Shown: positions 1 through 64,000, counted from the stretch's first letter. The stretch is DNA of 64,000 bases from an uncultured Alphaproteobacteria bacterium (GCA_951812775.1 OX638326.1:3607391-3671390), one strand, 5' to 3'. Translations and numbers: made by a program. The notes: generated by a model not told the origin, from the sequence alone.

Positions 1-473
1 GAAGCACGCTGAGCGAGGCACTTGCCGCAGGTGAGATCGACGCCATCATCGCGGCCCGCCAGCCGACCAGCTCAAAGACTTCTGAGGATGTCGTGCGGTT
101 GTTTCCCGAATACCGCGACGCCGAACGCGCCTATTTCGAAAAGACCGGCATCTTCCCGATCATGCACACCCTGGTGATCCGCGATGCTGTCTATAAGGAG
201 AACCCTTGGGTCGCCAAGAGCCTGTTCAATGCCTTTGAGGTGTCAAAGGCCAAGGCCGCCGATCTTCTTGCCTATACCGGTGCTATGGTGGTGATGACCC
301 CGTGGCTGCACGATGCGGTCGACGAGATGAACGCCGTGTTCAACGGCGATGCCTAGCCTTACGGGCTGGAAGCCAACCGCCGTCATCTCGAGACCTTTAC
401 ACGCTATCTGGTTGAAGAAGGATTCCTTCCGGAAGCCCCCGCCCTGGATGTGCTGTTTGTGGATGTGGGGTAG
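1..473 (+). pseudogene. 3' end of a 4,5-dihydroxyphthalate decarboxylase-like (SBP-fold) gene with an internal amber codon
   Basis: The reading frame is open from base 3 and carries the C-terminal part of the periplasmic-binding-protein-fold family that includes 4,5-dihydroxyphthalate decarboxylase. Seen motifs are LFPEYRDAERAYF, TGIFPIMHTLVIRD and NPWVAKSLFNAFE. A TAG at 354-356 interrupts the frame, but the same frame continues as PYGLEANRRHLETFTRYLVE and stops at TAG 471-473. Family members normally have Trp-Pro-Tyr-Gly here, so the TAG most simply replaces a TGG. The 5' end lies outside the window. It could be a recent pseudogene or a base-call error. The family assignment is recall from motif resemblance. 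The next gene starts 33 bp downstream on the same strand, so the two may have formed an operon. Confidence 0.75.
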
Positions 474-506
474 GGTTTCCGCGATCCCAACCAAGGAATC
501 TGCTCC

Positions 507-1484
507 ATGCCCAGCGCCAACCCCTACCGCACCTTCGATGGCATGGAGTATGCCGATATTCCCGATGAAATTTTCGACCGCACGACAAATCCGATGTTTG
601 CCTATGACGCAATGGATGATGAGGCGCGGCTGGCGCAGTTAAAACGCGATGCGGCCTATAACAATCGCTGGGCGGTGCCGGGTCATATGGCCGATCTTGA
701 GCGTTGGGCCGAAGAGAGCGCGGCCGTGCGGGGCTCGGTTCGTTGTGATCTCGATGTTGCTTATGGCGATGGCGAGCGCGAGAAGATCGATATCCTCTAT
801 CCAGACCGAGAAGGTCCCGTGCCACTGATCGTGTTTTTGCACGGTGGCTACTGGATGAGCATGACCAAGGAATCTTATGCCTTTATCGGCAAGAATTTTG
901 TCGAGGCCGGGGCGGCTTTTGCGGTCGTCGGGTTTGGCCTGTGTACGGATATCACCCTGGCTACGATGGTCGGGCAGGTTGAACGCGCGATTGAGCATCT
1001 GTGGTCGAAAGCGGATAGGCTTGGCTTTGATCGCGACCGGTTTTATCTCGCGGGGCATTCATCGGGTGGCCATCTGGCAGCGATGGTGCTGGGCGGCGGG
1101 GTTTCGGGCCAGCCCACCATACCGCCGGAGAAATTCAAAGCATCGGTCATTGTCAGCGGCCTGTTCGACCTTGCACCTATAGCGGCGACTTATATCAACA
1201 ACTATATCGCACTCGATGATGCTGGTGTCCGGCAGGTCAGCCCGTTACATCACGTGCCGCCACAATCATCCAGGATGGGTCCCCTAATTCTTGGCACCGG
1301 TGAACATGAATTGGCGGAGTATCATTTACATCAGGCGCGTTATGCCGAAGCGTGGGTCGCGAATGGTCACGAGCTGCAAATGTGCGATGCTACCAGCTAT
1401 CAGCATTTTGATGTGCCATATGATCTCGCCAATGCAGATGGCGGGCTGCATCGGGCGTTTAAGGCCCGCATCGATTTCGGTTGA
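507..1484 (+). CDS. alpha/beta hydrolase, arylformamidase-like
   Basis: A 325-residue alpha/beta-hydrolase of the kynurenine formamidase/esterase-lipase group. The oxyanion-hole motif HGGYW is at about residues 112-116, and the nucleophile elbow GHSSGGH has its Ser at about 185. The likely acid and base are in the C-terminal third (GEHEL and QHFDVPYD). There is no signal peptide, so it is cytoplasmic. The start ATG at 507 lies 33 bp behind the broken SBP-fold gene, which suggests a former catabolic operon. A relative with the same motifs sits at 51836-52729, again near SBP-fold genes. The exact substrate (formyl-kynurenine or another amide or ester) cannot be read from sequence. Confidence 0.85.
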   Translation: MPSANPYRTFDGMEYADIPDEIFDRTTNPMFAYDAMDDEARLAQLKRDAAYNNRWAVPGHMADLERWAEESAAVRGSVRCDLDVAYGDGEREKIDILYPDREGPVPLIVFLHGGYWMSMTKESYAFIGKNFVEAGAAFAVVGFGLCTDITLATMVGQVERAIEHLWSKADRLGFDRDRFYLAGHSSGGHLAAMVLGGGVSGQPTIPPEKFKASVIVSGLFDLAPIAATYINNYIALDDAGVRQVSPLHHVPPQSSRMGPLILGTGEHELAEYHLHQARYAEAWVANGHELQMCDATSYQHFDVPYDLANADGGLHRAFKARIDFG

Positions 1485-1496
1485 GTGACGGTTTGA

Positions 1497-1880
1497 TCAC
1501 TCCGCCTGCGGAGGTTTCCGTTCAGCATCGACCAGCTGGATGCGCCAGCCATCGGGATCGCGCAGCTCGACGGTGGTGCGGCCGGTAACTTCGATGAGTT
1601 TTGGGCCGCGGGTGAAGGCGACGCCGTTTTTGCTCAGCGCGTCGTGGGCTTCTTCGGCGTTATCGACCTTGAGCGCGATATGGTTGATGCCGATGACCTC
1701 TTCACCGGTGGCTTCATGGATTTCGATAATCGGCTGATTGTCGCCCGGCAGTTGCAGCTCGGCCGAGCCGCCATGATGAGTGGTATGCATCAGCACGTTA
1801 AAGCCGAGCTTTTTGAAAAATTCGACATGCGCATCGACATCACAAACGATGAGCTCCATGTGATCGATTGATTTAATCAT
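1497..1880 (-). CDS. VOC (glyoxalase/bleomycin-resistance/dioxygenase) family protein
   Basis: A 127-residue single-domain VOC protein starting MIKSIDHMELIVCDVDAHVEFF, the usual first beta-alpha-beta unit. A second unit starts near INHIALKVDN, and the C-terminal strand RTTVELRDPDGWRIQLVD is typical of the fold. Possible metal ligands are His 7, His 67 and the Glu in TVELRDPDG. Such proteins bind a divalent metal and act as dimers as lyases, isomerases, dioxygenases or resistance proteins. Nothing here fixes the substrate. It is convergent with the hydrolase at 507-1484, 12 bp apart. Confidence 0.85.
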   Translation of the reverse strand: MIKSIDHMELIVCDVDAHVEFFKKLGFNVLMHTTHHGGSAELQLPGDNQPIIEIHEATGEEVIGINHIALKVDNAEEAHDALSKNGVAFTRGPKLIEVTGRTTVELRDPDGWRIQLVDAERKPPQAE

Positions 1881-1999
1881 TTTTTATCTCCCGTTTGAGG
1901 TGTCGACGGAACCGTCGCTGCAGCAACGTTAGCCTGATCCGGGGCGGCTGGGAACTGCGACGCAATGCTGTTGAGAACGGTGTCATGTTCTACCTTCCC

Positions 2000-2030
2000 C
2001 GTCATTACCGGGTCAAGCCCGGTAATGACG
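2000..2030. repeat. REP-like palindromic repeat
   Basis: A perfect inverted repeat with 13-bp arms (CGTCATTACCGGG at 2000-2012 and its complement at 2018-2030) and a 5-nt loop TCAAG. Palindromes of this type, with GTCATTxCCGGG arms, are dispersed in many alphaproteobacterial genomes. It lies in the 269-bp spacer between the divergent VOC and DMT genes. A REP-associated tyrosine transposase gene is present at 30576-31520, so a mobilising enzyme for such repeats may exist in this genome. Only this copy was noticed in the window. Confidence 0.7.
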
Positions 2031-2149
2031 AAAAGGAGGACGAGGGTCGACGCGATCGGATCATTCAAAGCGTTCTCTTCTGCCACCCTCGACTTCACAA
2101 GTAATTTGCCGCACAAAGGCTCTCCCATCATTCAGGAATTCTGCCTGCC

Positions 2150-3064
2150 GTGTCTTTCGTTACATCAATCCGCCGTCTGGGGGCGCCTTTCACCACATGG
2201 TGGTTGGGTCTGTCCGGCAATATGCGGGGCATCCTGTGGATTTCGGTAGGCTCGCTGATTATCGCGCTGACGGATGGTCTGCTCAAATTTATGGGCGGCA
2301 CGTTTCATCCGGTGCAGTTGAGTTTCTGTCGCTATGTTGTGGGCTTTCTGTTGTTGGCAGCCGTGTTCTGGCGCATGGGGCGGGCTGGGGAACTGAAATC
2401 CAACCGCATGGGGCTGCATTGGGCGCGGCTGTTTCTCGCCACCATCGGCCAGACCGGTATTTTCATGGCGATGGTCAATCTGAAGCTCGCCGATGCCACG
2501 GCGTTCTGGTTCTCCAAACCGCTTTTCACCTCGGTGGCGGCGGTGTTTATTCTCGCGGAAATCGTGCCGGCGCGGCGTTGGGTGGCGACGGTCTTTGGGT
2601 TCGCCGGTGTTGTTATCATGATGCGGCCCGGCATTGCCGATATTGATCCGTATGTTCTGGTGGCGATTGGGGCGGCGTTTTCCATGGCTTTTGCCAACGT
2701 GCTGATCCGTGTCATGGCACCTACTGAGCCGCCCAACCGTATCCTGTTTTATTACCACATAGGCGGCATCGTCCTGCTGGCGCCAGCGATGATCTGGTTC
2801 TGGCAGACGCCGCAAGGGCTGGACTGGTTGCTGGTTGCCCTGATCGGGACCGGCACGACCATCGGTATGATCTGCTTTGTGCGAGGATTCTCCGTGGGCG
2901 AGATAAATGTCGCCGGGCCGATGGAATATGTCCGTCTCGTCTATGCCGGGCTGATCGGCTATTTCTTCTTCGCCGAAACGATTGATCTGTGGACCCTGAT
3001 CGGCGGCTTGGTCATCGTCACCAGTGCGCTCTATATCGCGCAGGATGAATCGCGCAGCCGTTAG
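2150..3064 (+). CDS. EamA/DMT-family transporter
   Basis: A 304-residue inner-membrane protein with about ten hydrophobic helices arranged as two EamA repeats. The first runs from about residue 28 (GILWISVGSLIIALTDGLL) and the second from about 168 (VLVAIGAAFSMAFANVLI). Members of the drug/metabolite transporter superfamily mostly export small metabolites, and the substrate is not predictable. The start is a GTG at 2150 giving MSFVTSIRRLG. A later ATG (2222, MRGILWIS) would still keep all helices. It resembles the protein encoded at 60759-61682. No partner gene is adjacent. Confidence 0.85.
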   Translation: MSFVTSIRRLGAPFTTWWLGLSGNMRGILWISVGSLIIALTDGLLKFMGGTFHPVQLSFCRYVVGFLLLAAVFWRMGRAGELKSNRMGLHWARLFLATIGQTGIFMAMVNLKLADATAFWFSKPLFTSVAAVFILAEIVPARRWVATVFGFAGVVIMMRPGIADIDPYVLVAIGAAFSMAFANVLIRVMAPTEPPNRILFYYHIGGIVLLAPAMIWFWQTPQGLDWLLVALIGTGTTIGMICFVRGFSVGEINVAGPMEYVRLVYAGLIGYFFFAETIDLWTLIGGLVIVTSALYIAQDESRSR

Positions 3065-3184
3065 GCCCAATCGTCTGATGTGCAGATTGCCCACCAGAAT
3101 TCCAGGGCGGAATTAAGCAACCGCAGATGATTGGTCCGGACAATCCGTCAACTTTGTCAGGTCCCTAGAGTTTCTACGGCTTGC

Positions 3185-3261
3185 TTGGGCGTTTGACGCT
3201 AAGAGATTTCTTCGGCTGATTGGGCGTTTGACGCTAAGAGATTTCTTCGGCTGATTGGGCG
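3185..3261. repeat. 35-bp tandem duplication (two full units plus a partial third)
   Basis: The unit beginning TTGGGCGTTTGACGC occurs at 3185-3219 and again, identical, at 3220-3254, followed by a 7-bp partial third unit. The second unit contains the last codons and stop of the CBS-domain gene, so the 3' end of that gene has been copied downstream. It most likely arose by replication slippage. Confidence 0.9.
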
Positions 3262-3629
3262 GTGATGTCACGCATACTGACGATTCCCACGACTTTAAAA
3301 TCGTTTTCTACAACCGGCAAGTGACGAATGTTATTATCGAGCATTACTTCGAGAGCCTGAGAGACCCCCCAGTCATGCCCACAGGTAATGACGTCGTTCG
3401 ACATAAGATCTGAGACCTGTTTGGAGAGAAGGACTTCGCCAAATTTTGCAAAACCGCAGGCAATATCACGCTCCGAAATTATTCCCGCGACACCGACACT
3501 CTTATCATAAACGACAACGGCCCCAATTGACCGTTCCGTTAGTTTTTTGGCTGCAGTGCGGATATCGGTTTCTGGTGCAATCATGGCGATTTCGGCGCCT
3601 TTCAATTGCAGTATGTCTTGTATTTTCAT
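3234..3629 (-). CDS. CBS-domain protein
   Basis: A 131-residue protein made of a pair of CBS domains: roughly residues 1-60 with SIGAVVVYD and GIISERDI, and 65-131 with NNIRHLPVVENDFKVVGIVSMRDI. Such Bateman modules bind adenosine nucleotides and act as sensors. Stand-alone copies are common in alphaproteobacteria, where their role is mostly unknown. The start is placed at the ATG 3629-3627 because GGAGG lies 5 nt upstream. An upstream in-frame start would add nine residues without such a site. The TAG stop is within the second unit of a 35-bp tandem duplication. Confidence 0.88.
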   Translation of the reverse strand: MKIQDILQLKGAEIAMIAPETDIRTAAKKLTERSIGAVVVYDKSVGVAGIISERDIACGFAKFGEVLLSKQVSDLMSNDVITCGHDWGVSQALEVMLDNNIRHLPVVENDFKVVGIVSMRDITAQSAEEIS

Positions 3630-3716
3630 GTCGCCTCCGGCGTAGGGCATCAACACTGACTGCGATCATGCCCTGCAATTATTAAGGCTAAGTTGAGAAA
3701 TTGCCTTAGAGAGACG

Positions 3717-3920
3717 CTATTGGCCCAACGTCATCCGGAACCGTTCTGCCCACCATTTAAAGGCTTCTTTTGCTCCGCTGAGGGGGTCGGTGAGCTTATC
3801 GAGATCCTTGGAGCCGGGTTGGCGGTCCAGGGCGGCGAACAGGGTTTGTCCGGTTTGCGAGTCCGTTACAAGCGCCTCCATGGACGCACTGCCGACATTG
3901 CTATGCTCGCCGGTGGTGAT
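3717..3920 (-). pseudogene. 3' remnant of a DUF3313-type lipoprotein gene
   Basis: On the minus strand an open frame ends at TAG 3719-3717 and reads GEHSNVGSASMEALVTDSQ, then TGQTLFAALDRQPGSKD, and near the end KEAFKWWAERFRMTLGQ. This matches the C-terminal region of DUF3313 (predicted outer-membrane lipoprotein) proteins as I know them. The N-terminal part with signal peptide and lipobox is missing. The homology stops near 3920, right where the exonuclease III fragment starts on the other strand. No start codon or ribosome binding site was seen. It is most likely a deletion relic. Confidence 0.6.
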
Positions 3921-3934
3921 TTTTTGACAGTACT

Positions 3935-4411
3935 CAATATGTGCCTGCCGGCGGCGACATTCCCGACCCGGTGGAGAACGACAAATTCGCGCACAAGCTT
4001 AACTTCATCGAGGAAATGGCTGATTGGTTTGGCAGCAAGCGCCAGGCCAGGCGAATTCTGGTCGGCGATTTAAACATCGCGCCTCTGGAAAATGACGTCT
4101 GGTCTCATCAACAATTGCGCAAAATCGTTAGCCACACACCCGTTGAGGTGGACGGTCTCAACAAAATTATGACGGTCCATAAATGGATAGATGCGGTCCG
4201 AGAGATTATCCCGCCGGAGGAGCTCCTCTACAGCTGGTGGAGTTATCGCAATCGCACATGGCCGGGAAGCGATCGCGGACGCCGTCTTGATCACATGTGG
4301 ATTACCCCCTCTTTGAAAGACAAACTCAAAGACGCGTCTGTCTTCCGTGAGGCGCGGGGTTGGGAGAAACCCTCTGACCATGTACCCGTGACCATTGATC
4401 TGGATATTTAG
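3935..4411 (+). pseudogene. xthA: 5'-truncated exonuclease III (xth-type)
   Basis: The frame begins with YVPAGGDIPDPVEN and continues through ILVGDLNIAP, DVWSHQQLRKIVSHTPVE, LYSWWSYRNRTW, GRRLDHMWITP and KPSDHVPVTIDLDI. These are the C-terminal half of an exonuclease III/AP endonuclease, with the GDxNxxP, LDH and SDH catalytic motifs. The N-terminal half, with the NxNG and QE metal-ligand motifs, is absent. It should therefore be non-functional as a repair nuclease unless expressed as a fragment. The upstream sequence belongs to an oppositely oriented DUF3313 remnant. The stop codon lies in a 17-bp tandem duplication. Confidence 0.8.
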
Positions 4412-4429
4412 ATGATCCGGATATTTAGA
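4396..4429. repeat. 17-bp tandem duplication at the exonuclease III stop
   Basis: TGATCTGGATATTTAGA at 4396-4412 is followed directly by TGATCCGGATATTTAGA at 4413-4429, with 16 of 17 bases identical. The first unit holds the last codons and stop of the exonuclease III fragment. Confidence 0.85.
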
Positions 4430-4563
4430 AAATCTCTGTTTTTCAATATCTTACAGATCACAAAAATATCTTGAATCTCCAGGATCAAACCCTATATCGA
4501 CTCTGAAGGTGCCGATGACCGGGCCTTCGGACTTTTCAACCGGGCCTGGCCATCCGGCGGGCC

Positions 4564-4599
4564 CATGACAGATATTGCTCACATGACAGATATTGCTCA
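4564..4599. repeat. 18-bp tandem duplication upstream of hsp20
   Basis: CATGACAGATATTGCTCA occurs twice in direct tandem (4564-4581 and 4582-4599), immediately before the AAGGAGG ribosome binding site of the hsp20 gene. Confidence 0.9.
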
Positions 4600-4614
4600 A
4601 AGGAGGATATCACT

Positions 4615-5071
4615 ATGACGACATTTGATTTTTCCCCGCTTTTCCGTTCCTCGGTCGGGTTCGACGGCATTCCCCGACTTCTGGACACGGCGATGCAAAC
4701 AGCAGACCGCCGTGACAGCTACCCGCCCTGCAACATCGAAAAGGCCGATGACAATCATTATCGGATTTCGATGGCGGTTGCCGGGTTTAGCGAAGACGAC
4801 CTCGAGGTGACGGCCAGGGAAGATACGCTGGTCGTACGCAGTAAAGCGCAGGAAGCGGAAGACGATGGCACCTAATCTTTACCGCGGCATTGCCGGACGG
4901 GCATTTGAACGCACGTTCCGGCTGGCCGACCATATCCGTGTTGTGGGGGCCGATCTAACGAACGGACTGCTTCATATTAACCTGGAGCGAGAAGTGCCCG
5001 AGGACCTAAAACCCCGCACCATTGAGATCAGGACAGGTGGCACGAAACAGTTGTTCGGCGCAGCTGCATAA
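4615..5071 (+). pseudogene. Hsp20 (IbpA-type) small heat-shock protein gene with a frameshift
   Basis: The first frame encodes MTTFDFSPLFRSSVGFD through [13 protein letters not shown] and stops at TAA 4873-4875. The +1-shifted frame continues [19 protein letters not shown] to KQLFGAAA (stop at 5069-5071). Joined, the product is about 151 residues and covers the whole alpha-crystallin domain with the IbpA-like RGIAxRxFERxFxLADH segment. Removing one A near 4874 would restore GTYLYRGIA. A good ribosome binding site (AAGGAGG, about 8 nt before ATG 4615) and a strong terminator remain, so the unit was recently intact. The shift is a recent frameshift or a base-call error. Confidence 0.8.
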
Positions 5072-5092
5072 TCTCTTGCGACCAATGAAGTA

Positions 5093-5134
5093 CGGCGTCC
5101 CGGTTTCCGGTTGCTTCCGGGGCGCCGTTTTTTT
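5093..5134 (+). terminator. Rho-independent terminator of hsp20
   Basis: A GC-rich hairpin with arms GGCGtCCCGG and CCGGgGCGCC around a short loop is followed by a run of T at about 5128-5134. The left end of the transposon begins directly after this T-run. Confidence 0.85.
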
Positions 5135-5135
5135 A

Positions 5136-5163
5136 GTGAATTATATACTTGACTAACCAGGCG
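5136..5163 (+). repeat. left terminal inverted repeat
   Basis: 28-bp imperfect repeat sharing the core GAATTATATA, then TT, TAACC and GCG with the right end. It contains the -35 hexamer TTGACT (5149-5154) of the transposase promoter. Confidence 0.75.
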
Positions 5164-5197
5164 TATTGTCCTAATGTATGGGACATAGGAGAATGAT
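5149..5197 (+). promoter_or_regulatory. tnp-M-R promoter with a dyad across the -10
   Basis: TTGACT at 5149-5154, a 17-bp spacer and TAATGT at 5172-5177 form a good sigma-70-like promoter. The inverted repeat TGTCC (5167-5171) and GGACA (5181-5185) brackets the -10, so a repressor bound there would block initiation. AGGAG at about 5187-5191 is the ribosome binding site of the transposase at 5198. The promoter call is visual only. Confidence 0.55.
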
Positions 5198-6154
5198 ATG
5201 GCAAACAACGCACCTGGTAAACATCACCGCGAAGGTATCAGCTTGATTGAGTTGGCAGAGATGTTCCCCTGTGAAACATCAGCGGAAGATTGGTTTGAGG
5301 ATGTGCGATGGCCTACGCCGGAAGACCGGCTTTGCCCAAAATGCGGAAGCCGCAACACGGCACCGAAGGCAAATCGCAAGCCTCTCCCTTATAGATGCCG
5401 TGATTGCCGTAAGTTCTTTTCAGTACGTCACGGTTCGGTCATGGAACAATCCAAGATACCTCTCCGTAAGTGGGCATTCGCGATTTATTTGAATGCGACG
5501 AGCCTGCAAGGTGTTTCGAGCATGAAACTTCATCGCGATTTAAAAATCACCCAGAAATCGGCTTGGTTTATGGCGCATCGGCTCCGCGAAGCGTTTGCTA
5601 GCGAACAAGGATTATTCGTCGGTCCCGTCGAGATCGACGAAACCTACATGGGCGGTAAGCGCAAGAATATGCCAAAGGCGAAACGCAAACATCTGAGCGG
5701 GCGCGGACCGGTTGGCAAGACCGCCGTTATCGGCGCAAAGGACCGCACAACCAACCGCGTGACGGCGCGATCAGTAAAGAACACCGATGGCGCGACGTTA
5801 CGAAGGTTCACTGAAAGTGTGAGCGATTTGACCGCAAAGGTCTACACGGACGATGCTGCGGGCTATAAAAGTGTGCGACGTGATCATGAAGCTGTCAATC
5901 ACTCAGTTGGCGAATATGTGCGCGGTCAAGCCCATACGAATGGAATCGAAAGTTTCTGGGCGATGCTTAAGCGAGCGCACAAAGGGACGTTCCATAATAT
6001 CAGCCCAAAGCACCTTGATCGATATGTTAATGAGTTCGCAGGCCGTCACAATATCCGCGACCGGCATACCATCGATCAAATGCGCGATATCGTTGGGGGG
6101 ATGATCGGCAAACGGCTCATGTATCGCGATCTGATTGTGGGGGAAGCACGATGA
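5198..6154 (+). CDS. IS1595-family transposase
   Basis: A 318-residue transposase. An N-terminal zinc ribbon has Cys at about 46, 49, 67 and 70 (LCPKCG and YRCRDC). Next come the family hallmark RKFFSVRHGSVMEQSK and a DDE-type core with Asp in VEIDETYMGG (about 147), Asp in VYTDDAAGY (about 218) and the HTNGIESFW segment (about 246-254). It cuts and joins the element ends defined by the 28-bp inverted repeats. It starts at ATG 5198 behind AGGAG. Its stop overlaps the methyltransferase start (ATGA at 6151-6154), so translation of the passenger genes is probably coupled to it. All motifs are intact and the element could still be active. Confidence 0.92.
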   Translation: MANNAPGKHHREGISLIELAEMFPCETSAEDWFEDVRWPTPEDRLCPKCGSRNTAPKANRKPLPYRCRDCRKFFSVRHGSVMEQSKIPLRKWAFAIYLNATSLQGVSSMKLHRDLKITQKSAWFMAHRLREAFASEQGLFVGPVEIDETYMGGKRKNMPKAKRKHLSGRGPVGKTAVIGAKDRTTNRVTARSVKNTDGATLRRFTESVSDLTAKVYTDDAAGYKSVRRDHEAVNHSVGEYVRGQAHTNGIESFWAMLKRAHKGTFHNISPKHLDRYVNEFAGRHNIRDRHTIDQMRDIVGGMIGKRLMYRDLIVGEAR

Positions 6155-7071
6155 ATAACGCCGTAATTCCCCCTGTCATCAATGATCCCGCTGCCCTTGC
6201 TCGTTCACTGTTCCCAAGGCCGGTCGTTCGCTCCTACGATAATCGCGTTCCTGTGCTGGCCTGTCTTGATAATTTGAAATTTTTGCGCTCGATCCCGGAT
6301 GGGCAGTGCAAACTGATTGTTACGTCACCTCCTTACAATTTGGGGAAAGACTACGAAGCCAAATCGTCCTTGGACAGCTATTTGGAGGCGCAAAAGCACG
6401 TTATCGAGGAATGTGTGCGCGTTCTGCATCCAAAGGGGTCCATTTGCTGGCAGGTCGGAAACTTCGTGCAGAACGGCGAGATAATGCCGTTGGATATCCT
6501 CACATACCCAATCTTCCAAAGATGCGGCCTGAAAATGCGGAATCGGATTATCTGGCATTTCGGGCACGGCTTGCACTGTACACGGCGGCTGTCAGGCCGA
6601 TATGAGACAATCAATTGGTGGACACGTGCGGACGATTACACGTGGCACTTGGACCCGATCCGCGTTCCATCAAAATATCCAGGCAAAAAACATTTCAAAG
6701 GGCCGAATACCGGCAAACTGTCCGGCAACCCGAAGGGTAAGAACCCGTCCGATGTCTGGGAGTTCCCGAACGTCAAGAATAACCATCCAGAAAAGACAAT
6801 CCACCCCTGCCAATTTCCGGTTGAATTGGTTGAGAGACTGGTTCTCTCGATGACCGATGAAAACGACGTGGTTCTTGACCCATATATGGGAGTGGGTTCT
6901 GCGGTTATCGCTGCATTGATGCATGGGCGCGACGCTTACGGTTGCGATATTGTTCCTGAATATGTCGAACTGGCGCAGCAGCGCGTTGCCGCGTGGCGTA
7001 GCGGGGCACTGCGCACCCGCCCCATGGGAAAACCGGTTTATAACCCGGTTCTGCCGAACGGTGGTCATTAA
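6151..7071 (+). CDS. beta-class DNA methyltransferase (restriction-modification)
   Basis: A 306-residue amino-methyltransferase. The catalytic motif TSPPYN is at about 58-63 and precedes the SAM-binding motif DPYMGVGS at about 243-250, which is the beta-class order. The SPPY form is usual for N4-cytosine enzymes, but N6-adenine methylation cannot be excluded. Other conserved parts are VGNFVQNGE, HPCQFPVELVERLV and the final DIVPEYVELAQQR. It presumably protects the site cut by the next gene's product, expected to be of the RGATCY or AGATCT type. The gene overlaps both neighbours (ATGA with the transposase, 1 nt with the endonuclease). Confidence 0.9.
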   Translation: MNNAVIPPVINDPAALARSLFPRPVVRSYDNRVPVLACLDNLKFLRSIPDGQCKLIVTSPPYNLGKDYEAKSSLDSYLEAQKHVIEECVRVLHPKGSICWQVGNFVQNGEIMPLDILTYPIFQRCGLKMRNRIIWHFGHGLHCTRRLSGRYETINWWTRADDYTWHLDPIRVPSKYPGKKHFKGPNTGKLSGNPKGKNPSDVWEFPNVKNNHPEKTIHPCQFPVELVERLVLSMTDENDVVLDPYMGVGSAVIAALMHGRDAYGCDIVPEYVELAQQRVAAWRSGALRTRPMGKPVYNPVLPNGGH

Positions 7072-7694
7072 TGCGGGTGAAAGCCAGATATTCCCATTTA
7101 AATGGTGAGGAATATCTGCTTGTTCACCACTCCGAGCTCTGGGCGGAACTATTGGGCGTCATTGCTCAAGTCGATGCTCAAGTCGATGCTGAAGCCTGCC
7201 GGACAAAAGTGTCGACAGAAAAGACGCGAAAGGGCAGAACGCTCTATAGCCCTGTCGATATGAATGCAGCATTTAAGTCTGGCCTGGAAGCAAAGGGTTG
7301 GGAAGAACGCCGGAACACGTTTTGGGTAACGGAGGATGAGAGTTTGCTACGCTCGATTCAGGGGCAAAGCGAGGCTGAGCAGAAGTCAGCCATAGCGGCG
7401 ACGGGCCGCAAGCCGATTATGTCCTACAATCAGACCGATTTCGTGAAGGATCGTGTCGCGGTCGAAGTTCAGTTCGGAAAGTATGCGTTCGTCGCGCATG
7501 ACCTGTTCGTTAAACACTTGAGCTTTTACGTCTCGGATATCCTCGATGTAGGGATAGAAGTCCTGCCGATGAAAACCCTTGAATCGCAAATGTCGAGCGG
7601 TGTCCCGTATTATGAGCGTGACTTGCTCAATGTCATCCGGCAGGGCCGTGGCGTGCCCGCTGTGCCCCTCGTGTTGCTAGGTGTCGAACCATAA
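7071..7694 (+). CDS. BglII/BstYI-family type II restriction endonuclease
   Basis: A 207-residue protein strongly resembling BglII-family enzymes. The metal-binding signature Asp-x8-Glu-x-Gln is present as D123, E132 and Q134 (TDFVKDRVAVEVQFGKY), which is the spacing of BglII D84/E93/Q95. The following FVAHDLFVKHLSFYV, MKTLESQMSSGVPYYE and RQGRGVPAVPLV are family motifs. BglII cuts AGATCT and BstYI cuts RGATCY, so the specificity here is likely related. A 12-bp tandem duplication (7164-7187) gives AQVDAQVD near the N terminus. The start ATG at 7071 overlaps the methyltransferase stop. Confidence 0.88.
   Translation: MRVKARYSHLNGEEYLLVHHSELWAELLGVIAQVDAQVDAEACRTKVSTEKTRKGRTLYSPVDMNAAFKSGLEAKGWEERRNTFWVTEDESLLRSIQGQSEAEQKSAIAATGRKPIMSYNQTDFVKDRVAVEVQFGKYAFVAHDLFVKHLSFYVSDILDVGIEVLPMKTLESQMSSGVPYYERDLLNVIRQGRGVPAVPLVLLGVEP
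7164..7187. repeat. 12-bp tandem duplication within the endonuclease gene
   Basis: GCTCAAGTCGAT is present twice in tandem. It keeps frame and adds four residues (AQVD) to the N-terminal region. Confidence 0.85.
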
Positions 7695-7723
7695 CCCTTG
7701 ATCTATGGTTAAAAATAACCTAC

Positions 7724-7759
7724 CTTCTCCCCAAGTGCTACGAACACCTTGGGGAGAAG
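7724..7759. terminator. strong hairpin at the 3' end of the transposon cargo
   Basis: Perfect 12-bp arms (CTTCTCCCCAAG at 7724-7735 and its complement at 7748-7759) with a 12-nt loop. On the minus strand a T-rich stretch (TTATTTTT) follows within about 6 nt, so it could terminate leftward transcription. On the plus strand no T-run follows. A weaker 7-bp dyad (AACCATA/TATGGTT, 7687-7710) overlaps the endonuclease stop codon. Confidence 0.6.
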
Positions 7760-7772
7760 ACGATTTCCATCC

Positions 7773-7814
7773 TTACAACCATTTTGTCATGGCTGGTTTT
7801 GGTATGTTAGGCAT
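7773..7814 (-). CDS. possible 13-codon micro-ORF with a maximal Shine-Dalgarno
   Basis: On the minus strand AAAGGAGGTGAT is followed 5 nt later by ATG (7814-7812) and the frame MPNIPKPAMTKWL, ending at TAA 7775-7773. The Shine-Dalgarno is complementary to the whole 16S 3' tail, much stronger than at any other gene here. The 12-bp hairpin lies just downstream. I do not recognise the peptide. It may be a real leader or small protein of the transposon, or the start of a gene lost by rearrangement. Confidence 0.3.
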   Translation of the reverse strand: MPNIPKPAMTKWL

Positions 7815-7855
7815 CTGGCATCACCTCCTTTCCGCCCCAAGATTTGCAGATAAAC

Positions 7856-7883
7856 CGCAAGGTTAATTAACTATATAATTCCC
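7856..7883 (-). repeat. right terminal inverted repeat
   Basis: Reads GGGAATTATATAG inwards from 7883 and matches the left end at 22 of 28 positions. It encodes the last residues and the TAG stop of the truncated NrdJ-like gene. Confidence 0.75.
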
Positions 7884-9274
7884 AATCCATAGGACATTAC
7901 GAGTTCAGCAACGCCCGTTACAGAAAGACCCAAGGGGCGGTAATCCCATGTTCGACTGGCCAATCTCGGTGATCGCTGCGTCCGGCGCATATGGCCAATA
8001 TCCGCGACCGTCGTGATCAATTCTACGGCGTGGCAGAAGGCCTCAACTGCAAATCCGGAATTACTTTCCCGAAACGCTGTACAATCAATGGCGGCTTTAT
8101 TGGCTTCCGTATCTGCGAGGAACAGGAACTCCTGGTCGTCACGTGCGGCATCAATATCACCGGTCTCTGGGCAGGGGTTCCATCCGCTGACGGTTGTGGT
8201 GTAGTGGATGCCGGTTTTTCTGCCGGTCCAGGAACCGTAGGCAATTGTGTCGAAGAGCTGATAAGCCTTGTCATTGCCGTCAACAGCAAGATCAATTGGG
8301 CCGTCCTCAAGGCATATAATCGTTGAAGTGTCGGCTTGTTCGGCGTTCTCAGTGGCGGCAGGACCGATAATATCTGGCGCGGTGATTTCACAGTTTTGCG
8401 CGACCAGTTCCAAAGTTCGATTGATCAAATATTCCGGTACAAAAGCACCGCGAGCCGCTTGCGTAGCCCAGCGCAAAGAGGCGCTAATTTCTTTATCATT
8501 GTCTGTGGATAGTTTGCTCTCGCGATACGCATCGATTATTGCCTGGATATGACGCTTGGCAATCGCGTAACCCATAAGCTGCGTCGCTTCTTGGGCGTCC
8601 GCAGTACTATCAGCCCATACGTCATCAATAGCATCTGGGTGAGACCCGTCTATCGTGCGGAGTTTCTTCTGTGAATTTTGTTCTGCAGCACTGGAGACGT
8701 CGTGACCACTGCTTCGGCGGACTAGACCTGTCTGGAAATCGGTCACGTACAATTCGCGGTCAGTTGTTTCTAAGCCATAGGCCCAATAAACGCCAACTTG
8801 TTGCCACTCCACCAGCTCCGGGGTGAATTGCCGGTGGCACAAAAGCCATCTGATTTCGTCATAGAATGTTTTTGCGTCTTCTTCCGCGTCGAAATACCCA
8901 CTTTGCCATCCGAAATAGATCCATCCGCCTGCTAATCGATCAATTGCAGCGCGTACACTATTTTCGCCCTGAAACACATTTTCGTTATTCTGGGTCAACG
9001 AGGATATCGGTTTGGCGGCCTTTCGCCAAAGCCAGATCGGGACATCTTCCTCCTCAATTGCGCCCAATCGGCAGGGGACTACATCGGTTACCAGGCAGTT
9101 TTGCGCGAAAAACATACATGCTTCTATCGACCAATGCGTCGGCGCTTCGATGAACGAATCACGATGTTTAGTTTCGGTGGCGTGAAGAACATCTGTTTGC
9201 GAATCGAAAAGCGCAAACGTCACGCCCTCATAGGGCGTGCAATCAGGTCGTGTATTGCGTCGGGCAAATCTCAC
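7871..9274 (-). CDS. divergent class II ribonucleotide reductase (NrdJ)-like protein, catalytically dead and 3'-truncated
   Basis: A 467-residue product aligning by eye with the N-terminal half of B12-dependent ribonucleotide reductase. Shared landmarks are MRFARR at the start, VPIWLWR, IDRLAGGWIYFGWQSGYFDAEEDA, WAYG, KAYQLFDTIAYGSWT, and WDYRPLGLSVTGVAELVMSYGL near the end. Catalytic elements are lost. The HACF and KYGSGTG region is missing from a deletion of roughly 85 residues near position 195. The radical-cysteine segment NPCSE is replaced by ARDDQE (about 377-382), keeping only the Glu. The frame then runs into the transposon's right inverted repeat, which supplies GII and the stop, while true NrdJ continues for hundreds of residues. 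The start is a GTG. Before truncation it may have been a non-catalytic paralogue. Confidence 0.7.
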   Translation of the reverse strand: MRFARRNTRPDCTPYEGVTFALFDSQTDVLHATETKHRDSFIEAPTHWSIEACMFFAQNCLVTDVVPCRLGAIEEEDVPIWLWRKAAKPISSLTQNNENVFQGENSVRAAIDRLAGGWIYFGWQSGYFDAEEDAKTFYDEIRWLLCHRQFTPELVEWQQVGVYWAYGLETTDRELYVTDFQTGLVRRSSGHDVSSAAEQNSQKKLRTIDGSHPDAIDDVWADSTADAQEATQLMGYAIAKRHIQAIIDAYRESKLSTDNDKEISASLRWATQAARGAFVPEYLINRTLELVAQNCEITAPDIIGPAATENAEQADTSTIICLEDGPIDLAVDGNDKAYQLFDTIAYGSWTGRKTGIHYTTTVSGWNPCPETGDIDAARDDQEFLFLADTEANKAAIDCTAFRESNSGFAVEAFCHAVELITTVADIGHMRRTQRSPRLASRTWDYRPLGLSVTGVAELVMSYGLGII

Positions 9275-9699
9275 AGGTGCCCCCGACCTCTACGCAAGAC
9301 TGGCGGTTTTTCTCAATCTTGCTAAGTCACATACACTAATTTTTCGTCATGCATTCCGATGAATTGGTCCCCCCAGTTGGACTTGCCGCCCTTACAACTT
9401 CAACGCTACTAATCGATTCGGGCTTTGTGGCCTACCCAAAATCTGGGGAGCGTATAGTATTTATTCGCAATATGTAGGAAAATCAACAATATTCTGCGTT
9501 TTGTTATACAAATGACACAATATTCGGTATGCCATTCATATTTTTTGTTTGATTTTTGTTTTGGACGCTGGTGACCGCGAAAGCGGAGCCACATATGTGA
9601 TAAAGGCCTTTGCTTAGCGAACTTTACATGGTTAACAATGTGCTAAGGTAGTTCGCGGATAGTAGTATTCTATTTGAAACAGTTATGGCGGCGAGATAG
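9275..9699. other. 425-bp AT-rich spacer
   Basis: This separates the divergent NrdJ-like and NDUFA12 genes. It is clearly more AT-rich than its surroundings and must hold both promoters. A short hairpin (CCGC-GAAA-GCGG) lies near 9575. Apart from a weak 42-codon frame I see no gene, RNA or repeat. Confidence 0.6.
9349..9477 (+). CDS. possible 42-residue small ORF
   Basis: ATG at 9349 to TAG at 9475-9477 encodes MHSDELVPPVGLAALTTS and then a tail ending KSGERIVFIRNM. The composition looks protein-like, but there is no clear ribosome binding site and I recognise no family. It could be a gene relic or chance. Confidence 0.15.
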   Translation: MHSDELVPPVGLAALTTSTLLIDSGFVAYPKSGERIVFIRNM

Positions 9700-10056
9700 A
9701 TGACAATTGGAACGCGCCTTTATACGCTTTTAAAAGGTCGGCAGGTTGGGAACGACTCGGTTGGCAACAGGTACTTTGTTGAGCGCAGCCCTGAAGAGGG
9801 ACGCAAAGCGAAGCGTTGGGTTCTTTACCGAGGCAAAGCAGAGGCGTCTGAGGTTCCGGCGGCATGGCATGGATGGCTACATGGCCGAACAGACGAGATG
9901 CCAACTGCTGAGACAGAAAAAAAATATGAATGGCAAAAAGATCATTTGCCGAATCAAACTGGGTCAGCGAATGCCTATCGGCCACCAGGTCACGTGTTAA
10001 GCGGTGGGCAGCGTGCTAAGGCTACTGGTGACTACGAGCCGTGGCGTCCATCCTGA
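9700..10056 (+). CDS. NADH:ubiquinone oxidoreductase accessory subunit NDUFA12-like (B17.2)
   Basis: A 118-residue protein of the NDUFA12/B17.2 family, an accessory subunit of respiratory complex I in alphaproteobacteria and mitochondria. Typical features are GTRLYTLLKGRQVGNDSVGN, RYFVERSP, KRWVLYRGKAEAS, VPAAWHGWLHGRTDE and the tail YEPWRPS. It has no membrane segment and binds the matrix or cytoplasmic arm. It starts at ATG 9700. The next gene, mlaD, begins 26 bp after the stop, and this NDUFA12-mlaD-DUF2155-aat neighbourhood is conserved in many alphaproteobacteria. Confidence 0.93.
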   Translation: MTIGTRLYTLLKGRQVGNDSVGNRYFVERSPEEGRKAKRWVLYRGKAEASEVPAAWHGWLHGRTDEMPTAETEKKYEWQKDHLPNQTGSANAYRPPGHVLSGGQRAKATGDYEPWRPS

Positions 10057-10082
10057 TAGAATGTGCAGTGGAGTAGTTTTTG

Positions 10083-10565
10083 ATGGGTAAGAATCTTGCG
10101 GAAACTTTATTGGGTGCAGTCGTATTAGCAGGCGCCGTAATTTTTTTGACCTTTGCTTATTCAAAAAGCGGCTTGAAAACCGTTGATGGTTATCAGGTTA
10201 TTGGCAAATTCGATCGCGTTGATGGGTTGGCCGAAGGTAGTGACGTTAGAATGAGCGGGATCAAGATCGGGACAGTTGTTTCCCAGGAACTTGATAAAAG
10301 AACTTATCTCGCCGTTTTGACGATAAATGTTCAAAACGACGTCAAACTGCCGAGAGATAGCTCTATCCGAATTGCGTCCAACGGTTTGCTCGGTGACAAG
10401 TATTTGTCGATTACCCCCGGCGCCGAAGACGAAATGCTCAAGCCCGGTGGTGAAATTACACACACCCAGGGATCTGTAGATTTATTGTCGCTCGTGGGGC
10501 GCATGATCTTTAGCCAGACCGGCGATAAGAAAAAGGCAGCAGACAAAAAAGATGGACCGAACTGA
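10083..10565 (+). CDS. mlaD: MlaD-type outer-membrane lipid asymmetry protein
   Basis: A 160-residue MCE-domain protein. One N-terminal membrane segment (LLGAVVLAGAVIFLTFAYS, about 9-27) is followed by the MCE domain (about 40-120, with FDRVDGLAEGSDVRMSGIKIG and GLLGDKYLSI) and a basic tail. MlaD hexamers sit in the inner membrane with MlaFEB and move phospholipids between the inner membrane and periplasmic carriers. The ATG at 10083 is preferred over the TTG one codon earlier. The 3' end overlaps the methyltransferase by 14 nt. mlaE, mlaF and mlaC are not in the window. Confidence 0.9.
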   Translation: MGKNLAETLLGAVVLAGAVIFLTFAYSKSGLKTVDGYQVIGKFDRVDGLAEGSDVRMSGIKIGTVVSQELDKRTYLAVLTINVQNDVKLPRDSSIRIASNGLLGDKYLSITPGAEDEMLKPGGEITHTQGSVDLLSLVGRMIFSQTGDKKKAADKKDGPN

Positions 10566-11334
10566 CGGGGAATCCTCCGGGCAACAACGCTGGTTCGCTG
10601 ACCGTTATGCTGCAAATGCCCGGTTTGTTTCTGACCTGGCTGAACCCCTTATAGAAATTCTGGCGCCAAAAAAAGGCGAGTTTATTCTCGACCTCGGCTG
10701 CGGTGATGGTGCGCTAACCAAGCTGGTATTTGATTCAGGCGCGACGGTCATTGGCGCTGATGCCAGTTTCGATCAGGTCACTGCTTGTAAAAAATTGGGA
10801 ATCCCATCAGTGGCGATGGATGGCCATAATTTGGCCTTCAATGAAGTGTTCGATGCAATTTTGACGAATGCTGCACTGCACTGGATGACATCACCAGATG
10901 ACGTAATCAATGGTATGTGGGCCGCTTTGAAGCCGGGCGGAAGGCTGGTTGGCGAAATGGGTGGGGCAGGAAATATCGCCACAATTATCCGTGCGCTGAC
11001 CGAGGCGCTGACGTGCCGCGGGCTGCAGGACAAAATCGAATTTCCCTGGTTTTTTCCGCATGAGCAAGAATATCGACAGCGCCTGGAAGCCCGGGGTTTT
11101 ATTGTCGATTACATAGAGCTGATACCGCGTCCGACGCCGTTGCCAGGTGAGTTGACGAACTGGCTCGACACGTTTGGGGAACAGTTTCTTTTCCTTGTAC
11201 CTGAGAAAGAACGCCAAGGGTTTAAGAAAGAGGTTGCTGAAGCAGTAAGGCCTGATCTGTTCGAGCCACATGGTCGTTGGGTTGCGGACTATGTCCGACT
11301 ACGATTTTCAGCAACGCGTTCAGCTGAGAGTTAA
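10552..11334 (+). CDS. SAM-dependent class I methyltransferase
   Basis: A 260-residue Rossmann-fold methyltransferase. Motif I is ILDLGCGDGALTKLV (about 44-58), and the acidic residue after strand 2 is in IGADAS. LTNAALHWM (about 103-111) is typical of the trans-aconitate/malonyl-ACP (Tam/BioC-like) group, and ALKPGGRLVGEMGG is the post-motif strand. The C-terminal part carries a small substrate lid. The substrate is unknown. It overlaps mlaD by 14 nt and is 2 nt from the DUF2155 gene, so all are in one transcript. It looks like an extra gene within an otherwise conserved order. Confidence 0.85.
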   Translation: MDRTDGESSGQQRWFADRYAANARFVSDLAEPLIEILAPKKGEFILDLGCGDGALTKLVFDSGATVIGADASFDQVTACKKLGIPSVAMDGHNLAFNEVFDAILTNAALHWMTSPDDVINGMWAALKPGGRLVGEMGGAGNIATIIRALTEALTCRGLQDKIEFPWFFPHEQEYRQRLEARGFIVDYIELIPRPTPLPGELTNWLDTFGEQFLFLVPEKERQGFKKEVAEAVRPDLFEPHGRWVADYVRLRFSATRSAES

Positions 11335-11336
11335 TC

Positions 11337-11744
11337 GTGTTGAATTTTTCAGTCCCTGGAATTTTTCTTGCAGTATTTTGTGGAACGCTCGGGCTTTTTG
11401 GTAATTTGGCGCATGCCGCCTCAGATGGCGCGCTCCTTCAAGGTCTTGATAAGGTCACAGCTCGAATTCAGACATTTGAGGCACCAATCGACAAGCCGGT
11501 CGCGTTTGGCAGCCTGCGCGTTCGCGTTCGCACTTGTGTCAAAAGACCACCCGAAGAACCTCCAGAAAGTGCAGCATTCCTGGAAATTACGGACGAACGT
11601 CCAGGAGAGGCGGTGAAACGGGTTTATTCTGGCTGGATGTTTGCCTCAAGCCCGGGGCTGTCAGCTATGGAGCATGCCGTCTACGACGTCTGGGTCGTCG
11701 ATTGTATGAAAGACTCAAGTGCAGAATCCTCCAGTTCCCCGTGA
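11337..11744 (+). CDS. DUF2155 exported protein
   Basis: A 135-residue protein with an N-terminal signal peptide ([19 protein letters not shown], cleavage near 28), followed by the DUF2155 domain with its two conserved cysteines ([15 protein letters not shown] and DVWVVDCM). They probably form a disulfide in the periplasm. The function is unknown, and it is widely conserved in alphaproteobacteria next to aat. Translation starts at a GTG, 2 nt after the methyltransferase stop. Its last 64 bp overlap the 3' end of aat on the opposite strand. Confidence 0.88.
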
Positions 11745-12331
11745 AATTTGGCTGTTTTGTCCAGCGCTGTGGACAGTAGTTGCCGGTAACCACTGCGATG
11801 AATCTCGACCGCGCCAAATTGGTTCAGGTGATTTGTGACAAACTGGGTGTCTAGCAGGGTAAATCCGCCTTCTTTCAGGCGCGCGACCAAATGGACCAGC
11901 GCAACTTTGCTTGCATCCGTAACACGACTGAACATGCTCTCGCCAAAGAAAGCCCTCCCCAGCGCCACACCATACAAGCCGCCCACAAGCTGATCATCGA
12001 GCCAACATTCGACGCTGTGGGCCCGGCCAACATCAAACAAATCGACATAGAGCTTGATGATCTCTTCATTGATCCAGGTCTCTTGACGATCCTCCGCTGG
12101 TTCTGCACATAGCCGTATCACGTCTTCAAAAGCAGAATCGCATTTGATCGTAAAATTCTTCTGCCGAACGGTTTTCCTCAGGCGACGCGGAATTCTGAAG
12201 CGTTCAAGGGGTAATATTCCTCGCTTCTCCGGGTCGATCCAATAAAGGGTGGGGTCGTCGTGATGTTCCGCCATCGGAAACAGTCCGACGGCATAAGTGC
12301 GAAGCAGAATGTCGGGGCTTAGTTCAACCAT
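11681..12331 (-). CDS. aat: leucyl/phenylalanyl-tRNA--protein transferase
   Basis: A 216-residue Aat enzyme that adds Leu or Phe to N-terminal Arg or Lys of proteins, creating N-degrons for ClpAP. Family motifs are [73 protein letters not shown] and [16 protein letters not shown]. It lies 3 nt downstream of accC in the aroQ-accB-accC-aat unit. Its 3' end overlaps the convergent DUF2155 gene by 64 bp, so the last 21 codons use sequence that is coding on both strands. Confidence 0.95.
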
Positions 12332-12334
12332 TAG

Positions 12335-13684
12335 CTAGCCGTTATTGCGGGCCTCAACAAATTTTTCAAGCCAGTGAATATTATAGTCGCCATTTACGAA
12401 ATCGGGATCTTTTATTATGTCCTGATGCAGCGGTATGGTCGTTTCAATTCCCGTAATGACGTATTCCTCTAGAGCCCGGTGCAGGCGCATCAAACATTCA
12501 TTTCTGCTTGCGCCGTAGACGACGAGTTTGGATATCAAGCTGTCATAGTGGGGCAGTACTGAATACCCGGCATAGAGGGCTGAATCGACCCGTACACCGA
12601 GTCCGCCAGGTGTGTGATAGGTGTTTACGGTGCCCGGCGATGGCGTGAAGTCGTCAGAAGATTCGGCGTTGATACGGCATTCAATCGCATGACCTGCAAA
12701 GGTGACGTCTTCCTGAGAAAACGACATGGGTGTCCCGCTGGCCAATCTTATCTGTTCCCTGACAACATCGATGCCAGTGATCGCTTCTGTTACAGGATGT
12801 TCGACCTGCAGGCGCGTATTCATTTCGATAAAATAAAATTCGCCGTCTTCATACAGGAATTCAATGGTTCCCGCATTTCGGTAATTCAATGTGGATAGTG
12901 CTTTACAGGCGACCTCGCCAATTGCGTCACGTCCATCCGCGTTAAGGGCCGGGGAACCCGCTTCTTCCAATACTTTTTGGTGTCGGCGTTGCAGGGAACA
13001 ATCACGCTCCCCGAGATGAACGACCTGACCTTTGCCGTCGCCCATGACCTGAATTTCAATATGGCGTGGTCTCTGCAGGAATTTTTCCATATAGACAGCA
13101 TCGTCCCCGAAAGCCGCCAATGCCTCTGTGCCGGCTTGGCGAATAGCTGTTTCCAACTCTGATCGATCCTGAACGATTTTCATGCCGCGGCCACCGCCAC
13201 CAGCAGAAGCCTTTATCAAAACCGGATAGCCGATCTCTTCCGCCATTTCCTTTGCTTGGTCGATATCTTTGACCGCACCATCGGAGCCAGGCACCACAGG
13301 AATTCCTAATTCTTTGACGGCTGCCTTAGATGCGATTTTGTCGCCCATCAGTGCGATATGTTCAGAGGTTGGGCCGATAAAACAAATGCCGTGCTCTTCC
13401 ACGATTGACGCAAAATTTGCGTTCTCGGAAAGAAAACCGTATCCGGGGTGGATGGCCTCGGCGTTAGTAACTGTCGCTGCCGTGATAATCGCGGGAATAT
13501 TTAAATAGGACTCTGTCGCCGGCGCTGGGCCTATACAGACACTTTCATCTGCCAGCCTGACATGCATCGCATCTGCATCGACCGTAGAGTGGACGGCAAC
13601 CGTTTTGATTCCCATTTCCCGGCAGGCGCGGTGAATACGTAAGGCAATTTCACCACGATTGGCGATGAGGATTTTATCGAACAT
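12335..13684 (-). CDS. accC: acetyl-CoA carboxylase, biotin carboxylase subunit
   Basis: A 449-residue ATP-grasp enzyme that carboxylates biotin on AccB with ATP and bicarbonate, the first step of malonyl-CoA synthesis. It shows the N-terminal [22 protein letters not shown], the ATP loop [24 protein letters not shown], the catalytic [16 protein letters not shown] and the C-terminal [11 protein letters not shown]. The length is normal for AccC. It sits 10 nt after accB and is co-transcribed with aroQ, accB and aat. Confidence 0.97.
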
Positions 13685-13694
13685 TGGGCAGTCC

Positions 13695-14138
13695 TTACTC
13701 GAGAATTACGAGTTCTTCATCAAACTCCACAGGAGATTTGTCTGGCACCGTGATTTCAACAACTTTGCCGGACTGTGGTGCGCGTACAGGGTTGAAGGTT
13801 TTCATCGCTTCAATAAGCAGTAGCGTTTGTCCTTCCGACACGGTGTCGCCAGGTTTTACAAAAGGCGGGGCACCAGGCTCTGGAGATAAATAAACCACGC
13901 CAACCATCGGGGCGGTAACTGCACCGGTTCGGGGGCCTGTATCGGCAGAGGCAGCAACAGGTGCCGTCGCCGGGGTAGCAGCTGGCAATGGCCCGGAGGA
14001 GACAAGCTGACCAGAGGCATTTCGGGAGACCCGGACGGCATGGTCACCAACTTTATATTCGATCTCAGTCAATCTAGTTTCATCAAGAAGCTCGGCAAGT
14101 TTGCGGACCATCGCTTCATTTACATCGAACTCTGCCAT
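13695..14138 (-). CDS. accB: acetyl-CoA carboxylase biotin carboxyl carrier protein
   Basis: A 147-residue BCCP. An N-terminal segment (residues 1-35) is followed by an Ala/Pro-rich linker (about 50-70) and the biotinyl domain with the acceptor lysine in [12 protein letters not shown]. The thumb-like [16 protein letters not shown] precedes it, as in other AccB proteins. It starts with ATG overlapping the aroQ stop by one base and precedes accC by 10 nt. Confidence 0.96.
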
Positions 14139-14587
14139 TAATATTCCTCTTTATCTGAAACCAGTTTGGAAATTGCATCCAATGCTAACAAATACCCGTG
14201 TGCGCCGAATCCGCAAATCACACCCTTTGCAATAGGCGAAACGTAGGAGTGATGTCTGAAGGGTTCCCGGCTGAAAAGATTGGAAAGATGAACCTCGATA
14301 AAGGGGCATCCGGCTTGATTAAGAGCATCCAAAATAGCAACCGAGGTGTGGGTGTAGGCAGCAGGATTAATGATGATTCCGTCTATCGTCTCCACGGCAC
14401 CCTGTATCCAGTCTACCAGTTCGCCTTCGCTGTTGCTTTGCCGGAAATCGATTTCAATCCCGATAGATTTTCCGTGCTCTTTACAATTTTGCTCGATATC
14501 TGACAGGGTTTCGTGGCCATAAATCTCTGGTTCGCGGGTTCCCAGAAGATTTAAATTTGGGCCATTCAAGATGAGTATTTTAGACAT
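14138..14587 (-). CDS. aroQ: type II 3-dehydroquinate dehydratase
   Basis: A 149-residue dodecameric type II dehydroquinase of the shikimate pathway. Motifs are [20 protein letters not shown] (with the catalytic Tyr in the lid), [35 protein letters not shown] and [17 protein letters not shown]. It is the first gene of aroQ-accB-accC-aat, an order common in proteobacteria. The promoter must lie in the 221-bp spacer upstream. Confidence 0.96.
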
Positions 14588-14808
14588 GTGGGCTATCAGA
14601 TATTTATGTCCAGTATTCCTGGTGCTTACGGTTATCCTACCAAAGCGTTGTGCGCAACGACCGTATAGGTTGGTACGTTAATCTATACGCAAAGGGAACG
14701 AATCGATTTTAGGATTTATTAACCGTTTCCCGGAAAAATATAGTCTACGAAAATTAACTAAACCGGTTCTATAGCTGTACCTCGACCAAGACGAGGGTCG
14801 GAATACAT
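14588..14808. promoter_or_regulatory. divergent spacer with two small dyads
   Basis: This separates aroQ from the small gene at 14809. It contains CGTTG-tgcg-CAACG near 14646-14659 and GTATAG/CTATAC (14663-14668 and 14683-14688). These are candidate operator or terminator elements. No clear promoter can be singled out. Confidence 0.3.
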
Positions 14809-15230
14809 ATGCGATCATATGAGATACAGGTCTTTAAGGCAGGTAAATGGGAGTTCGACTCCTATTTCAAAGATCGTGATAGTGCCATGTTTGACGCTGA
14901 TCAACTCGCAGCTGATGCCCGCATTGAAGGGGTACGCGTTCTAAAAGAAAATTACGATGAAACGTCGAACACTGCCACGTGCGATGTCATCTTTACCCGT
15001 TTGCGGAACAAGAACGGTCCTGGAGACCGGAGAAAAAAGGCCCAAAAACAAAATCGATCACAGAAAGGGTCGAGTGCTGGACGGGGAGAGCGGGTAAGAC
15101 CTGTCCGCCGCAAGAAGCCCGTGAAAAAAAACGAAGTCCGGTTTTTGCTCTCGTGGCATTTGCTCTGGTTCTTCTCGTAGGGGGTATAGCGACCTTGATG
15201 GGGTTGGGTGGTTTTTCGAAATTCTCTTAA
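14809..15230 (+). pseudogene. basic, C-terminally anchored protein of unknown family; needs a -1 frameshift
   Basis: Frame one encodes MRSYEIQVFKAGKWEFDSYF, then a very basic linker, and stops at TAG 15178-15180. The -1 frame continues KKRSPVFALVAFALVLLVGG into a hydrophobic helix and ends FSKFS (TAA 15228-15230). The paralogue at 15861 has the same plan, a folded N terminus, a basic linker and a C-terminal membrane helix in one frame, so the helix belongs to the gene. The switch coincides with eight A at 15124-15131 containing the in-frame heptamer A-AAA-AAC (15126-15132), a canonical -1 slippery site. It is either programmed or slippage frameshifting, or a one-base loss. I do not recognise a named domain. 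Confidence 0.6.
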
Positions 15231-15328
15231 CCCAAGAGCATTCAGATACCTTTTGGGTCCGGGCATATTTACCGGATATTAAGCTTAATAAGTAACTCTA
15301 TCCGCAAATATTCGATTTGTGGGTCGTA

Positions 15329-15829
15329 ATGACAGAAAAAATCCCTGACAGCGTTGGTCGCGAGGAAATTAAGGAAAGTTTGCCGCAGGGTATGGAGCAG
15401 CGCCTTGTTTTGCGTCTTCTCAATCATTGGCGTGGCCTATGTGGGGAGCGTGATTACCCCTCTTTTGCTGATGTCATCCCAGATGACATGCCGGATATGT
15501 GGCATAGTTGCTTCGTTCTGGAAGTTGTTGGGCATGAGGAATATCCTGTTTTTCGCGCCGCTGGCGGCGAAATTATCAGCTATGCACCAGATTCTCTTAT
15601 CGGAACGCCGGTTTCAGCATGGGAACCAAATACACTGATCGGGGTTGCGGTTCGCCATACGCAGCAAGTCCTACGGAAAGGTGTGCCTATGTCGTATGGT
15701 AACGAATTCATAAAAGTTGACGGAACCAAAGTTCTATATCGAAGTATTTTGCTTCCGATGAGTGACGATGGTGAAACGATAAGTGGTCTTCTTGGTGCGG
15801 CAAACTGCCGGGAAGTTCATGAGGAGTGA
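15329..15829 (+). CDS. PAS-domain protein (PAS_5-like)
   Basis: A 166-residue cytoplasmic protein. LRLLNHWRGLCGERDYPSFADVIPDDMPDMW, given here as segments LRLLNHWRGLCGERDYP and FADVIPDDMPDMW, matches the start of the alphaproteobacterial PAS_5 family. A PAS-like sheet follows (SCFVLEVVG, YRSILLPMSDDG, ISGLLGAANCR). There is no output domain, which is usual for this family. Related proteins are linked to motility or envelope processes in Caulobacter-like bacteria, but no function is implied here. The start ATG at 15329 is chosen over a TTG-led extension. It sits between two paralogous basic membrane-anchored proteins. Confidence 0.75.
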   Translation: MTEKIPDSVGREEIKESLPQGMEQRLVLRLLNHWRGLCGERDYPSFADVIPDDMPDMWHSCFVLEVVGHEEYPVFRAAGGEIISYAPDSLIGTPVSAWEPNTLIGVAVRHTQQVLRKGVPMSYGNEFIKVDGTKVLYRSILLPMSDDGETISGLLGAANCREVHEE

Positions 15830-15860
15830 CCCGGCCTTTGCTGTCGCTGGTTGAAGAATT

Positions 15861-16277
15861 ATGAGAGCATTTGAGATACATACATTTCGTGGCGGAAAGT
15901 GGAAGATAGACTCTGTCTTCGACGACAAGGACCTCGCACTCTTCGAAGCACGCCGCATGGATCAAAGCTCGCGCTATTCAGGCGTACGCGTCATTGAAGA
16001 AAATTTCAATGAATCAAGCTAGGAAACCGTTTCCCGAACTATTTTTAAAGGTGGTCGCGCTGAAAAGGTTTCTTCCCCCAGACAGGAAGGAGCAAAGCAA
16101 GACGCTAGGAAATCAACGCGCAGAAAAGGGGCCAAAGGTCGAAAGGGCAAAGGCAAACGTCGTGTTCGAAAGAAAAAGAAATCTGGCGTTCTTATGCCAT
16201 TGATCATTCTCTCGGTTATTGTGTTTGTCGGGTTAGCGGCGTTATTTGGATTGCAACAGGTTGCTATTTTTAAATAG
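15861..16277 (+). pseudogene. paralogue of the 14809 protein with an internal amber codon
   Basis: The frame from ATG 15861 reads MRAFEIHTFRGGKWKIDSVF and ARRMDQSSRYSGVRVIEENF. It meets TAG at 16020-16022 (codon 54) and then continues in the same frame: ETVSRTIFKGG, a Lys/Arg-rich linker, a hydrophobic helix (VLMPLIILSVIVFVGLAALF) and the stop TAG at 16275-16277. The post-stop part matches the plan of the paralogue at 14809, so the amber is internal. The full product would be 138 residues. The lesion is a point mutation, a base-call error or, less likely, read-through. The family is unknown to me. Confidence 0.7.
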
Positions 16278-16393
16278 TTGAAAATCCTTTCAGGTAGAAG
16301 ACGATTTCACTTCCGCAACGACGTTTCTATGTGTAAAAGCGCGTCCCTACGGAGCGTGCGGCCAATTTGCCCACGGTTTCAGGACGCACATTC

Positions 16394-17524
16394 ATGTCAC
16401 AAAAAATACAGCGTTTTCTCGCGGAGAATCAGCCTGATACACCCTGCTTGGTCGTCGATCTTGATGTAGTCTCAAAACATTATCAGCGACTTTCCCAGGA
16501 ACTGCCAGGTGTCGAAATCTTCTATGCAGTTAAAGCAAACCCGGCCGAAGAAATTCTGACGACGTTGCGGGATCTGGGAAGTAAATTTGACGCCGCCAGT
16601 ATTTATGAGATTGAACAATGTCTCGCGCTTGAGATTGCGCCTGACCGACTTTCATTCGGGCATACGATAAAAAAAGAACGTCATATCGGGCAGGCTTTTG
16701 ACGCCGGGGTCCGTCAGTTTGCCTTTGATAGCTTGGAAGAGTTGCAAAAGCTTTCGAGAGCCGCTCCGGGCGCCTCGGTCTTTTGCCGGTTTCTGACTTC
16801 AAATGACGGCGCAGATTGGCCGCTATCTGACAAATTTGGCTGTAATCCAGATTTTGTGCCGGAGCTTCTATGTCGGGCCGCTGAATTGGGTCTCGCGCCG
16901 ACCGGCATTTCATTTCACGTAGGTTCTCAACAACGTGATCCTGCTACGTGGGATGCTGCCTTATCTGTGGCAGCCAGAATATTCTCGGATGCTAAAGAAC
17001 GCGGGATAAAACTCTCAATGCTTAATATTGGGGGTGGTTTTCCATCGCATTACCGCGCACCCAAGCAAGAGCTAGCTGTTCACACCAATGCAATTAAGCG
17101 GGGTTTGCAAAAGCATTTTGCCGACTTTGTTCCAAAAGTTATTGTCGAACCTGGCCGTTACATTCCCGGTGATGCCGGCATTATTCAAAGTGAAGTTGTT
17201 TTAATTTCGCGTAAGTCACCAGACGCGCAAAAACGTTGGGTCTATCTCGATATTGGAAAATTTGGTGGTTTGCCGGAAGTTCTTGATGAGGCCATACAGT
17301 ATAGGCTCCGCACACCGCAAGACGGAGGTCAAACTGGCCCGGTCATTTTAGCGGGGCCTACCTGCGATGAGGTGGACGTTATTTACGATGCAGCAGGGTA
17401 TGAATTGCCATTGGATCTGGCAGTCGGTGATCTTGTTGAGATACTCAGTGCTGGCGCTTATACCGCGAGCTATTCTTCGGTTGGGTTTAATGGTTTCCCA
17501 CCCCTAAAAGAGTATTATATCTGA
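16394..17524 (+). CDS. type III PLP-dependent ornithine/diaminopimelate-type decarboxylase
   Basis: A 376-residue alanine-racemase-fold decarboxylase. The PLP lysine is in IFYAVKANP. Other family marks are SFGHTIKK, ISFHVGSQQRD, LNIGGGFPSHY, VEPGRYIPGDAG, the dimer-interface Cys in GPTCDEVDV, and the Tyr in GAYTASYSSVGFNGFPP. Together they fit eukaryotic-type ornithine decarboxylase, which makes putrescine. Lysine or other amino acids are possible substrates. The start is taken at ATG 16394. An upstream ATG would add nine residues. maiA follows 61 bp downstream. Confidence 0.88.
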   Translation: MSQKIQRFLAENQPDTPCLVVDLDVVSKHYQRLSQELPGVEIFYAVKANPAEEILTTLRDLGSKFDAASIYEIEQCLALEIAPDRLSFGHTIKKERHIGQAFDAGVRQFAFDSLEELQKLSRAAPGASVFCRFLTSNDGADWPLSDKFGCNPDFVPELLCRAAELGLAPTGISFHVGSQQRDPATWDAALSVAARIFSDAKERGIKLSMLNIGGGFPSHYRAPKQELAVHTNAIKRGLQKHFADFVPKVIVEPGRYIPGDAGIIQSEVVLISRKSPDAQKRWVYLDIGKFGGLPEVLDEAIQYRLRTPQDGGQTGPVILAGPTCDEVDVIYDAAGYELPLDLAVGDLVEILSAGAYTASYSSVGFNGFPPLKEYYI

Positions 17525-17585
17525 AACAAGAAACGCTTTCAGCCACTGCTGATAGCAGCAAATATTTTAACGGGAATGATGACGG

Positions 17586-18236
17586 ATGATAAAACTATAC
17601 GGGTATTTTCGATCTTCAGCGGCCTTCAGAGTGCGAATTGCCCTTAACCTGAAGGGGCTCGACTATGATACCGAGCTTGTGAACCTCTCGACTGGCGATC
17701 ACCTGTCGGATGACTTTAGGCGCATCAATCCCCAAGGACGTGTTCCTGCTTTAGTCGTTGATGGTACCGTGCTGCTGCAATCTCTCGCGATCATGGAATA
17801 CTTGGAAGAAACTCATCCGGCACCGGCGTTTTTGCCTGATGGGGCAGAGGCACGCGCCCGCGTCAGGGCGATCACGAACATAATTGCCTGTGATATTCAC
17901 CCATTAAACAATCTTGCAATTCTCAACTATTTGTCGGGGGCGTTGTCGGCCAGCGACGAACAGAAAGCAACCTGGTATCGGCATCGGGTGACAGAAGGTT
18001 TCAATGCGGTCGAACCCTTGCTTGCTGAGAGTGGGGATACCGGAAAGTTCTGCCATGGCGACATGCCGGGTCTGGCGGACATATGCCTAGTTCCACAGGT
18101 GTTTAATGCACAGCGGTTTAATTGCGATTTGTCTTCTTATCCGACGATTGAACGCGTGTTTAAAGCTTGCATGGAAATGGAGGCTTTCGACGCCGCACAA
18201 CCGGCAAACCAGCCCGAAGCCGCCGGAATTGCATGA
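17586..18236 (+). CDS. maiA: maleylacetoacetate isomerase (zeta-class GST)
   Basis: A 216-residue zeta-class glutathione transferase. The N-terminal thioredoxin-like domain has the glutathione motif SSAAFRVRIALNLKG and NPQGRVPALVVDG, then LLQSLAIMEYLEE. The helical domain carries CDIHPLNNLAILNYL and DMPGLADICLVPQ. The enzyme isomerises maleylacetoacetate to fumarylacetoacetate in tyrosine or homogentisate degradation. No other gene of that pathway is nearby, so maleylpyruvate isomerisation is an alternative. Confidence 0.9.
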   Translation: MIKLYGYFRSSAAFRVRIALNLKGLDYDTELVNLSTGDHLSDDFRRINPQGRVPALVVDGTVLLQSLAIMEYLEETHPAPAFLPDGAEARARVRAITNIIACDIHPLNNLAILNYLSGALSASDEQKATWYRHRVTEGFNAVEPLLAESGDTGKFCHGDMPGLADICLVPQVFNAQRFNCDLSSYPTIERVFKACMEMEAFDAAQPANQPEAAGIA

Positions 18237-18274
18237 AATCGGGGAGGGCCGTGAGGTTGAGGGTCGGCTTGCCG

Positions 18275-19627
18275 CTATTTCTTCCGGTCTATTTGGTTCT
18301 TGATGTCCTGAGCGCGTAACCAGCCCGGTGACCCAACCTTGAGGGTTTTTAGAGCACGTTCAGCCTGCACCCTGGCCAACCGTTTGCGGCCAATCAAAAT
18401 GTTGTACTCTGCCAGTGACCAGGCCGAGAGACCGAATTGTTTTTTTCGGCCATAGGCAGTTCCGGCAAGACGCCATGCGAGCGGCATGAAACGTTCAACA
18501 CGTAGTGCCTGTTTGACGTTGGTTAAAGCCAAGTCATTGAGTTCGGGTCTGTTCATTTCAAGAATCACGTGAGCGAGGCTGGTTCGGATCAGCGGCGCGT
18601 TGGGCAATAGGCGCACTGCTTCTTGATAACTCTTCATTGCTTCTTCCAGCCGTCCATTCTCAAAGAGCATCTGCGCTTTGAGCTCAACGAAATAGGGATT
18701 CTTGGGAGAATCCTTGATCAGGGCATTCACGAGCGGAAGCGCTTTGTCCAGCGCGGCTAGGCGATAGGTAGCAATGGTACGGGCGTAGCGAGATGCGAAA
18801 GAGGGATCGTTTTCTTTGTACTGCTCTAGCGTTTTCTCTGGAGGATCGAGAAAACCATCCAATTTGGCAACCATTCGTCGATGTCTTTCAACGAATTGTG
18901 GCGAAAGTTTTTTGTTGGTCACCGGTGACGTCGCAACATGGTTTTCCATAAAGCTGATCCGCGATCGAGTCAGCGGATGGCTTCTGACATAAGGGTCTTG
19001 GTTGGTCGTTTGCAGAAATTCTTGTCCGGATAATATTCTGAGAAAGTCCAGGAGGCCTTTTCCTGAAACGCCAATACGATCCAAATATCGGGCAGCCGCC
19101 TGATCTGCCGATTGTTCCTGGCCTCGACTGTAATTCAAAAAGGATTGTCCGGTGACATGCTGGCCACCGGAAATAATGGCGGTGGCACCTGCAGGATTCT
19201 GGGCGAGTACGCCGACAGCCAAACCGAGTATCTGCGTGATAAACGCGGCCTTGCCGGCTCGCTCAATGGCACTATGCAGCCTTGCAAGGTGGCCGCCAGC
19301 GATATGGCCAACTTCATGTGCCATTACGCCGAGGACCAGGCTGGCATCTGTGCTTTGTCTCAGCAACCCGGTGGTTAGAAACAGCCTTTGACCGCGTGCG
19401 ACGAACGCATTCAAAGCCGGGTCTTTTACGATATGTATTCTAAATGCTTCATCTTCGAGGCCGGCCGCGGTCAGGAGTGGCGCTGCATAGATGCGAATGG
19501 TAGTTTCAATTTCGGTGTCACGGATTAATGGAACCGCTTCCGCTCTTGATAATCCTGGTCCTGTAAGGCACACAGACGCTATGAATAGTAGGCCTAAAGT
19601 TGGAAGAATGAATTTGCGTAATAGCAC
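18275..19627 (-). CDS. BepA-like periplasmic M48 metalloprotease with TPRs
   Basis: A 450-residue protein with a signal peptide (LPTLGLLFIASVCLTGPGLSRAEA), an M48 peptidase domain (about 45-240, zinc motif HEVGH at about 104-108, probable third ligand Glu in QEQSADQAAARYLD) and C-terminal TPR-like repeats (about 285-445). It resembles BepA/YfgC, which degrades or helps assemble outer-membrane proteins such as LptD. It is divergent from the GGT-like lipoprotein gene, whose start is 17 bp away, so their promoters overlap each other's coding regions. Confidence 0.9.
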   Translation of the reverse strand: MLLRKFILPTLGLLFIASVCLTGPGLSRAEAVPLIRDTEIETTIRIYAAPLLTAAGLEDEAFRIHIVKDPALNAFVARGQRLFLTTGLLRQSTDASLVLGVMAHEVGHIAGGHLARLHSAIERAGKAAFITQILGLAVGVLAQNPAGATAIISGGQHVTGQSFLNYSRGQEQSADQAAARYLDRIGVSGKGLLDFLRILSGQEFLQTTNQDPYVRSHPLTRSRISFMENHVATSPVTNKKLSPQFVERHRRMVAKLDGFLDPPEKTLEQYKENDPSFASRYARTIATYRLAALDKALPLVNALIKDSPKNPYFVELKAQMLFENGRLEEAMKSYQEAVRLLPNAPLIRTSLAHVILEMNRPELNDLALTNVKQALRVERFMPLAWRLAGTAYGRKKQFGLSAWSLAEYNILIGRKRLARVQAERALKTLKVGSPGWLRAQDIKNQIDRKK

Positions 19628-19643
19628 GGATAGTTTCTCCAGG

Positions 19644-21143
19644 ATGAATGGGAAAAGTAGGTACGGTCGCGCGCTGCGTCAATGCGCCAGCGGTATTGTG
19701 ATCCTGCTCGCCACTGCCTGTTCAGGAAGTGACCCCCAGCCGGTTGGTGTTGTTGGCCATTTAAAATCCTATTTTGGCGGTGTGGCGTCAGACGAAGCGC
19801 GAGCTACTCTTGTTGGTCGAGATGCTTTATCAGCAGGCGGATCATCGGCAGACGCAGCCATTTCTATGGCATTTGCCATGATGGTCAGTAGGCCCGACGC
19901 CGCAGGACCTGGCGGTGGCGGTGTCTGCGTCCATTATGACAACACCAAAAATAAAGCGGAGACACTTGAGTTCTTTCCTCAGCTTCCCATTGCTGTTCCC
20001 CCTAAGGGACGATGGCCGGCAGTTGTTCCAGGTAGTTTTCGCGGATTGTTTGCGTTGCATGCGCGCTACGGAAAGCTCCGCTGGGAACAACTCGTTCAAC
20101 CCGCTGAGCACGCGGCCCGTTTTGGGTGGCCGATTTCCAAGGGGCTAATATCCGCTTTGAACCAGCATGGTGCCAAAGCCATTAAAGATGCGCACACGCA
20201 AAAACTGTTTACTGACTCCAAAGGCAAAGTTCTGTCCTCCGGGCAAACAATTGAACAGTTTGGCCTGGCTGGCACCCTTGGCAAAATTCGTGGTCTTGGA
20301 CCTGGGGATTTTTATTCCGGCCGTTTGGCTCGAGTTTATTTGGACGGGGTCAAAGAGGCTGGCGGGTGGCTGACGATTGAAGACTTGCGAGCGTATCGTC
20401 CTGTCTGGAAAACCACCGTACAGGCTGAAGTCGGAAACCATATTCTGCATTTTCCGTTTTCTAAAGGTCTCGGGACAGATTTGACTTTTGGTATATGGGA
20501 ACAGATTGGCAATAAGCGGGGTTTCTCATCGTCTTCTGCGGCAGAACAGGCGTCCTTGCTAGCAGCGGCAGCGCGTAATGTCGGAGGCGCTGGTGGTGCT
20601 GAATGGGCAGGAAGCGGTGGGTCCGCGGGTCTTTTCGCCGTGGATATTGCGGGCAATGCGACATCATGCGTCTTAACAATGAACCGACCGTTTGGTCGGG
20701 GCCTTACCGTTGGTGAGACCGGCATCATTCAAGCGGCACCGCCTGTCGTCGGGACGGGTTTGAATATAGCGCCGGTGATTATGGCTAATCACAACGTGTC
20801 GCAAGCTTATTTGGCGGCGACGGCTGCTGGTGACCGATATGCCGGTGTTGCTCTTGCAACGATACTTATGCATTTGATGGATGGCAAAGTGCCGCCGGAA
20901 GAAGCGCTCGTGAAACCTCGCTATGCCCCTGGTGTCGGCGCAGCCGATATATTGGTTGAGCCATCCTTATCTGCGACAGTTAGAGAAGAGCTCGTTAAGA
21001 AAGGGCAACAGCTCTTCACCCGTAAGAGCATAGGACAGATTAATCTCATGTATTGTGATCGGGGAATCGTCGTTCGACCGGCGAATTGTGTTGTCCGGAC
21101 CGATCCACGTACTGCCGCTTACGGAGTAAATTCGGAGCTTTGA
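19644..21143 (+). CDS. gamma-glutamyltransferase-like lipoprotein with a degenerate active site
   Basis: A 499-residue Ntn-hydrolase-fold protein. The start ATG 19644 gives a lipoprotein signal (GIVILLATAC with the lipobox Cys), then ASDEARATLVGRDALSAGGSSADAAISMAF and GPGGGGVCVHYDN as in GGT large subunits. At the self-cleavage point, family members have Thr-Thr-His; here the aligned stretch is GGSAGLFAVDIAGN, so a Ser takes the place of the catalytic Thr. The downstream NNQMDDF and P-S-S-M substrate motifs are not recognisable. It is probably exported and membrane-tethered with altered or absent transpeptidase activity. Confidence 0.8.
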   Translation: MNGKSRYGRALRQCASGIVILLATACSGSDPQPVGVVGHLKSYFGGVASDEARATLVGRDALSAGGSSADAAISMAFAMMVSRPDAAGPGGGGVCVHYDNTKNKAETLEFFPQLPIAVPPKGRWPAVVPGSFRGLFALHARYGKLRWEQLVQPAEHAARFGWPISKGLISALNQHGAKAIKDAHTQKLFTDSKGKVLSSGQTIEQFGLAGTLGKIRGLGPGDFYSGRLARVYLDGVKEAGGWLTIEDLRAYRPVWKTTVQAEVGNHILHFPFSKGLGTDLTFGIWEQIGNKRGFSSSSAAEQASLLAAAARNVGGAGGAEWAGSGGSAGLFAVDIAGNATSCVLTMNRPFGRGLTVGETGIIQAAPPVVGTGLNIAPVIMANHNVSQAYLAATAAGDRYAGVALATILMHLMDGKVPPEEALVKPRYAPGVGAADILVEPSLSATVREELVKKGQQLFTRKSIGQINLMYCDRGIVVRPANCVVRTDPRTAAYGVNSEL

Positions 21144-21146
21144 TCC

Positions 21147-22295
21147 ATGGTGCTTAAAGTTTCGCAGCGGGGTCAGATCCCGCCATTTATTGTCATGGAT
21201 GTTTTACGCGCCGCCAATCGCCGTCAGGCGGAAGGAAAAGACGTACTGCATCTTGAACTCGGCCAGCCAGCATCGGGAGCGCCAGCAGGGGTTATTTCGG
21301 CGGCCCATCAAATGCTGGACAATGATCTGCTCGGTTACACGGAAGCTTTCGGTATTCTATCGGTTCGCCAAAGAATTTCAGATTATTACGCTCAACTGCA
21401 TGACGTTAGTATTGATCCCGAACGAATTGTAATTACGACTGGATCATCAGGTGGCTTTGTTTTGGCTTTTGCCGCGGCATTTGACGTCGGCGATAGAGTG
21501 GCAATTGCGGATCCTGGGTATCCGGGGTCCCGCAATATTTTGCTTGGGCTCGGTATTGAACCGGTTCTGGTGCCGACGGGATCCGAAACCCGCTTTCAAC
21601 CGACACCGGAATTGTTGGACAAGATCGATGGCAAGCTGGACGGTTTAATAGTCGCCAGCCCATCTAACCCGACAGGAACGATGCTGGGGGCAGAAGAGTT
21701 GCAAGCCCTTAGCACCTATTGCCACGACCGAGGCGTGCGGTTGATTTCAGATGAAATCTACCACGGAATAACCTATGAGCAGCCGAGCCTCACGGCGCTG
21801 CGATTTGATGAAAATGCTATCGCGATAAATAGTTTTTCTAAATATTATTCAATGACCGGCTGGCGAGTTGGTTGGATGGTGGTTCCCGCGGACCTTCTCC
21901 GAAGTGTTGAATGCCTGGCGCAAAATCTCTTTATCTCCGCCCCCACACTTTCTCAATATGGTGCTGGTGCGGCGTTTGATTGTACTGATGAGCTGGATGC
22001 CAACGTCGCGCGATACGCAGAAAATCGTCAAATACTGTTATCTAGTCTGCCGAAGGCCGGGTTTGACCGTCTCGCACCGGTCGACGGCGCATTTTATGTT
22101 TATGCCGATATATCCAGCCTCACCAATGATAGTGAAGCATTTTGCCGCAGTATGCTGGAAGATACGGGAGTTGCTTCGACACCGGGTACGGACTTTGACC
22201 AGGGGCGCGGCAACGCCTATGTCCGGTTCTCATTCTCCGGACCCACTGCGGGAGTTACAGAAGCCGTGGAACGGCTTCAGCACTGGATGGCATAA
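21147..22295 (+). CDS. class I/II PLP-dependent aminotransferase
   Basis: A 382-residue fold-type I aminotransferase of the aspartate-aminotransferase Ib-like group. It has VLHLELGQPASGAP, the cofactor region ITTGSSGGFVLAF, the Asn in SPSNPTGTML, the Asp in LISDEIYHGITY and the PLP lysine in NSFSKYYSMTGWRVGWM, with the carboxylate-binding Arg in YVRFSFSG. The substrate is not predictable. It starts 3 nt after the GGT-like gene, so they are co-transcribed. It is convergent with rne, with a 6-bp-stem hairpin (22294-22311) between them. Confidence 0.9.
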   Translation: MVLKVSQRGQIPPFIVMDVLRAANRRQAEGKDVLHLELGQPASGAPAGVISAAHQMLDNDLLGYTEAFGILSVRQRISDYYAQLHDVSIDPERIVITTGSSGGFVLAFAAAFDVGDRVAIADPGYPGSRNILLGLGIEPVLVPTGSETRFQPTPELLDKIDGKLDGLIVASPSNPTGTMLGAEELQALSTYCHDRGVRLISDEIYHGITYEQPSLTALRFDENAIAINSFSKYYSMTGWRVGWMVVPADLLRSVECLAQNLFISAPTLSQYGAGAAFDCTDELDANVARYAENRQILLSSLPKAGFDRLAPVDGAFYVYADISSLTNDSEAFCRSMLEDTGVASTPGTDFDQGRGNAYVRFSFSGPTAGVTEAVERLQHWMA

Positions 22296-22322
22296 ACGAC
22301 GAATCTCGTTTAACGCTTCTTT

Positions 22323-24836
22323 CTATTGAGTAATTCGCTGCCACCAGACACGTTTTGGCGAAGATTCTGATGCTTCTGCCGTGTCGGCACCGCCACCGGC
22401 GCTTTCCGGTTTTGGTTCCGATACAGCTTCAGCTGCCTGATCGGCAGATGCAACGACCGGCTCTTTTGCCTCGTCTGATTGCTCTGACGGTTGCGACGGC
22501 GGTGCATCGCCCCCCGTTTCATTTGTGGAGGCATCTCCGTTGTCGTCGCTAGACTGAGCACTTGTCGTATCCTCATCAGTAGTTTCCGACCGTTGAGAAC
22601 GTTGATTGCGACGGCGGCCTCCACGACGCCCACGTCTGCGGCGGCGTGGTGTCGGCTTGTCTTCTGCAGCATCACCATTGGTTTCAGCGGCTTCATCTGG
22701 AGAAGCATCAGCACTTTGCTCACTGGTAGCTTCGGCGGCGGAATCGTCGGCACCATTTTGCTTGGCAGCATTGTTGTTCTTACGACGCCTTCTTGGACGC
22801 CGTTTGCGAGTCTTCTCTTTTGGCGCAGTGTCCGTGTCTTCAGCGGAATCGTCGCTCGAAGGTTCAATGACGACGGCGTCGCGGGTAATTTCTTCTGCTT
22901 CGCCGGAAGCGGACCCGCCCTGCAGGCGTTCGAGGCGCATGTCTGGCGGTATTAGGCTGTCATCGCCCAGTACATTGACGCGAAAGCTGTACCGGCTCTC
23001 TATCTGGGTCAGAGAGTCACGCTTCTGGTTGAGGATATAGAGCGCAATGGGGGTTGGGACCGTTACAGCAATTTCGTTGCTGCGGTTGCGGATACCTTCT
23101 TCCTCAACCGATCGCAGAACATGTACGGCTGTGGATTCTGTTGAACGAACATATCCCGATCCATCGCAGTGCACGCATGTCTCTGTACTGTTCTCAACAA
23201 TACTTGGGCGCATACGTTGCCGGGACAGTTCGAACAAACCAAAATTGCTAATCCGCCCAAGCTGAATGCGTGCACGGTCGGTTTTTACTGCTTCTTTAAG
23301 GCGCCGTTCCACGCCACGCTGGTTTCGGGAAACATCCATATCGATAAAATCGATAACGATTAGCCCCGCAAGGTCGCGCAGTCGAAGTTGGCGCGCCACT
23401 TCGCTGGCCGCTTCCAGATTTGTTTTGTAGGCAGTTTCTTCGATGTTTCGCTCACGCGTCGATCGGCCGGAGTTAACATCAATTGCAACCAAAGCCTCTG
23501 TCGGGTTGATAACGAGATACCCGCCGGACTTCAGTTGAACGACCGGGCTGTGCATCGATTCAAGTTGGGTTTCGACCTGATATCGATGAAATAAGGGAAT
23601 CGTCTCATCGCGATAGGGTTGAACGCGTTTAGCATGACTTGGCATCATCATCCGCATCAGCTTTTTAGCGGCGGTATAGGCGTCATTACCTTCAACAAGA
23701 ATTTCTTCGATTTCTCGCGTATACAAGTCGCGGATGGCACGCTTAATGAGATCGCCTTCTTCGTATACCAATGCTGGCGCCGCTGACTGCAAGGTCAATT
23801 CGCGTACATCTTCCCAAAGTCGGGTCAGGTAATCGAAATCACGTTTGATTTCAGATTTATTCCGTTCCATTCCAGCCGTGCGCATAATGACGCCCATGCC
23901 TTCAGAAACGTTCAAATTTTTCAATAAATCACGTAACCGTCTGCGATCTGCTGAACTGGTGATTTTACGGGAGACGCCACCGCCACTGCGTGATGTATTA
24001 GGCATCAATACACAGTAACGTCCGGCGAGGGACATATAGGTCGTTAGAGCTGCTCCTTTATTGCCACGCTCTTCCTTGACGACTTGAACCAAAAGGATTT
24101 GTCGACGTTTGATTACTTCCTGGATTTTATAGCGGCGCATCGGGTTTTCACGACGCTCGGTCTTCTTTTTGCTGCCTTTTTCGTCGCTGGCAGCAACTTC
24201 CTCGGTATCAGGCGATTCTTCCGCATTGCCGACATCGGCGTCTTCATTTTTTTCTGAATTGCCTTCCGAGTTGTCGTCGGGGGTTTCTTCCGAACCGGTC
24301 TCAACTTCCGCGGATTTTTCAGCTTCATCTTCCGCAGCAGTTTCTTCGGCCGATTCATCTTCAGCCGTGGCTGGTTCTTCGCCGGTACCGTCTACGGCGC
24401 TTTCATTGTCACCGTCTTCGTCTGAGGAGGAGGGTTCTTCAGACTCTGTCTCGTCGGGCAGCTCTTCGCTATCATCGACATTGCTATCAATTTCGACATC
24501 GCCATCAATTTCGTCGATGTGGGCCTGCGCAGCTGACGCGTTGGCTTCGAACTGAGCGACATCGCGTTTTAACGCTTCGCGGTCTTCAACCGGTATTTGA
24601 TAGTAATCAGGGTGAATTTCACTGAAGGCCAGGAAGCCGTGTCGGTTTCCGCCATAATCGACAAACGCGGCTTGAAGGGAAGGTTCAACACGGGTCACCT
24701 TCGCAAGATAGATGTTACCTTTGATCTGGGTTTTTGTTGAGGTTTCGACATCGTACTCGTCGAGTCGATTGCCGTTCGTGATCACCACCCGAACTTCTTC
24801 CGGGTGGGTACCATCGATTAACATACGTTTCGTCAT
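22323..24836 (-). CDS. rne: ribonuclease E
   Basis: An 837-residue endoribonuclease of RNA decay and rRNA processing. It starts MTKRMLIDGTHPEEVRVV. The S1 domain is split by a very acidic insert of about 150 residues (Asp/Glu/Ser runs) before RRYKIQEVIKRRQILLVQVV, as in other alphaproteobacterial enzymes. The catalytic DNase I-like part has LVAIDVNSGRSTRERNIEETAYKTN and IVIDFIDM, given here in parts, and the zinc link is CVHCDGSG. The C terminus is a disordered Arg-rich and acidic scaffold (RRRRRGRRGGRRRNQR). The start ATG 24836 has GGAG about 10 nt upstream. A longer in-frame form exists but has no support. Confidence 0.96.
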   Translation of the reverse strand: MTKRMLIDGTHPEEVRVVITNGNRLDEYDVETSTKTQIKGNIYLAKVTRVEPSLQAAFVDYGGNRHGFLAFSEIHPDYYQIPVEDREALKRDVAQFEANASAAQAHIDEIDGDVEIDSNVDDSEELPDETESEEPSSSDEDGDNESAVDGTGEEPATAEDESAEETAAEDEAEKSAEVETGSEETPDDNSEGNSEKNEDADVGNAEESPDTEEVAASDEKGSKKKTERRENPMRRYKIQEVIKRRQILLVQVVKEERGNKGAALTTYMSLAGRYCVLMPNTSRSGGGVSRKITSSADRRRLRDLLKNLNVSEGMGVIMRTAGMERNKSEIKRDFDYLTRLWEDVRELTLQSAAPALVYEEGDLIKRAIRDLYTREIEEILVEGNDAYTAAKKLMRMMMPSHAKRVQPYRDETIPLFHRYQVETQLESMHSPVVQLKSGGYLVINPTEALVAIDVNSGRSTRERNIEETAYKTNLEAASEVARQLRLRDLAGLIVIDFIDMDVSRNQRGVERRLKEAVKTDRARIQLGRISNFGLFELSRQRMRPSIVENSTETCVHCDGSGYVRSTESTAVHVLRSVEEEGIRNRSNEIAVTVPTPIALYILNQKRDSLTQIESRYSFRVNVLGDDSLIPPDMRLERLQGGSASGEAEEITRDAVVIEPSSDDSAEDTDTAPKEKTRKRRPRRRRKNNNAAKQNGADDSAAEATSEQSADASPDEAAETNGDAAEDKPTPRRRRRGRRGGRRRNQRSQRSETTDEDTTSAQSSDDNGDASTNETGGDAPPSQPSEQSDEAKEPVVASADQAAEAVSEPKPESAGGGADTAEASESSPKRVWWQRITQ

Positions 24837-25245
24837 GGAAACTATATCTCCACGGTCAATGCTACAGCCCGTGCGAACATCGGGCGGCATCAGACCGCTG
24901 TTATTCGAAGCCGGCGGCGCCTGCGTCAACCCAACCTCTAATTGGAATGCCGTTTATTACAGCTACTCCAAGGGGGGGACGCGCTTATGCGGCCGCTGCG
25001 AGCTTCAAGTTTCTCCAAAAAAACCGTGAAATCAAAGCGCAAGCGCACGGGTCGTAACAGCATTTTGCCGTCTCGCCCGATTGTCGCGCTCCCAACCAGC
25101 AGAAAAAGCAGGTTAGATGCACACGGTCGTTCGCAACACTGGTAGGATACGCGTCGTGAACGAATACTACAATCAGTATATTGGGTCGCTGTTCATCTAA
25201 GAGTGATGAGCCGAATTCGTTAGATATGATATTGTATATTGATTG
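24837..25245. other. 409-bp divergent spacer rne/amidase
   Basis: This contains the rne promoter and probably a long 5' leader, which autoregulates rne in enterobacteria, plus the amidase promoter. Visible marks are a GC-rich stretch with GCGGCCGC near 24988 and an AT-rich segment at about 25215-25245. I see no gene in it. Confidence 0.5.
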
Positions 25246-26529
25246 ATGTTTCGGTCGATTAACCCTATATCTGGCGGCGTCATGGCAGTGAGCCACAATA
25301 TGTTCGGGTTTCAAAGACTTCTGGTACAGCTGATTTCGGTTGTATTGCTGTTAGGCATGTCGAATTTTGGTGCAGCGGCAATGCCGGTTGTCGACTCAGT
25401 ACGGATAGGTGACTATCCGGAAAAAACCCGGTTTGTCATGGAATTTGACAAACCAGTTAAATTTAATGTTTTCACACTAGGCTCGCCTTATCGTGTGGTC
25501 ATCGAGCTCCCGGAAGTTGCGTGGCGTATTAAGCCTGAGACAGTTCCGAAAGGAAAACGTATTACCGGGTATCGTTTCGGCTTGTTTAAGCCCGGACAGT
25601 CCCGCGTTGTTATCGATCTGAAATCACCTATCAAGGTTTCCAAGTCGTTTACCTTGCCTCCCAATAGCAAGCGGGGCCATCGACTCGTCCTCGATATTAG
25701 CGAAATCTCGTCCGCTAGGTTTTCTGCTCTCCAGAAACGACGACCTGAAAAACGGTCGATCGAAACCAAGGTTTCGCCGGAGGTTCGGGCACCAGTTCTG
25801 CCCCTTAAAAAACCAAAAAAACGTCGCAAGTCGGAGCGCCGGCTTATCGTCCTAGATCCAGGTCATGGCGGTATTGATCCTGGCGCCCGCGGACGTCGGG
25901 GAACATTGGAGAAAAAACTTGTTTTGGCTCAAGCCAAGGAATTGCGTCGGCAATTGCTTGCGACCGGTCGTTATCGGGTCGTGATGACCCGATCACGCGA
26001 TATATTTGTGAGATTGCGGGAACGCATTGCAATTGCGCAACGTGCTGGCGGTGATCTGTTTATTTCGCTTCACGCAGATTCAATTGGCAATCGACATGTT
26101 CGTGGCGGCTCGGTTTATACACTTTCTGAACGAGCATCGGACAAAGAGGCAGAAGCTCTCGCGCGGCGTGAAAACAAATCCGACATAATTGCGGGTGTGG
26201 ATTTGAATGATCAGAGCAAGACAGTTGCTAAAATTCTTATCGATTTGCGGCAGCGTTTAACAAAAAACGACTCTGTCGCTTTTGCAAAAACCCTGGTTGC
26301 GCAGCTAAGCAAGAAGACCCGCATGTTGCGGCGGAAACACAGATTTGCGGGGTTTGCCGTGCTTAAAGGTCCCGAGATTCCCTCCGTGTTAATCGAGATG
26401 GGATATCTTTCAAACCTTCACGATGAACGGTTGCTGCGCCGGGCCTCGCATAGACGAAAGATCGCAGGTGCCATCGTCCAGGCAATTGATCGTTATTTTT
26501 CTCGCCAACAGGCTTTACGGCAGCCATAA
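25246..26529 (+). CDS. N-acetylmuramoyl-L-alanine amidase (AmiA/AmiC type)
   Basis: A periplasmic zinc amidase that splits septal peptidoglycan during cell separation. It has a signal peptide (LVQLISVVLLLGMSNFGAAA), an AMIN domain (about 45-150, SVRIGDYPEKTRFVMEFDKP) and an Amidase_3 domain (about 205-420) with RLIVLDPGHGGIDPGARG, the zinc ligands His, Glu (GTLEKKLVLAQAK) and His (LFISLHADS), and the catalytic Glu in VLIEMGYLSN. The start may be ATG 25246 or ATG 25282 (MAVSHNMFGF), which has GGCGG upstream. mrcA follows 68 bp later, giving a cell-wall unit. Confidence 0.94.
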   Translation: MFRSINPISGGVMAVSHNMFGFQRLLVQLISVVLLLGMSNFGAAAMPVVDSVRIGDYPEKTRFVMEFDKPVKFNVFTLGSPYRVVIELPEVAWRIKPETVPKGKRITGYRFGLFKPGQSRVVIDLKSPIKVSKSFTLPPNSKRGHRLVLDISEISSARFSALQKRRPEKRSIETKVSPEVRAPVLPLKKPKKRRKSERRLIVLDPGHGGIDPGARGRRGTLEKKLVLAQAKELRRQLLATGRYRVVMTRSRDIFVRLRERIAIAQRAGGDLFISLHADSIGNRHVRGGSVYTLSERASDKEAEALARRENKSDIIAGVDLNDQSKTVAKILIDLRQRLTKNDSVAFAKTLVAQLSKKTRMLRRKHRFAGFAVLKGPEIPSVLIEMGYLSNLHDERLLRRASHRRKIAGAIVQAIDRYFSRQQALRQP

Positions 26530-26597
26530 AACGGCCAATATCTGTTAGTATTATGTGATTGTCAGGGGCCGTTTGGGTCACGAGATAGAATTGGTCG

Positions 26598-29069
26598 ATG
26601 AAGAAGTTATTTAAGATATTGGCGGCGTTGAGTGCGGTATCCCTGTTACTAGGGGTAATCGGTGTTGCCGCTATTGTTGGTGTGTTTTGGCATTTCGGCC
26701 AGGGCCTGCCAGATTATAAACAACTTGCGAGCTATGAGCCGCCGACAGTCACCCGTATTCATGCCGGAGATGGAAGTCTTCTTGCAGAGTTTGCCAGAGA
26801 GAAACGCGCCTTTGTGCCTATTGGCTCGATCCCTAAAGCGGTCGTGAAGGCCTTCCTTTCGGCTGAGGATAAAAAGTTTTACGAACATTTGGGCGTCGAT
26901 TTCGTCGGGATCGCGCGTGCGGTTCTTACTAACTTGCGCCGGATGGGAACCAATCAGCGTCTTGTTGGTGCCTCGACGATTACGCAACAGGTCGCCAAGA
27001 ATTTTCTTTTGACCAATGAGGTATCCATCGACCGTAAGGTTAAGGAAGCAATTCTCGCTTTCAGGATTGAACGCGCCCTGAGCAAGGACCGAATTCTCGA
27101 GCTCTATCTCAATGAAATTTATCTCGGCATTGGTTCATACGGCGTGGCGGCGGCGGCCTTGAATTATTTTGATCGTTCTCTGGATGAGCTGACGCTACCG
27201 GAAATTGCCTATATTGCCGGGTTACCAAAAGCACCGAATAACTATCATCCGACCCGCAAGCCCGACGCCGCGAAAATCAGGCGAAACTACGTTATCGGTC
27301 GTATGCTTTCCGATGGGTATATAACTCCGGAATCCGCAGAGGCGGCGAAAAAAGCACCGCTGATTGTTCGCAAACGTAGCGGTGCTGCAGTAGCACAAGC
27401 TGATTACTTCGTTGAAGAAGTACGTCGTGAACTCACGGATCGTTATGGTGACCGACGGTTATATGGTGGTGGACTTTCAGTTCGCACGACGCTTGACCCT
27501 CGATTGCAAAAAATTGCTGAAAAATCTCTTAGGGATGGATTGATCGCCTATGACCGGCGCCATGGCTGGCGTGGCCCACTGGCGCAACTCAAAACGGCAA
27601 ATGATTGGCGCAGGCAGCTGGATAAGGTCGCTTTACCGGAAGGTTTGGCTGATGCTCGTCCCACATGGCAGAAGGCATTGGTCATCTCCGTGGATTCCGA
27701 CAAAGCCGACATTGGTTTCTCTGACGGTAGCCGTGGCCATATTTCACTCAAACAACTTAAATGGGCCAGAGCATGGCTCAAGGACCAGAAACGCGGCCCC
27801 CGGATCAAGACACCGACTGAAGTATTGAAGGTCCTGGACGTTGTATTGGTTGAGAAGCTGGGCCCCGATGCCAAAGGAAAAGAGCCGCCCAAGGGGGCTT
27901 TCGGGCTACGGCAGGTGCCCGACATTGACGGCGCCATCGTTGCAATGGATCCCCATACAGGCAGGGTTCTGGCGATGAGTGGCGGATTTGCGTATGGCCG
28001 CAGCGAATATAACCGGGCGACTCAAGCAAATCGCCAATCTGGTTCAGCGTTCAAACCGTTTGTCTATCTCGCGGCAATGGATAATGGCTACACGCCATCC
28101 AGCATCGTATTGGACGCGCCGTTCGTAATTGATCAGGGGCCGGGGATTGGTCTCTGGAAGCCAGCCAACTATACCAAGAAATTTTACGGTCCAAGTCCGC
28201 TTCGTCTTGGCGTCGAGAAATCACGAAATCTTATGACCGTGCGTTTGGCACAGGTGATTGGTATGGAGAAAATCTCGGATTATGGCGAAAAGTTCGGCAT
28301 CGTCCGAAACATGCCGGAATTATTGTCCTCATCGTTAGGGGCGGTTGAATCGACGTTACTCAATCTGACGACCGCTTATGCGATGCTGGTCAATGGCGGA
28401 AAACGCATTACGCCTACTTTGATAGATCGCATTCAGGGCCGGCACGGCGAGACGGTATTTCGACACGAGAAACGACTTTGTTCCTATTGCAGCAATATTG
28501 AGTGGGACAGGCAGCCGGTTCCAGTTGTGCCTGACAACCGTGAAGCGATTGCTGATCCGGTAAGTGCATACCAGATTGTCTCAATGCTTGAAGGTGTTGT
28601 GCAGCGCGGCACGGGGCGGCGGATAAGGGCAGTGGGGAAACCACTTGGCGGTAAGACAGGGACAACCAATAAAAGTTTCGATACCTGGTTTATAGGGTTT
28701 TCGCCTGACCTGGCAGTCGGGGTCTTTGCAGGTTTTGACAAGCCGCGCTCCCTGGGGCGGCGGGAAACGGGGTCTTCTGTCGCAGTCCCGATATTTCGCG
28801 ATTTCATGGCGGCGGCGCTAAAAGATCAACCGCCGATCCCGTTTCGGGTTCCCAAAGGTGTGCGTCTGGTAAGGGTCAATGCGAGCACTGGCAAGCTTGC
28901 GCGCGCTGGCGAACGGAATGTTATTTTTGAAGCCTTTAAGGCCGGCACAGAGCCGAAGGCTGAAGCCCCATCGCCGATATTGCCGGTTATCGGATCACCG
29001 ACGCCAAATGCGCCCGCCAAGCCAAAAATTTCGACCCCGCCGGTTGGCGATGTTCGAGGATTATATTAG
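26598..29069 (+). CDS. mrcA: penicillin-binding protein 1A
   Basis: An 823-residue bifunctional peptidoglycan synthase. A single N-terminal membrane helix (about 7-33) is followed by the GT51 glycosyltransferase domain (FLSAEDKKFYEHLGVDF, GASTITQQVAKNFLL, EIYLGIGSYGVAAAALNYF). After an OB-like linker comes the transpeptidase domain with the active Ser in SGSAFKPFVYLA, then SRNLMT and GGKTGTTNKSFDTWF. The short C-terminal tail is Pro/Lys-rich. It follows the amidase gene by 68 bp and precedes prfB. Confidence 0.96.
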   Translation: MKKLFKILAALSAVSLLLGVIGVAAIVGVFWHFGQGLPDYKQLASYEPPTVTRIHAGDGSLLAEFAREKRAFVPIGSIPKAVVKAFLSAEDKKFYEHLGVDFVGIARAVLTNLRRMGTNQRLVGASTITQQVAKNFLLTNEVSIDRKVKEAILAFRIERALSKDRILELYLNEIYLGIGSYGVAAAALNYFDRSLDELTLPEIAYIAGLPKAPNNYHPTRKPDAAKIRRNYVIGRMLSDGYITPESAEAAKKAPLIVRKRSGAAVAQADYFVEEVRRELTDRYGDRRLYGGGLSVRTTLDPRLQKIAEKSLRDGLIAYDRRHGWRGPLAQLKTANDWRRQLDKVALPEGLADARPTWQKALVISVDSDKADIGFSDGSRGHISLKQLKWARAWLKDQKRGPRIKTPTEVLKVLDVVLVEKLGPDAKGKEPPKGAFGLRQVPDIDGAIVAMDPHTGRVLAMSGGFAYGRSEYNRATQANRQSGSAFKPFVYLAAMDNGYTPSSIVLDAPFVIDQGPGIGLWKPANYTKKFYGPSPLRLGVEKSRNLMTVRLAQVIGMEKISDYGEKFGIVRNMPELLSSSLGAVESTLLNLTTAYAMLVNGGKRITPTLIDRIQGRHGETVFRHEKRLCSYCSNIEWDRQPVPVVPDNREAIADPVSAYQIVSMLEGVVQRGTGRRIRAVGKPLGGKTGTTNKSFDTWFIGFSPDLAVGVFAGFDKPRSLGRRETGSSVAVPIFRDFMAAALKDQPPIPFRVPKGVRLVRVNASTGKLARAGERNVIFEAFKAGTEPKAEAPSPILPVIGSPTPNAPAKPKISTPPVGDVRGLY

Positions 29070-29126
29070 CTTGCGACGCGACCTGATCTTGGGTCAGGTA
29101 TGATGAATTCTATGGGGTAAAAGTTT

Positions 29127-30258
29127 ATGCGTGCGGAAACCCAGACGTTGATCGGTGAAATCCAGCAGTCAGTCGTTCTGCTAAGGAGGCATCTTTGACT
29201 GGGACAATGCTCTTAGACGTCTCGATGAGCTAAACGCGATCGCTGAGGATCCGGACCTGTGGTCGGATCAGGCTAAAGCGCAAGGCATCATGCGGGAGCG
29301 CACTCAACTCGAACAATCAATCGAAGAGGTCACGGCAATCGAGCAGGAGCTCGAAGACAGCATAACGCTCATTGAGCTCGGGGAAGCCGAAGGCGATGAT
29401 AGTGTGTTGGATGAAGCGGATGCCATACTCGAACCGTTGCGGACGCGAGCTGCCAAGCGTGAATTGGAAACACTTCTATCGGGTGAAGCCGACAGCAATG
29501 ATTGTTTCCTGGAGGTTCATGCCGGCGCTGGAGGAACGGAATCTCAGGATTGGGCACAAATGTTGACCCGGATGTATGTCCGTTGGGCCGATGCACATGG
29601 CTACAAGGTTGAATGGCTTGAGGAGAGCCCCGGTGAAGAAGCAGGGCTCAAGTCCGCAACCATCAAAATTTCAGGTCACAACGCTTATGGCTGGCTGAAA
29701 ACCGAAAGTGGCGTGCATCGTTTGGTACGTATCTCACCCTATGACTCAGCGGCGCGCCGCCACACCAGCTTCTCCAGCGCCTGGGTTTATCCGGTTATCG
29801 ATGATTCAATTGAGGTTGCCGTTGAAGACAAGGACCTTCGCGTAGACACCTATCGCGCATCCGGCGCGGGCGGGCAGCACGTTAACAAGACCGATAGTGC
29901 CATTCGCATTACGCATGAACCCACGGGGATTGTCGTGCAGTGTCAGAATGACCGATCACAGCACCGCAACCGGGCGGCAGCAATGGATATGCTACGTGCT
30001 CGTCTTTATGAACGGGAATTGCAAATACGCGAAGAACAGGCGCAAGCCGAACATGACGCCAAGACAGACATTGGCTGGGGGCATCAGATACGGTCGTACG
30101 TGTTGCAGCCCTATCAAATGGTGAAAGACCTGCGGACTGAAATCGAAACCAGTAATACCCATGGTGTTCTGGACGGCGATCTGGATGAGTTTATGGCTGC
30201 GTCACTGGCGCAACGCGTTGGCGCAAATGCCGATCAGGAAACAGAGGCAGCAGAATGA
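29127..30258 (+). CDS. prfB: peptide chain release factor 2, with programmed +1 frameshift
   Basis: Translation starts at ATG 29127 and reads [20 protein letters not shown]. It reaches CTT-TGA at 29193-29198 and, after a +1 shift, continues [14 protein letters not shown] to the stop at 30256-30258, giving a product of about 376 residues. It holds the GGQ loop ([18 protein letters not shown]) and SPY in place of the classical SPF anticodon-like tripeptide ([15 protein letters not shown]). RF2 terminates at UGA and UAA. The internal UGA lets low RF2 levels raise the shift, which is the known autoregulation. bolA starts within its stop (4-nt overlap). Confidence 0.96.
29184..29199 (+). promoter_or_regulatory. 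RF2 programmed frameshift site
   Basis: AGGAGG at 29184-29189 acts as the internal Shine-Dalgarno, 3 nt before the slippery CTT and the in-frame TGA followed by C (29193-29199). This is the conserved RF2 autoregulatory arrangement. Confidence 0.93.
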
Positions 30259-30572
30259 TTGTACAGAAATCCATAGAAGAGAAATTAGCGAGTCAACTCA
30301 CGCCGTCATACTGTCAGGTTATGAACGAAAGCCATATGCACAGTGTGCCCGCAAATTCTGAAACTCATTTTAAAGTTATTGTCGTTTCAGAGGAATTTGA
30401 CGGGAAAAGCAGAGTTGCGCGTCACCAACTGGTCAACGGTATCCTCGCTGAGGAGATTGCAGGACCGGTTCATGCCTTGTCTATTCAGGCACATACCGAA
30501 GAAGAGTGGCAGAAGAGAGCAGGAGCGGTTCTGGACTCGCCGGATTGCATGGGTGCCAATAAAGCGACCTGA
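30255..30572 (+). CDS. bolA: BolA-family protein
   Basis: A 105-residue BolA-like protein: [23 protein letters not shown], given as [15 protein letters not shown] and NESHMHS, then [33 protein letters not shown] and [16 protein letters not shown] in outline. The invariant His in RVARHQLV and the KH-like fold residues are present. BolA proteins work with monothiol glutaredoxins in iron-sulfur handling or as regulators. The start overlaps the prfB stop by 4 nt, so the two are translationally coupled. Confidence 0.92.
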
Positions 30573-30575
30573 TTG

Positions 30576-31520
30576 TTACAGGAGTGCGGTCAGGGGACCG
30601 GCCCAGGGATACAATGCGGCAATGCCGTCATTATCTTCGATTCTTCGCTGGATTTGTGAAATCCGTCCCTGCGACACATCTGCCAGCTCAGCGACATCGC
30701 GTAAGGGTAAATTGCTCGCGCGGCGCAATAGGTAAACGGCGGTCTGAAAGGCTTCAGGAGCCGATTTTCGATCAAGTACATTCTTCCGAGGTATACCTGA
30801 AGCTTCTGCAACGGCTTCCAGCACTTTTTCTGCAGTTGGCCTTGCGGGGTTCGTAACCTTGGCAGCAACCTGGTCCAGCGGTAAGTCGCGAATACGCTGC
30901 GTTATATCGTTGAGGAAGGCTTCGTCGCCAAGATAATGACCGGCGCGTAAATTTTCCCAAGGTGATGGTGCGTCAATTCCCGCCTCAACATAGTTTCGCC
31001 AGGCGCTCGCAGAATTATCAGCCCCGGAACTGAGCTGGCCCAGAAGCCAATCTCTGTGTAGCCAGGAAGGATATGCTTCTTCAAAAGCAAGAGGGCGGTA
31101 GCTCGACCATTTCCAGTGATCGACACGATTGACCGCCTGAACACGTACCGGGTTTAGGACAACATGGCGACATACTTCTAGTAGATGACGTTCTTTCTGC
31201 AAAATAATTGATTTGTAGCGACCATAAAAAAGGTGTCCACGTTGCTTGTGCTGGCGACCAAACCATTGGGAATAGGACATATTCAGGCGTCCCATACCTC
31301 GGCTCAGATTGGCTTCCGGCGTTTCAATGACCAGATGATAATGGTCTTCCAACAGGCAGTAGGCGTGGCAAATCCAGCGATGTTGGGCAATTTCACGGGC
31401 CAGTAATTCTATAAAACAGGTGCCATCGTTGATATCGGTGAAAAGTTGCTGCCGCCCATTGGCGCCAGCCGTTACATGATAAACGGCACCGGGAAATTCA
31501 ATTCTGAGTGGACGCGACAT
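30576..31520 (-). CDS. REP-associated tyrosine transposase (Y1/HUH, RAYT)
   Basis: A 314-residue HUH single-strand transposase. It starts MSRPLRIEFPGAVYHVTAGA. The metal-binding HUH motif is HYHLVIET (about 60-67) and the likely nucleophilic Tyr is in GHLFYGRYKSI. The C-terminal half has a DnaA/helix-turn-helix-like end (RDVAELADVSQGRISQIQRR). Such solitary domesticated enzymes are associated with spread of REP palindromes, and one REP-like palindrome is at 2000-2030. It ends 3 bp from the convergent bolA gene. All motifs are intact. Confidence 0.9.
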   Translation of the reverse strand: MSRPLRIEFPGAVYHVTAGANGRQQLFTDINDGTCFIELLAREIAQHRWICHAYCLLEDHYHLVIETPEANLSRGMGRLNMSYSQWFGRQHKQRGHLFYGRYKSIILQKERHLLEVCRHVVLNPVRVQAVNRVDHWKWSSYRPLAFEEAYPSWLHRDWLLGQLSSGADNSASAWRNYVEAGIDAPSPWENLRAGHYLGDEAFLNDITQRIRDLPLDQVAAKVTNPARPTAEKVLEAVAEASGIPRKNVLDRKSAPEAFQTAVYLLRRASNLPLRDVAELADVSQGRISQIQRRIEDNDGIAALYPWAGPLTALL

Positions 31521-31566
31521 ACATTATCATACCCGAATCAGATCTATTAAGTAAAGTAATGACTCT

Positions 31567-32388
31567 TTATGTGGCCGGCGTGTAATATGATATAGGGACC
31601 CCCGCGAGTTGTCGGGCCTCGTCGTTGAATGGTGGTTTGAGTGATCCTTTGAAGTGTTTTTTCACCAGTCCTTGCCACGTTTCTTCCGGTTCCAGCCCCT
31701 CTTCCGCGCAGAGGTGCTGGAACCAGCGTTGCCCGATTGCAACATGGCCTATTTCGTCTATGTAGATACGCTCGAGAATTTCAGCGCTTTGAATATCTCC
31801 CGCCTTGCGAAGGTTTTTGATCATTGTTGGGGTAACGTCTAGCCCACGGGCTTCAAGGACCAGTGGCACAATTGCGAGCCTGGCAAGTAAATCGTGCCCG
31901 GTTTCCTGGGCTGCTTCCCAAAGCCCGTCATGTCCGGGGTGTTGGCCATAACAGCTTCCCAGTTCCTTTAGTCTCTTGGAAAGCAGCGAAAAGTGTAGCC
32001 CCTCTTCTGATGCCACTTTCACCCAGTCATCGAAATAGGCGCTTGGTAACTCAAGCCCGGCAAATCTGGCAATAATATCGCAGGCGAGATCGATTGCGTT
32101 GAGTTCGATATGGGCTAAAGCGTGGAGGAGGGCGATTCGCCCCGTTTCACTACCGGCTTTGCCGCGCTTGGGCATATCGCGTGGCGCTCGGAGTTCAGGT
32201 TTGTCAGGACGGGCTGGCCTATCCGGCGGCCGGGCATATCCAATTTTCACAACTGAACCGTTCTTCCACAACGCAGAGAGTTGTTGGGCCGCAGTCGCTT
32301 TGGCATCAGCATCTGCACATAGCAGGACGGATGCAGCCGCCGCGGACAACGAGGAACAGTCTATTTGGGGAGAGGGCGCTACCGTCAG
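31567..32388 (-). CDS. DUF455 ferritin-like protein
   Basis: A ferritin-like four-helix-bundle protein of the DUF455 family. Metal-ligand-like ExxH pairs are seen in ALAHIELNAIDLA and ASEEGLHFSLLSKRL, and a further set in YIDEIGHVAIGQRWF. The function is unknown. No ATG or GTG is available. The TTG at 32349 gives 260 residues, but the CTG at 32388, overlapping the bcp stop as CTGA, gives 273 residues and a family-like N terminus (LTVAPSPQ). I annotate from the CTG. It follows bcp directly, as in many alphaproteobacteria. Confidence 0.82.
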   Translation of the reverse strand: MTVAPSPQIDCSSLSAAAASVLLCADADAKATAAQQLSALWKNGSVVKIGYARPPDRPARPDKPELRAPRDMPKRGKAGSETGRIALLHALAHIELNAIDLACDIIARFAGLELPSAYFDDWVKVASEEGLHFSLLSKRLKELGSCYGQHPGHDGLWEAAQETGHDLLARLAIVPLVLEARGLDVTPTMIKNLRKAGDIQSAEILERIYIDEIGHVAIGQRWFQHLCAEEGLEPEETWQGLVKKHFKGSLKPPFNDEARQLAGVPISYYTPAT

Positions 32389-32594
32389 AGCTTCTGCGCC
32401 TCTTCAAGAACCTTTTCGACATGGCCTTTAACGCGAAGATTGCGCCAAACCGCTGCAATCTTCCCTTTTTCGTCGATCAGAAAGGTCGAGCGGACGATGC
32501 CCATATAGGTTTTGCCGTAGTTCTTTTTTTCCTGCCAAACACCATCGGTCGTCGCCGAAAAATTCGGCACTTTATCTCCAACGTCAATCGTCAT
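32385..32594 (-). pseudogene. bcp: bcp-type thiol peroxidase with an internal in-frame deletion
   Basis: A 69-codon frame joins the first 18 residues of a BCP/AhpC-type peroxiredoxin (MTIDVGDKVPNFSATTDG) directly to its C-terminal part (VWQEKKNYGKTYMGIVRSTF, IDEKGKIAAVWRNLRVKGHVEKVLEEA). Full-length members have about 155 residues. The missing stretch of about 85 residues includes the core of the thioredoxin fold and the peroxidatic Cys. The junction lies in a GATGGT/GGTGT-like sequence, which may have served as microhomology. It is probably non-functional. Neighbouring DUF455 and YciI genes are intact in frame. Confidence 0.8.
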
Positions 32595-32602
32595 TTTACA
32601 AT

Positions 32603-32983
32603 CTACTCGAGTGTGTATGTGCCAGTTGAGAACTTAACATTAATGTTAAAGCCACCTTCGTTCACTTCCCAGGCTTGGATTCGAAATGTCCGAAAGCCAT
32701 GCTTGTGAAACGGATCAGCTTCAGCCACGCGTTTGGCTTCTGCCATGGATTTTGCGCGAATTATAATCATGCCAGGGCCCTGTGGTTTGCCTTTTCCATC
32801 AACAAACGGGCCAGCAGCAAACAGGATTCCCTTTTTTTCGATTTCCAGTTGATAGGCGATGTGTTTTGGAAAGACCTTAGAACGGTCGCCTGCCTTATCC
32901 GTTGGCTCTGAAAAGATTACGTAAAGCCGCTTATGCAGCATCTTGTCGTGCAAATCGTGAACCTGTTTCGCCGTCAATGCCAT
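32603..32983 (-). CDS. YciI-family protein
   Basis: A 126-residue ferredoxin-like-fold YciI protein. It shows LHKRLYVIFSEPTDK, HIAYQLEIEKKGILFAAGPFVD, GPGMIIIRAKSMAEAKRVAEADPF and HGFRTFRIQAWEVNEG. The His in KHIAYQL and the Asp in EADPFHK match the putative catalytic pair of the family. The function is unknown. It is probably co-transcribed with the bcp remnant 8 nt downstream. Confidence 0.85.
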   Translation of the reverse strand: MALTAKQVHDLHDKMLHKRLYVIFSEPTDKAGDRSKVFPKHIAYQLEIEKKGILFAAGPFVDGKGKPQGPGMIIIRAKSMAEAKRVAEADPFHKHGFRTFRIQAWEVNEGGFNINVKFSTGTYTLE

Positions 32984-33141
32984 GAGACTAAATCCTTTTA
33001 ATTCTGAAAATGAAATTCAAATTCGCTCAAGAATATGAAGCCCGCCATCTCAATCGACAAGACAAATAATCCGCCTATCGTCCCGGGAAAAATCATTTCT
33101 CGAAACCTGCAATCCTCTAGAGAAATATTAAGGTTGAATAC

Positions 33142-36100
33142 TTACTTCTCTGGAAGGTTGGCTGCAGGGGTTTCGATAATTTCCTGATAAAGGCGATAGA
33201 CCGTCGCTGCCGTGTCTAAGACCTGTTCTTTCAACACATCGATATCGTTGCAACTACAGGCAGCCAGCAGCATTGCACAATTGCCGCTGGTTGCTGTTTT
33301 GTCATCGAAACCATCGCCCGCCGTCAGTCTGACAATGCCCTGTAAGTTTCGCCAAAGCTGAATAGCATTAAGTAGTGTGTCGGCTGACTTAGAATCGAGA
33401 ATCTGTTGGTTCTTAAGGTGTTGCAAGGCTGCCGCTGTGTCCTGCTGCAGGATGGCAGGGACGTCTGCTGCGTGTCGGAGTTGCAAATATTGCGCGATGA
33501 ATTCGATATCGATGAGCCCGCCGCGAATATTCTTTACGTCCCAGGGACCAGACGGAGACCGTCCCGCCGACAACCGCACACGCATCGCGGCGACATCCTT
33601 GAGCAGAGTGTTGGCGTCCTGGGGTGCGGTGAGAATTTTCTGGATTTCTGTCTCTATTTTGGACCGCAACGCATCGCCGGCATAGACGATACGGGCGCGC
33701 GTAAGTGCCATGCGTTCCCAGGTCCAGGCTTCGTTTTCATGATACTGGACAAATGACTTGAGCGCGCTCGCAAGCGGACCCGCATTGCCAGACGGTCGCA
33801 ACCGCATATCCACTTCGTAAAGCGGGCCCTCTGCGGTCGGCGCCGTCAATGCACTCAGAAAACGCTGACCTAACCGCGTGAAATACGGAATTGCTGTTAG
33901 GGGCTTTGCGCCATCAGACTCATCACCGTCAGCGTCATAAATAAAGAGTAAGTCGAGATCAGACCCAATCGTCATGTCTCGGCCGCCCAGTTTGCCCAGG
34001 GCAACAATCGCCATGTTGCCATTTGGAAAGCGGCCATGTGCCGTCTCGAATTCAGTTACGACAGCGGGACATAACGTATTGATGGCAGCGTCAGCGATAT
34101 TGGCGATTGCCTGGCCGCTTGTTTCGGGAGTCATATGACGGCGCATGATTTGAACGCCAACCTGAAACAGGCGGTCATTGACCTGTCGTCTGACGACATT
34201 GAGGACATCCTGAAAGTCCTGAGCCTTAACAGCGACGTCAGCCGCGATCTCAGAAGTAAGGACGTCAGCATTGGGCATTGCATCGAAAAAATCTGCTGTC
34301 AGTACAGCGTCAAATAAAATGGGGTGGCGTTTTAATTCCTCGGCAATCCTGGGTGCACTTCCCATGATCTCCGCCAGCAGCTCTAGCAAGCCATGATTGC
34401 TGTAAAATAACGAGAAAAGCTGAACCCCTGCGGGGAGACCTTGCAGGAACTCATTGAAGCCCAGAAGGGCGGTGTCTGGGTTCCCGGTTTTTGAGAATGC
34501 TGTCAACAAACCTGGCATCAACTCGGTCAGCAACTCTTTTGATCGGGTACTGCGAGTCGCGCGATACCGTCCATGATGCCAGTTGCGGATGATCGAGGAG
34601 ACTGTAGAGGGGTCCTTGAAGCCAAGAGTATTTAAGGTGTCCAGCGTGTCGGGGTGATCCTCACCACCTGTAAAGACCAATGTCCCTGGGCCGCTCAAGT
34701 CAGGGGATTCCTCAAACAGGGCCGCATAGTGCCGTTCAACAGTTTTCAATTGCTGTGAAAGCGCTAGCGCAAATCCATCTGTGGTCTCGTATCCCATAAA
34801 TCTGGCAAAGGATTCCAGCTTTTCAGGATCAGATGGAACTTCATGCGTTTGTTGATCGTCGATCATTTGCAGCCGATGTTCGACACGGCGCAAAAATTCG
34901 TAAGCTTTCTCAAACTCTATCGCGACCTCCTCAGCGAAGTGCCCGGCATGTGCTAGGACGGGAAGGGCCTCGCAGGTCTTCTTAGTCCGTAGGCTTGTGT
35001 CGCGGCCGCCCCAGATCAATTGCTGCGTTTGCGCATAGAATTCTATTTCACGAATTCCCCCATGGCCAAGTTTGACATTGTGACCCGCCACAGCAATTTC
35101 ATCGCCGCCGCGATGGACGTTGATTTGCCGCTTAATTGAATGGATATCTTCTATTGCTGCGAAATCGAGATTTCGGCGCCAAATAAACGGTCTCAGATAG
35201 TCGAGGAAATTATTTCCTGCTTCAATATCACCAGCAATCGGCCGGGCTTTGATCATTGCGGCCCGTTCCCAGTTCTGACCTGTCGTTTCGTAATAGGTCT
35301 CAGCAGCGATGGTGGAGAGAACAGGTGGTGTTGACCCCGGATCGGGGCGCAAGCGCAAATCCGTACGAAAAACGTAACCATCTGCTGTCCGTTCTTCGAG
35401 AATTTTGACCAGGTCCCGTGTAAGCCGGACGAAAAACTCCTGCGCAGTTCTCTTGCCCGTGTATTGGCATTTCTCGTGGTCGAAGAGCAGGATTAAATCA
35501 ACATCGCTGGAATAGTTCAGCTCACCTGCACCGAGTTTACCCATTCCCAATGCGATGAAGCCGGAACCTACTGACGGCTGGTCGATGTCTGCGATGTCGA
35601 TTTCGCAGGTCTCGTGACCGTGATAGAGAAGGTTTGACACTGCTGAGCCAATCGCTATTTCCGCGAACGTGCTCAATGCTTCAATGATTTCCGCTAGTGG
35701 CCAATGCCCCGTGATATCTGCCAGGGCAATCGCGAACGCGCAGTGGCGTCGCGCGATTCGGAGCGTTGTCATCAATGCGGCCTGGTTTTCTGAAATGAGT
35801 GCCGGATCAGCGGTCGTTTTTATAACGTTGTCGAATGCCGTTCCGGGCCCGGACTCAATGACCAGTTGGGCGAACTCCCAATCGTTAATCAAGGTATGGC
35901 TAAGAAAGGGGCTATTCCCGAAAATCCCATCCAGTAACGGTTTTAGCGCGGTGTTTGTGGAACAATCTGTGATAAAGGATTTTAGATTGTCATCGTCGTT
36001 TCGGGTTGCAGTGTCTCGCCAGCGATCCCAACCCGAGGTTACAGCTTCCATATTGCCCGGAAGAGGCAATGGATTAGTAAGTTTAAGCCCTTTTTCTGCC

Positions 36101-36147
36101 TTATCTGCCAATTGTTGCGTTCCATCTGGCTCAATTTTGCCGTACAC
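33142..36147 (-). CDS. glnE: bifunctional glutamine synthetase adenylyltransferase/deadenylase
   Basis: A 1001-residue protein controlling glutamine synthetase by adenylylation and its reversal, in response to PII. Two nucleotidyltransferase domains are present: the deadenylating one with GMGKLGAGELNYSSDVDLIL and the adenylylating one with LGKLGGRDMTIGSDLDLLF. Each is followed by a helical GlnD-type PII-uridylyltransferase domain. The GTG at 36147 gives the full frame. An internal ATG (residue 33, MEAVTSGWDRW) is an alternative start. It is divergent from the DUF3971 gene with only 55 bp between. Confidence 0.95.
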   Translation of the reverse strand: MYGKIEPDGTQQLADKAEKGLKLTNPLPLPGNMEAVTSGWDRWRDTATRNDDDNLKSFITDCSTNTALKPLLDGIFGNSPFLSHTLINDWEFAQLVIESGPGTAFDNVIKTTADPALISENQAALMTTLRIARRHCAFAIALADITGHWPLAEIIEALSTFAEIAIGSAVSNLLYHGHETCEIDIADIDQPSVGSGFIALGMGKLGAGELNYSSDVDLILLFDHEKCQYTGKRTAQEFFVRLTRDLVKILEERTADGYVFRTDLRLRPDPGSTPPVLSTIAAETYYETTGQNWERAAMIKARPIAGDIEAGNNFLDYLRPFIWRRNLDFAAIEDIHSIKRQINVHRGGDEIAVAGHNVKLGHGGIREIEFYAQTQQLIWGGRDTSLRTKKTCEALPVLAHAGHFAEEVAIEFEKAYEFLRRVEHRLQMIDDQQTHEVPSDPEKLESFARFMGYETTDGFALALSQQLKTVERHYAALFEESPDLSGPGTLVFTGGEDHPDTLDTLNTLGFKDPSTVSSIIRNWHHGRYRATRSTRSKELLTELMPGLLTAFSKTGNPDTALLGFNEFLQGLPAGVQLFSLFYSNHGLLELLAEIMGSAPRIAEELKRHPILFDAVLTADFFDAMPNADVLTSEIAADVAVKAQDFQDVLNVVRRQVNDRLFQVGVQIMRRHMTPETSGQAIANIADAAINTLCPAVVTEFETAHGRFPNGNMAIVALGKLGGRDMTIGSDLDLLFIYDADGDESDGAKPLTAIPYFTRLGQRFLSALTAPTAEGPLYEVDMRLRPSGNAGPLASALKSFVQYHENEAWTWERMALTRARIVYAGDALRSKIETEIQKILTAPQDANTLLKDVAAMRVRLSAGRSPSGPWDVKNIRGGLIDIEFIAQYLQLRHAADVPAILQQDTAAALQHLKNQQILDSKSADTLLNAIQLWRNLQGIVRLTAGDGFDDKTATSGNCAMLLAACSCNDIDVLKEQVLDTAATVYRLYQEIIETPAANLPEK

Positions 36148-36202
36148 TGCGGCAAGCTGATGTGCCGGTCAAGCGGTGCGCAAAACGAGACAGTCGACTT
36201 AA

Positions 36203-39200
36203 ATGTTAGGACGTTGTACGCGGATATTATGCGAGTTGGCAGCCCTTACGGCGCTTGCCCTGCTGCTACTGACGGGCGTGGCGACCTGGCGGTTATCGCA
36301 GGGGCCTGTTCCGCTCAATTTTCTGAATAGCCATATTGAGAAAGCCCTCAACGAGATGGCGGATCCGGTGCGGGTGAGTGTTCAGGGAACCAACCTTGCA
36401 TGGGCCGGGTGGGAGCGAACGCTCGATATTCGGGTAATCGGTGCCAAAATTACCGGCGCGGACGGCACAGTGGTCGCTCGGGTCCCCGAGATGTCGGTAA
36501 GCTTTAGTTTACGGGCCCTGATACGCGGCGTTATTGCGCCGACCAACCTGGATTTAATCGGCCCACGTTTGCAGCTCTTGCGCGCTGAAAACGGAAAGTT
36601 TGCGCTTACGCTGGAAGAAACGACCAATTTACCAACGGACACGCTGGGAGGTGTGCTAGCCGCTTTAAGTGCGCCTAAACAAGATAGGGGAGTCCTCCGC
36701 TATCTCAAGCAGGTGAGTATCCTTGATGCAAAGCTTGTTGTTGATGATCGCGTCACAGGTATCAGTTGGGGGGCACCGCAAGCTGACTTCGTTGTTATAC
36801 GTGAAGACGATGAAATTAGAGCGTCGCTTTTCGCTGATATTGATGCGGCGGGAAAACCTGCTCGGCTTATCGCAAAAGCCAACTTGCTGTCTGGAACGAC
36901 TGATGTGGGCGTATATCTGGCGATTGAGAATTTTCCCCTCGATCATTTGGCATCGACGATGCCCGGACTGGAGGCACTGAAATCCATTGAAATGAAAGTA
37001 AGTGGCGATGTTGCAGCGCGGATCGGGCTTGATGGACATATCGGCGATGCTAAATTCGAATTTTCAGGTGGTGCTGGCCGAATTCAACAGCCTAGCTTTT
37101 GGCCTAAAGGCGTGCCTTTAACAAGCCTGGAATTTCGCGGGCGATATGAAAGTGATCCGACGTCTTTTGAGATTGAACATTTCAAAATTAATGCTGGTGG
37201 GCCTACCGCGACATTAACAGGATCGGTGATTACCGTAGACGATGAGGTAACGTTTGACGGTCGGGTTTCCGTTGACCGCTTGCGGAATGCGCACCTTAAG
37301 CATTATTGGCCGATAGGGTTTGGTAAAGTTGCACGAAAGTGGGTTCTCGGAAATATGCTCAAAGGGCATACAGAAAATGCCCGTGCATCATTCTCTGTTC
37401 GCATCCCCAAGATTGGTAATGCCGATATCATTGTTGAGTCTTTTTCAGGAAAAATGCGGCTGCGTAATCTTACCGTTCGCTTTAATGAGAATTTTCCGAA
37501 TGCCGAGAAGGTTGAAGCGACTGCGGTGTTTTCAAAGAGCCGTTTTGTTGCCTCTGTGCAATCCGGAACTTTGCAAGGCCTCAATGTTGTCTCGGGACAG
37601 GTACGTCTCCTGAAACTCGATACGGATAACGAAGCAGCAGACATTGAGGCGACTGTTTCAGGGCCCTTGAAAACGGCGTTGACTGTCACAAACAACAGGC
37701 CGCTGGAGCTGGTTTCCAAATTCGGTGTCGATGTAACCGCGGTTAAGGGGTGGTCAAAGACAGACCTTAAATTCAAGTTTCCGCTTCATGCTTCTTTAGA
37801 ATTGGACGATGTTGACGTTCAGGCCCAATCGGAGATTGTCAATGCAACTTTGCCAAAAACACCGCTCGGAAAGCCAATTGAGGCCGGTAATTTTGGCTTG
37901 CAGATAAATAGAGAGGGCGTGTCGCTTAACGGAACTGCTGACGTTTCAGGTACACCAGTTGATCTGAAATGGCAGGAGCCATTCGTTACAGATAGAAAAT
38001 TTGTAAGACGTTATGAACTCCGGGGACAGCTGGATTCCGCCGCGCAACAGAAACTCATGGAATTGCCTGGGTTTGCGCCCTATGTCATCGGGCCTGTCGA
38101 TATCGACCTGTCGCTGGTTGAAAGATTGAACGGCAACAAAGAGGTAGCGGCGAAAATATCACTAACCGATACGACTCTCAGTATTCCGAGTGTTGGTTGG
38201 GGTAAAAAGCCAGGGGCTGTCGGGATAGCGTGGGTATCCCTGATTTCGTATGCGAACGGCGCAGCAGATATTCGGAATCTTGATATTCAGGCTGCAGGTC
38301 TGCGAGGTAAGGGAAGCCTGAAATTCGATAAAGATGGACAGCTTGTTTCGGGGACGGTTGAAAAATTTGCGTTGGGTCGGTCAGATTTTAAGGCAGAAAT
38401 CAAAACCCGGGCCGACAAGCAGTTCGATGTTCGGGTATCAGGGAAAACTCTAGATGTGGTTCCCTGGCTTGCGCAGGAAGAACAAAGCGATGGGGCGAAA
38501 TTTCCCCGGCTGAATATATCCACCGAATTAGAGACTGTCTGGTTGGATCCCGATGTTCCGGTCCATAATGTCGCGGGCACCATGGTTTATGATGGTGAGT
38601 ATTGGGAGCAAGCTGCCTTGACGGGTGTTGTGGCGAAAAGCCAGCTTTTTTTCTATGAGTTGAATAGTGGTGCTGACCGGCAGCGTTACACATTGCGGGC
38701 AGATGATGCCGGTGGAATTTTGGCGGGGTTAGATATCACGGATACATTTCGCGGTGGAAAGCTGGTTCTGACAGCAAATCGAAAAAAAGATAAGGAACAA
38801 CCCTGGAAAGGTCGGCTAGTCGTTTCTGATTACACGGTTGTGAACGCGCCCAACTTGGCGCGGATACTCACCCTTGCTTCACTTACCGGTATTGTTAATC
38901 GACTTTCTGGGAAAGGCATTGAATTTACCAAACTCGACGTGCCATTCACTCAGCTGGGAGACACGGCGACCATGACCAACGCCCAAGCAATCGGCGCAGC
39001 CCTTGGGCTGACCGCTGACGGTACTCTGGACCTCGATAAAAAGACCGCAAACCTTCAGGGAACGATTGTTCCTGCCTACTCGATCAATAGTGCGCTTGGC
39101 GAAATTCCCCTAATCGGGCGAATATTTACCGGAAAAAAAGGCAGCGGCATTTTTGCGGCGACCTATCAGTTAACCGGTGATCTCGCTAAACCGAAAATTA

Positions 39201-39313
39201 CGGTAAATCCGTTGGCTGCATTGGCGCCTGGGTTCTTGCGAGGCCTCATTGGAATTCTCGGAACAAAATCCAACGGCAAACAACCTTCAAACGATATCGT
39301 CGATCCTAACTAG
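36203..39313 (+). CDS. DUF3971/AsmA-like (YhdP/TamB-type) envelope protein
   Basis: A 1036-residue protein with one N-terminal membrane helix (about 9-32, LAALTALALLLLTGVATW) and a long periplasmic beta-rich region made of AsmA/DUF3971-like repeats. The C-terminal end has GLTADGTLDLDKKTANLQGTI, PLIGRIFTGKKGSGIFA and ITVNPLAALAPGFLR, which are typical. Such proteins form hydrophobic grooves that carry phospholipids to the outer membrane. The place between glnE and tyrS is conserved in alphaproteobacteria. It ends with TAG, showing that TAG is a normal stop in this genome. Confidence 0.88.
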   Translation: MLGRCTRILCELAALTALALLLLTGVATWRLSQGPVPLNFLNSHIEKALNEMADPVRVSVQGTNLAWAGWERTLDIRVIGAKITGADGTVVARVPEMSVSFSLRALIRGVIAPTNLDLIGPRLQLLRAENGKFALTLEETTNLPTDTLGGVLAALSAPKQDRGVLRYLKQVSILDAKLVVDDRVTGISWGAPQADFVVIREDDEIRASLFADIDAAGKPARLIAKANLLSGTTDVGVYLAIENFPLDHLASTMPGLEALKSIEMKVSGDVAARIGLDGHIGDAKFEFSGGAGRIQQPSFWPKGVPLTSLEFRGRYESDPTSFEIEHFKINAGGPTATLTGSVITVDDEVTFDGRVSVDRLRNAHLKHYWPIGFGKVARKWVLGNMLKGHTENARASFSVRIPKIGNADIIVESFSGKMRLRNLTVRFNENFPNAEKVEATAVFSKSRFVASVQSGTLQGLNVVSGQVRLLKLDTDNEAADIEATVSGPLKTALTVTNNRPLELVSKFGVDVTAVKGWSKTDLKFKFPLHASLELDDVDVQAQSEIVNATLPKTPLGKPIEAGNFGLQINREGVSLNGTADVSGTPVDLKWQEPFVTDRKFVRRYELRGQLDSAAQQKLMELPGFAPYVIGPVDIDLSLVERLNGNKEVAAKISLTDTTLSIPSVGWGKKPGAVGIAWVSLISYANGAADIRNLDIQAAGLRGKGSLKFDKDGQLVSGTVEKFALGRSDFKAEIKTRADKQFDVRVSGKTLDVVPWLAQEEQSDGAKFPRLNISTELETVWLDPDVPVHNVAGTMVYDGEYWEQAALTGVVAKSQLFFYELNSGADRQRYTLRADDAGGILAGLDITDTFRGGKLVLTANRKKDKEQPWKGRLVVSDYTVVNAPNLARILTLASLTGIVNRLSGKGIEFTKLDVPFTQLGDTATMTNAQAIGAALGLTADGTLDLDKKTANLQGTIVPAYSINSALGEIPLIGRIFTGKKGSGIFAATYQLTGDLAKPKITVNPLAALAPGFLRGLIGILGTKSNGKQPSNDIVDPN

Positions 39314-39321
39314 AAAGCTTT

Positions 39322-40578
39322 TCAAACAGGTTTGGCCAGGACGTGTCGTTTCTTGCCAGCTGAAAACTTGATGACTCCATCTTCGTTGACGTCTGCCAGG
39401 GTGATGGTCTGACTTTCATCCGTGATCACCGCGTCATTTACCCGGCCACCACCACCTCGGATAAGACGTCTCGCCTCACCATTACTATTTGCAAGACCGA
39501 CCGTTGCCATTGCAACAAATGCTGGCAGACCTTCAGACAGTTCTGACTCTGCGACGTCAACGGTCGGCAATGCAGCACCCTGAGTGCCATCCTCAAAGGT
39601 GGCTTTAGCGGTTTCTCCGGCCTCAATTGCAGCGGCTTCTCCGTGGCACAGCTTGGTGGCTTCATGCGCGAGGATCTTTTTAGCTTCATTGATCTCCGCA
39701 TCCTGAAGAGTTTCGAGTTTGGCGATTTCATCGAGTGGCAGTTCGGTGAACAATCTAAGAAAGCGGCCGACGTCGGCATCCGCTGTATTGCGCCAGAACT
39801 GGAAATACTCATAGGGCGAAAGACGGTCGCTATTGAGCCATACAGCTCCGCCCGCAGTTTTGCCCATCTTCTCCCCGGCAGACGTCATGATCAGCGGGGA
39901 GGTTAGACCATATAGCGCGGTGCCATCGACCCGGCGGCCGAGTTCAACTCCATTGACGATATTGCCCCACTGGTCCGAACCGCCAATCTGCAGAACGCAA
40001 TTGTCTCGGCGCGACAGTTCTAGAAAATCGTAGGCCTGAAGGATCATATAGTTGAACTCCAGGAAACTGAGCGGCTGTTCCCTTTCGAGCCGAAGCTTTA
40101 CGGAGTCGAATGAGAACATCCTGTTGACCGAAAAATGCTTGCCGAATTCGCGCAGGAACGGGATGTATTCAAGTTCATCGAGCCAGTCGGCATTATTGAC
40201 CATCAGCGTGTCAGTTGGCCCGTCACCAAAACTCAGGAATTTTTCGAACGTTCCTTTAATTCCCTGGATATTCGCAGCAATCGTCTCTTCGGTAAGGATT
40301 TGCCGGGATTCATCTTTGCCAGAAGGGTCGCCGACCTTTGTGGTTCCGCCGCCCATCAAAGCGATCGGTTTATGACCGCAGCGCTGATACCAGCGCAGCG
40401 TCATGATCGGCATTAGGTGTCCGATATGAAGGGAGTCGGCTGTGCAATCAAATCCTGCATAGGCAACAGCAATATCGTCTTTGCTCAAAATTTCGTCGAG
40501 CGCCGCATCATCAGTGCATTGATGAATGAAGCCGCGCTCTGAAATTGTTTGAAGGAATTCTGATTTAAATGTCGTCAT
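39322..40578 (-). CDS. tyrS: tyrosyl-tRNA synthetase
   Basis: A 418-residue class I synthetase. The HIGH motif is in [15 protein letters not shown] and the KMSKS equivalent is [14 protein letters not shown]. Tyrosine-pocket parts are [10 protein letters not shown] and [10 protein letters not shown] with GSDQWGNI. The C-terminal S4 domain has [14 protein letters not shown]. It lies convergent to the DUF3971 gene with 8 bp between. Confidence 0.97.
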
Positions 40579-40669
40579 GTAACTTCAAGCCAGTAAGTGG
40601 CCGCCTATGTCTATTGTCGCGGCGGTGTTTAACACAGCGTCGTACAATATGGCGAGAGCGGAAACGTCG

Positions 40670-41725
40670 CTAACTGTTTTCTACAGACAGGACGGTCTCG
40701 CGTGGCTCTTCACCCCAACGTCGGATAAACGCATTTAAATTTGCGGTGAATTCCGGGACATCGTCATAGGAAGGCGTAAAGAGCAACATTCGGATCAGAT
40801 GGCGGCGGCGCTCTTCTTCTTCGTAATCCTCATAATCAGTTCTGCTGTGGACGGTGTAGTGATTGTTCAAAAATTGCATATCACCACGTTCGAATTCCAT
40901 ATCGAGACGAATGTCGTCGCTCAAAGCGAGTTCGCTGAATAAATTCATCGCCTCGATCTGGGCATCTGTCAGACGAGGAACTTGCGGGAAGCGTTGCGCA
41001 CTTTCGACATATTTTTGTCCGAAGCGTGAAAAGAACCTTCCTTTGTGAATATTGAAAACTTGGGCAACGTAAAACGGGTCCTCACCCTCGAATTCCTCAC
41101 CGCGGTGATCAATACAGAATGGTTTGTAAAGTTCTGGCAGAAGGTCAGCGCGGGTCCGAAGAATTTCGTTGTGGATGGTGATGGTGCTTGCAAAGGAGCT
41201 GGTTCCGCCAGACTTCGCTGTTTGCATGCAGAGCAGGCCCACAACGTCAGATTTATCGCAATGAAAGGGGAGATGAACAGGCGTTTGGTAGCCTCTGAGG
41301 TTAAAGTTCTGATCCCAGTTAGCGCCTACCGCTTTTACATGGCCAAGAAGCTCCCCCATCATGTTTTGCGCTACGGCCTGACCAAAATGGGTTCCGATAC
41401 CCCAATAGACCGCTGTTGCATCCTGTTCCCCAAGTCGCTCGACCGGTAGACCGCGGATCAGTTTTGCGCCTCTGCCATGTTCCAGCTCAGCGAGAATATT
41501 TGAAAGAGTTTTGCCCAAAATAGGGAGCGGAAAGTCTGCTTGCGAAATGTTGGGAATTTCCAGCCCGCGGGATTTTACCTGCGCCAGAGCTGCCTCGAGC
41601 TCCGCAATATCGTCGTTTGTCAGCTCATAAATCCAATCCGTGGATTTCGCGAGCTCCGAGCCTTTCCACCCCGCGGCGGATTCATAGGGTCTATCCAGGA
41701 CTTGTATGGTCATAGATTTCACCAT
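40670..41725 (-). CDS. TauD/TfdA-family Fe(II)/2-oxoglutarate dioxygenase
   Basis: A 351-residue enzyme with the iron facial triad: His155 and Asp157 in LPFHCDKSD and the distal His293 in NNHYTVHSR. The 2-oxoglutarate-binding Arg is in RRRHLIRMLLF. Such enzymes hydroxylate diverse small molecules, including sulfonates, herbicides, carnitine precursors and natural products, and the substrate is unknown here. The start is the first ATG of the frame, shared with an ATG four codons later (MTIQVLDR). It is divergent from anmK. Confidence 0.88.
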   Translation of the reverse strand: MVKSMTIQVLDRPYESAAGWKGSELAKSTDWIYELTNDDIAELEAALAQVKSRGLEIPNISQADFPLPILGKTLSNILAELEHGRGAKLIRGLPVERLGEQDATAVYWGIGTHFGQAVAQNMMGELLGHVKAVGANWDQNFNLRGYQTPVHLPFHCDKSDVVGLLCMQTAKSGGTSSFASTITIHNEILRTRADLLPELYKPFCIDHRGEEFEGEDPFYVAQVFNIHKGRFFSRFGQKYVESAQRFPQVPRLTDAQIEAMNLFSELALSDDIRLDMEFERGDMQFLNNHYTVHSRTDYEDYEEEERRRHLIRMLLFTPSYDDVPEFTANLNAFIRRWGEEPRETVLSVENS

Positions 41726-41798
41726 TCCAATGATTTCAATTTGAACAATGGTTGAGTATCGGTTCCAATGGTCGGGAAAGCAATCAGCAGTTGGTTCA

Positions 41799-42875
41799 AT
41801 GAATTCACCCGTTACCGCACTTGGACTTATGAGTGGAACGTCGCTCGACGGGATTGATGCAGCCTTGGTGAGGACTGACGGTCGCTCGCAGGTTGAAACC
41901 GGTACGCATTTAAGTGTCCCTTACGACGAGGCATTCCGCGATCTCCTGAGATCCGTTTTGGGGGGCGTCGGTCCGATCCACCAGGTAGAGAAAGCTCTGA
42001 CAGAACTTCATGCCAATGCTGTACATGCGTTGCTAAGCCGGGCGGGCATTGAAGGCGGGGAAGTTGATTTAATAGGATTTCATGGCCACACGATATTGCA
42101 TGATCCTGATCGTTCCCGGACCTGGCAAATCGGTGACGGAGCGCAATTGGCCGCAGAAACTGGAATTGATGTGGTCTGTGATTTCCGAAGTAATGATGTG
42201 GCACAGGGTGGACAGGGGGCACCGCTGGTGCCGGTATTCCATCGGGCGCTTGCAGCGAGTCTGGAGATGCCCCTGGCAGTCCTGAATATCGGGGGTGTGG
42301 CGAATGTCACCTATCTCGATGACGGAGAACAGTCTCTGATTGCATTTGATACAGGACCAGGGGGCGCACTCATAGATGACTGGGTCAATCGCACGCTTGG
42401 CAAACCTTTTGATGAGGGCGGCGCCCTTGCCGCAACGGGTTCGGTTTCCAAGCCGATTTTGAACGAGCTACTGGCGTCGTCCTATTTTGACAAAACGCCT
42501 CCTAAATCGCTCGACCGGGATGCGTTCGCATTTGATGCGATGCAGTCTTTGTCGCCCGAGGATGGCGCGGCCACGCTGACGGCTTTTACTTGTGAGTCAA
42601 TTGTTAAAGCGGTTGAGTATTTGCCAATGAGGCCCAAGAGATGGTTGGTCACTGGAGGCGGCAGACACAACACCTATCTGATGACACAGTTGCAAGCCGC
42701 GCTGGGCGTTCCTGTTGATCCGGTAGAAAGCGTTGGCTGGCAGGGCGATGCGTTGGAAGCGCAAGCGTTTGCCTATCTCGCTGTACGAAGCCGAGAGAGA
42801 CTACCGCTTACATTTCCCGGGACGACAGGTGTCAGTCCGCCGCAAACTGGCGGTGTTTTCTTCTCAAAGCCCTGA
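41799..42875 (+). CDS. anmK: anhydro-N-acetylmuramic acid kinase
   Basis: A 358-residue ASKHA-fold kinase that recycles peptidoglycan by hydrolysing and phosphorylating 1,6-anhydro-MurNAc. It shows LGLMSGTSLDGIDAALV, GFHGHTILHDP, CDFRSNDVAQGGQGAPLVPVFH in outline, NIGGVANVTYLD, FDTGPGGALIDDW and WLVTGGGRHNTYLM. The start ATG 41799 places the phosphate-1 loop at the usual distance. An upstream in-frame start would add 17 residues overlapping the promoter region. Confidence 0.94.
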   Translation: MNSPVTALGLMSGTSLDGIDAALVRTDGRSQVETGTHLSVPYDEAFRDLLRSVLGGVGPIHQVEKALTELHANAVHALLSRAGIEGGEVDLIGFHGHTILHDPDRSRTWQIGDGAQLAAETGIDVVCDFRSNDVAQGGQGAPLVPVFHRALAASLEMPLAVLNIGGVANVTYLDDGEQSLIAFDTGPGGALIDDWVNRTLGKPFDEGGALAATGSVSKPILNELLASSYFDKTPPKSLDRDAFAFDAMQSLSPEDGAATLTAFTCESIVKAVEYLPMRPKRWLVTGGGRHNTYLMTQLQAALGVPVDPVESVGWQGDALEAQAFAYLAVRSRERLPLTFPGTTGVSPPQTGGVFFSKP

Positions 42876-42885
42876 CCAAGAAGCG

Positions 42886-43551
42886 TCAGTTGCCTGTCGA
42901 CGCTGCCTCAATCGCGGGAATTTGGGTCTCAAGATAGGCGTCGACATGGGTTGTCAATTCATCAACCCGATCGTGGAAGAAGTGATTGGCGCCATCAATA
43001 ATATTGTAATCGATGGTGATTCTCTTCTGTGCCTGCAGTTTCTTAGCCAGAGTTTCGACAGAATCTTCTGGCACCATCGTATCGTCGGCGCCATGGACAA
43101 ATAGACCGGAGGCAGGGCAGGGCGCCAGAAAGGTGAAGTCATACTTGTTGGCGGGGGGTGCCAGGGCAATAAAGCTATCGATTTCCGGGCGCCGCATCAG
43201 AAGCTGCATACAAATCCAGGCGCCGAATGAAAAACCGCCGACCCAGCATTGTGAGGCTTCCGAGTTTGCCGATTGCAGCCAGTCGAGTGCTGCCGCCGCA
43301 TCGCTTAATTCGCCCATGCCTTCGTCATACTCGCCCTGCGAACGACCGACTCCGCGAAAATTGAATCGCAGGGTTGAAAATCCACGCCTGGCAAAAGTCT
43401 GATAGACTTCAAAAACGACCCGATTATTCATCGTGCCGCCCTGCTGCGGGTGGGGATGAAGAATTAACGCAATCGGCGCATTTTCAACGCGCGAATGGTG
43501 ATAACGACCTTCGAGCCGGCCATCTGGACCGTTAAATATGACCTCGGGCAT
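42886..43551 (-). CDS. small alpha/beta hydrolase (COG2945-like)
   Basis: A 221-residue hydrolase of the group often found beside iscR and cysteine desulfurase in alphaproteobacteria. Motifs are ALILHPHPQQGGTMNN, LRFNFRGVGRSQGEYDEG, the nucleophile elbow GGFSFGAW and GADDTMVPE, with His in IDGANHFFHDR. It has no signal peptide. The substrate is unknown. It is divergent from iscR with a 231-bp spacer. Confidence 0.87.
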   Translation of the reverse strand: MPEVIFNGPDGRLEGRYHHSRVENAPIALILHPHPQQGGTMNNRVVFEVYQTFARRGFSTLRFNFRGVGRSQGEYDEGMGELSDAAAALDWLQSANSEASQCWVGGFSFGAWICMQLLMRRPEIDSFIALAPPANKYDFTFLAPCPASGLFVHGADDTMVPEDSVETLAKKLQAQKRITIDYNIIDGANHFFHDRVDELTTHVDAYLETQIPAIEAASTGN

Positions 43552-43602
43552 GAGGAAGAAATCTCCTGATCAATTTATACTGCTTGAAGCATAAACGGGT
43601 TG

Positions 43603-43653
43603 TTGACGCACTCTGTTGCGCCACTTACATTCCCGGCGCCTGTAAATACAGGC
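43603..43653 (+). promoter_or_regulatory. promoter and dyad upstream of iscR
   Basis: TTGACG (43603-43608), a 17-bp spacer and TACATT (43626-43631) resemble a sigma-70 promoter. Seven bases further on lies a perfect dyad, GCCTGTA-AA-TACAGGC (43638-43653), at the expected start of transcription, a good place for a repressor. The binding protein could be the Rrf2 regulator itself, but this is inference. Confidence 0.5.
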
Positions 43654-43782
43654 AAGCCAATCAGCACTAAGCGCGCGAATATAGTGAATTGCGCCATCAA
43701 AATACAAGCTTCTCGGTAACAGGGCCCTAAAATATTTAGTTTTAATTTTAATTTTCGAACTTAGTGAGGATGATTAGGTGTT

Positions 43783-44235
43783 ATGAGAGTGGGCAGTAAG
43801 GGAAGATATGCGGTGACCGCCATCATATTTTTGGCACAGCAGGATAAAAGGATGCCGATGCCGTTAGCGGACATTGCGAGGCTTCATGAAATTTCCTTGT
43901 CATATCTTGAACAGCTTTTTGCCAAATTACGGCGCGCTGGGCTTGTGAAGAGTGTTCGCGGCCCTGGCGGTGGCTATATGTTAAGCCGCTCCGCCGATAA
44001 AATTCTCATCTCAGATGTTATAGCCGCAGTTGAAATGCCGACTGCCCGTGAGCGGAAATCGGCGTCGAAAAGTGCCGTTGATGGATCAGAAACGCAGGCT
44101 CTCTGGGAGGCGTTGGGCAATCAGGTATTTGGTTTTCTCAGTTCAATTTCTGTCGCTGATGTTTGCGAACGCCGCATCGAGGCTGTTGGTCGGTCTGACC
44201 GCCAGGATTCTTCGTCGCGCGCCGCTGCAAGCTAA
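43783..44235 (+). CDS. iscR: IscR-like Rrf2 regulator lacking the iron-sulfur cysteines
   Basis: A 150-residue Rrf2-family winged-helix protein. The N-terminal part is typical (MRVGSKGRYAVTAIIFLAQQ, EISLSYLEQLFAKLRRAGLVKSVRGPGGGY in outline), followed by ALWEALGNQVFGFLSSISVADV. The loop that carries three Cys [2Fe-2S] ligands in IscR reads EMPTARERKSASKSAVDGSE here and has none. The only Cys of the protein is in ADVCERR. It heads iscR-iscS-fdx-mnmA, 6 nt before the desulfurase, so it probably regulates that operon as an apo-type repressor or with another signal. Confidence 0.85.
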   Translation: MRVGSKGRYAVTAIIFLAQQDKRMPMPLADIARLHEISLSYLEQLFAKLRRAGLVKSVRGPGGGYMLSRSADKILISDVIAAVEMPTARERKSASKSAVDGSETQALWEALGNQVFGFLSSISVADVCERRIEAVGRSDRQDSSSRAAAS

Positions 44236-44241
44236 CTTCCT

Positions 44242-45360
44242 TTGGCGCGCGTGACTTCCCGAAGTTATCTGGATTTTAACGCAACCGCGCCAACCAGGCC
44301 GGAAGTCATCGATGCTGTCGCGGAGGCCATGCGAGAGGGGGGTAACGCCTCTTCGGTTCACGCGGATGGCAGGGCCGCCCGTGCCCGCGTTGAAAAGGCA
44401 CGACAGCATGTCGCCGATCTTGTAGGGGCAGAGGCGGCTGGCGTCATATTTACCGGCAGTGGCACCGAAGCCAACAATCAGGCGCTCCGCAGCGACAAAA
44501 TTGAACGCATCATTGTCTCGGTAATCGAACATGAGTCCGTGCTGCAGGCGCGCGCTGATGCCGTAATTTGTCCTGTTACCCCTGAAGGGTTGGTCGACTT
44601 AGATGCACTGTCTCAACTGCTGGGTGAAAGCGACGCCTCGACGATGGTATCGATCATGCTCGCCAACAATGAAACCGGCATTATTCAACCGGTGGCAGAA
44701 GCGGCCAGGCTTTCCCATGACGCCGGGGCATTGTTTCATTGTGACGCTGTTCAGGCCGCAGGAAAGATCCCAGTTGATATGAAAGCGTTGGGCGTCGATA
44801 GCCTTGCTCTATCCGCGCATAAAATCGGCGGTCCGCAAGGCGTTGGGGCGCTGATCTGCAGCGATCCGTCGACAATGCCGCGTTTTGTTCACGGGGGTGG
44901 TCAGGAAAGCGGCCTTCGAGCGGGGACAGAAAATGTGCCAGGCATTGTTGGCTACGGGGTGGCGGCGGAAAGCGCGCTGGCCGGACTGGAGTATTTTGGT
45001 GCCCTGGCAGCATTGCGCGACGACCTCGAAGAACGCGTGTTGGCGATCGAGCCCACCGCCCAGATTTTTGGTAAAGAGCTCGATCGTTTGCCCAATACCT
45101 CCAAATTCGCCACCAAAGGTCTGACTAGCGACGTACAGGTGATGGGGCTTGATCTTGACGGCGCCTCGATCAGCGCAGGGTCTGCCTGTTCCGCGGGGCG
45201 TGTCGAAACGCCTTATGTGCTGGCCGCGATGGGCGTGCCCGATGAGCTTGGACTTTGCGCGGTGCGCATCAGCTTGGGCTGGACAACGACAGCAAAAGAC
45301 ATTGATGGGTTTATTGCCGGTTGGCAAAAGCTCCATGATCGCAAACTTGCTCGGAACTGA
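44242..45360 (+). CDS. cysteine desulfurase
   Basis: A 372-residue PLP enzyme that takes sulfur from cysteine to a persulfide. The PLP lysine is K194 in SAHKIGGPQG and the persulfide Cys is C316 in SAGSACSAGRVE. It also has YLDFNATAPTRPEV, FTGSGTEANNQAL and MLANNETGIIQPV. The start is a TTG at 44242, with a GTG three codons later as alternative. It lies between the Rrf2 regulator and ferredoxin and upstream of mnmA, so it may serve both Fe-S cluster assembly and tRNA thiolation. Confidence 0.93.
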   Translation: MARVTSRSYLDFNATAPTRPEVIDAVAEAMREGGNASSVHADGRAARARVEKARQHVADLVGAEAAGVIFTGSGTEANNQALRSDKIERIIVSVIEHESVLQARADAVICPVTPEGLVDLDALSQLLGESDASTMVSIMLANNETGIIQPVAEAARLSHDAGALFHCDAVQAAGKIPVDMKALGVDSLALSAHKIGGPQGVGALICSDPSTMPRFVHGGGQESGLRAGTENVPGIVGYGVAAESALAGLEYFGALAALRDDLEERVLAIEPTAQIFGKELDRLPNTSKFATKGLTSDVQVMGLDLDGASISAGSACSAGRVETPYVLAAMGVPDELGLCAVRISLGWTTTAKDIDGFIAGWQKLHDRKLARN

Positions 45361-45366
45361 CCTGTC

Positions 45367-45699
45367 ATGCCAAAGGTAACTTTCATTCTGGCGGACGGTA
45401 CGCGGCGCGAATTCGCCGTAGAAGCAGGCAAATCTCTTCTCGTCGTCGCTTGGGACAACAATCTTGATGTTGAGGGCGCTTGTGGCGGTGTAATGGCGTG
45501 TTCCACCTGTCATGTGATTGTCGACCCGGACTGGATCGATAGATTGGCAGCCCCCAGCGAAGAGGAAGAAGAGATGCTTGATCTCGCCTGGGGTCTTACC
45601 CAAACATCACGCTTGGGATGCCAGATAACGGTAACCGATGCCCTCGACGGGCTTGTCGTGAGCCTGCCGTCAGAGACCCGCAATCTGCTGGACGGTTAA
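45367..45699 (+). CDS. adrenodoxin-type [2Fe-2S] ferredoxin
   Basis: A 110-residue plant/vertebrate-type ferredoxin fold of the adrenodoxin/Isc class. Cluster ligands are the three Cys in [13 protein letters not shown] and the fourth in SRLGCQITV, spaced as in Isc ferredoxins. It delivers electrons for Fe-S cluster assembly, in line with the desulfurase gene 6 nt upstream. The acidic stretch SEEEEEMLD is the usual partner-binding helix. Confidence 0.94.
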
Positions 45700-45752
45700 C
45701 CCAGGCAAAAATATTCCTTTCCCTCAGCCCAAGCCGGACTATATTCCGCGGC

Positions 45753-46880
45753 ATGGATAGTCTGGTCACACATAAAGCCCCCGCGGACACCCGAGTTGTC
45801 GTTGCCATGTCCGGTGGCGTGGATTCGTCGGTGACGGCAGCCTTGCTGGCAGAACAAGGCTACGACGTGGTGGGTGTAACACTGCAACTTTATGACCATG
45901 GTGCTGCGGTAAGCCGGAAAGGCGCGTGCTGTGCCGGGCAGGATATTGCTGATGCCGGGCGCGTCGCGGAAACCATTGGTATCCCTCATTATGTTCTTAA
46001 CTATGAGAGCCGTTTCCGTGAGGACGTTATCGATGTGTTTGCTGATGCCTATGTGCGCGGCGAAACGCCGATTCCATGTGTGCTGTGTAATCAGACCGTC
46101 AAGTTTCGAGATCTGATGCAGGTCGCCCGTGATCTCGGTGCCGATGCGCTGGCTACCGGCCATTATATTCGCCGGGTAGAAACTGCAGAAGGTACTGAGC
46201 TGCACCGCGCGGCCGATGAAACCAAAGATCAGAGCTATTTCCTGTTCGCAACAACGGGTGCACAGCTCGACTATCTCCGCTTTCCGCTTGGCGAGCTAAC
46301 CAAGGACGCAACCCGTCAACTGGCGTCGCGCTTTGATTTGCCGGTAGCAGCCAAGCCCGATAGCCAGGATATCTGTTTTGTGCCACAGGGCCGCTACGCT
46401 GATGTGGTCCTCAAAATTCGTCCGGATGCTGCAGAGTCGGGTGATATCGTTGATCTCGACGGCAATGTTCTCGGACAACATGAAGGGATTATCCACTACA
46501 CAATTGGGCAGCGCCGCGGGCTCCATCTCGATAAAGCCGAAGACGCGCTCTATGTGATCCGCATCGATCCAGAGGCAAAACAGGTCATAGTCGGCCACCG
46601 AGAGGCGTTGGCAACGACGACCGTGAAGCTCAGTAATGTAAATTGGCTGGGTGGCGCGGTGGCGGAAAGTGATGTCATAGACTGCGAGGTGAAGGTGCGT
46701 TCTATGCGCCCGCCCGTCGCGGCGTCGTTACGGTTGTTAAAGGACGGATATGCAAGTGTTGAACTCGCCGCAGCCGAGCATGGTGTGGCACCGGGCCAGG
46801 CCTGCGTCTTTTATGATGGCGAGCGGGTTCTTGGCGGTGGCTGGATTCAACGTGAAAAATCTACGACCGAGGCCGCGTAA
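45753..46880 (+). CDS. mnmA: tRNA-specific 2-thiouridylase
   Basis: A 375-residue enzyme making s2U34 in Lys, Glu and Gln tRNAs. The ATP-pyrophosphatase loop is [15 protein letters not shown]. The catalytic Cys pair is in [11 protein letters not shown] and [10 protein letters not shown], and GTGHYIRR-like [12 protein letters not shown] and [10 protein letters not shown] are also present. The start ATG 45753 matches family N termini. An upstream frame overlapping fdx is not used. It receives sulfur, directly or by relay, from a cysteine desulfurase such as the one encoded two genes upstream. Confidence 0.96.
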
Positions 46881-46939
46881 TACTTGACGAGTAGGGGGCG
46901 GAAGTCCTATACGGCTCGTTCTCGGCGGCCCAAAAATGT

Positions 46940-47016
46940 GGCGGGGTAGCTCAGCTGGTTAGAGCAGCGGAATCATAATCCGCGTGTCGGGGGTTCAAGT
47001 CCCTCTCCCGCTACCA
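46940..47016 (+). tRNA. tRNA-Met (CAT)
   Basis: A 77-nt cloverleaf. The acceptor GGCGGGG pairs with TCCCGCT (G1-U72 wobble). The D-arm is AGCTCAGCTGGTTAGAGC, the anticodon stem GCGGA/TCCGC holds anticodon CAT in loop ATCATAA, and the T-loop is TTCAAGT. The encoded CCA is present. It fits an elongator methionine tRNA. tRNA-Ile2 with lysidine also has CAT but usually a different acceptor. Confidence 0.93.
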
Positions 47017-47182
47017 TTTTTCTGAAAATTCTTCCTACACAAAACTCGGTTTGTCGGCGACAAGTTCGCTAAATGCCTTTTATCAGTTTTTAACCCTTTT
47101 GGCTTAGTTCTCTCCCGTCGCCAAGAAGGCGCACTGACCGTGAGATAGGCTGCGGTCGGGACTTCAATGTAGGGGAAATCAA

Positions 47183-47596
47183 ATGATTAAACGTATTTTT
47201 GCCCCGCTTATCTGCGGGTTAATGCTTCTGACCGGTGGTGCCATCGCTAAAGAAGTTTCGCCAGAGAAAATTCCTGGCGCGACAACAATTACGGCGGCAT
47301 AGGCTAAAGCTTTGTTCGAAAAAGGTGTCCCTTTCGTCGATTCGAGGAGTGATGCGGACTGGAATGCAGGCCGAATTCCTGGCGCTCACCATCTGAACGT
47401 TAAAAAGACCTTCACCAAAGACGCTCTTATGAAAGTAGCGCCACAGGACAAGGAAGTCGTGATCTATTGTAATGGTCCGTCTTGCCTGCGTTCTACTCAG
47501 GGCTGCAAGAAAGCCATCTCTTGGGGATGGAAGAAAGTCTATTTCTATCGGATGGGCTTCCCGTCCTGGAAAGCGGCTGGAAACGCGGTTGAATAA
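47183..47596 (+). pseudogene. exported rhodanese-like protein gene with an internal amber codon
   Basis: The frame starts at ATG 47183 with a signal peptide (IFAPLICGLMLLTGGAIA) and IPGATTITAA, then meets TAG at 47300-47302 (codon 40). It goes on in the same frame with AKALFEKGVPFVDSRSDADW, GRIPGAHHLN and the active-site loop IYCNGPSCLRS to the stop at 47594-47596. Homologues have an acidic residue (Glu or Asp) at the TAG. The full product would be 137 residues. Downstream starts would lose the signal peptide and the first strand, so the gene is broken unless the stop is read through. Confidence 0.8.
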
Positions 47597-47639
47597 CAAC
47601 TCAACCTAATTCAAAGACTATCAAATCACGGATCGTCCA

Positions 47640-49649
47640 ATGCTATTAAGTACTCGTATCGTTTTGGTTGCATGCCTTGCTTTGCTTGGTGTCTCGGGCC
47701 TGCTAGTCGGGGCTGGCTATATCGCTGAACAGGAAGCGCAAACACGATATAATCAATCGGTGTTGTCCGGAAATGATGTCTTGTTTCGCAAGATCATCAA
47801 TGGCCAACAGGTAAGTATGCGTTCGGTGATCCGTGGTTTAACTCGAAATCGTGAAGCCTTAAAGGCTTTGTCTGCGGGCGACAGGAAGGCACTTGAAGAA
47901 GCAACGCTTGGTCTCGTCAATCGCCTGACAGCAGGCGGCACGATTGACAGGTTGTCGATTTCTGACAAAAGCGGAAGGCTGGTTATGGCCAGCGAAGAAA
48001 AAAACGTGGGTTCGTCGGCGGGGGCTGTCGCCAAGGAATCGCTGGCAACCCGTAAAATTCTATACGGGATTACGCGGGATCCTGACGGCAAAGTCGTTCT
48101 CAACGTTGCGACTCCTGTTCTGTCTCGTGGCAAGGTGGTGGGTGTCGGAATTTTCGGTCGAAGTATCGATGTCTTGATCAGGGAATTTGCAAAGGCCGAT
48201 GCTTCTGTAGGTTATTTACTCGACCCGAAAGGCAGCATCATTTATGCGCCCGCACCCAAGGTTTCAGAAACCCTGCAAAAGGGATTTACAGAACTTGGAA
48301 GCGATACCTATTCGGTCATCGAGCTGGAGAAAACCTATTCTGCTATACGGGTCAACAAACTGCCTGGCTTATCCGACAAGCTCGCTCCGCGTTTGGTTTC
48401 TGTTAAAGATGTTACGACGTCTGTTACCAAACAGAAGAATTTGCAGCAGAGCTCATTGGGGATTCTCGCGGGGCTGATCATGGTCGCGTGCGGTCTCCTC
48501 TACTGGTATTTGAGGCGATGCTTTTCACCTCTTTCGGCATCAATTGGCTCGTTAAAGAAATTGGCGGATGGTGATATGTCCGTTGAGGTAGAAGTTCGCT
48601 CCAATGATGAAATCGGCTCTCTTGGGAATGCTATCAACCAGTTTAAAGAAAAGATGCAGGATGCGGAGCGTCTAAGGCAGAAACAAGCTGAGGCCGATGA
48701 ACAGGCACTCAAACTGGAAAAGCAGCGTGAAGATGAAAAACGGCAGGCTGAGCAGGAAGCTATTAGTCAGCGAGAACGGGAAGCTGCCGAACGGCAACAA
48801 CGTACGGAGTTGATTGAAGCGCTGATTGCTGCATTTGATGAGAAGGTAACCACGGTTCTCGATACTGTTGGGTCAGCTGCAAACAAAATGCAGTCATCTG
48901 CAGAATCCATGTCTAACACTGCCGATCATACCAGCCAGCGTGCCACTGCGGTTGCAGGGGCTTCTGACGAGGCCACGGGTAATGTTCAGGTCGTTGCCGC
49001 TGCTGCTGAACAGCTATCCGCGTCGATCAGTGAAATTAATCGCCAGGTCAAGATGAGCAACGAAATTTCCCAAAACGCCATTGAAGAAGCGCAGCAAACT
49101 AATGAGAAGGTTGAAGGGCTTGCTGAAGCCGCTGTTAAAATAGGCGAGGTCGTTAGTCTTATTAACGACATTGCTAGTCAGACAAATCTTCTGGCGCTTA
49201 ATGCGACAATTGAGGCTGCGCGCGCTGTCGTTGCCGGAAAAGGGTTTGCCATGGTCGCTTCTGAAGTGAAATCTCTTGCTACACAAACATCAAAAGCAAC
49301 AGAAGATATTGGTACGCAAATTGCTTCAATTCAGGTCGCAACAAATGATGCCGTTGAGGCTATCAAGGGAATTAGCGGTACAATTGGCGAGATTGGTGAA
49401 ATCGCGGGTAGTATCGCCGTCGCTGTGGATGAGCAGGGCGATGCCACTAAAGAGATCGCCAGCAATGTTCAGCGTGCGGCCGCCGGAACCCAGGAAGTCT
49501 CCGCCAATATTGCCGAAGTTAATGAGGCGGCAAGTCAGTCTCAGGCGGTTTCAGCTGAGATGCTGGAGGCGGCACGAAGTCTTGCACAGCAGGGCGAGGT
49601 TCTTCGTACAGAGGTAGATCAGTTTTTGGGATCGGTTAGAGCAGCCTAA
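47640..49649 (+). CDS. methyl-accepting chemotaxis protein
   Basis: A 669-residue chemoreceptor. TM1 is at about 5-27, followed by a periplasmic Cache-like sensor (about 30-270, ISDKSGRLVMASEE and GYLLDPKGSIIYAPAP), then TM2 (about 275-292), HAMP (about 292-345), a Glu/Lys/Gln-rich coiled coil and the signalling domain. The hairpin tip reads DIASQTNLLALNATIEAARAVVAGKGFAMVASEV. This is unusual because nearly all receptors have GE where VV stands here. It has no pentapeptide tether. The ligand is unknown. It follows the rhodanese gene by 43 bp. Confidence 0.92.
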   Translation: MLLSTRIVLVACLALLGVSGLLVGAGYIAEQEAQTRYNQSVLSGNDVLFRKIINGQQVSMRSVIRGLTRNREALKALSAGDRKALEEATLGLVNRLTAGGTIDRLSISDKSGRLVMASEEKNVGSSAGAVAKESLATRKILYGITRDPDGKVVLNVATPVLSRGKVVGVGIFGRSIDVLIREFAKADASVGYLLDPKGSIIYAPAPKVSETLQKGFTELGSDTYSVIELEKTYSAIRVNKLPGLSDKLAPRLVSVKDVTTSVTKQKNLQQSSLGILAGLIMVACGLLYWYLRRCFSPLSASIGSLKKLADGDMSVEVEVRSNDEIGSLGNAINQFKEKMQDAERLRQKQAEADEQALKLEKQREDEKRQAEQEAISQREREAAERQQRTELIEALIAAFDEKVTTVLDTVGSAANKMQSSAESMSNTADHTSQRATAVAGASDEATGNVQVVAAAAEQLSASISEINRQVKMSNEISQNAIEEAQQTNEKVEGLAEAAVKIGEVVSLINDIASQTNLLALNATIEAARAVVAGKGFAMVASEVKSLATQTSKATEDIGTQIASIQVATNDAVEAIKGISGTIGEIGEIAGSIAVAVDEQGDATKEIASNVQRAAAGTQEVSANIAEVNEAASQSQAVSAEMLEAARSLAQQGEVLRTEVDQFLGSVRAA

Positions 49650-49686
49650 AACCGGGTTCTTAAGGTGTTCGGATAAAAACCGGAAA

Positions 49687-50523
49687 TCAATCCACAAACA
49701 TCGGGCCGGGTTTTTCGTACAGCTCATCGTAATCGACCATCGCGGGTTGACCCGAGAGCGGCTGGGAGACCCCGTTTCTGAAGGCCCATTCCCCGCGGTC
49801 GCTGTTCTCGGCGATAATGTAGCTGTTGATATAAAATCGGCGAACGGCGTTCGAGCGATTTGGGCCTGAACCATGCAGGGTATGTGGCGACCAAAGCGCG
49901 ACGTCACCCGGCTCAAGTTCCAAAGTCACTGCCTTATCCGGATCGAGGCCAAGACGTTCGAGGTCGTTCTCGTCCAGACGCTGATCCATCGCAAGTTCTT
50001 CGGCATCTAGGTGAAGCTCTCCGAGAGATTGACTGCCGGGGTACACCACCATCGCACCGTTACTTCTGTCGTGATGATCAATTGCGATGCCGGTCTGAAC
50101 CGAGGAATTTTCGAGGTCGCGGAAGGCATCGCGGGGCCGGAGGGTTTTTGCGTCCTGATGAAAGGCACACTCCATATTGGCCGTACCTGGATGCTTCCAG
50201 TGCAACTGGTTGGTAATTTGCTTGAGGTTGATTCCCAGCATCGGTGCCAGAAACTTTAAAACCCGGGGGCTGCGACGATAGCGGTCGAGTGTGCGGTTGA
50301 AGTAGCTCGGCCATTGCACATAGCGAACCACCGGGCGCAGGGCAGCATCATTGTTGATCTTGAAGAAAGCGTTTAGCAGGCGGTAGCTTCTCCCTAACAA
50401 CATTGCCTCGTCATGGACCCGTTCGAAGGCGTGTGTCAGCTCGGCAATTTCATAAGAGTCAAAGACGCCACGCTCGACCGCGTAACCGTATTTACGGTAT
50501 TGATTCAGTAAGTCTTTGGCCAT
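49687..50523 (-). CDS. phytanoyl-CoA dioxygenase (PhyH) family protein
   Basis: A 278-residue Fe(II)/2-oxoglutarate oxygenase. It has HxD at His122 and Asp124 (FHQDAKT), the distal His217 in SPHTLHGSGPNRS and the 2-oxoglutarate Arg in NAVRRFYINSY. The family hydroxylates fatty acyl-CoAs and many secondary metabolites, so the substrate is open. It is convergent with the chemoreceptor gene. Confidence 0.87.
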   Translation of the reverse strand: MAKDLLNQYRKYGYAVERGVFDSYEIAELTHAFERVHDEAMLLGRSYRLLNAFFKINNDAALRPVVRYVQWPSYFNRTLDRYRRSPRVLKFLAPMLGINLKQITNQLHWKHPGTANMECAFHQDAKTLRPRDAFRDLENSSVQTGIAIDHHDRSNGAMVVYPGSQSLGELHLDAEELAMDQRLDENDLERLGLDPDKAVTLELEPGDVALWSPHTLHGSGPNRSNAVRRFYINSYIIAENSDRGEWAFRNGVSQPLSGQPAMVDYDELYEKPGPMFVD

Positions 50524-50698
50524 TTAGCTGCAGATGAGCGCCTGTTTCGGACCCGATGCCCAAAACCCAATAATCTCAGAACTGGGGCACACTAGATCAG
50601 GTTGGCGGCGCAGGGTGTGCGACAGCGCACAGCTTCATACATTTTCTTAAAATTTAATGGTATTATTTTTCGGGTTTTGTGTGATTGGGGATAAATCG

Positions 50699-51229
50699 AT
50701 GGCAATCATCAATCGGCGCCGGGTTTTGCAGTTTGGTATTGCTGGTGCATGTGCCTTGGCTAGTGGACCGGTCTTCGCAAATGGCCACGCACGCGAGCTG
50801 TCGTTTGAGAACCTCCATACCGACGAGAAGATCACCTTCACCTATTGGGAAAACGGGGAGTATGTCGCTGAGGCGTTAAAAGCTTTCAATCATTTGCTGC
50901 GCGACCATCGCATTGATGAGGTGTTGTCTATTGATCGGGATTTGTTTGATCAGCTTCATCGATTAAAGACGCTCGTCAGAAACGATGAACCATTTCAGGT
51001 TATTTCGGGATATCGCTCTGCCAAGACCAATGCGATGCTGGCACGTCGAAGTGGTGGGGTGTCGCGGCGCAGCTATCATCAATTTGGCATGGCCATAGAT
51101 ATCCGCTTGCCATGTACGCGGCTCCGTGATTTGCGGAAGGCCGCCCTTTCGATGAAAGCGGGTGGTGTTGGCTATTATCGGCGTTCCAATTTCGTCCATC
51201 TGGACACCGGACGACCACGTTTCTGGTAA
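50699..51229 (+). CDS. DUF882/YcbK-type Tat-exported peptidase
   Basis: A 176-residue protein of the M15-like DUF882 family, related to the murein endopeptidase MepK. A twin-arginine-like signal is seen (INRRRVLQFGIAGACALA). Zinc ligands are probably His127 and Asp134 (SYHQFGMAIDIRL) and His167 (FVHLDTGRPRFW). It is expected to cut peptidoglycan cross-links or peptides in the periplasm. The start ATG 50699 has GGGG 7 nt upstream. Only a longer frame without a signal would start earlier. Confidence 0.87.
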   Translation: MAIINRRRVLQFGIAGACALASGPVFANGHARELSFENLHTDEKITFTYWENGEYVAEALKAFNHLLRDHRIDEVLSIDRDLFDQLHRLKTLVRNDEPFQVISGYRSAKTNAMLARRSGGVSRRSYHQFGMAIDIRLPCTRLRDLRKAALSMKAGGVGYYRRSNFVHLDTGRPRFW

Positions 51230-51302
51230 AATCCCTCTTTCCAATCTCTCGCTAAATCATTATTGGATTAATCAAAATTAACCATGTTTGGGGAGGGGAT
51301 AG

Positions 51303-51731
51303 ATTTTTCATCTGCTTTATACCAGTACGGCATTAAATTTTATGTCGTCAGCTCAACTTGAGGAGCTGCTTGTTCAGTCTCGCGAATTTAACAGGAGCAA
51401 AAATATTACCGGCGTCCTGCTTTATTGTGATGGCAGTTTTATGCAACTGCTTGAGGGCGAAGAAGCTGAAATCAGGGCACTGTATGGGCGGATCGAAAAA
51501 GATAAACGCAACTACGATGTACGAACGCTCTTAACCCTGCAAACAGCGGAACGTTGGTGCAAGGACTGGGCGATGGCCTTCAGCCTGTGCGCGCATCGGG
51601 GCGAACTGGAATCCTGCATCAATATTGCGACGGAGAATCCTGCGCTGAAAGATCATGTCGGCGTATCAAATCCTCTAGCGGAGGTACTGGCGGGATTTGT
51701 CGAACGAAACCAGCGTTTATACGGAACCTAG
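51303..51731 (+). CDS. BLUF-domain blue-light sensor with an apparent ATT start
   Basis: A 142-residue FAD-binding BLUF protein. Key residues are Tyr6 (LLYTSTALNF), Asn34 (NITGVLLY) and Gln48 (GSFMQLLEGEE), plus DWAMAFSL at the end of the core. The only ATG (51342) would remove beta-strand 1 with the essential Tyr. The frame reaches back to ATT 51303, just after an in-frame TAG, and GGAGGGG lies about 6 nt before it. ATT is a rare but known initiation codon, so this may be genuine or a mutated ATG. No output domain is present, so it belongs to the short BLUF type. Confidence 0.8.
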   Translation: MFHLLYTSTALNFMSSAQLEELLVQSREFNRSKNITGVLLYCDGSFMQLLEGEEAEIRALYGRIEKDKRNYDVRTLLTLQTAERWCKDWAMAFSLCAHRGELESCINIATENPALKDHVGVSNPLAEVLAGFVERNQRLYGT

Positions 51732-51835
51732 CCAATTACCGGTTAAGCATATCCTCATTTGATCGGCGTACCCGTCGCGCATCCGCAATTGGCCTGCTAA
51801 ACTCCCTGGGAAAACTATGACAGGGGGCCAAAAAA

Positions 51836-52729
51836 GTGGCGGAAACCGGAGACCACAAATACTTCAAACCCAAGTGCGTTCATCGCAGCTACACGCAGGA
51901 AGAGCTTAACGTCCAGTATAGTGCCCGCGGCACGGCACCTGATGGCGACAAGTATCGCAACTTCATCTCTGAGAATAGCGCACGGGTGCGTGACGAGATG
52001 GAGTGCCGGATAGATGTACCTTACGGTCCCACAGATGCTGAAGTCGTCAATGTATTTCCGGCGGAAAAACCTGGCTCACCAATTGTTTATTTTATCCATG
52101 GAGGATATTGGCGTTCCTCGAGCCAGAAGGATGTCGACCTTTACGCTGAAGCGTTGGTGCCGGCCGGATGCGCCTATGTAACCGTAAATTATCTTCTGGC
52201 GCCTGAGGCCACGATCGACGAGATCGTGCGTCAGTGTCGTGCCGGGCTCGCCTGGGCCTACAACAATGCGGAGAGTTTTAACGGCGATGCCAACAATATT
52301 CATGTTGTTGGGCGTTCAGCGGGCGGACATCTCACCGGGATGATGCTGGCTGATGGCTGGCGCGAGGAGTTTGGCCTGCCCGACGACTTGATCAAGAGTG
52401 CTTGCGCATTATCGGGCCTTTTTGATTTGGAGCCCGTTCGTCTCTCCAATGTAAATGAATGGGCCAAGCTCGATAAGGAGGCAGCTTATCGCAACAGCCC
52501 GGTGCATCACCTGCCGAAAATTCCCTGTCCCATTATCATCGCCTGGGGTGAGAACGAAACCGATGAATTCAAGCGACAGTCTGACCTCTACCGGGTCGCC
52601 TGGCAGTCGCGTGGCTGGCCATGTCAGACAATGGAGTTTGCCGGGAAACACCATTTCGCCTCGATGCCGGACCTGATGTATCCTGAGGAGCCATGCACCA
52701 AGGCGCTTCTGGCTCAAATCGGCCTATAA
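51836..52729 (+). CDS. alpha/beta hydrolase, arylformamidase-like
   Basis: A 297-residue hydrolase with HGGYW (88-92), the nucleophile elbow GRSAGGH (Ser161) and His in GKHHFASM near the C terminus. It belongs to the same group as the 507-1484 protein. The start is a GTG at 51836. It heads a run of same-strand genes (hydrolase, two SDRs, a larger hydrolase) that looks catabolic. The SDR gene begins 6 nt later. Confidence 0.87.
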   Translation: MAETGDHKYFKPKCVHRSYTQEELNVQYSARGTAPDGDKYRNFISENSARVRDEMECRIDVPYGPTDAEVVNVFPAEKPGSPIVYFIHGGYWRSSSQKDVDLYAEALVPAGCAYVTVNYLLAPEATIDEIVRQCRAGLAWAYNNAESFNGDANNIHVVGRSAGGHLTGMMLADGWREEFGLPDDLIKSACALSGLFDLEPVRLSNVNEWAKLDKEAAYRNSPVHHLPKIPCPIIIAWGENETDEFKRQSDLYRVAWQSRGWPCQTMEFAGKHHFASMPDLMYPEEPCTKALLAQIGL

Positions 52730-52735
52730 ATCTTT

Positions 52736-53494
52736 ATGTCCGATCTCAAAGGACAAGTTGCTTTAATTACCGGTGCCGGGGGGACTCTTGGCAGTTCGCA
52801 TGCTCGAGCCATCGCGGCAAGAGGGGCACATGTTGTCATTCATGACATCATCGCAGATGCCGCGGACGCGGTTGTCGATGATGTCGTAAGGCTTGGCGGT
52901 TCCGCTTCTCCGATGGTTTGCGATGTCACCGATAGGCAGGCGGTCAAGAGTTGCGTTGATGCTGTTACAGCGGAGCATGGCGCAGTTTTTATTCTGAATA
53001 ACAATGCCGGCATTACCGGCAACAACGCGCTGATCAAAGATATCGACGAAGATTTCTTTGACCGGATGTTTGATATCCATGTCAAAGGAGCCTTCCTGGT
53101 GACGCAAGAGATTGTCGACGGCATGAAAGCAGCTGGCGGCGGTCGGATTGTAAATACAATCTCGGGTTGTGCGCATTCCGGTGCGGTCTCCGGCTCTCAT
53201 TATAACGGGGCCAAAGGCGCTATTGTCGGGCTTACCCGAGCTTTGGCCTCAGAATTTACCCCTTTCGGTATTACCGTTAATGCAATCGCGCCTGGTGTAA
53301 CGCCAAGCGGTATGACACGGGTGCGGCTGGGTGAAGAGGGGCTCGCGGCACGCGCGAAACAGCTGGTGTCTGACAGATTGCCGACGCCAGAGGAAATTAC
53401 CACCGGCGTGATGTTCTTTCTTGCCGAAGAGGCAGCCATCGTCACCGGGCGCGTTTTGAATATGCAGCAACCACGCAAAGCCGAGGTGATATGA
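52736..53494 (+). CDS. short-chain dehydrogenase/reductase
   Basis: A 252-residue classical SDR with the cofactor motif TGAGGTLG (12-19), NNNAG (88-92) and the catalytic Ser143, Tyr156 and Lys160 (SGSHYNGAKGA). The acidic residue after strand 2 (IHDIIAD) suggests NAD(H). It overlaps the second SDR gene by 4 nt (ATGA). Confidence 0.9.
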   Translation: MSDLKGQVALITGAGGTLGSSHARAIAARGAHVVIHDIIADAADAVVDDVVRLGGSASPMVCDVTDRQAVKSCVDAVTAEHGAVFILNNNAGITGNNALIKDIDEDFFDRMFDIHVKGAFLVTQEIVDGMKAAGGGRIVNTISGCAHSGAVSGSHYNGAKGAIVGLTRALASEFTPFGITVNAIAPGVTPSGMTRVRLGEEGLAARAKQLVSDRLPTPEEITTGVMFFLAEEAAIVTGRVLNMQQPRKAEVI

Positions 53495-54120
53495 GCACCG
53501 TCTTTATCACGGATGGCGACCGGCCGCTCGGTACAGCGTTGCGCGAGTCTTTCACAAATGCCGGATTTGATGTTGCGGTCCACCCGGCAAATGGCGATGC
53601 CAAAAGCCTGGCTGCAGCTATTTCCAGCGCCGGGCCTGTAGAACTGCTTATTAATAACGCGGAACCAGAGTTCGACCGTCTCGCATTTGAAGAAATCGAT
53701 GAAAATATTTTCGTTAACATGATGACCGGCGTCGCCCGCACAGCCTTTTTCGCTGTTCAGGCGGTTCACCCGATCATGCAGACGCTGGGCGGGGGGAAGA
53801 TAATCAATGTTTCGTCCTCCGCACCGGTTTGCGGTATGACGGGCGGCGCCCATTTTACAGCCGCGAAAGGGTCGCTCTATTCCTTTACGCGCAGCTGGGC
53901 GAATGAACTTGCTACAGACAATATCCGGGTCAATCTCGTTGCAGCGGATGTCACAACCGGGACCGCGGCAGAAGATGGTGGAGGCGAAACACCCCTTGGC
54001 CGGCCTGTAACAATTGAAGATGTCGTGGAAACGATCACCTATTTAGCGGGCTCTGGTGGTGATATGATCAGCGGTCAGGAAATTATCGTCGATGGCGGTT
54101 TTACGCGGGTCGGGTTTTGA
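53491..54120 (+). CDS. SDR-fold protein without the catalytic tyrosine
   Basis: A 209-residue shortened SDR. The cofactor loop reads FITDGDRPLGTAL in place of TGxxxGxG, and NNAE stands where NNAG is usual. The YxxxK motif is HFTAAKG, so Phe122 replaces the catalytic Tyr while Lys126 and Ser109 remain. The C terminus is normal (DMISGQEIIVDGGF). Overlap with the upstream SDR by ATGA suggests 1:1 translation, so the pair could form a heteromer in which this subunit is structural or regulatory. Confidence 0.82.
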   Translation: MSTVFITDGDRPLGTALRESFTNAGFDVAVHPANGDAKSLAAAISSAGPVELLINNAEPEFDRLAFEEIDENIFVNMMTGVARTAFFAVQAVHPIMQTLGGGKIINVSSSAPVCGMTGGAHFTAAKGSLYSFTRSWANELATDNIRVNLVAADVTTGTAAEDGGGETPLGRPVTIEDVVETITYLAGSGGDMISGQEIIVDGGFTRVGF

Positions 54121-54139
54121 GAAATGAACGGAGGAAATA

Positions 54140-55498
54140 ATGAGCGCTGGATGGACACCACCTGAAGAAATTGACCGCGCATCGTGCATCGCGGACTCAA
54201 ACGAAATTCTTGCCCGGGCTGATATTCCTTATACCGAGTTTGAGGACCTTTTCCGTATAGAGGCAGTGGGTCTTGACTGGGATATCGGCGCCCAAATCTA
54301 CGAACCATCAGACCCATCGCAAGCGGCAATCGGTGCAGATGGCAAAAAGGTTGGTGTCTATCTGTTGTCAGGCGGCGATGGCGATTTCAAAACCATGGCA
54401 CCGGTGGCGAAGCCCCTTTGCGGAAAATTCGGCTTCAAGGTTACGACGATGACCTATCCCGGACGGTTGTATCTGGACAACCCTGATCGTCACTGGCCCG
54501 ACGACACTATCAATCCCGACGGCACTGTCCGGACACCGCAATGGCTCACCGGTGAGCACATCACACCGGACCAGTACGAAGTCATTACGGATACCTCTAT
54601 TCGCGAACGCTACGGCACCCGAACAGTCCTGCACGCCAAAGCGGGAACGGTTTTTTGGGATCGGATGGCCGGCTGGCCAGCGGCGTTTGAAAAGGGCGGG
54701 ATTGAAGCGATGGCCCGCAACATGCCGGAGGATGAGTACTCCATCTACGTGCATGGTCATTCGACCGGTGGTCCCTTTGTCTTCATGCTGTCGCAACGAG
54801 TACCCAATATCGCCGGGGTAATGGCGGTTGAGAATTCCGCATTTGGCTATATCAATGAAGCGAAACTGGCAAAGCAGGGTTCGCTTGGCGCTATTGGTGA
54901 TTTTGAAAAAGTCGTTACCGAAACCAAACGCACTGATCCGTTTTATGAACTCTACATCAGAACCTGGCGAGATAAGGCGCGGTATATCGGGCCGGAAAAG
55001 CTTGGCCATGATGGCCCTGTTGCGTTAATGCGGCTGCCCTCTTTGATCGAGGAAGTGATGGCGGCCTGGGATGGCGCCAAAAATGAACCTCAGTTCAAAT
55101 GCGAATACACGGTTAGTACAAATATTGAGGTGTCTTTGGAAAGTGGCGCACGCGCAACAGCTGAACGGCTACAGTTGAATGAAGAAGATACCGAAGCCTT
55201 GGTTCAGCAATTTCTCGGTTATGGACGCGAGCTCAAGGGGCAGGATGTAAAACCGGTGCCAAATGTTTTGTTTTGTGTTTCTAAAGACAGCCGGGATCAC
55301 GGTGTCGAAAGCTACAAATCTTTGGTCATGCCAATGTATGCGGAAATGGACCCCGCTCCCAAAACCTCTCTGGTTCATTTTCAGGCTGGGGTGCATTCCT
55401 ATTGGTGGGCCGAAAAAGACCTGCCATCAGGTATTGCGCCCGCCGTGGCACAGCTCTGGCATGATGCGGTTATGGGTGGGTACTTCCTGAGGGACTAA
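54140..55498 (+). CDS. large alpha/beta hydrolase-like protein, conserved, unknown
   Basis: A 452-residue protein. The segment VHGHSTGGPFVFML (Ser about 208) is a nucleophile elbow, VGVYLLSGGDGDFK could form the oxyanion region, and the late AGVHSYWW could give the His. I do not recognise a named family. It is cytoplasmic by lack of a signal. The gene lies 19 nt after the SDR pair with GGAGG before its ATG, and ends 1 nt from the convergent LysR gene, so it closes the catabolic-looking operon. Confidence 0.7.
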   Translation: MSAGWTPPEEIDRASCIADSNEILARADIPYTEFEDLFRIEAVGLDWDIGAQIYEPSDPSQAAIGADGKKVGVYLLSGGDGDFKTMAPVAKPLCGKFGFKVTTMTYPGRLYLDNPDRHWPDDTINPDGTVRTPQWLTGEHITPDQYEVITDTSIRERYGTRTVLHAKAGTVFWDRMAGWPAAFEKGGIEAMARNMPEDEYSIYVHGHSTGGPFVFMLSQRVPNIAGVMAVENSAFGYINEAKLAKQGSLGAIGDFEKVVTETKRTDPFYELYIRTWRDKARYIGPEKLGHDGPVALMRLPSLIEEVMAAWDGAKNEPQFKCEYTVSTNIEVSLESGARATAERLQLNEEDTEALVQQFLGYGRELKGQDVKPVPNVLFCVSKDSRDHGVESYKSLVMPMYAEMDPAPKTSLVHFQAGVHSYWWAEKDLPSGIAPAVAQLWHDAVMGGYFLRD

Positions 55499-55499
55499 A

Positions 55500-56399
55500 T
55501 CAGCCGTCAACGGCGTCGTGCACATTAGTGCGCAGCGCATCGAGAAACGAGTTGGTTGCGATAGACCGTGCCACCCGCGTGTTGACGATAGTGGCAACCG
55601 TCCGCGTCACAGCGGGGTCAGTGGGTCTGAAGACGATATTATCCGTTGGGAAGTCAGCAGCTGTCGTACGGTCCACGAGCGTGACACCAGCGCCTGCTTC
55701 AACCATTTTGCACAGTGATGCATGGGTACGGGCTTCTCCGACGACCGTTGGCTTGACCTTTTGTTGACGTAGTGCTTTCCAGATGACCGAGCCGTATTCG
55801 CTGTCCTCCGGCAATACAACCATTCGGCGCCCATTGAGTTCCTTTAGTGGAACGACTTTCTGACTGGCCAAGGGGTCGTCGGCAGCCATGGCGAGTAGGA
55901 CACTGGTTTCGAATAGAGGTTCGGCTTTAATCAGTGTATCTGAGACGGTGGCCGACGCGATCCCAACGTCATAACTCTGAGAGGCAATGCCCTCAACAAC
56001 GCCAGCGGTTCCAGCACTTTCGAGTTCAACCAGGATGCCAGGATTGTCCTTGATGAATTGTCCGATGATGCTTGCAACGAAGCCATCTGCATATTTTGAA
56101 AGAGCGATGACGCGTACTGTACCCGTTGCCTTCTCGCGAATACCTGTAGCCACCTGGGCAATCCGGTCCAGCCCGATGAAAGAGCGTTTGACCTCTTCAT
56201 AGAGAGCGTGCGCGTCCTGTGTGGGCACAAGACCCCGGGCGCGACGCTCGAACAGCTGAAAGCCGACATTGCTCTCCAGATCTGCGAGTAGACGGCTAAC
56301 GGCGGGTTGTGTGACGTGCAAAACCTCACTGGCGGCAGTGGCGGAGCCAAACTCCATCGCTGCCCGGAATGCTTCGATCTGCCGTAAATTCATCCGCAT
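55500..56399 (-). CDS. LysR-type transcriptional regulator
   Basis: A 299-residue LTTR. The helix-turn-helix is at about 5-62 (LRQIEAFRAAMEFGSATAA, TQPAVSRLLADLESNVG), followed by a PBP-like effector domain. It is divergent from the three-gene SBP-fold cluster, and a perfect dyad lies in the shared 140-bp spacer. It likely controls that cluster, perhaps also the hydrolase/SDR operon that runs towards it. The start may be ATG 56399 or ATG 56393. Confidence 0.93.
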   Translation of the reverse strand: MRMNLRQIEAFRAAMEFGSATAASEVLHVTQPAVSRLLADLESNVGFQLFERRARGLVPTQDAHALYEEVKRSFIGLDRIAQVATGIREKATGTVRVIALSKYADGFVASIIGQFIKDNPGILVELESAGTAGVVEGIASQSYDVGIASATVSDTLIKAEPLFETSVLLAMAADDPLASQKVVPLKELNGRRMVVLPEDSEYGSVIWKALRQQKVKPTVVGEARTHASLCKMVEAGAGVTLVDRTTAADFPTDNIVFRPTDPAVTRTVATIVNTRVARSIATNSFLDALRTNVHDAVDG

Positions 56400-56431
56400 T
56401 ATAGAACTATAACATTTAGGTATGGAAAGAG

Positions 56432-56457
56432 AAGATAATACAATTCGCTATTATCTT
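56432..56457. promoter_or_regulatory. LysR-type operator dyad
   Basis: Perfect 9-bp arms AAGATAATA (56432-56440) and TATTATCTT (56449-56457) with an 8-bp centre. It contains T-N11-A-like half-sites. It lies 33 bp from the LysR start and 83 bp from the first SBP-fold gene, the usual place for a recognition-binding site. Confidence 0.75.
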
Positions 56458-56539
56458 TTGACTCCTGCAGGATAGCGACAGCATCATTCAATAATGCGCT
56501 GAATTCTGAGCGATTGAGATCTTATACAGGGGATTTGAA

Positions 56540-57475
56540 ATGATTACATTGAGACTTGAAAATACCGCGCCTTTCCAGGGGCTTGCTGAACTTGTAGCCG
56601 ATAAGGAAGGGCTGTTCGAGAAAGAGGGTATCGCAATTGAATGGGTAGATCGCGATAAAGGTGTCAAAAAGGAAGTTCGCACTGATATCACGCGTCCAGA
56701 CGAACTGGACCCGCATTCGAGCCATGGCAAGCTTTTCGAACAGGGCAAAGCAGATATGTATAACGCCTGTGAATGGGGTAATTATTGCCGCGTTCAGGAT
56801 AGTAGTGTGCAGTCGGGCCGTCAGGTTGGTCGGCGCGCAATTGTGACCTTCGCAGGCCTCGTTGTACGTCCCGAGTCTGATGTCTACACACCTCAGCAGC
56901 TGGCCGGAAAACTGGTTGGCGTGCCGTTCTATTTTGGTACGCATTATCTCGCGCTTCATATGCTCGAAGGTTTCATGCCGCGTGAAGATATTAATATCTG
57001 CAGCGCGCCGAATGGGTCTCGGATGCGTTACGATTCTATGATGTCTGGCGAAGTTGAAGCGACAACTTTGACCGAGCCGTATCTGTCATTGGCGGAGAAG
57101 AATGATTGTAGGGTCGTCGCCACGGCGTTCTATCACGGTACGGAGGTGGCCTCTGACAAGGTAGATACCGAAACCTACGCCAAGTTCAACCGGGCTGTTA
57201 AAGAAGCGGTAATTCGGATTAACGCGGACAAAACGAAATATCTCCAATACTTCATCGATTGCCATAAAGAGAAAGACCCGGAGGTTGGTGAAATGACCGT
57301 GGCCGATTTGCAGGCCAGCCGCATCGTCGTCGTTGACCCTGCACCGATTCCGGCTGATGAGCTGGCGCGGACCGCAGAATGGATCAAGAGCTGGGGCATG
57401 TTGACTGAAACCGAAGACCATATGGATCTGGTCAATATGGATATTCAGGAAGGCGCCCACGCGGCAGCCGAATAA
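56540..57475 (+). CDS. cytoplasmic SBP-fold (NMT1/THI5-like) protein, paralogue A
   Basis: A 311-residue protein of the periplasmic-binding-protein fold, related to NMT1/THI5-like and 4,5-dihydroxyphthalate decarboxylase-like families. It starts MITLRLENTAPFQGLAELVA with no signal peptide or lipobox, so it should stay in the cytoplasm and act as an enzyme rather than as a transporter subunit. Invariant parts shared by the three paralogues are SHGKLFEQGKADMYNACE, WGNYCRVQD (Cys77, Cys83, His62), YFGTH, PNGSR, LTEPY, GTEV and SWGML. No ABC permease or ATPase gene is near. It is the first gene after the LysR operator. Confidence 0.75.
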   Translation: MITLRLENTAPFQGLAELVADKEGLFEKEGIAIEWVDRDKGVKKEVRTDITRPDELDPHSSHGKLFEQGKADMYNACEWGNYCRVQDSSVQSGRQVGRRAIVTFAGLVVRPESDVYTPQQLAGKLVGVPFYFGTHYLALHMLEGFMPREDINICSAPNGSRMRYDSMMSGEVEATTLTEPYLSLAEKNDCRVVATAFYHGTEVASDKVDTETYAKFNRAVKEAVIRINADKTKYLQYFIDCHKEKDPEVGEMTVADLQASRIVVVDPAPIPADELARTAEWIKSWGMLTETEDHMDLVNMDIQEGAHAAAE

Positions 57476-57497
57476 CTACAAATACTGCATTGAATGT

Positions 57498-57521
57498 TGG
57501 GTGGGGACACAGGTCTCCACC
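57498..57521 (+). other. intercistronic hairpin between paralogues A and B
   Basis: GGTGGGGAC and GTCTCCACC form a 9-bp stem (one G-U pair) with a short loop, upstream of the GGGAGG ribosome binding site of paralogue B. No T-run follows, so it is more likely an mRNA processing or stability element than a terminator. Confidence 0.45.
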
Positions 57522-57546
57522 CCTTCGCCTTTACAGGGAGGTCGAA

Positions 57547-58479
57547 ATGAAAAAGTTGGTTCTGGAGACGACAGCGCCGTTTCAGGGGTTGGCAGAACTT
57601 GTTGCCGATAGGGAAGGGCTGTTCGAAAAAGAGGGCATTCAGATCGAATGGGCTGATCGTGAAAAGGGTGTCGATAAAACGGTTCAAAAGGATGTCACGA
57701 GCCCGGATGGAGTCAATCCGTTTGCCAGTCATGGCAAGCTTTTCGAAGAGGGCAAGGCAGATATGTATAACGCCTGCGAATGGGGCAATTACTGCCGCGT
57801 GCAGGATACCAATCAGGGCGGCCGTCAACTGGGCCGTCGCGCCATCGTGTGCTTTGCGGGGCTTTATGTGCGGCCGGACTCTGAGGTCTATACAGCGCAG
57901 CAGCTGGTGAACAAGGATGTTGGCGCGCCTTACTATTTTGGAACGCATTATCTGATCCTGCATATGCTCGAAGGGTTTATGAAGCGAGACGAAATTAAGC
58001 TGGTTAAAGCGCCGAACGGTTCACGTTACCGCTATGATGCGTTGATGGCGGGTGAATATGAAGCAACCTGCCTGACAGAGCCTTATGCCTCACTCGCTGA
58101 GAAAGAAGGGTGCAGGTTGATTACGTCATCGTTCCTGCATGGTACCGAAGTTGCATCTGACCGGGTTGATACCGAGACCTACACCAAGTTCAATCGCGCG
58201 GTAAAGGAAGCGGTTAAGCGGGTTAATGCTGACCGGTCTGCCTACATGCATTACTTCATTGATTACTACAAAGACAAGGATCCCCGGGTCGCCGCAATGG
58301 ATGTCAGCGACCTTATGGAATCCCGTGTCGTTGTTGTTGATCCGGCTCCAATCCTGCAGGAAGAAGCGGATCGGACTGCCGCCTGGATCAAGAGCTGGGG
58401 CATGTTGGCTGAAACGGATGAGGCCTCTGAGCTAATCAATATGGACGTTCAGCAAGGCGCACATGCGGCTGCTGAATGA
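57547..58479 (+). CDS. cytoplasmic SBP-fold (NMT1/THI5-like) protein, paralogue B
   Basis: A 310-residue paralogue starting MKKLVLETTAPFQGLAELVA at ATG 57547, chosen because GGGAGG lies 6 nt upstream and the start then equals that of paralogue C. It keeps all motifs of paralogue A (SHGKLFEEGKADMYNACE, WGNYCRVQD, YFGTHYLILHMLEGF, GTEVASDRVDTETY). It has no signal peptide. It overlaps paralogue C by 4 nt (ATGA), so the two are translationally coupled. Confidence 0.75.
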   Translation: MKKLVLETTAPFQGLAELVADREGLFEKEGIQIEWADREKGVDKTVQKDVTSPDGVNPFASHGKLFEEGKADMYNACEWGNYCRVQDTNQGGRQLGRRAIVCFAGLYVRPDSEVYTAQQLVNKDVGAPYYFGTHYLILHMLEGFMKRDEIKLVKAPNGSRYRYDALMAGEYEATCLTEPYASLAEKEGCRLITSSFLHGTEVASDRVDTETYTKFNRAVKEAVKRVNADRSAYMHYFIDYYKDKDPRVAAMDVSDLMESRVVVVDPAPILQEEADRTAAWIKSWGMLAETDEASELINMDVQQGAHAAAE

Positions 58480-59411
58480 AGAAGCTTACCCTAGAGACGA
58501 CAGCACCGTTTCAGGGGCTACCAGAACTCGTCGCCGATGACGAAGGATTGTTCGAGGCGGAAGGCATTGAAGTGGCCTGGGCGGACCGGGATGCTGGCCC
58601 CAAACCCGGCACTCAAAAGGATGTGAATAGCCCGGTAGGTGTTGATCCTTTTGCCAGTCACGGCAAGCTGTTCGAGCAGGGCAAGGCCGATATGTATAAT
58701 GCCTGTGAATGGGGCAATTACTGTCGTGTTCAGGATTCCGACAGTGGTGGTCGACAGGTAGGACGGCGGGCAATCGTTGCTTTCGGGGCGCTGGTGGTGC
58801 CGCCGGGCTCAACAGCTTATACGCCGCAACAGATGGCGGGCAAAGTTGTGGGGTTGCCCTATTACTTTGGCACGCATTTCCTGACATTGCTTATGCTGGA
58901 AGGTTTCTTGCCGCGCGATCAAATCAAAACCTGTAAAATGCCAAACGGTTCGCGGCGTCAGTATGATGCGTTGCTGCGGGGCGAATATGACGGGGCCTGT
59001 TTGACAGAACCCTATATTTCGCTGGCGGAGAAGCAGGGGTGTCGCGTGTTGGCGGCGGCGTCTTTCCATGGAACCGAAGTCGTATCCGACGAGGTCGATG
59101 TTGAGACCTATGCAGCTTTTAACCGTGCGGTTACCGAAGCGGTGCGTCGGATCAACGCCGATAAGCAAGGCTATATGCATTATTTCATCGATTATTATAG
59201 GGAGCGTGATCCGGAAATCGGCGCGGTTCTAACGGTGGATGATTTGCGGCCGAGCCGGTTGATCGTTCAAAACCCTGGTCCTATACCGGAAGACGAATTG
59301 AAACGATCTTATGAGTGGATCAGAAGCTGGGGCATGTTGGCGGAAACCACGGTCGCGAGTGACCTCGTCGACATGGATGCCCAAGACAAGGCACACGCAG
59401 CAGCGGAGTAA
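58476..59411 (+). CDS. cytoplasmic SBP-fold (NMT1/THI5-like) protein, paralogue C
   Basis: A 311-residue paralogue, MKKLTLETTAPFQGLPELVA, ending DAQDKAHAAAE. It is more diverged in the linker (DAGPKPGTQKD) and in QNPGPIPEDE, but keeps the His, the two Cys of NACEWGNYCRVQD, and the PNGSR, LTEPY and FHGTEV motifs. The three genes probably arose by tandem duplication. Because two are coupled and all are cytoplasmic, a hetero-oligomeric enzyme or three related activities in one pathway are possible. The function is unknown. Confidence 0.75.
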   Translation: MKKLTLETTAPFQGLPELVADDEGLFEAEGIEVAWADRDAGPKPGTQKDVNSPVGVDPFASHGKLFEQGKADMYNACEWGNYCRVQDSDSGGRQVGRRAIVAFGALVVPPGSTAYTPQQMAGKVVGLPYYFGTHFLTLLMLEGFLPRDQIKTCKMPNGSRRQYDALLRGEYDGACLTEPYISLAEKQGCRVLAAASFHGTEVVSDEVDVETYAAFNRAVTEAVRRINADKQGYMHYFIDYYRERDPEIGAVLTVDDLRPSRLIVQNPGPIPEDELKRSYEWIRSWGMLAETTVASDLVDMDAQDKAHAAAE

Positions 59412-59516
59412 TTCCGCGCTACCGTTTTTATTTGATTCCCGCTATGTAAGGGCAACAGGTTACTGTCATCTTGCTGACAGGGCATTTGGTTATCTTTGTT
59501 GCGAACGGATTGAGTT

Positions 59517-60752
59517 ATGGCGAATAGCGTAAACGGTATCAAACGGCGCGAAAGTGTGCCTGTAAAGGTCGGCCATGTAACGGTTGGCGGGACGGCGCCG
59601 GTCGTTGTGCAATCGATGACCAATACTGATACAGCCGATATCGCTTCAACGACCGAGCAGGTTGCGCAGCTCGCCAAAGCCGGATCGGAAATAGTTCGAA
59701 TAACAGTCGATCGTGATGAGTCCGCTGCGGCGGTGCCCCATATACGCGACGCGCTCGCCAAAGAGGGTGTTGATGTCCCTTTGGTCGGCGATTTCCACTA
59801 TATCGGCCATCAGCTTTTGACGAAGTACCCCGATTGTGCCGAAGCCCTGGCGAAGTACAGAATTAACCCGGGGAATGTTGGTTTTCGGGAAAAGCGTGAT
59901 CTGCAGTTCTCAACGATGATTGAGGTCGCCCTGAAGTATGACCGGCCAGTACGCATCGGTGTGAATTGGGGCAGCCTTGACCAAGAGTTGCTGACGCATT
60001 TGATGGATGAAAACGCTAATTCCGAAAAGCCGCGCGAAGCGACAGAAATTACGCGCGAAGCGATGATTCAATCGGCCCTCTTATCAGCAGAACGAGCCCA
60101 CGAAATCGGTATGGGACCCGAAAAGATCATCATTTCCTGCAAGGTATCGGAAGTGCAGGACCTGATTGGCGTCTATGCAGATTTGGCACAGCGCTGTAAT
60201 TATGCGCTGCATCTCGGGCTAACAGAGGCTGGTATGGGCTCGAAAGGGATTGTTGCATCGACTGCCGGTATGGCCGTTCTGTTACAGCAGGGTATTGGCG
60301 ACACTATCCGCGTTTCATTGACGCCTGAGCCCGGCGGGGATCGTACCCGAGAGGTGATCGTTGCACAGGAAATGCTCCAGACGATGGGGCTTCGGTCCTT
60401 CCTGCCATTGGTTACGTCCTGTCCGGGTTGCGGGCGTACAACGAGTACCGTCTTTCAGGAACTCGCCAGCAAAATTCAGTCCTATATCCGCGAACAAATG
60501 CCTGAATGGCGCGAGAATTATGATGGTGTGGAAGACATGGCCGTTGCTGTCATGGGGTGCATCGTTAATGGGCCTGGTGAGAGCAAGCACGCCAATATCG
60601 GTATTAGTCTGCCGGGTACAGGAGAAGAGCCAGCGGCACCTGTCTTTATCGATGGCGAAAAAGCGATGACGTTGCGGGGGCCGGGGATCGCAGAGGAATT
60701 TCAGGGTATCGTCGATGATTATGTCGATAGCCACTACGAAAAGCGCACTTGA
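59517..60752 (+). CDS. ispG: 4-hydroxy-3-methylbut-2-enyl-diphosphate synthase
   Basis: A 411-residue [4Fe-4S] enzyme of the MEP isoprenoid pathway, converting MEcPP to HMBPP. Substrate-domain motifs are [19 protein letters not shown] and [10 protein letters not shown] with NPGNVGF and GVNWGSL. Cluster cysteines are in [10 protein letters not shown] and [20 protein letters not shown]. It is complete in length. It is preceded by a 105-bp spacer after the SBP-fold cluster and so probably has its own promoter. Confidence 0.97.
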
Positions 60753-60758
60753 TCAGAT

Positions 60759-61682
60759 CTAGGTCGGGGCGTCCGGTGACGGTTTGTTGACGTCCTTATC
60801 TTCCGCTTCTTTTTTTGTCAGCAGGAAGGAGGACGCGACGATTACCACGCTGCCGATCCAGACCCAAATAACCGGCCATTCCCCAAATACCGCGAGACCG
60901 ATAAGCGTGGCAACCGGTAGCCGGATGAAATCAAGCGTAATAACCACCGTTGCATCGGCAGCATGAAATGACCGTGCCAGAGCCCGTTGGGTCAAGGCGC
61001 CGAACGCGCCAATAACCAGCAGCCAGGCGAACTGTTCCAGTGTTGGTGTTTTCCAGACAAAGATTGCGACGGCCAAGGCATAGGGCGCGACAAACACGGC
61101 CTGATAGATCGCAATACTGTCCGGATGTTCAGTCCGGGACAGGTATTTGATCATGATTGAATTGCAGACGCTCAGAAGGACAGCGGTGACGGCAAACAGA
61201 ATACCCGGATTCATTTCCTGAAAGCCGGGACGAACGACAATTAAGGCACCCACGACACCTATGGCGATGGCCACCCAACGGCGTCTTCTGGCCAGCTCAC
61301 CAAGGATAAGGATCGCGGCGACGCAGGCAAAAACCGGTCGCGTGAAACCAATGGCAGCGATATCGCCGAGCGGAATATAGGTTGCGGCAAGAAAAAAGAA
61401 AGTGACGCTGAGATAGGCGGAGACACCGCGCAGTGCATACATCGGAATCTTCTTCGTGCGTAACCTGGCGCCGCCATTAGAAAGAGCCGTTGGCAGGAGA
61501 AACATAAGCCCGAAAGATGCGCGGAAAAATACCACGACGAGGATGGATAATTCCGGAGAAAGTGTCCGGGCGATCGTCATCATTCCTGTAAAACAGGCGC
61601 CAGCACAGGTAATCCAGAATCCCGCCCGGATTGCGCCCGGCAGGGAATCAAACCAAACGCCCAAGGGTTGGAAAATCTGCAT
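60759..61682 (-). CDS. EamA/DMT-family transporter
   Basis: A 307-residue membrane protein with ten predicted helices in two EamA halves (AGACFTGMMTIARTLSPELS, VIGVVGALIVVRPGF, VAPYALAVAIFVW, IGSVVIVASSFLL). It is an exporter of unknown substrate. The C-terminal tail is charged and cytoplasmic. It is convergent with ispG and divergent from arfB. Confidence 0.88.
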   Translation of the reverse strand: MQIFQPLGVWFDSLPGAIRAGFWITCAGACFTGMMTIARTLSPELSILVVVFFRASFGLMFLLPTALSNGGARLRTKKIPMYALRGVSAYLSVTFFFLAATYIPLGDIAAIGFTRPVFACVAAILILGELARRRRWVAIAIGVVGALIVVRPGFQEMNPGILFAVTAVLLSVCNSIMIKYLSRTEHPDSIAIYQAVFVAPYALAVAIFVWKTPTLEQFAWLLVIGAFGALTQRALARSFHAADATVVITLDFIRLPVATLIGLAVFGEWPVIWVWIGSVVIVASSFLLTKKEAEDKDVNKPSPDAPT

Positions 61683-61734
61683 GGTTCGTTATAGGTGGCG
61701 GGGAGGGGCGGCGCTAGTGGGAGCGGATAGAATT

Positions 61735-62166
61735 ATGTCAAGCCAGGATATTCATGTCGGAACATTGGTGATACCAGCGGAGGCTTTGGTGTTTAGCTAT
61801 ATACGTGCCTCCGGTCCGGGCGGGCAGAACGTCAACAAGGTTTCGACGGCGGCCCAACTCCGTTTCGACGTGGCGACCTGCCAATCCATTGATAGCTTCA
61901 CCTTCAACAAATTACGTCAGATTGCTGGGTCGCGGATGACACAGGCCGGGGTGATTGTGATAACGGCGCAGCGCTTTCGATCGCAGGAACGCAATCGCGA
62001 AGATGTGATCGAGCGGTTGACCGAGATGTTGCGGGCAGCGACGCATCGACAAAAATTCCGACGCCCCACTCGTATCAGTAAAGGCGTTAAAAAAAGACGC
62101 CTTGATAGCAAACGCCGCCATCGCAATATCAAGAAGAACCGTGGTCGGGTCCGGGGAGATGATTGA
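61735..62166 (+). CDS. arfB: ArfB-type peptidyl-tRNA hydrolase (ribosome rescue)
   Basis: A 143-residue release-factor-like protein with the GGQ motif (FSYIRASGPGGQNVNKVSTA) and no codon-recognition domains. The basic C-terminal tail (KGVKKRRLDSKRRHRNIKKN) enters the empty mRNA channel of stalled ribosomes. The start ATG 61735 gives the usual short N terminus. A long upstream extension of the frame overlaps the divergent transporter gene and is not used. Confidence 0.94.
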   Translation: MSSQDIHVGTLVIPAEALVFSYIRASGPGGQNVNKVSTAAQLRFDVATCQSIDSFTFNKLRQIAGSRMTQAGVIVITAQRFRSQERNREDVIERLTEMLRAATHRQKFRRPTRISKGVKKRRLDSKRRHRNIKKNRGRVRGDD

Positions 62167-62218
62167 TCTGTCGATATAATTCCGGCAGCATTTGGTTTGA
62201 AATTCTGGAGTAAAAGAG

Positions 62219-62632
62219 ATGACAGACAAGATTGAAAAAACCGACGATGAATGGCGTGCTGAATTGACGCCGGAACAGTTTCACGTTTGCCGTCAGGCGG
62301 GCACGGAACGGCCATTTACCGGGAAGTACAACGACTTTAAAGGCGTTGGGACTTTTACCTGTTCCTGTTGTGGAAACCCTCTTTTCGACTCCGAAACCAA
62401 ATTCAATTCGGGCACGGGCTGGCCGAGCTTTTTTGCCCCTTTGTCAAAGGACGCTGTGGAACTTCGGGAAGATTGGGCGATGTTTATGAAACGCACTGAG
62501 GTAGTCTGCGCGAAATGCGATGCCCATCTCGGGCATGTCTTCCCGGATGGCCCGGCGCCAACACATCAGCGGTTTTGCATGAACTCCGTGTCGCTGGATT
62601 TCGTGGAGAAAGAAGAAGACGCCAAAGAATAG
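62219..62632 (+). CDS. msrB: peptide-methionine (R)-S-oxide reductase
   Basis: A 137-residue MsrB repairing oxidised methionine. Zinc cysteines are in [11 protein letters not shown] and [14 protein letters not shown], the substrate site is in NSGTGWPSF, and the catalytic Cys is in [11 protein letters not shown]. It is co-directional with arfB, 52 bp downstream of it. Confidence 0.96.
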
Positions 62633-62638
62633 CTGCGT

Positions 62639-63061
62639 TCAATAGGTCGGATAGGATTTTTCTTCGGTAATAGAGGCGCCGAGCAGTTCGTTAATCCGGT
62701 ACTTCACCTCGGCACGTCGGTCATTGGTCTTGTAGACGGCGCGCGCGCAGGTCACGAAACGTTTGTTGAAGTCCAGGTCACGCTCGCGGTCTCGGATTTC
62801 ATCTTCGATGTCCCAGAGCTTTACGTTAATCGCCTTGAGATCCTTTGTTAGCCGATCTAGCTCGGCACTTTCGCCAATGGTTGCTTCTTACGCGGCCTTG
62901 AGCGCGGCAAGCTCGCGACGAACATTCGCTAGTTTCGTCTTGTCGGAAATGCGCTGCTTCTTGATTGCGAGAATGGTGATCTTGTCAATCAGCTCTCCGG
63001 GTGAAATCTCAACCTGAACAGATTCTACATTGACAGAATGGGTTTTCAGCTGCGCACTCAT
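62639..63061 (-). pseudogene. DUF6165-family protein gene with an internal ochre codon
   Basis: The frame from ATG 63061 reads VEISPGELIDKITILAIKKQ, RISDKTKLANVRRELAALKAA and meets TAA at 62890-62888 (codon 58). It then continues EATIGESAELDRLTKDL, LWDIEDEIRDRERDLDFNKRF, TNDRRAEVKYRINELLGASI and EEKSYPTY to TGA 62641-62639. These are DUF6165 motifs on both sides of the stop. The full product would be 139 residues of unknown function. The ATG overlaps the stop of the glycosyltransferase-like gene upstream (ATGA). Confidence 0.8.
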
Positions 63062-64000
63062 GAGCCTCGCTCCTTTAGATCGTGTGTTATTTTCTCAAAG
63101 ACGCCAGCCCAATCTCCATGTTGTGGCTGGCGATATAGTTTCATGGTTGGGTACCAAGGCGTTTCACTACCATTGAGCCCCATCGCCAGTCAGGCACAAA
63201 AGCCAGGACAAGCCATGTCTCAATGCCAAGCGCTCCACCGAGGTGGGCAATTGCGGTATCAGACGTAATCAGTAAATGGACATTCTTCAAAATGGCTGCG
63301 GAATCCAGAAAGGCGCCCTCGGCGTCAATTTCGTTACCCAGCGAGAGAACAGTGTGCCCCCAGTGTTGAAGGGGAAGGCTCTCACAGTCCTCTCCTTGTT
63401 GCATGCTGATCAGTTGAATGTCTGGGAGACTGCCAATTGGCGCGAAGTTCTCTAGAGGTACGGAACGGTTTGCATCCGCTCGGTAGTCAGGGTTTCCCTG
63501 CCAGCATATAGCGATGCGTCGCTTGCCGTTCTTCGGTAATTTTTCGCTCCACTCAGTAACACGCGCCGGATCTGCTTTAAGATAGGCGCCATCCTCTGGC
63601 CAAAAGGGTTCGGTCGGTCCCGCTAAATGGGGTAGGGACAGAAGCGGGATCTGCAGATCCCAGCTGGTAGTTTGTTCCGTTGATATATGATGCACCTGCG
63701 TTGGCAATGATGACAGGAGCGGCAAGAACCTGTGAGGAAGCTCTATCGATATGTTTTTGCCGGTTCCAGAAAACTGGGACAGGTACCGGCAGAATTGAAT
63801 GGTGTCACCCAATCCCTGTTCGGCATGTATGAGGAGCCTTTTCCCGTCGAGACTGCCACCAATCCCAACCAGGTCTATTCTGATGCCGCACGGCAAAACC
63901 GGGAATGGTTCGGCGCGCTTCATAGGCTGCCCAACCATTTTCAAAATCACCTTGGATAAGCGCTAATAATGCTTCATTCCACAAAATGTCGGGGTTTGAC
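63058..64000 (-). pseudogene. TPR/ADP-heptose-type glycosyltransferase-like gene with two frameshifts, 5' end outside
   Basis: The frame entering at 64000 reads NPDILWNEALLALIQGDFE and WAAYEARRTIP, a TPR end. Near 63861-63863 one extra T shifts it to the frame GGSLDGKRLLIHAEQGLGDT, followed by RSVPLENFAPI, LLITSDTAIAHLGGALGIET and VPDWRWG. Near 63178-63181 one lost G ends it early at 63141, while the restored frame gives TPWYPTMKLYRQPQHGDW to ERGS and the TGA at 63060-63058. With both corrected it is a typical TPR plus GT9-like protein. It is coupled to the DUF6165 gene by ATGA. Confidence 0.75.

What the first reader, a model, noticed from the sequence alone, without database searches (positions are those of the whole stretch)
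56540..59411. Three tandem binding-protein-fold proteins with no export signal: a likely new cytoplasmic enzyme family
All three lack signal peptides and transporter partners. They share an invariant His (SHGKL) and two Cys (NACEWGNYC) absent from ordinary binding proteins. Known cytoplasmic members of this fold, THI5 and 4,5-dihydroxyphthalate decarboxylase, are enzymes. Paralogues B and C are translationally coupled, a LysR gene with a dyad controls them, and SDR and hydrolase genes adjoin. They may form a hetero-oligomeric decarboxylase-like or cofactor-forming system.
Basis: partly seen in the sequence, partly recalled or inferred. Interest (0 to 1): 0.7.

Follow-up and report, generated by a model that had tools for sequence, protein, structure and literature searches.

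The report
Cytoplasmic binding-protein-fold protein family, tandem trio
Three neighbouring genes encode proteins that look like the external 'catcher' part of nutrient importers but have no export signal and carry an invariant cysteine found in none of the ordinary catchers checked; they belong to an undescribed family, spread over bacteria and archaea and often placed among genes for breaking down aromatic compounds, so they are probably enzymes, though no reaction has been shown.

Summary
A (56540-57475), B (57547-58479) and C (58476-59411) are 65-70% identical and have no signal peptide: the fold's first strand starts at residue 2. They belong to a family of ~310-residue proteins. Cys77 is invariant in 143 of 143 members, Trp79 in 142 and Gly132 in 143. 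His62 is invariant only in the close family (95/95), and the second Cys is not universal. No member has an export signal. None of 616 neighbouring genes of the close family is an ABC permease; three remote relatives sit beside ABC operons that have their own exported binding protein. A confident model (pLDDT 94) has the SsuA/NrtA/Thi5/DszB fold. The family is distinct from 4,5-dihydroxyphthalate decarboxylase, Thi5 and DszB. Its neighbourhoods favour aromatic catabolism: a benzoate-dioxygenase-like Rieske alpha gene lies directly downstream in 12 of 80 loci, and LigB, UbiD or true dihydroxyphthalate decarboxylases in others. All three paralogues are under strong purifying selection and share cleft residues. 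Haloarchaea hold a recurrent operon of three signal-less binding-fold proteins. Best reading: a cytosolic Cys/His lyase- or decarboxylase-like enzyme family. Catalysis, substrate and hetero-oligomerisation are inferred; a non-catalytic cytosolic ligand-binding role remains the main rival.

The parts
56540..57475 (+). Protein A, 311 aa, signal-less binding-protein-fold protein; groups with the single-copy relatives that lie between a hydrolase gene and ispG
57547..58479 (+). Protein B, 310 aa (likely start ATG 57547); AlphaFold2 model pLDDT 93.9, pTM 0.90
58476..59411 (+). Protein C, 311 aa; overlaps the stop of B by 4 nt here but not in most relatives
56723..56725 (+). Codon of His62 in A (B: 57730-57732; C: 58659-58661), invariant in 95/95 close relatives, not in distant ones
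56768..56770 (+). Codon of Cys77 in A (B: 57775-57777; C: 58704-58706), invariant in 143/143 members, part of the AC-x-W motif at the end of a central strand
55500..56399 (-). LysR-type regulator gene divergent from A; kept in 8 of the close loci
56432..56457 (.). Perfect 9+9 nt inverted repeat AAGATAATA-N8-TATTATCTT between LysR gene and A; core largely conserved in six relatives; probable LysR box
54140..55498 (+). 452-aa protein with a GHSTG motif of alpha/beta-hydrolase type, no Pfam or NCBIfam family; kept upstream of LysR in 6 loci including the window
51836..52729 (+). Alpha/beta-hydrolase (BD-FAE / hormone-sensitive-lipase-like); the partner most widely kept with A-type genes (8 loci)
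52736..53494 (+). SDR oxidoreductase; not kept in all relatives
53491..54120 (+). Second SDR oxidoreductase, overlaps the first by 4 nt; not kept in all relatives

Best explanation
A, B and C are cytosolic members of an undescribed family of type-2 periplasmic-binding-protein (PBP) fold proteins marked by AC-x-W (Cys77, Trp79) and G-[ST]-H (Gly132, His134). They most likely work as cofactor-independent enzymes on small, probably aromatic or otherwise unsaturated carboxylates. The substrate is held in the interlobe cleft, Cys77 acts as proton donor with His62 (close family) or another cleft residue polarising it, and a carboxylate-type group leaves: the chemistry proposed for DszB desulfinase on the same fold, and analogous to dihydroxyphthalate decarboxylase. 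Shown: cytosolic sequence type, family, fold, invariant residues, selection, gene neighbourhoods, conserved LysR-box core. Inferred: catalysis, the role of Cys77/His62, substrate class, and that the three gene products act together (perhaps as a hetero-oligomer) with the upstream hydrolases.
For: No signal peptide in 143 members, and high Cys content (5.3 per protein against 0.3-2.5 in other PBP-fold sets). No ABC permease among 616 neighbours of the close family: two EAA-motif hits, judged false. Invariant Cys77 and Gly132 (143/143), Trp79 (142/143), His134 (141/143). Model of the SsuA/NrtA/ThiY/Thi5/DszB fold, Z 24.1 to 17.8, which includes the cytosolic enzymes Thi5, DszB and MqnD. Rieske dioxygenase alpha gene directly downstream in 12 of 80 loci (gap 4 and 10 nt in two), with at least four separate label changes on the tree; the alpha is benzoate-1,2-dioxygenase-like. 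LigB, UbiD, dihydroxyphthalate decarboxylase, Rieske alpha/beta and TPP-decarboxylase-like genes near other members, including a ~28% identical paralogue in the same genome. dN/dS proxies 0.012-0.036 for A, B and C alike, with identical cleft motifs. DszB precedent: Cys27 proton donor helped by His60 in a mobile loop, no cofactor (PMC6100217). Conserved LysR dyad core.
Against: No activity, substrate or quaternary structure is known. His62 is not kept in distant members (17/48). Neighbourhoods vary between clades and many immediate neighbours are not aromatic genes. The DszB catalytic Cys position and its RXGG motif are absent. The window's own neighbours (two hydrolases, two SDRs) do not name a pathway. 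Three remote relatives adjoin ABC import operons, which also suits a binding role.
Confidence: 0.42

Rival explanations
1. Non-catalytic cytosolic ligand-binding proteins: binding proteins that lost their export signal and now bind a metabolite inside the cell to buffer it, hand it to an enzyme (for example the Rieske dioxygenase or the hydrolases), or signal to a regulator. Cys77 and Trp79 then simply shape the binding site.
For: The fold is that of a binding protein. Remote relatives lie directly upstream of ABC import operons with their own exported binding protein, as expected if both bind the same compound. The NrtC/CmpC C-terminal domains show that cytosolic domains of this fold can be regulatory (listed). 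Neighbourhoods are varied.
Against: No long fusion to another domain was seen in 51 members checked for length. The conservation of a reactive Cys in 143/143 and of a whole set of cleft residues is more than most binding proteins keep (the comparison with binding proteins is judgement). Three copies with identical cleft residues are hard to explain as buffers.
Confidence: 0.33
2. Single-turnover or cofactor-forming protein of the Thi5 type, using an active-site residue as substrate.
For: Thi5 is the top Foldseek hit by E-value and has the same fold (Z 20.2).
Against: No CCCFC iron motif in A, B or C (sequence). His62 is not kept family-wide. No thiamine or PLP genes recognised nearby.
Confidence: 0.06
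3. Ordinary exported binding proteins whose signal peptide was missed, or exported by another route.
For: Public annotation calls relatives 'ABC transporter substrate-binding protein'.
Against: First strand at residue 2, no hydrophobic N-terminus in 143 members, no permease partner in the close family, high Cys content.
Confidence: 0.03
4. Members of the 4,5-dihydroxyphthalate decarboxylase family itself.
For: Same superfamily, both associated with Rieske oxygenases, sometimes in one locus.
Against: Profile-profile probability only 36%, over 114 columns. The family profile does not match the solved enzyme 9jp7 at E<=10, while the neighbouring c4 proteins match it at 2.6e-108. The Cys77 motif is absent from that family.
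Confidence: 0.03

Closest known systems
4,5-dihydroxyphthalate decarboxylase (Pht5 family; PDB 9jp7)
   Same: PBP-fold enzyme with no export signal seen; coded next to Rieske oxygenase genes; sometimes in the same loci as the new family
   Different: Separate family: no sequence match of the new family profile to 9jp7, weak profile-profile match, lacks AC-x-W (FDVSE-x-SSY-like instead)
DszB, 2'-hydroxybiphenyl-2-sulfinate desulfinase (PDB 2de2-2de4)
   Same: Same fold (Z 17.8), cofactor-free, uses a Cys proton donor plus a His from a mobile loop at about residue 60 (PMC6100217); the new family has His62 in an unstructured loop and Cys77
   Different: DszB Cys27 is in the N-terminal segment, where A, B and C have A-P-F-Q-G; the RXGG motif of DszB is absent (sequence); residue-level structural alignment was not available
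Thi5 / HMP-P synthase
   Same: Cytosolic, same fold (Z 20.2; best Foldseek E-value)
   Different: No CCCFC motif in A, B or C, no thiamine context
SsuA / TauA / NrtA ABC transporter binding proteins (Pfam NMT1, NMT1_2)
   Same: Same fold, recognisable profile similarity over residues ~105-195
   Different: Those are exported and partnered by permease and ATPase; this family is neither and has the Cys77 motif
Haloarchaeal three-gene operon of signal-less PBP-fold proteins (no published name found)
   Same: Three tandem, often overlapping genes; the first product belongs to the same C-x-W family; no permease; adjacent cupin, VOC and aldehyde ferredoxin oxidoreductase genes
   Different: The three products are from three different PBP subfamilies and only the first has the Cys motif

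Membership tests
ABC transporter substrate-binding protein (functional sense) | N-terminal signal peptide or lipobox | tested here: not met
   No hydrophobic N-terminus in 143 members; model strand 1 is residues 2-7
ABC transporter substrate-binding protein (functional sense) | Adjacent permease/ATPase genes | tested here: not met
   EAA motif in 2 of 616 neighbours of the close family, both judged false hits; ATPase genes near two members only, on the opposite strand; three remote relatives adjoin ABC operons that have their own binding protein
PBP type-2 fold, NMT1/SsuA group | Two-lobe fold with similarity to SsuA/NrtA/TauA | tested here: met
   Z 24.1 to SsuA 3ksj, 267 residues, 2.5 A; Pfam NMT1_2 or NMT1 hits at E<=0.1 in 48 and 35 of 57 members; A, B and C themselves lie under the gathering scores
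4,5-dihydroxyphthalate decarboxylase (Pht5) | Sequence membership in the family of the solved enzyme 9jp7 | tested here: not met
   No match at E<=10 for the family profile; neighbour cluster c4 does match, 2.6e-108; hhalign probability 36%
4,5-dihydroxyphthalate decarboxylase (Pht5) | Decarboxylase activity on 4,5-dihydroxyphthalate | not testable with these tools
   Needs an enzyme assay
DszB desulfinase | Catalytic Cys27 in the N-terminal segment and RXGG motif | tested here: not met
   A, B and C have no Cys before residue 77 and no RXGG; DszB features from PMC6100217
DszB desulfinase | Same fold | tested here: met
   2de2 Z 17.8, 274 residues, 3.8 A
Thi5 HMP-P synthase | CCCFC iron-binding motif | tested here: not met
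   Absent from A, B and C; the motif is from general knowledge
MqnA/MqnD | Futalosine-pathway activity and gene context | not tested
   MqnD 2czl is a fold neighbour, Z 16.8; no menaquinone genes were looked for

The most novel reading that the evidence does not exclude
A new class of cofactor-free PBP-fold lyases (aromatic or dihydrodiol carboxylate decarboxylase/desulfinase type) that use an invariant AC-x-W cysteine at a different place from the DszB cysteine, spread over Proteobacteria, Binatota, Rokubacteria, a cyanobacterium and haloarchaea, and working as assemblies of three PBP-fold subunits coded in tandem, an arrangement that arose separately in Alphaproteobacteria and haloarchaea.
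Probability: 0.2. Interest if true: 0.72.

Novelty: new variant of a known kind. Interest (0 to 1): 0.5.

Why it matters
Proteins of this family are annotated as transporter parts in public genomes, so an enzyme family may be hidden under a wrong label. If catalytic, it adds to the few known cases of binding proteins turned into enzymes (Thi5, DszB, dihydroxyphthalate decarboxylase, MqnA/D) and could supply a missing step for uncultured marine and soil bacteria that carry Rieske and ring-cleavage genes. The single invariant cysteine makes the idea directly testable.

Tried and rejected
phmmer of A against the PDB gave nothing; only the 57-row profile found relatives. The dihydroxyphthalate decarboxylase hypothesis for membership was tested and dropped, although it helped identify neighbour cluster c4. 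9jp7 was not among the 50 fold matches shown, which is inconclusive. An AlphaFold model of the 452-aa upstream protein was useless (pLDDT 35). Alignment of the same genome's other NMT1 proteins to the family profile did not cover the Cys77 region, so a motif count was used instead. Literature searches for a described signal-less NMT1 family with dioxygenases found none (open-access library only). A correspondence of DszB G73 with Cys77 can be guessed by extrapolating the residue offset; it is not an alignment and is not used as evidence.

Full report
WHAT IS THERE. Three + strand genes, A 56540-57475, B 57547-58479 and C 58476-59411, code for proteins of 311, 310 and 311 aa that are 65-70% identical. 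The window lies at 3.61-3.67 Mb of a 4.15-Mb, single-contig genome whose relatives are alphaproteobacteria. Upstream are a LysR gene on the other strand (55500-56399), a 452-aa protein with a hydrolase-type GHSTG motif, two SDRs and an alpha/beta-hydrolase; downstream is ispG. Between the LysR gene and A is a perfect 9+9 nt dyad (56432-56457) whose core is largely kept in six relatives, as expected of a LysR box. The B/C overlap, however, is not conserved.

LOCATION IN THE CELL. No member of the family has an export signal. The first strand of the model begins at residue 2, no hydrophobic segment like that of an exported binding protein precedes the fold in 143 members, and the proteins carry 5.3 cysteines on average against 0.3-2.5 in other binding-protein-fold sets. 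In 616 neighbouring genes of the close family the ABC permease motif gave two hits, both judged false; ABC ATPase genes occur by two members only, on the opposite strand. Three remote relatives (Geminicoccaceae, an IS-split copy in Nostoc, and genome G172) do lie upstream of a permease and ATPase, but a separate binding protein sits between, with a clear signal peptide in the Geminicoccaceae and G172 cases. Five of eight other NMT1-type proteins checked in this genome also lack a signal, so cytosolic proteins of this fold are common here.

FAMILY AND RESIDUES. A scan of 84,980 species genomes gave 80 loci at 61-94% identity (best segment), in Alphaproteobacteria, Binatota/Deltaproteobacteria and Rokubacteria; more distant members (24-34%) occur in the same genome, other alphaproteobacteria, Nostoc and haloarchaea. 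Sampling shows a patchy spread: 14 of 385 genomes in the class at E<=1e-15. Across 143 aligned members Cys77 and Gly132 are invariant, Trp79 is kept in 142 and His134 in 141; His62 is invariant in the 95 close members but present in 17 of 48 distant ones; Cys83 is mostly a close-family feature. The motif [AMIV]C[EHKQ]W is in 95/95 close members and 0/74 other proteins of the fold.

FOLD. The model of B (47-row alignment, pLDDT 93.9, pTM 0.90) matches SsuA (Z 24.1), NrtA (22.4), the formyl-aminopyrimidine binder 3ix1 (21.6), Thi5 (20.2), DszB (17.8) and MqnD (16.8); Thi5 leads by Foldseek E-value. Cys77 is the last residue of a strand and is followed at once by a helix (residues 78-85).

NEIGHBOURHOODS. 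In 12 of the 80 loci with a following gene, the gene directly downstream of the family member is a Rieske dioxygenase alpha subunit, most similar to benzoate 1,2-dioxygenase (261 bits), usually followed by its beta subunit. Twelve of the 13 Rieske alpha genes found in these loci are at exactly this position, and the tree demands at least four separate changes of this association. Other loci have LigB ring-cleavage dioxygenases, UbiD-, BoxB/BoxC-, PaaK- and GMC-type genes (named by similarity or by eye), tricarboxylate-transport receptors, or genuine 4,5-dihydroxyphthalate decarboxylases. A ~28% identical paralogue in the same genome lies in a cluster of Rieske alpha/beta, TPP-decarboxylase-like, two dihydroxyphthalate-decarboxylase-like, VOC and amidohydrolase genes. 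The context is thus enriched in aromatic catabolism but not uniform, and the window's own neighbours do not name a pathway.

THREE PARALOGUES. A groups with single-copy relatives in hydrolase-ispG loci, while B and C form two other branches (some of the forks are weakly supported), so the trio is not a fresh local duplication. A, B and C are each kept in all five same-genus genomes tested, the window's own included, and in several metagenome relatives. All are under strong purifying selection (dN/dS proxies 0.012-0.036; synonymous sites are near saturation) and keep identical residues at the cleft motifs. This argues for a shared ligand or chemistry and joint action rather than three specificities; a hetero-oligomer is compatible but unshown. 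A striking parallel occurs in haloarchaea: seven plasmid loci hold an operon of three signal-less binding-fold proteins, of which the first belongs to this family, with cupin, VOC and often aldehyde ferredoxin oxidoreductase genes and no permease.

MECHANISM. The nearest worked-out chemistry is DszB: no cofactor, Cys27 donates a proton to the aromatic carbon as SO2 leaves, His60 in a mobile loop stabilises the thiolate (a computed mechanism with mutant support; PMC6100217). The new family offers a cysteine at a strand-helix junction and, in the close family, a histidine in an unstructured loop at a similar distance along the chain. I therefore favour proton-assisted loss of a carboxylate-type group. 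This is inference: the DszB cysteine position and RXGG motif are absent, and no reaction is known. A cytosolic binding, buffering or sensing role without catalysis remains a serious rival.

KNOWN OR NEW. The family fails tests for dihydroxyphthalate decarboxylase, Thi5 and DszB membership, has no curated Pfam or NCBIfam model that fits A, B or C above its threshold, and is labelled 'ABC transporter substrate-binding protein' in public records. No description was found in the open-access library. It is a new variant of a known kind, the cytosolic binding-protein-fold proteins, several of which became enzymes.

Noticed in passing
L097, L098, L175, L176, L177, L179, L180: Recurrent haloarchaeal plasmid operon of three signal-less binding-protein-fold proteins from three subfamilies, with divergent cupin and nearby VOC, aldehyde ferredoxin oxidoreductase or xanthine dehydrogenase genes and no permease.
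   Followed up: partly
L003, L004, L006, L007, L008: Five further NMT1-like proteins of the same genome that lack a signal peptide; several other families of cytosolic binding-fold proteins may exist here.
   Followed up: partly
window 54140-55498: 452-aa protein with GHSTG motif and no Pfam, NCBIfam or convincing PDB match, conserved in relatives upstream of the LysR gene; AlphaFold model from 6 rows failed.
   Followed up: partly
L131 1378-2277 and 5164-6156: Two proteins that look related to 4,5-dihydroxyphthalate decarboxylase, a Rieske alpha gene split in two frames, beta subunit and TPP-decarboxylase-like genes around a paralogue of the family.
   Followed up: partly
L100 1402-4179: The Nostoc plasmid member is cut in two by an IS1380-type transposase gene; an ABC operon follows.
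   Followed up: no
G002:C5:172588-173520: The C orthologue of this same-genus genome contains one in-frame TAA in the matched stretch, a possible pseudogene, stop at the gene end or assembly error.
   Followed up: no
L018: Contig labelled Flavobacteriales (TMED123) has the full alphaproteobacterial LysR-A-B-C-ispG order; very likely a mis-binned contig.
   Followed up: no
window 59517-60752: ispG follows the family genes in nine loci; probably a stable neighbour without functional link.
   Followed up: no
L141 8038-11662: Remote member directly upstream of an exported binding protein, permease and ATPase: a possible importer paired with a cytosolic handler of the same compound.
   Followed up: partly
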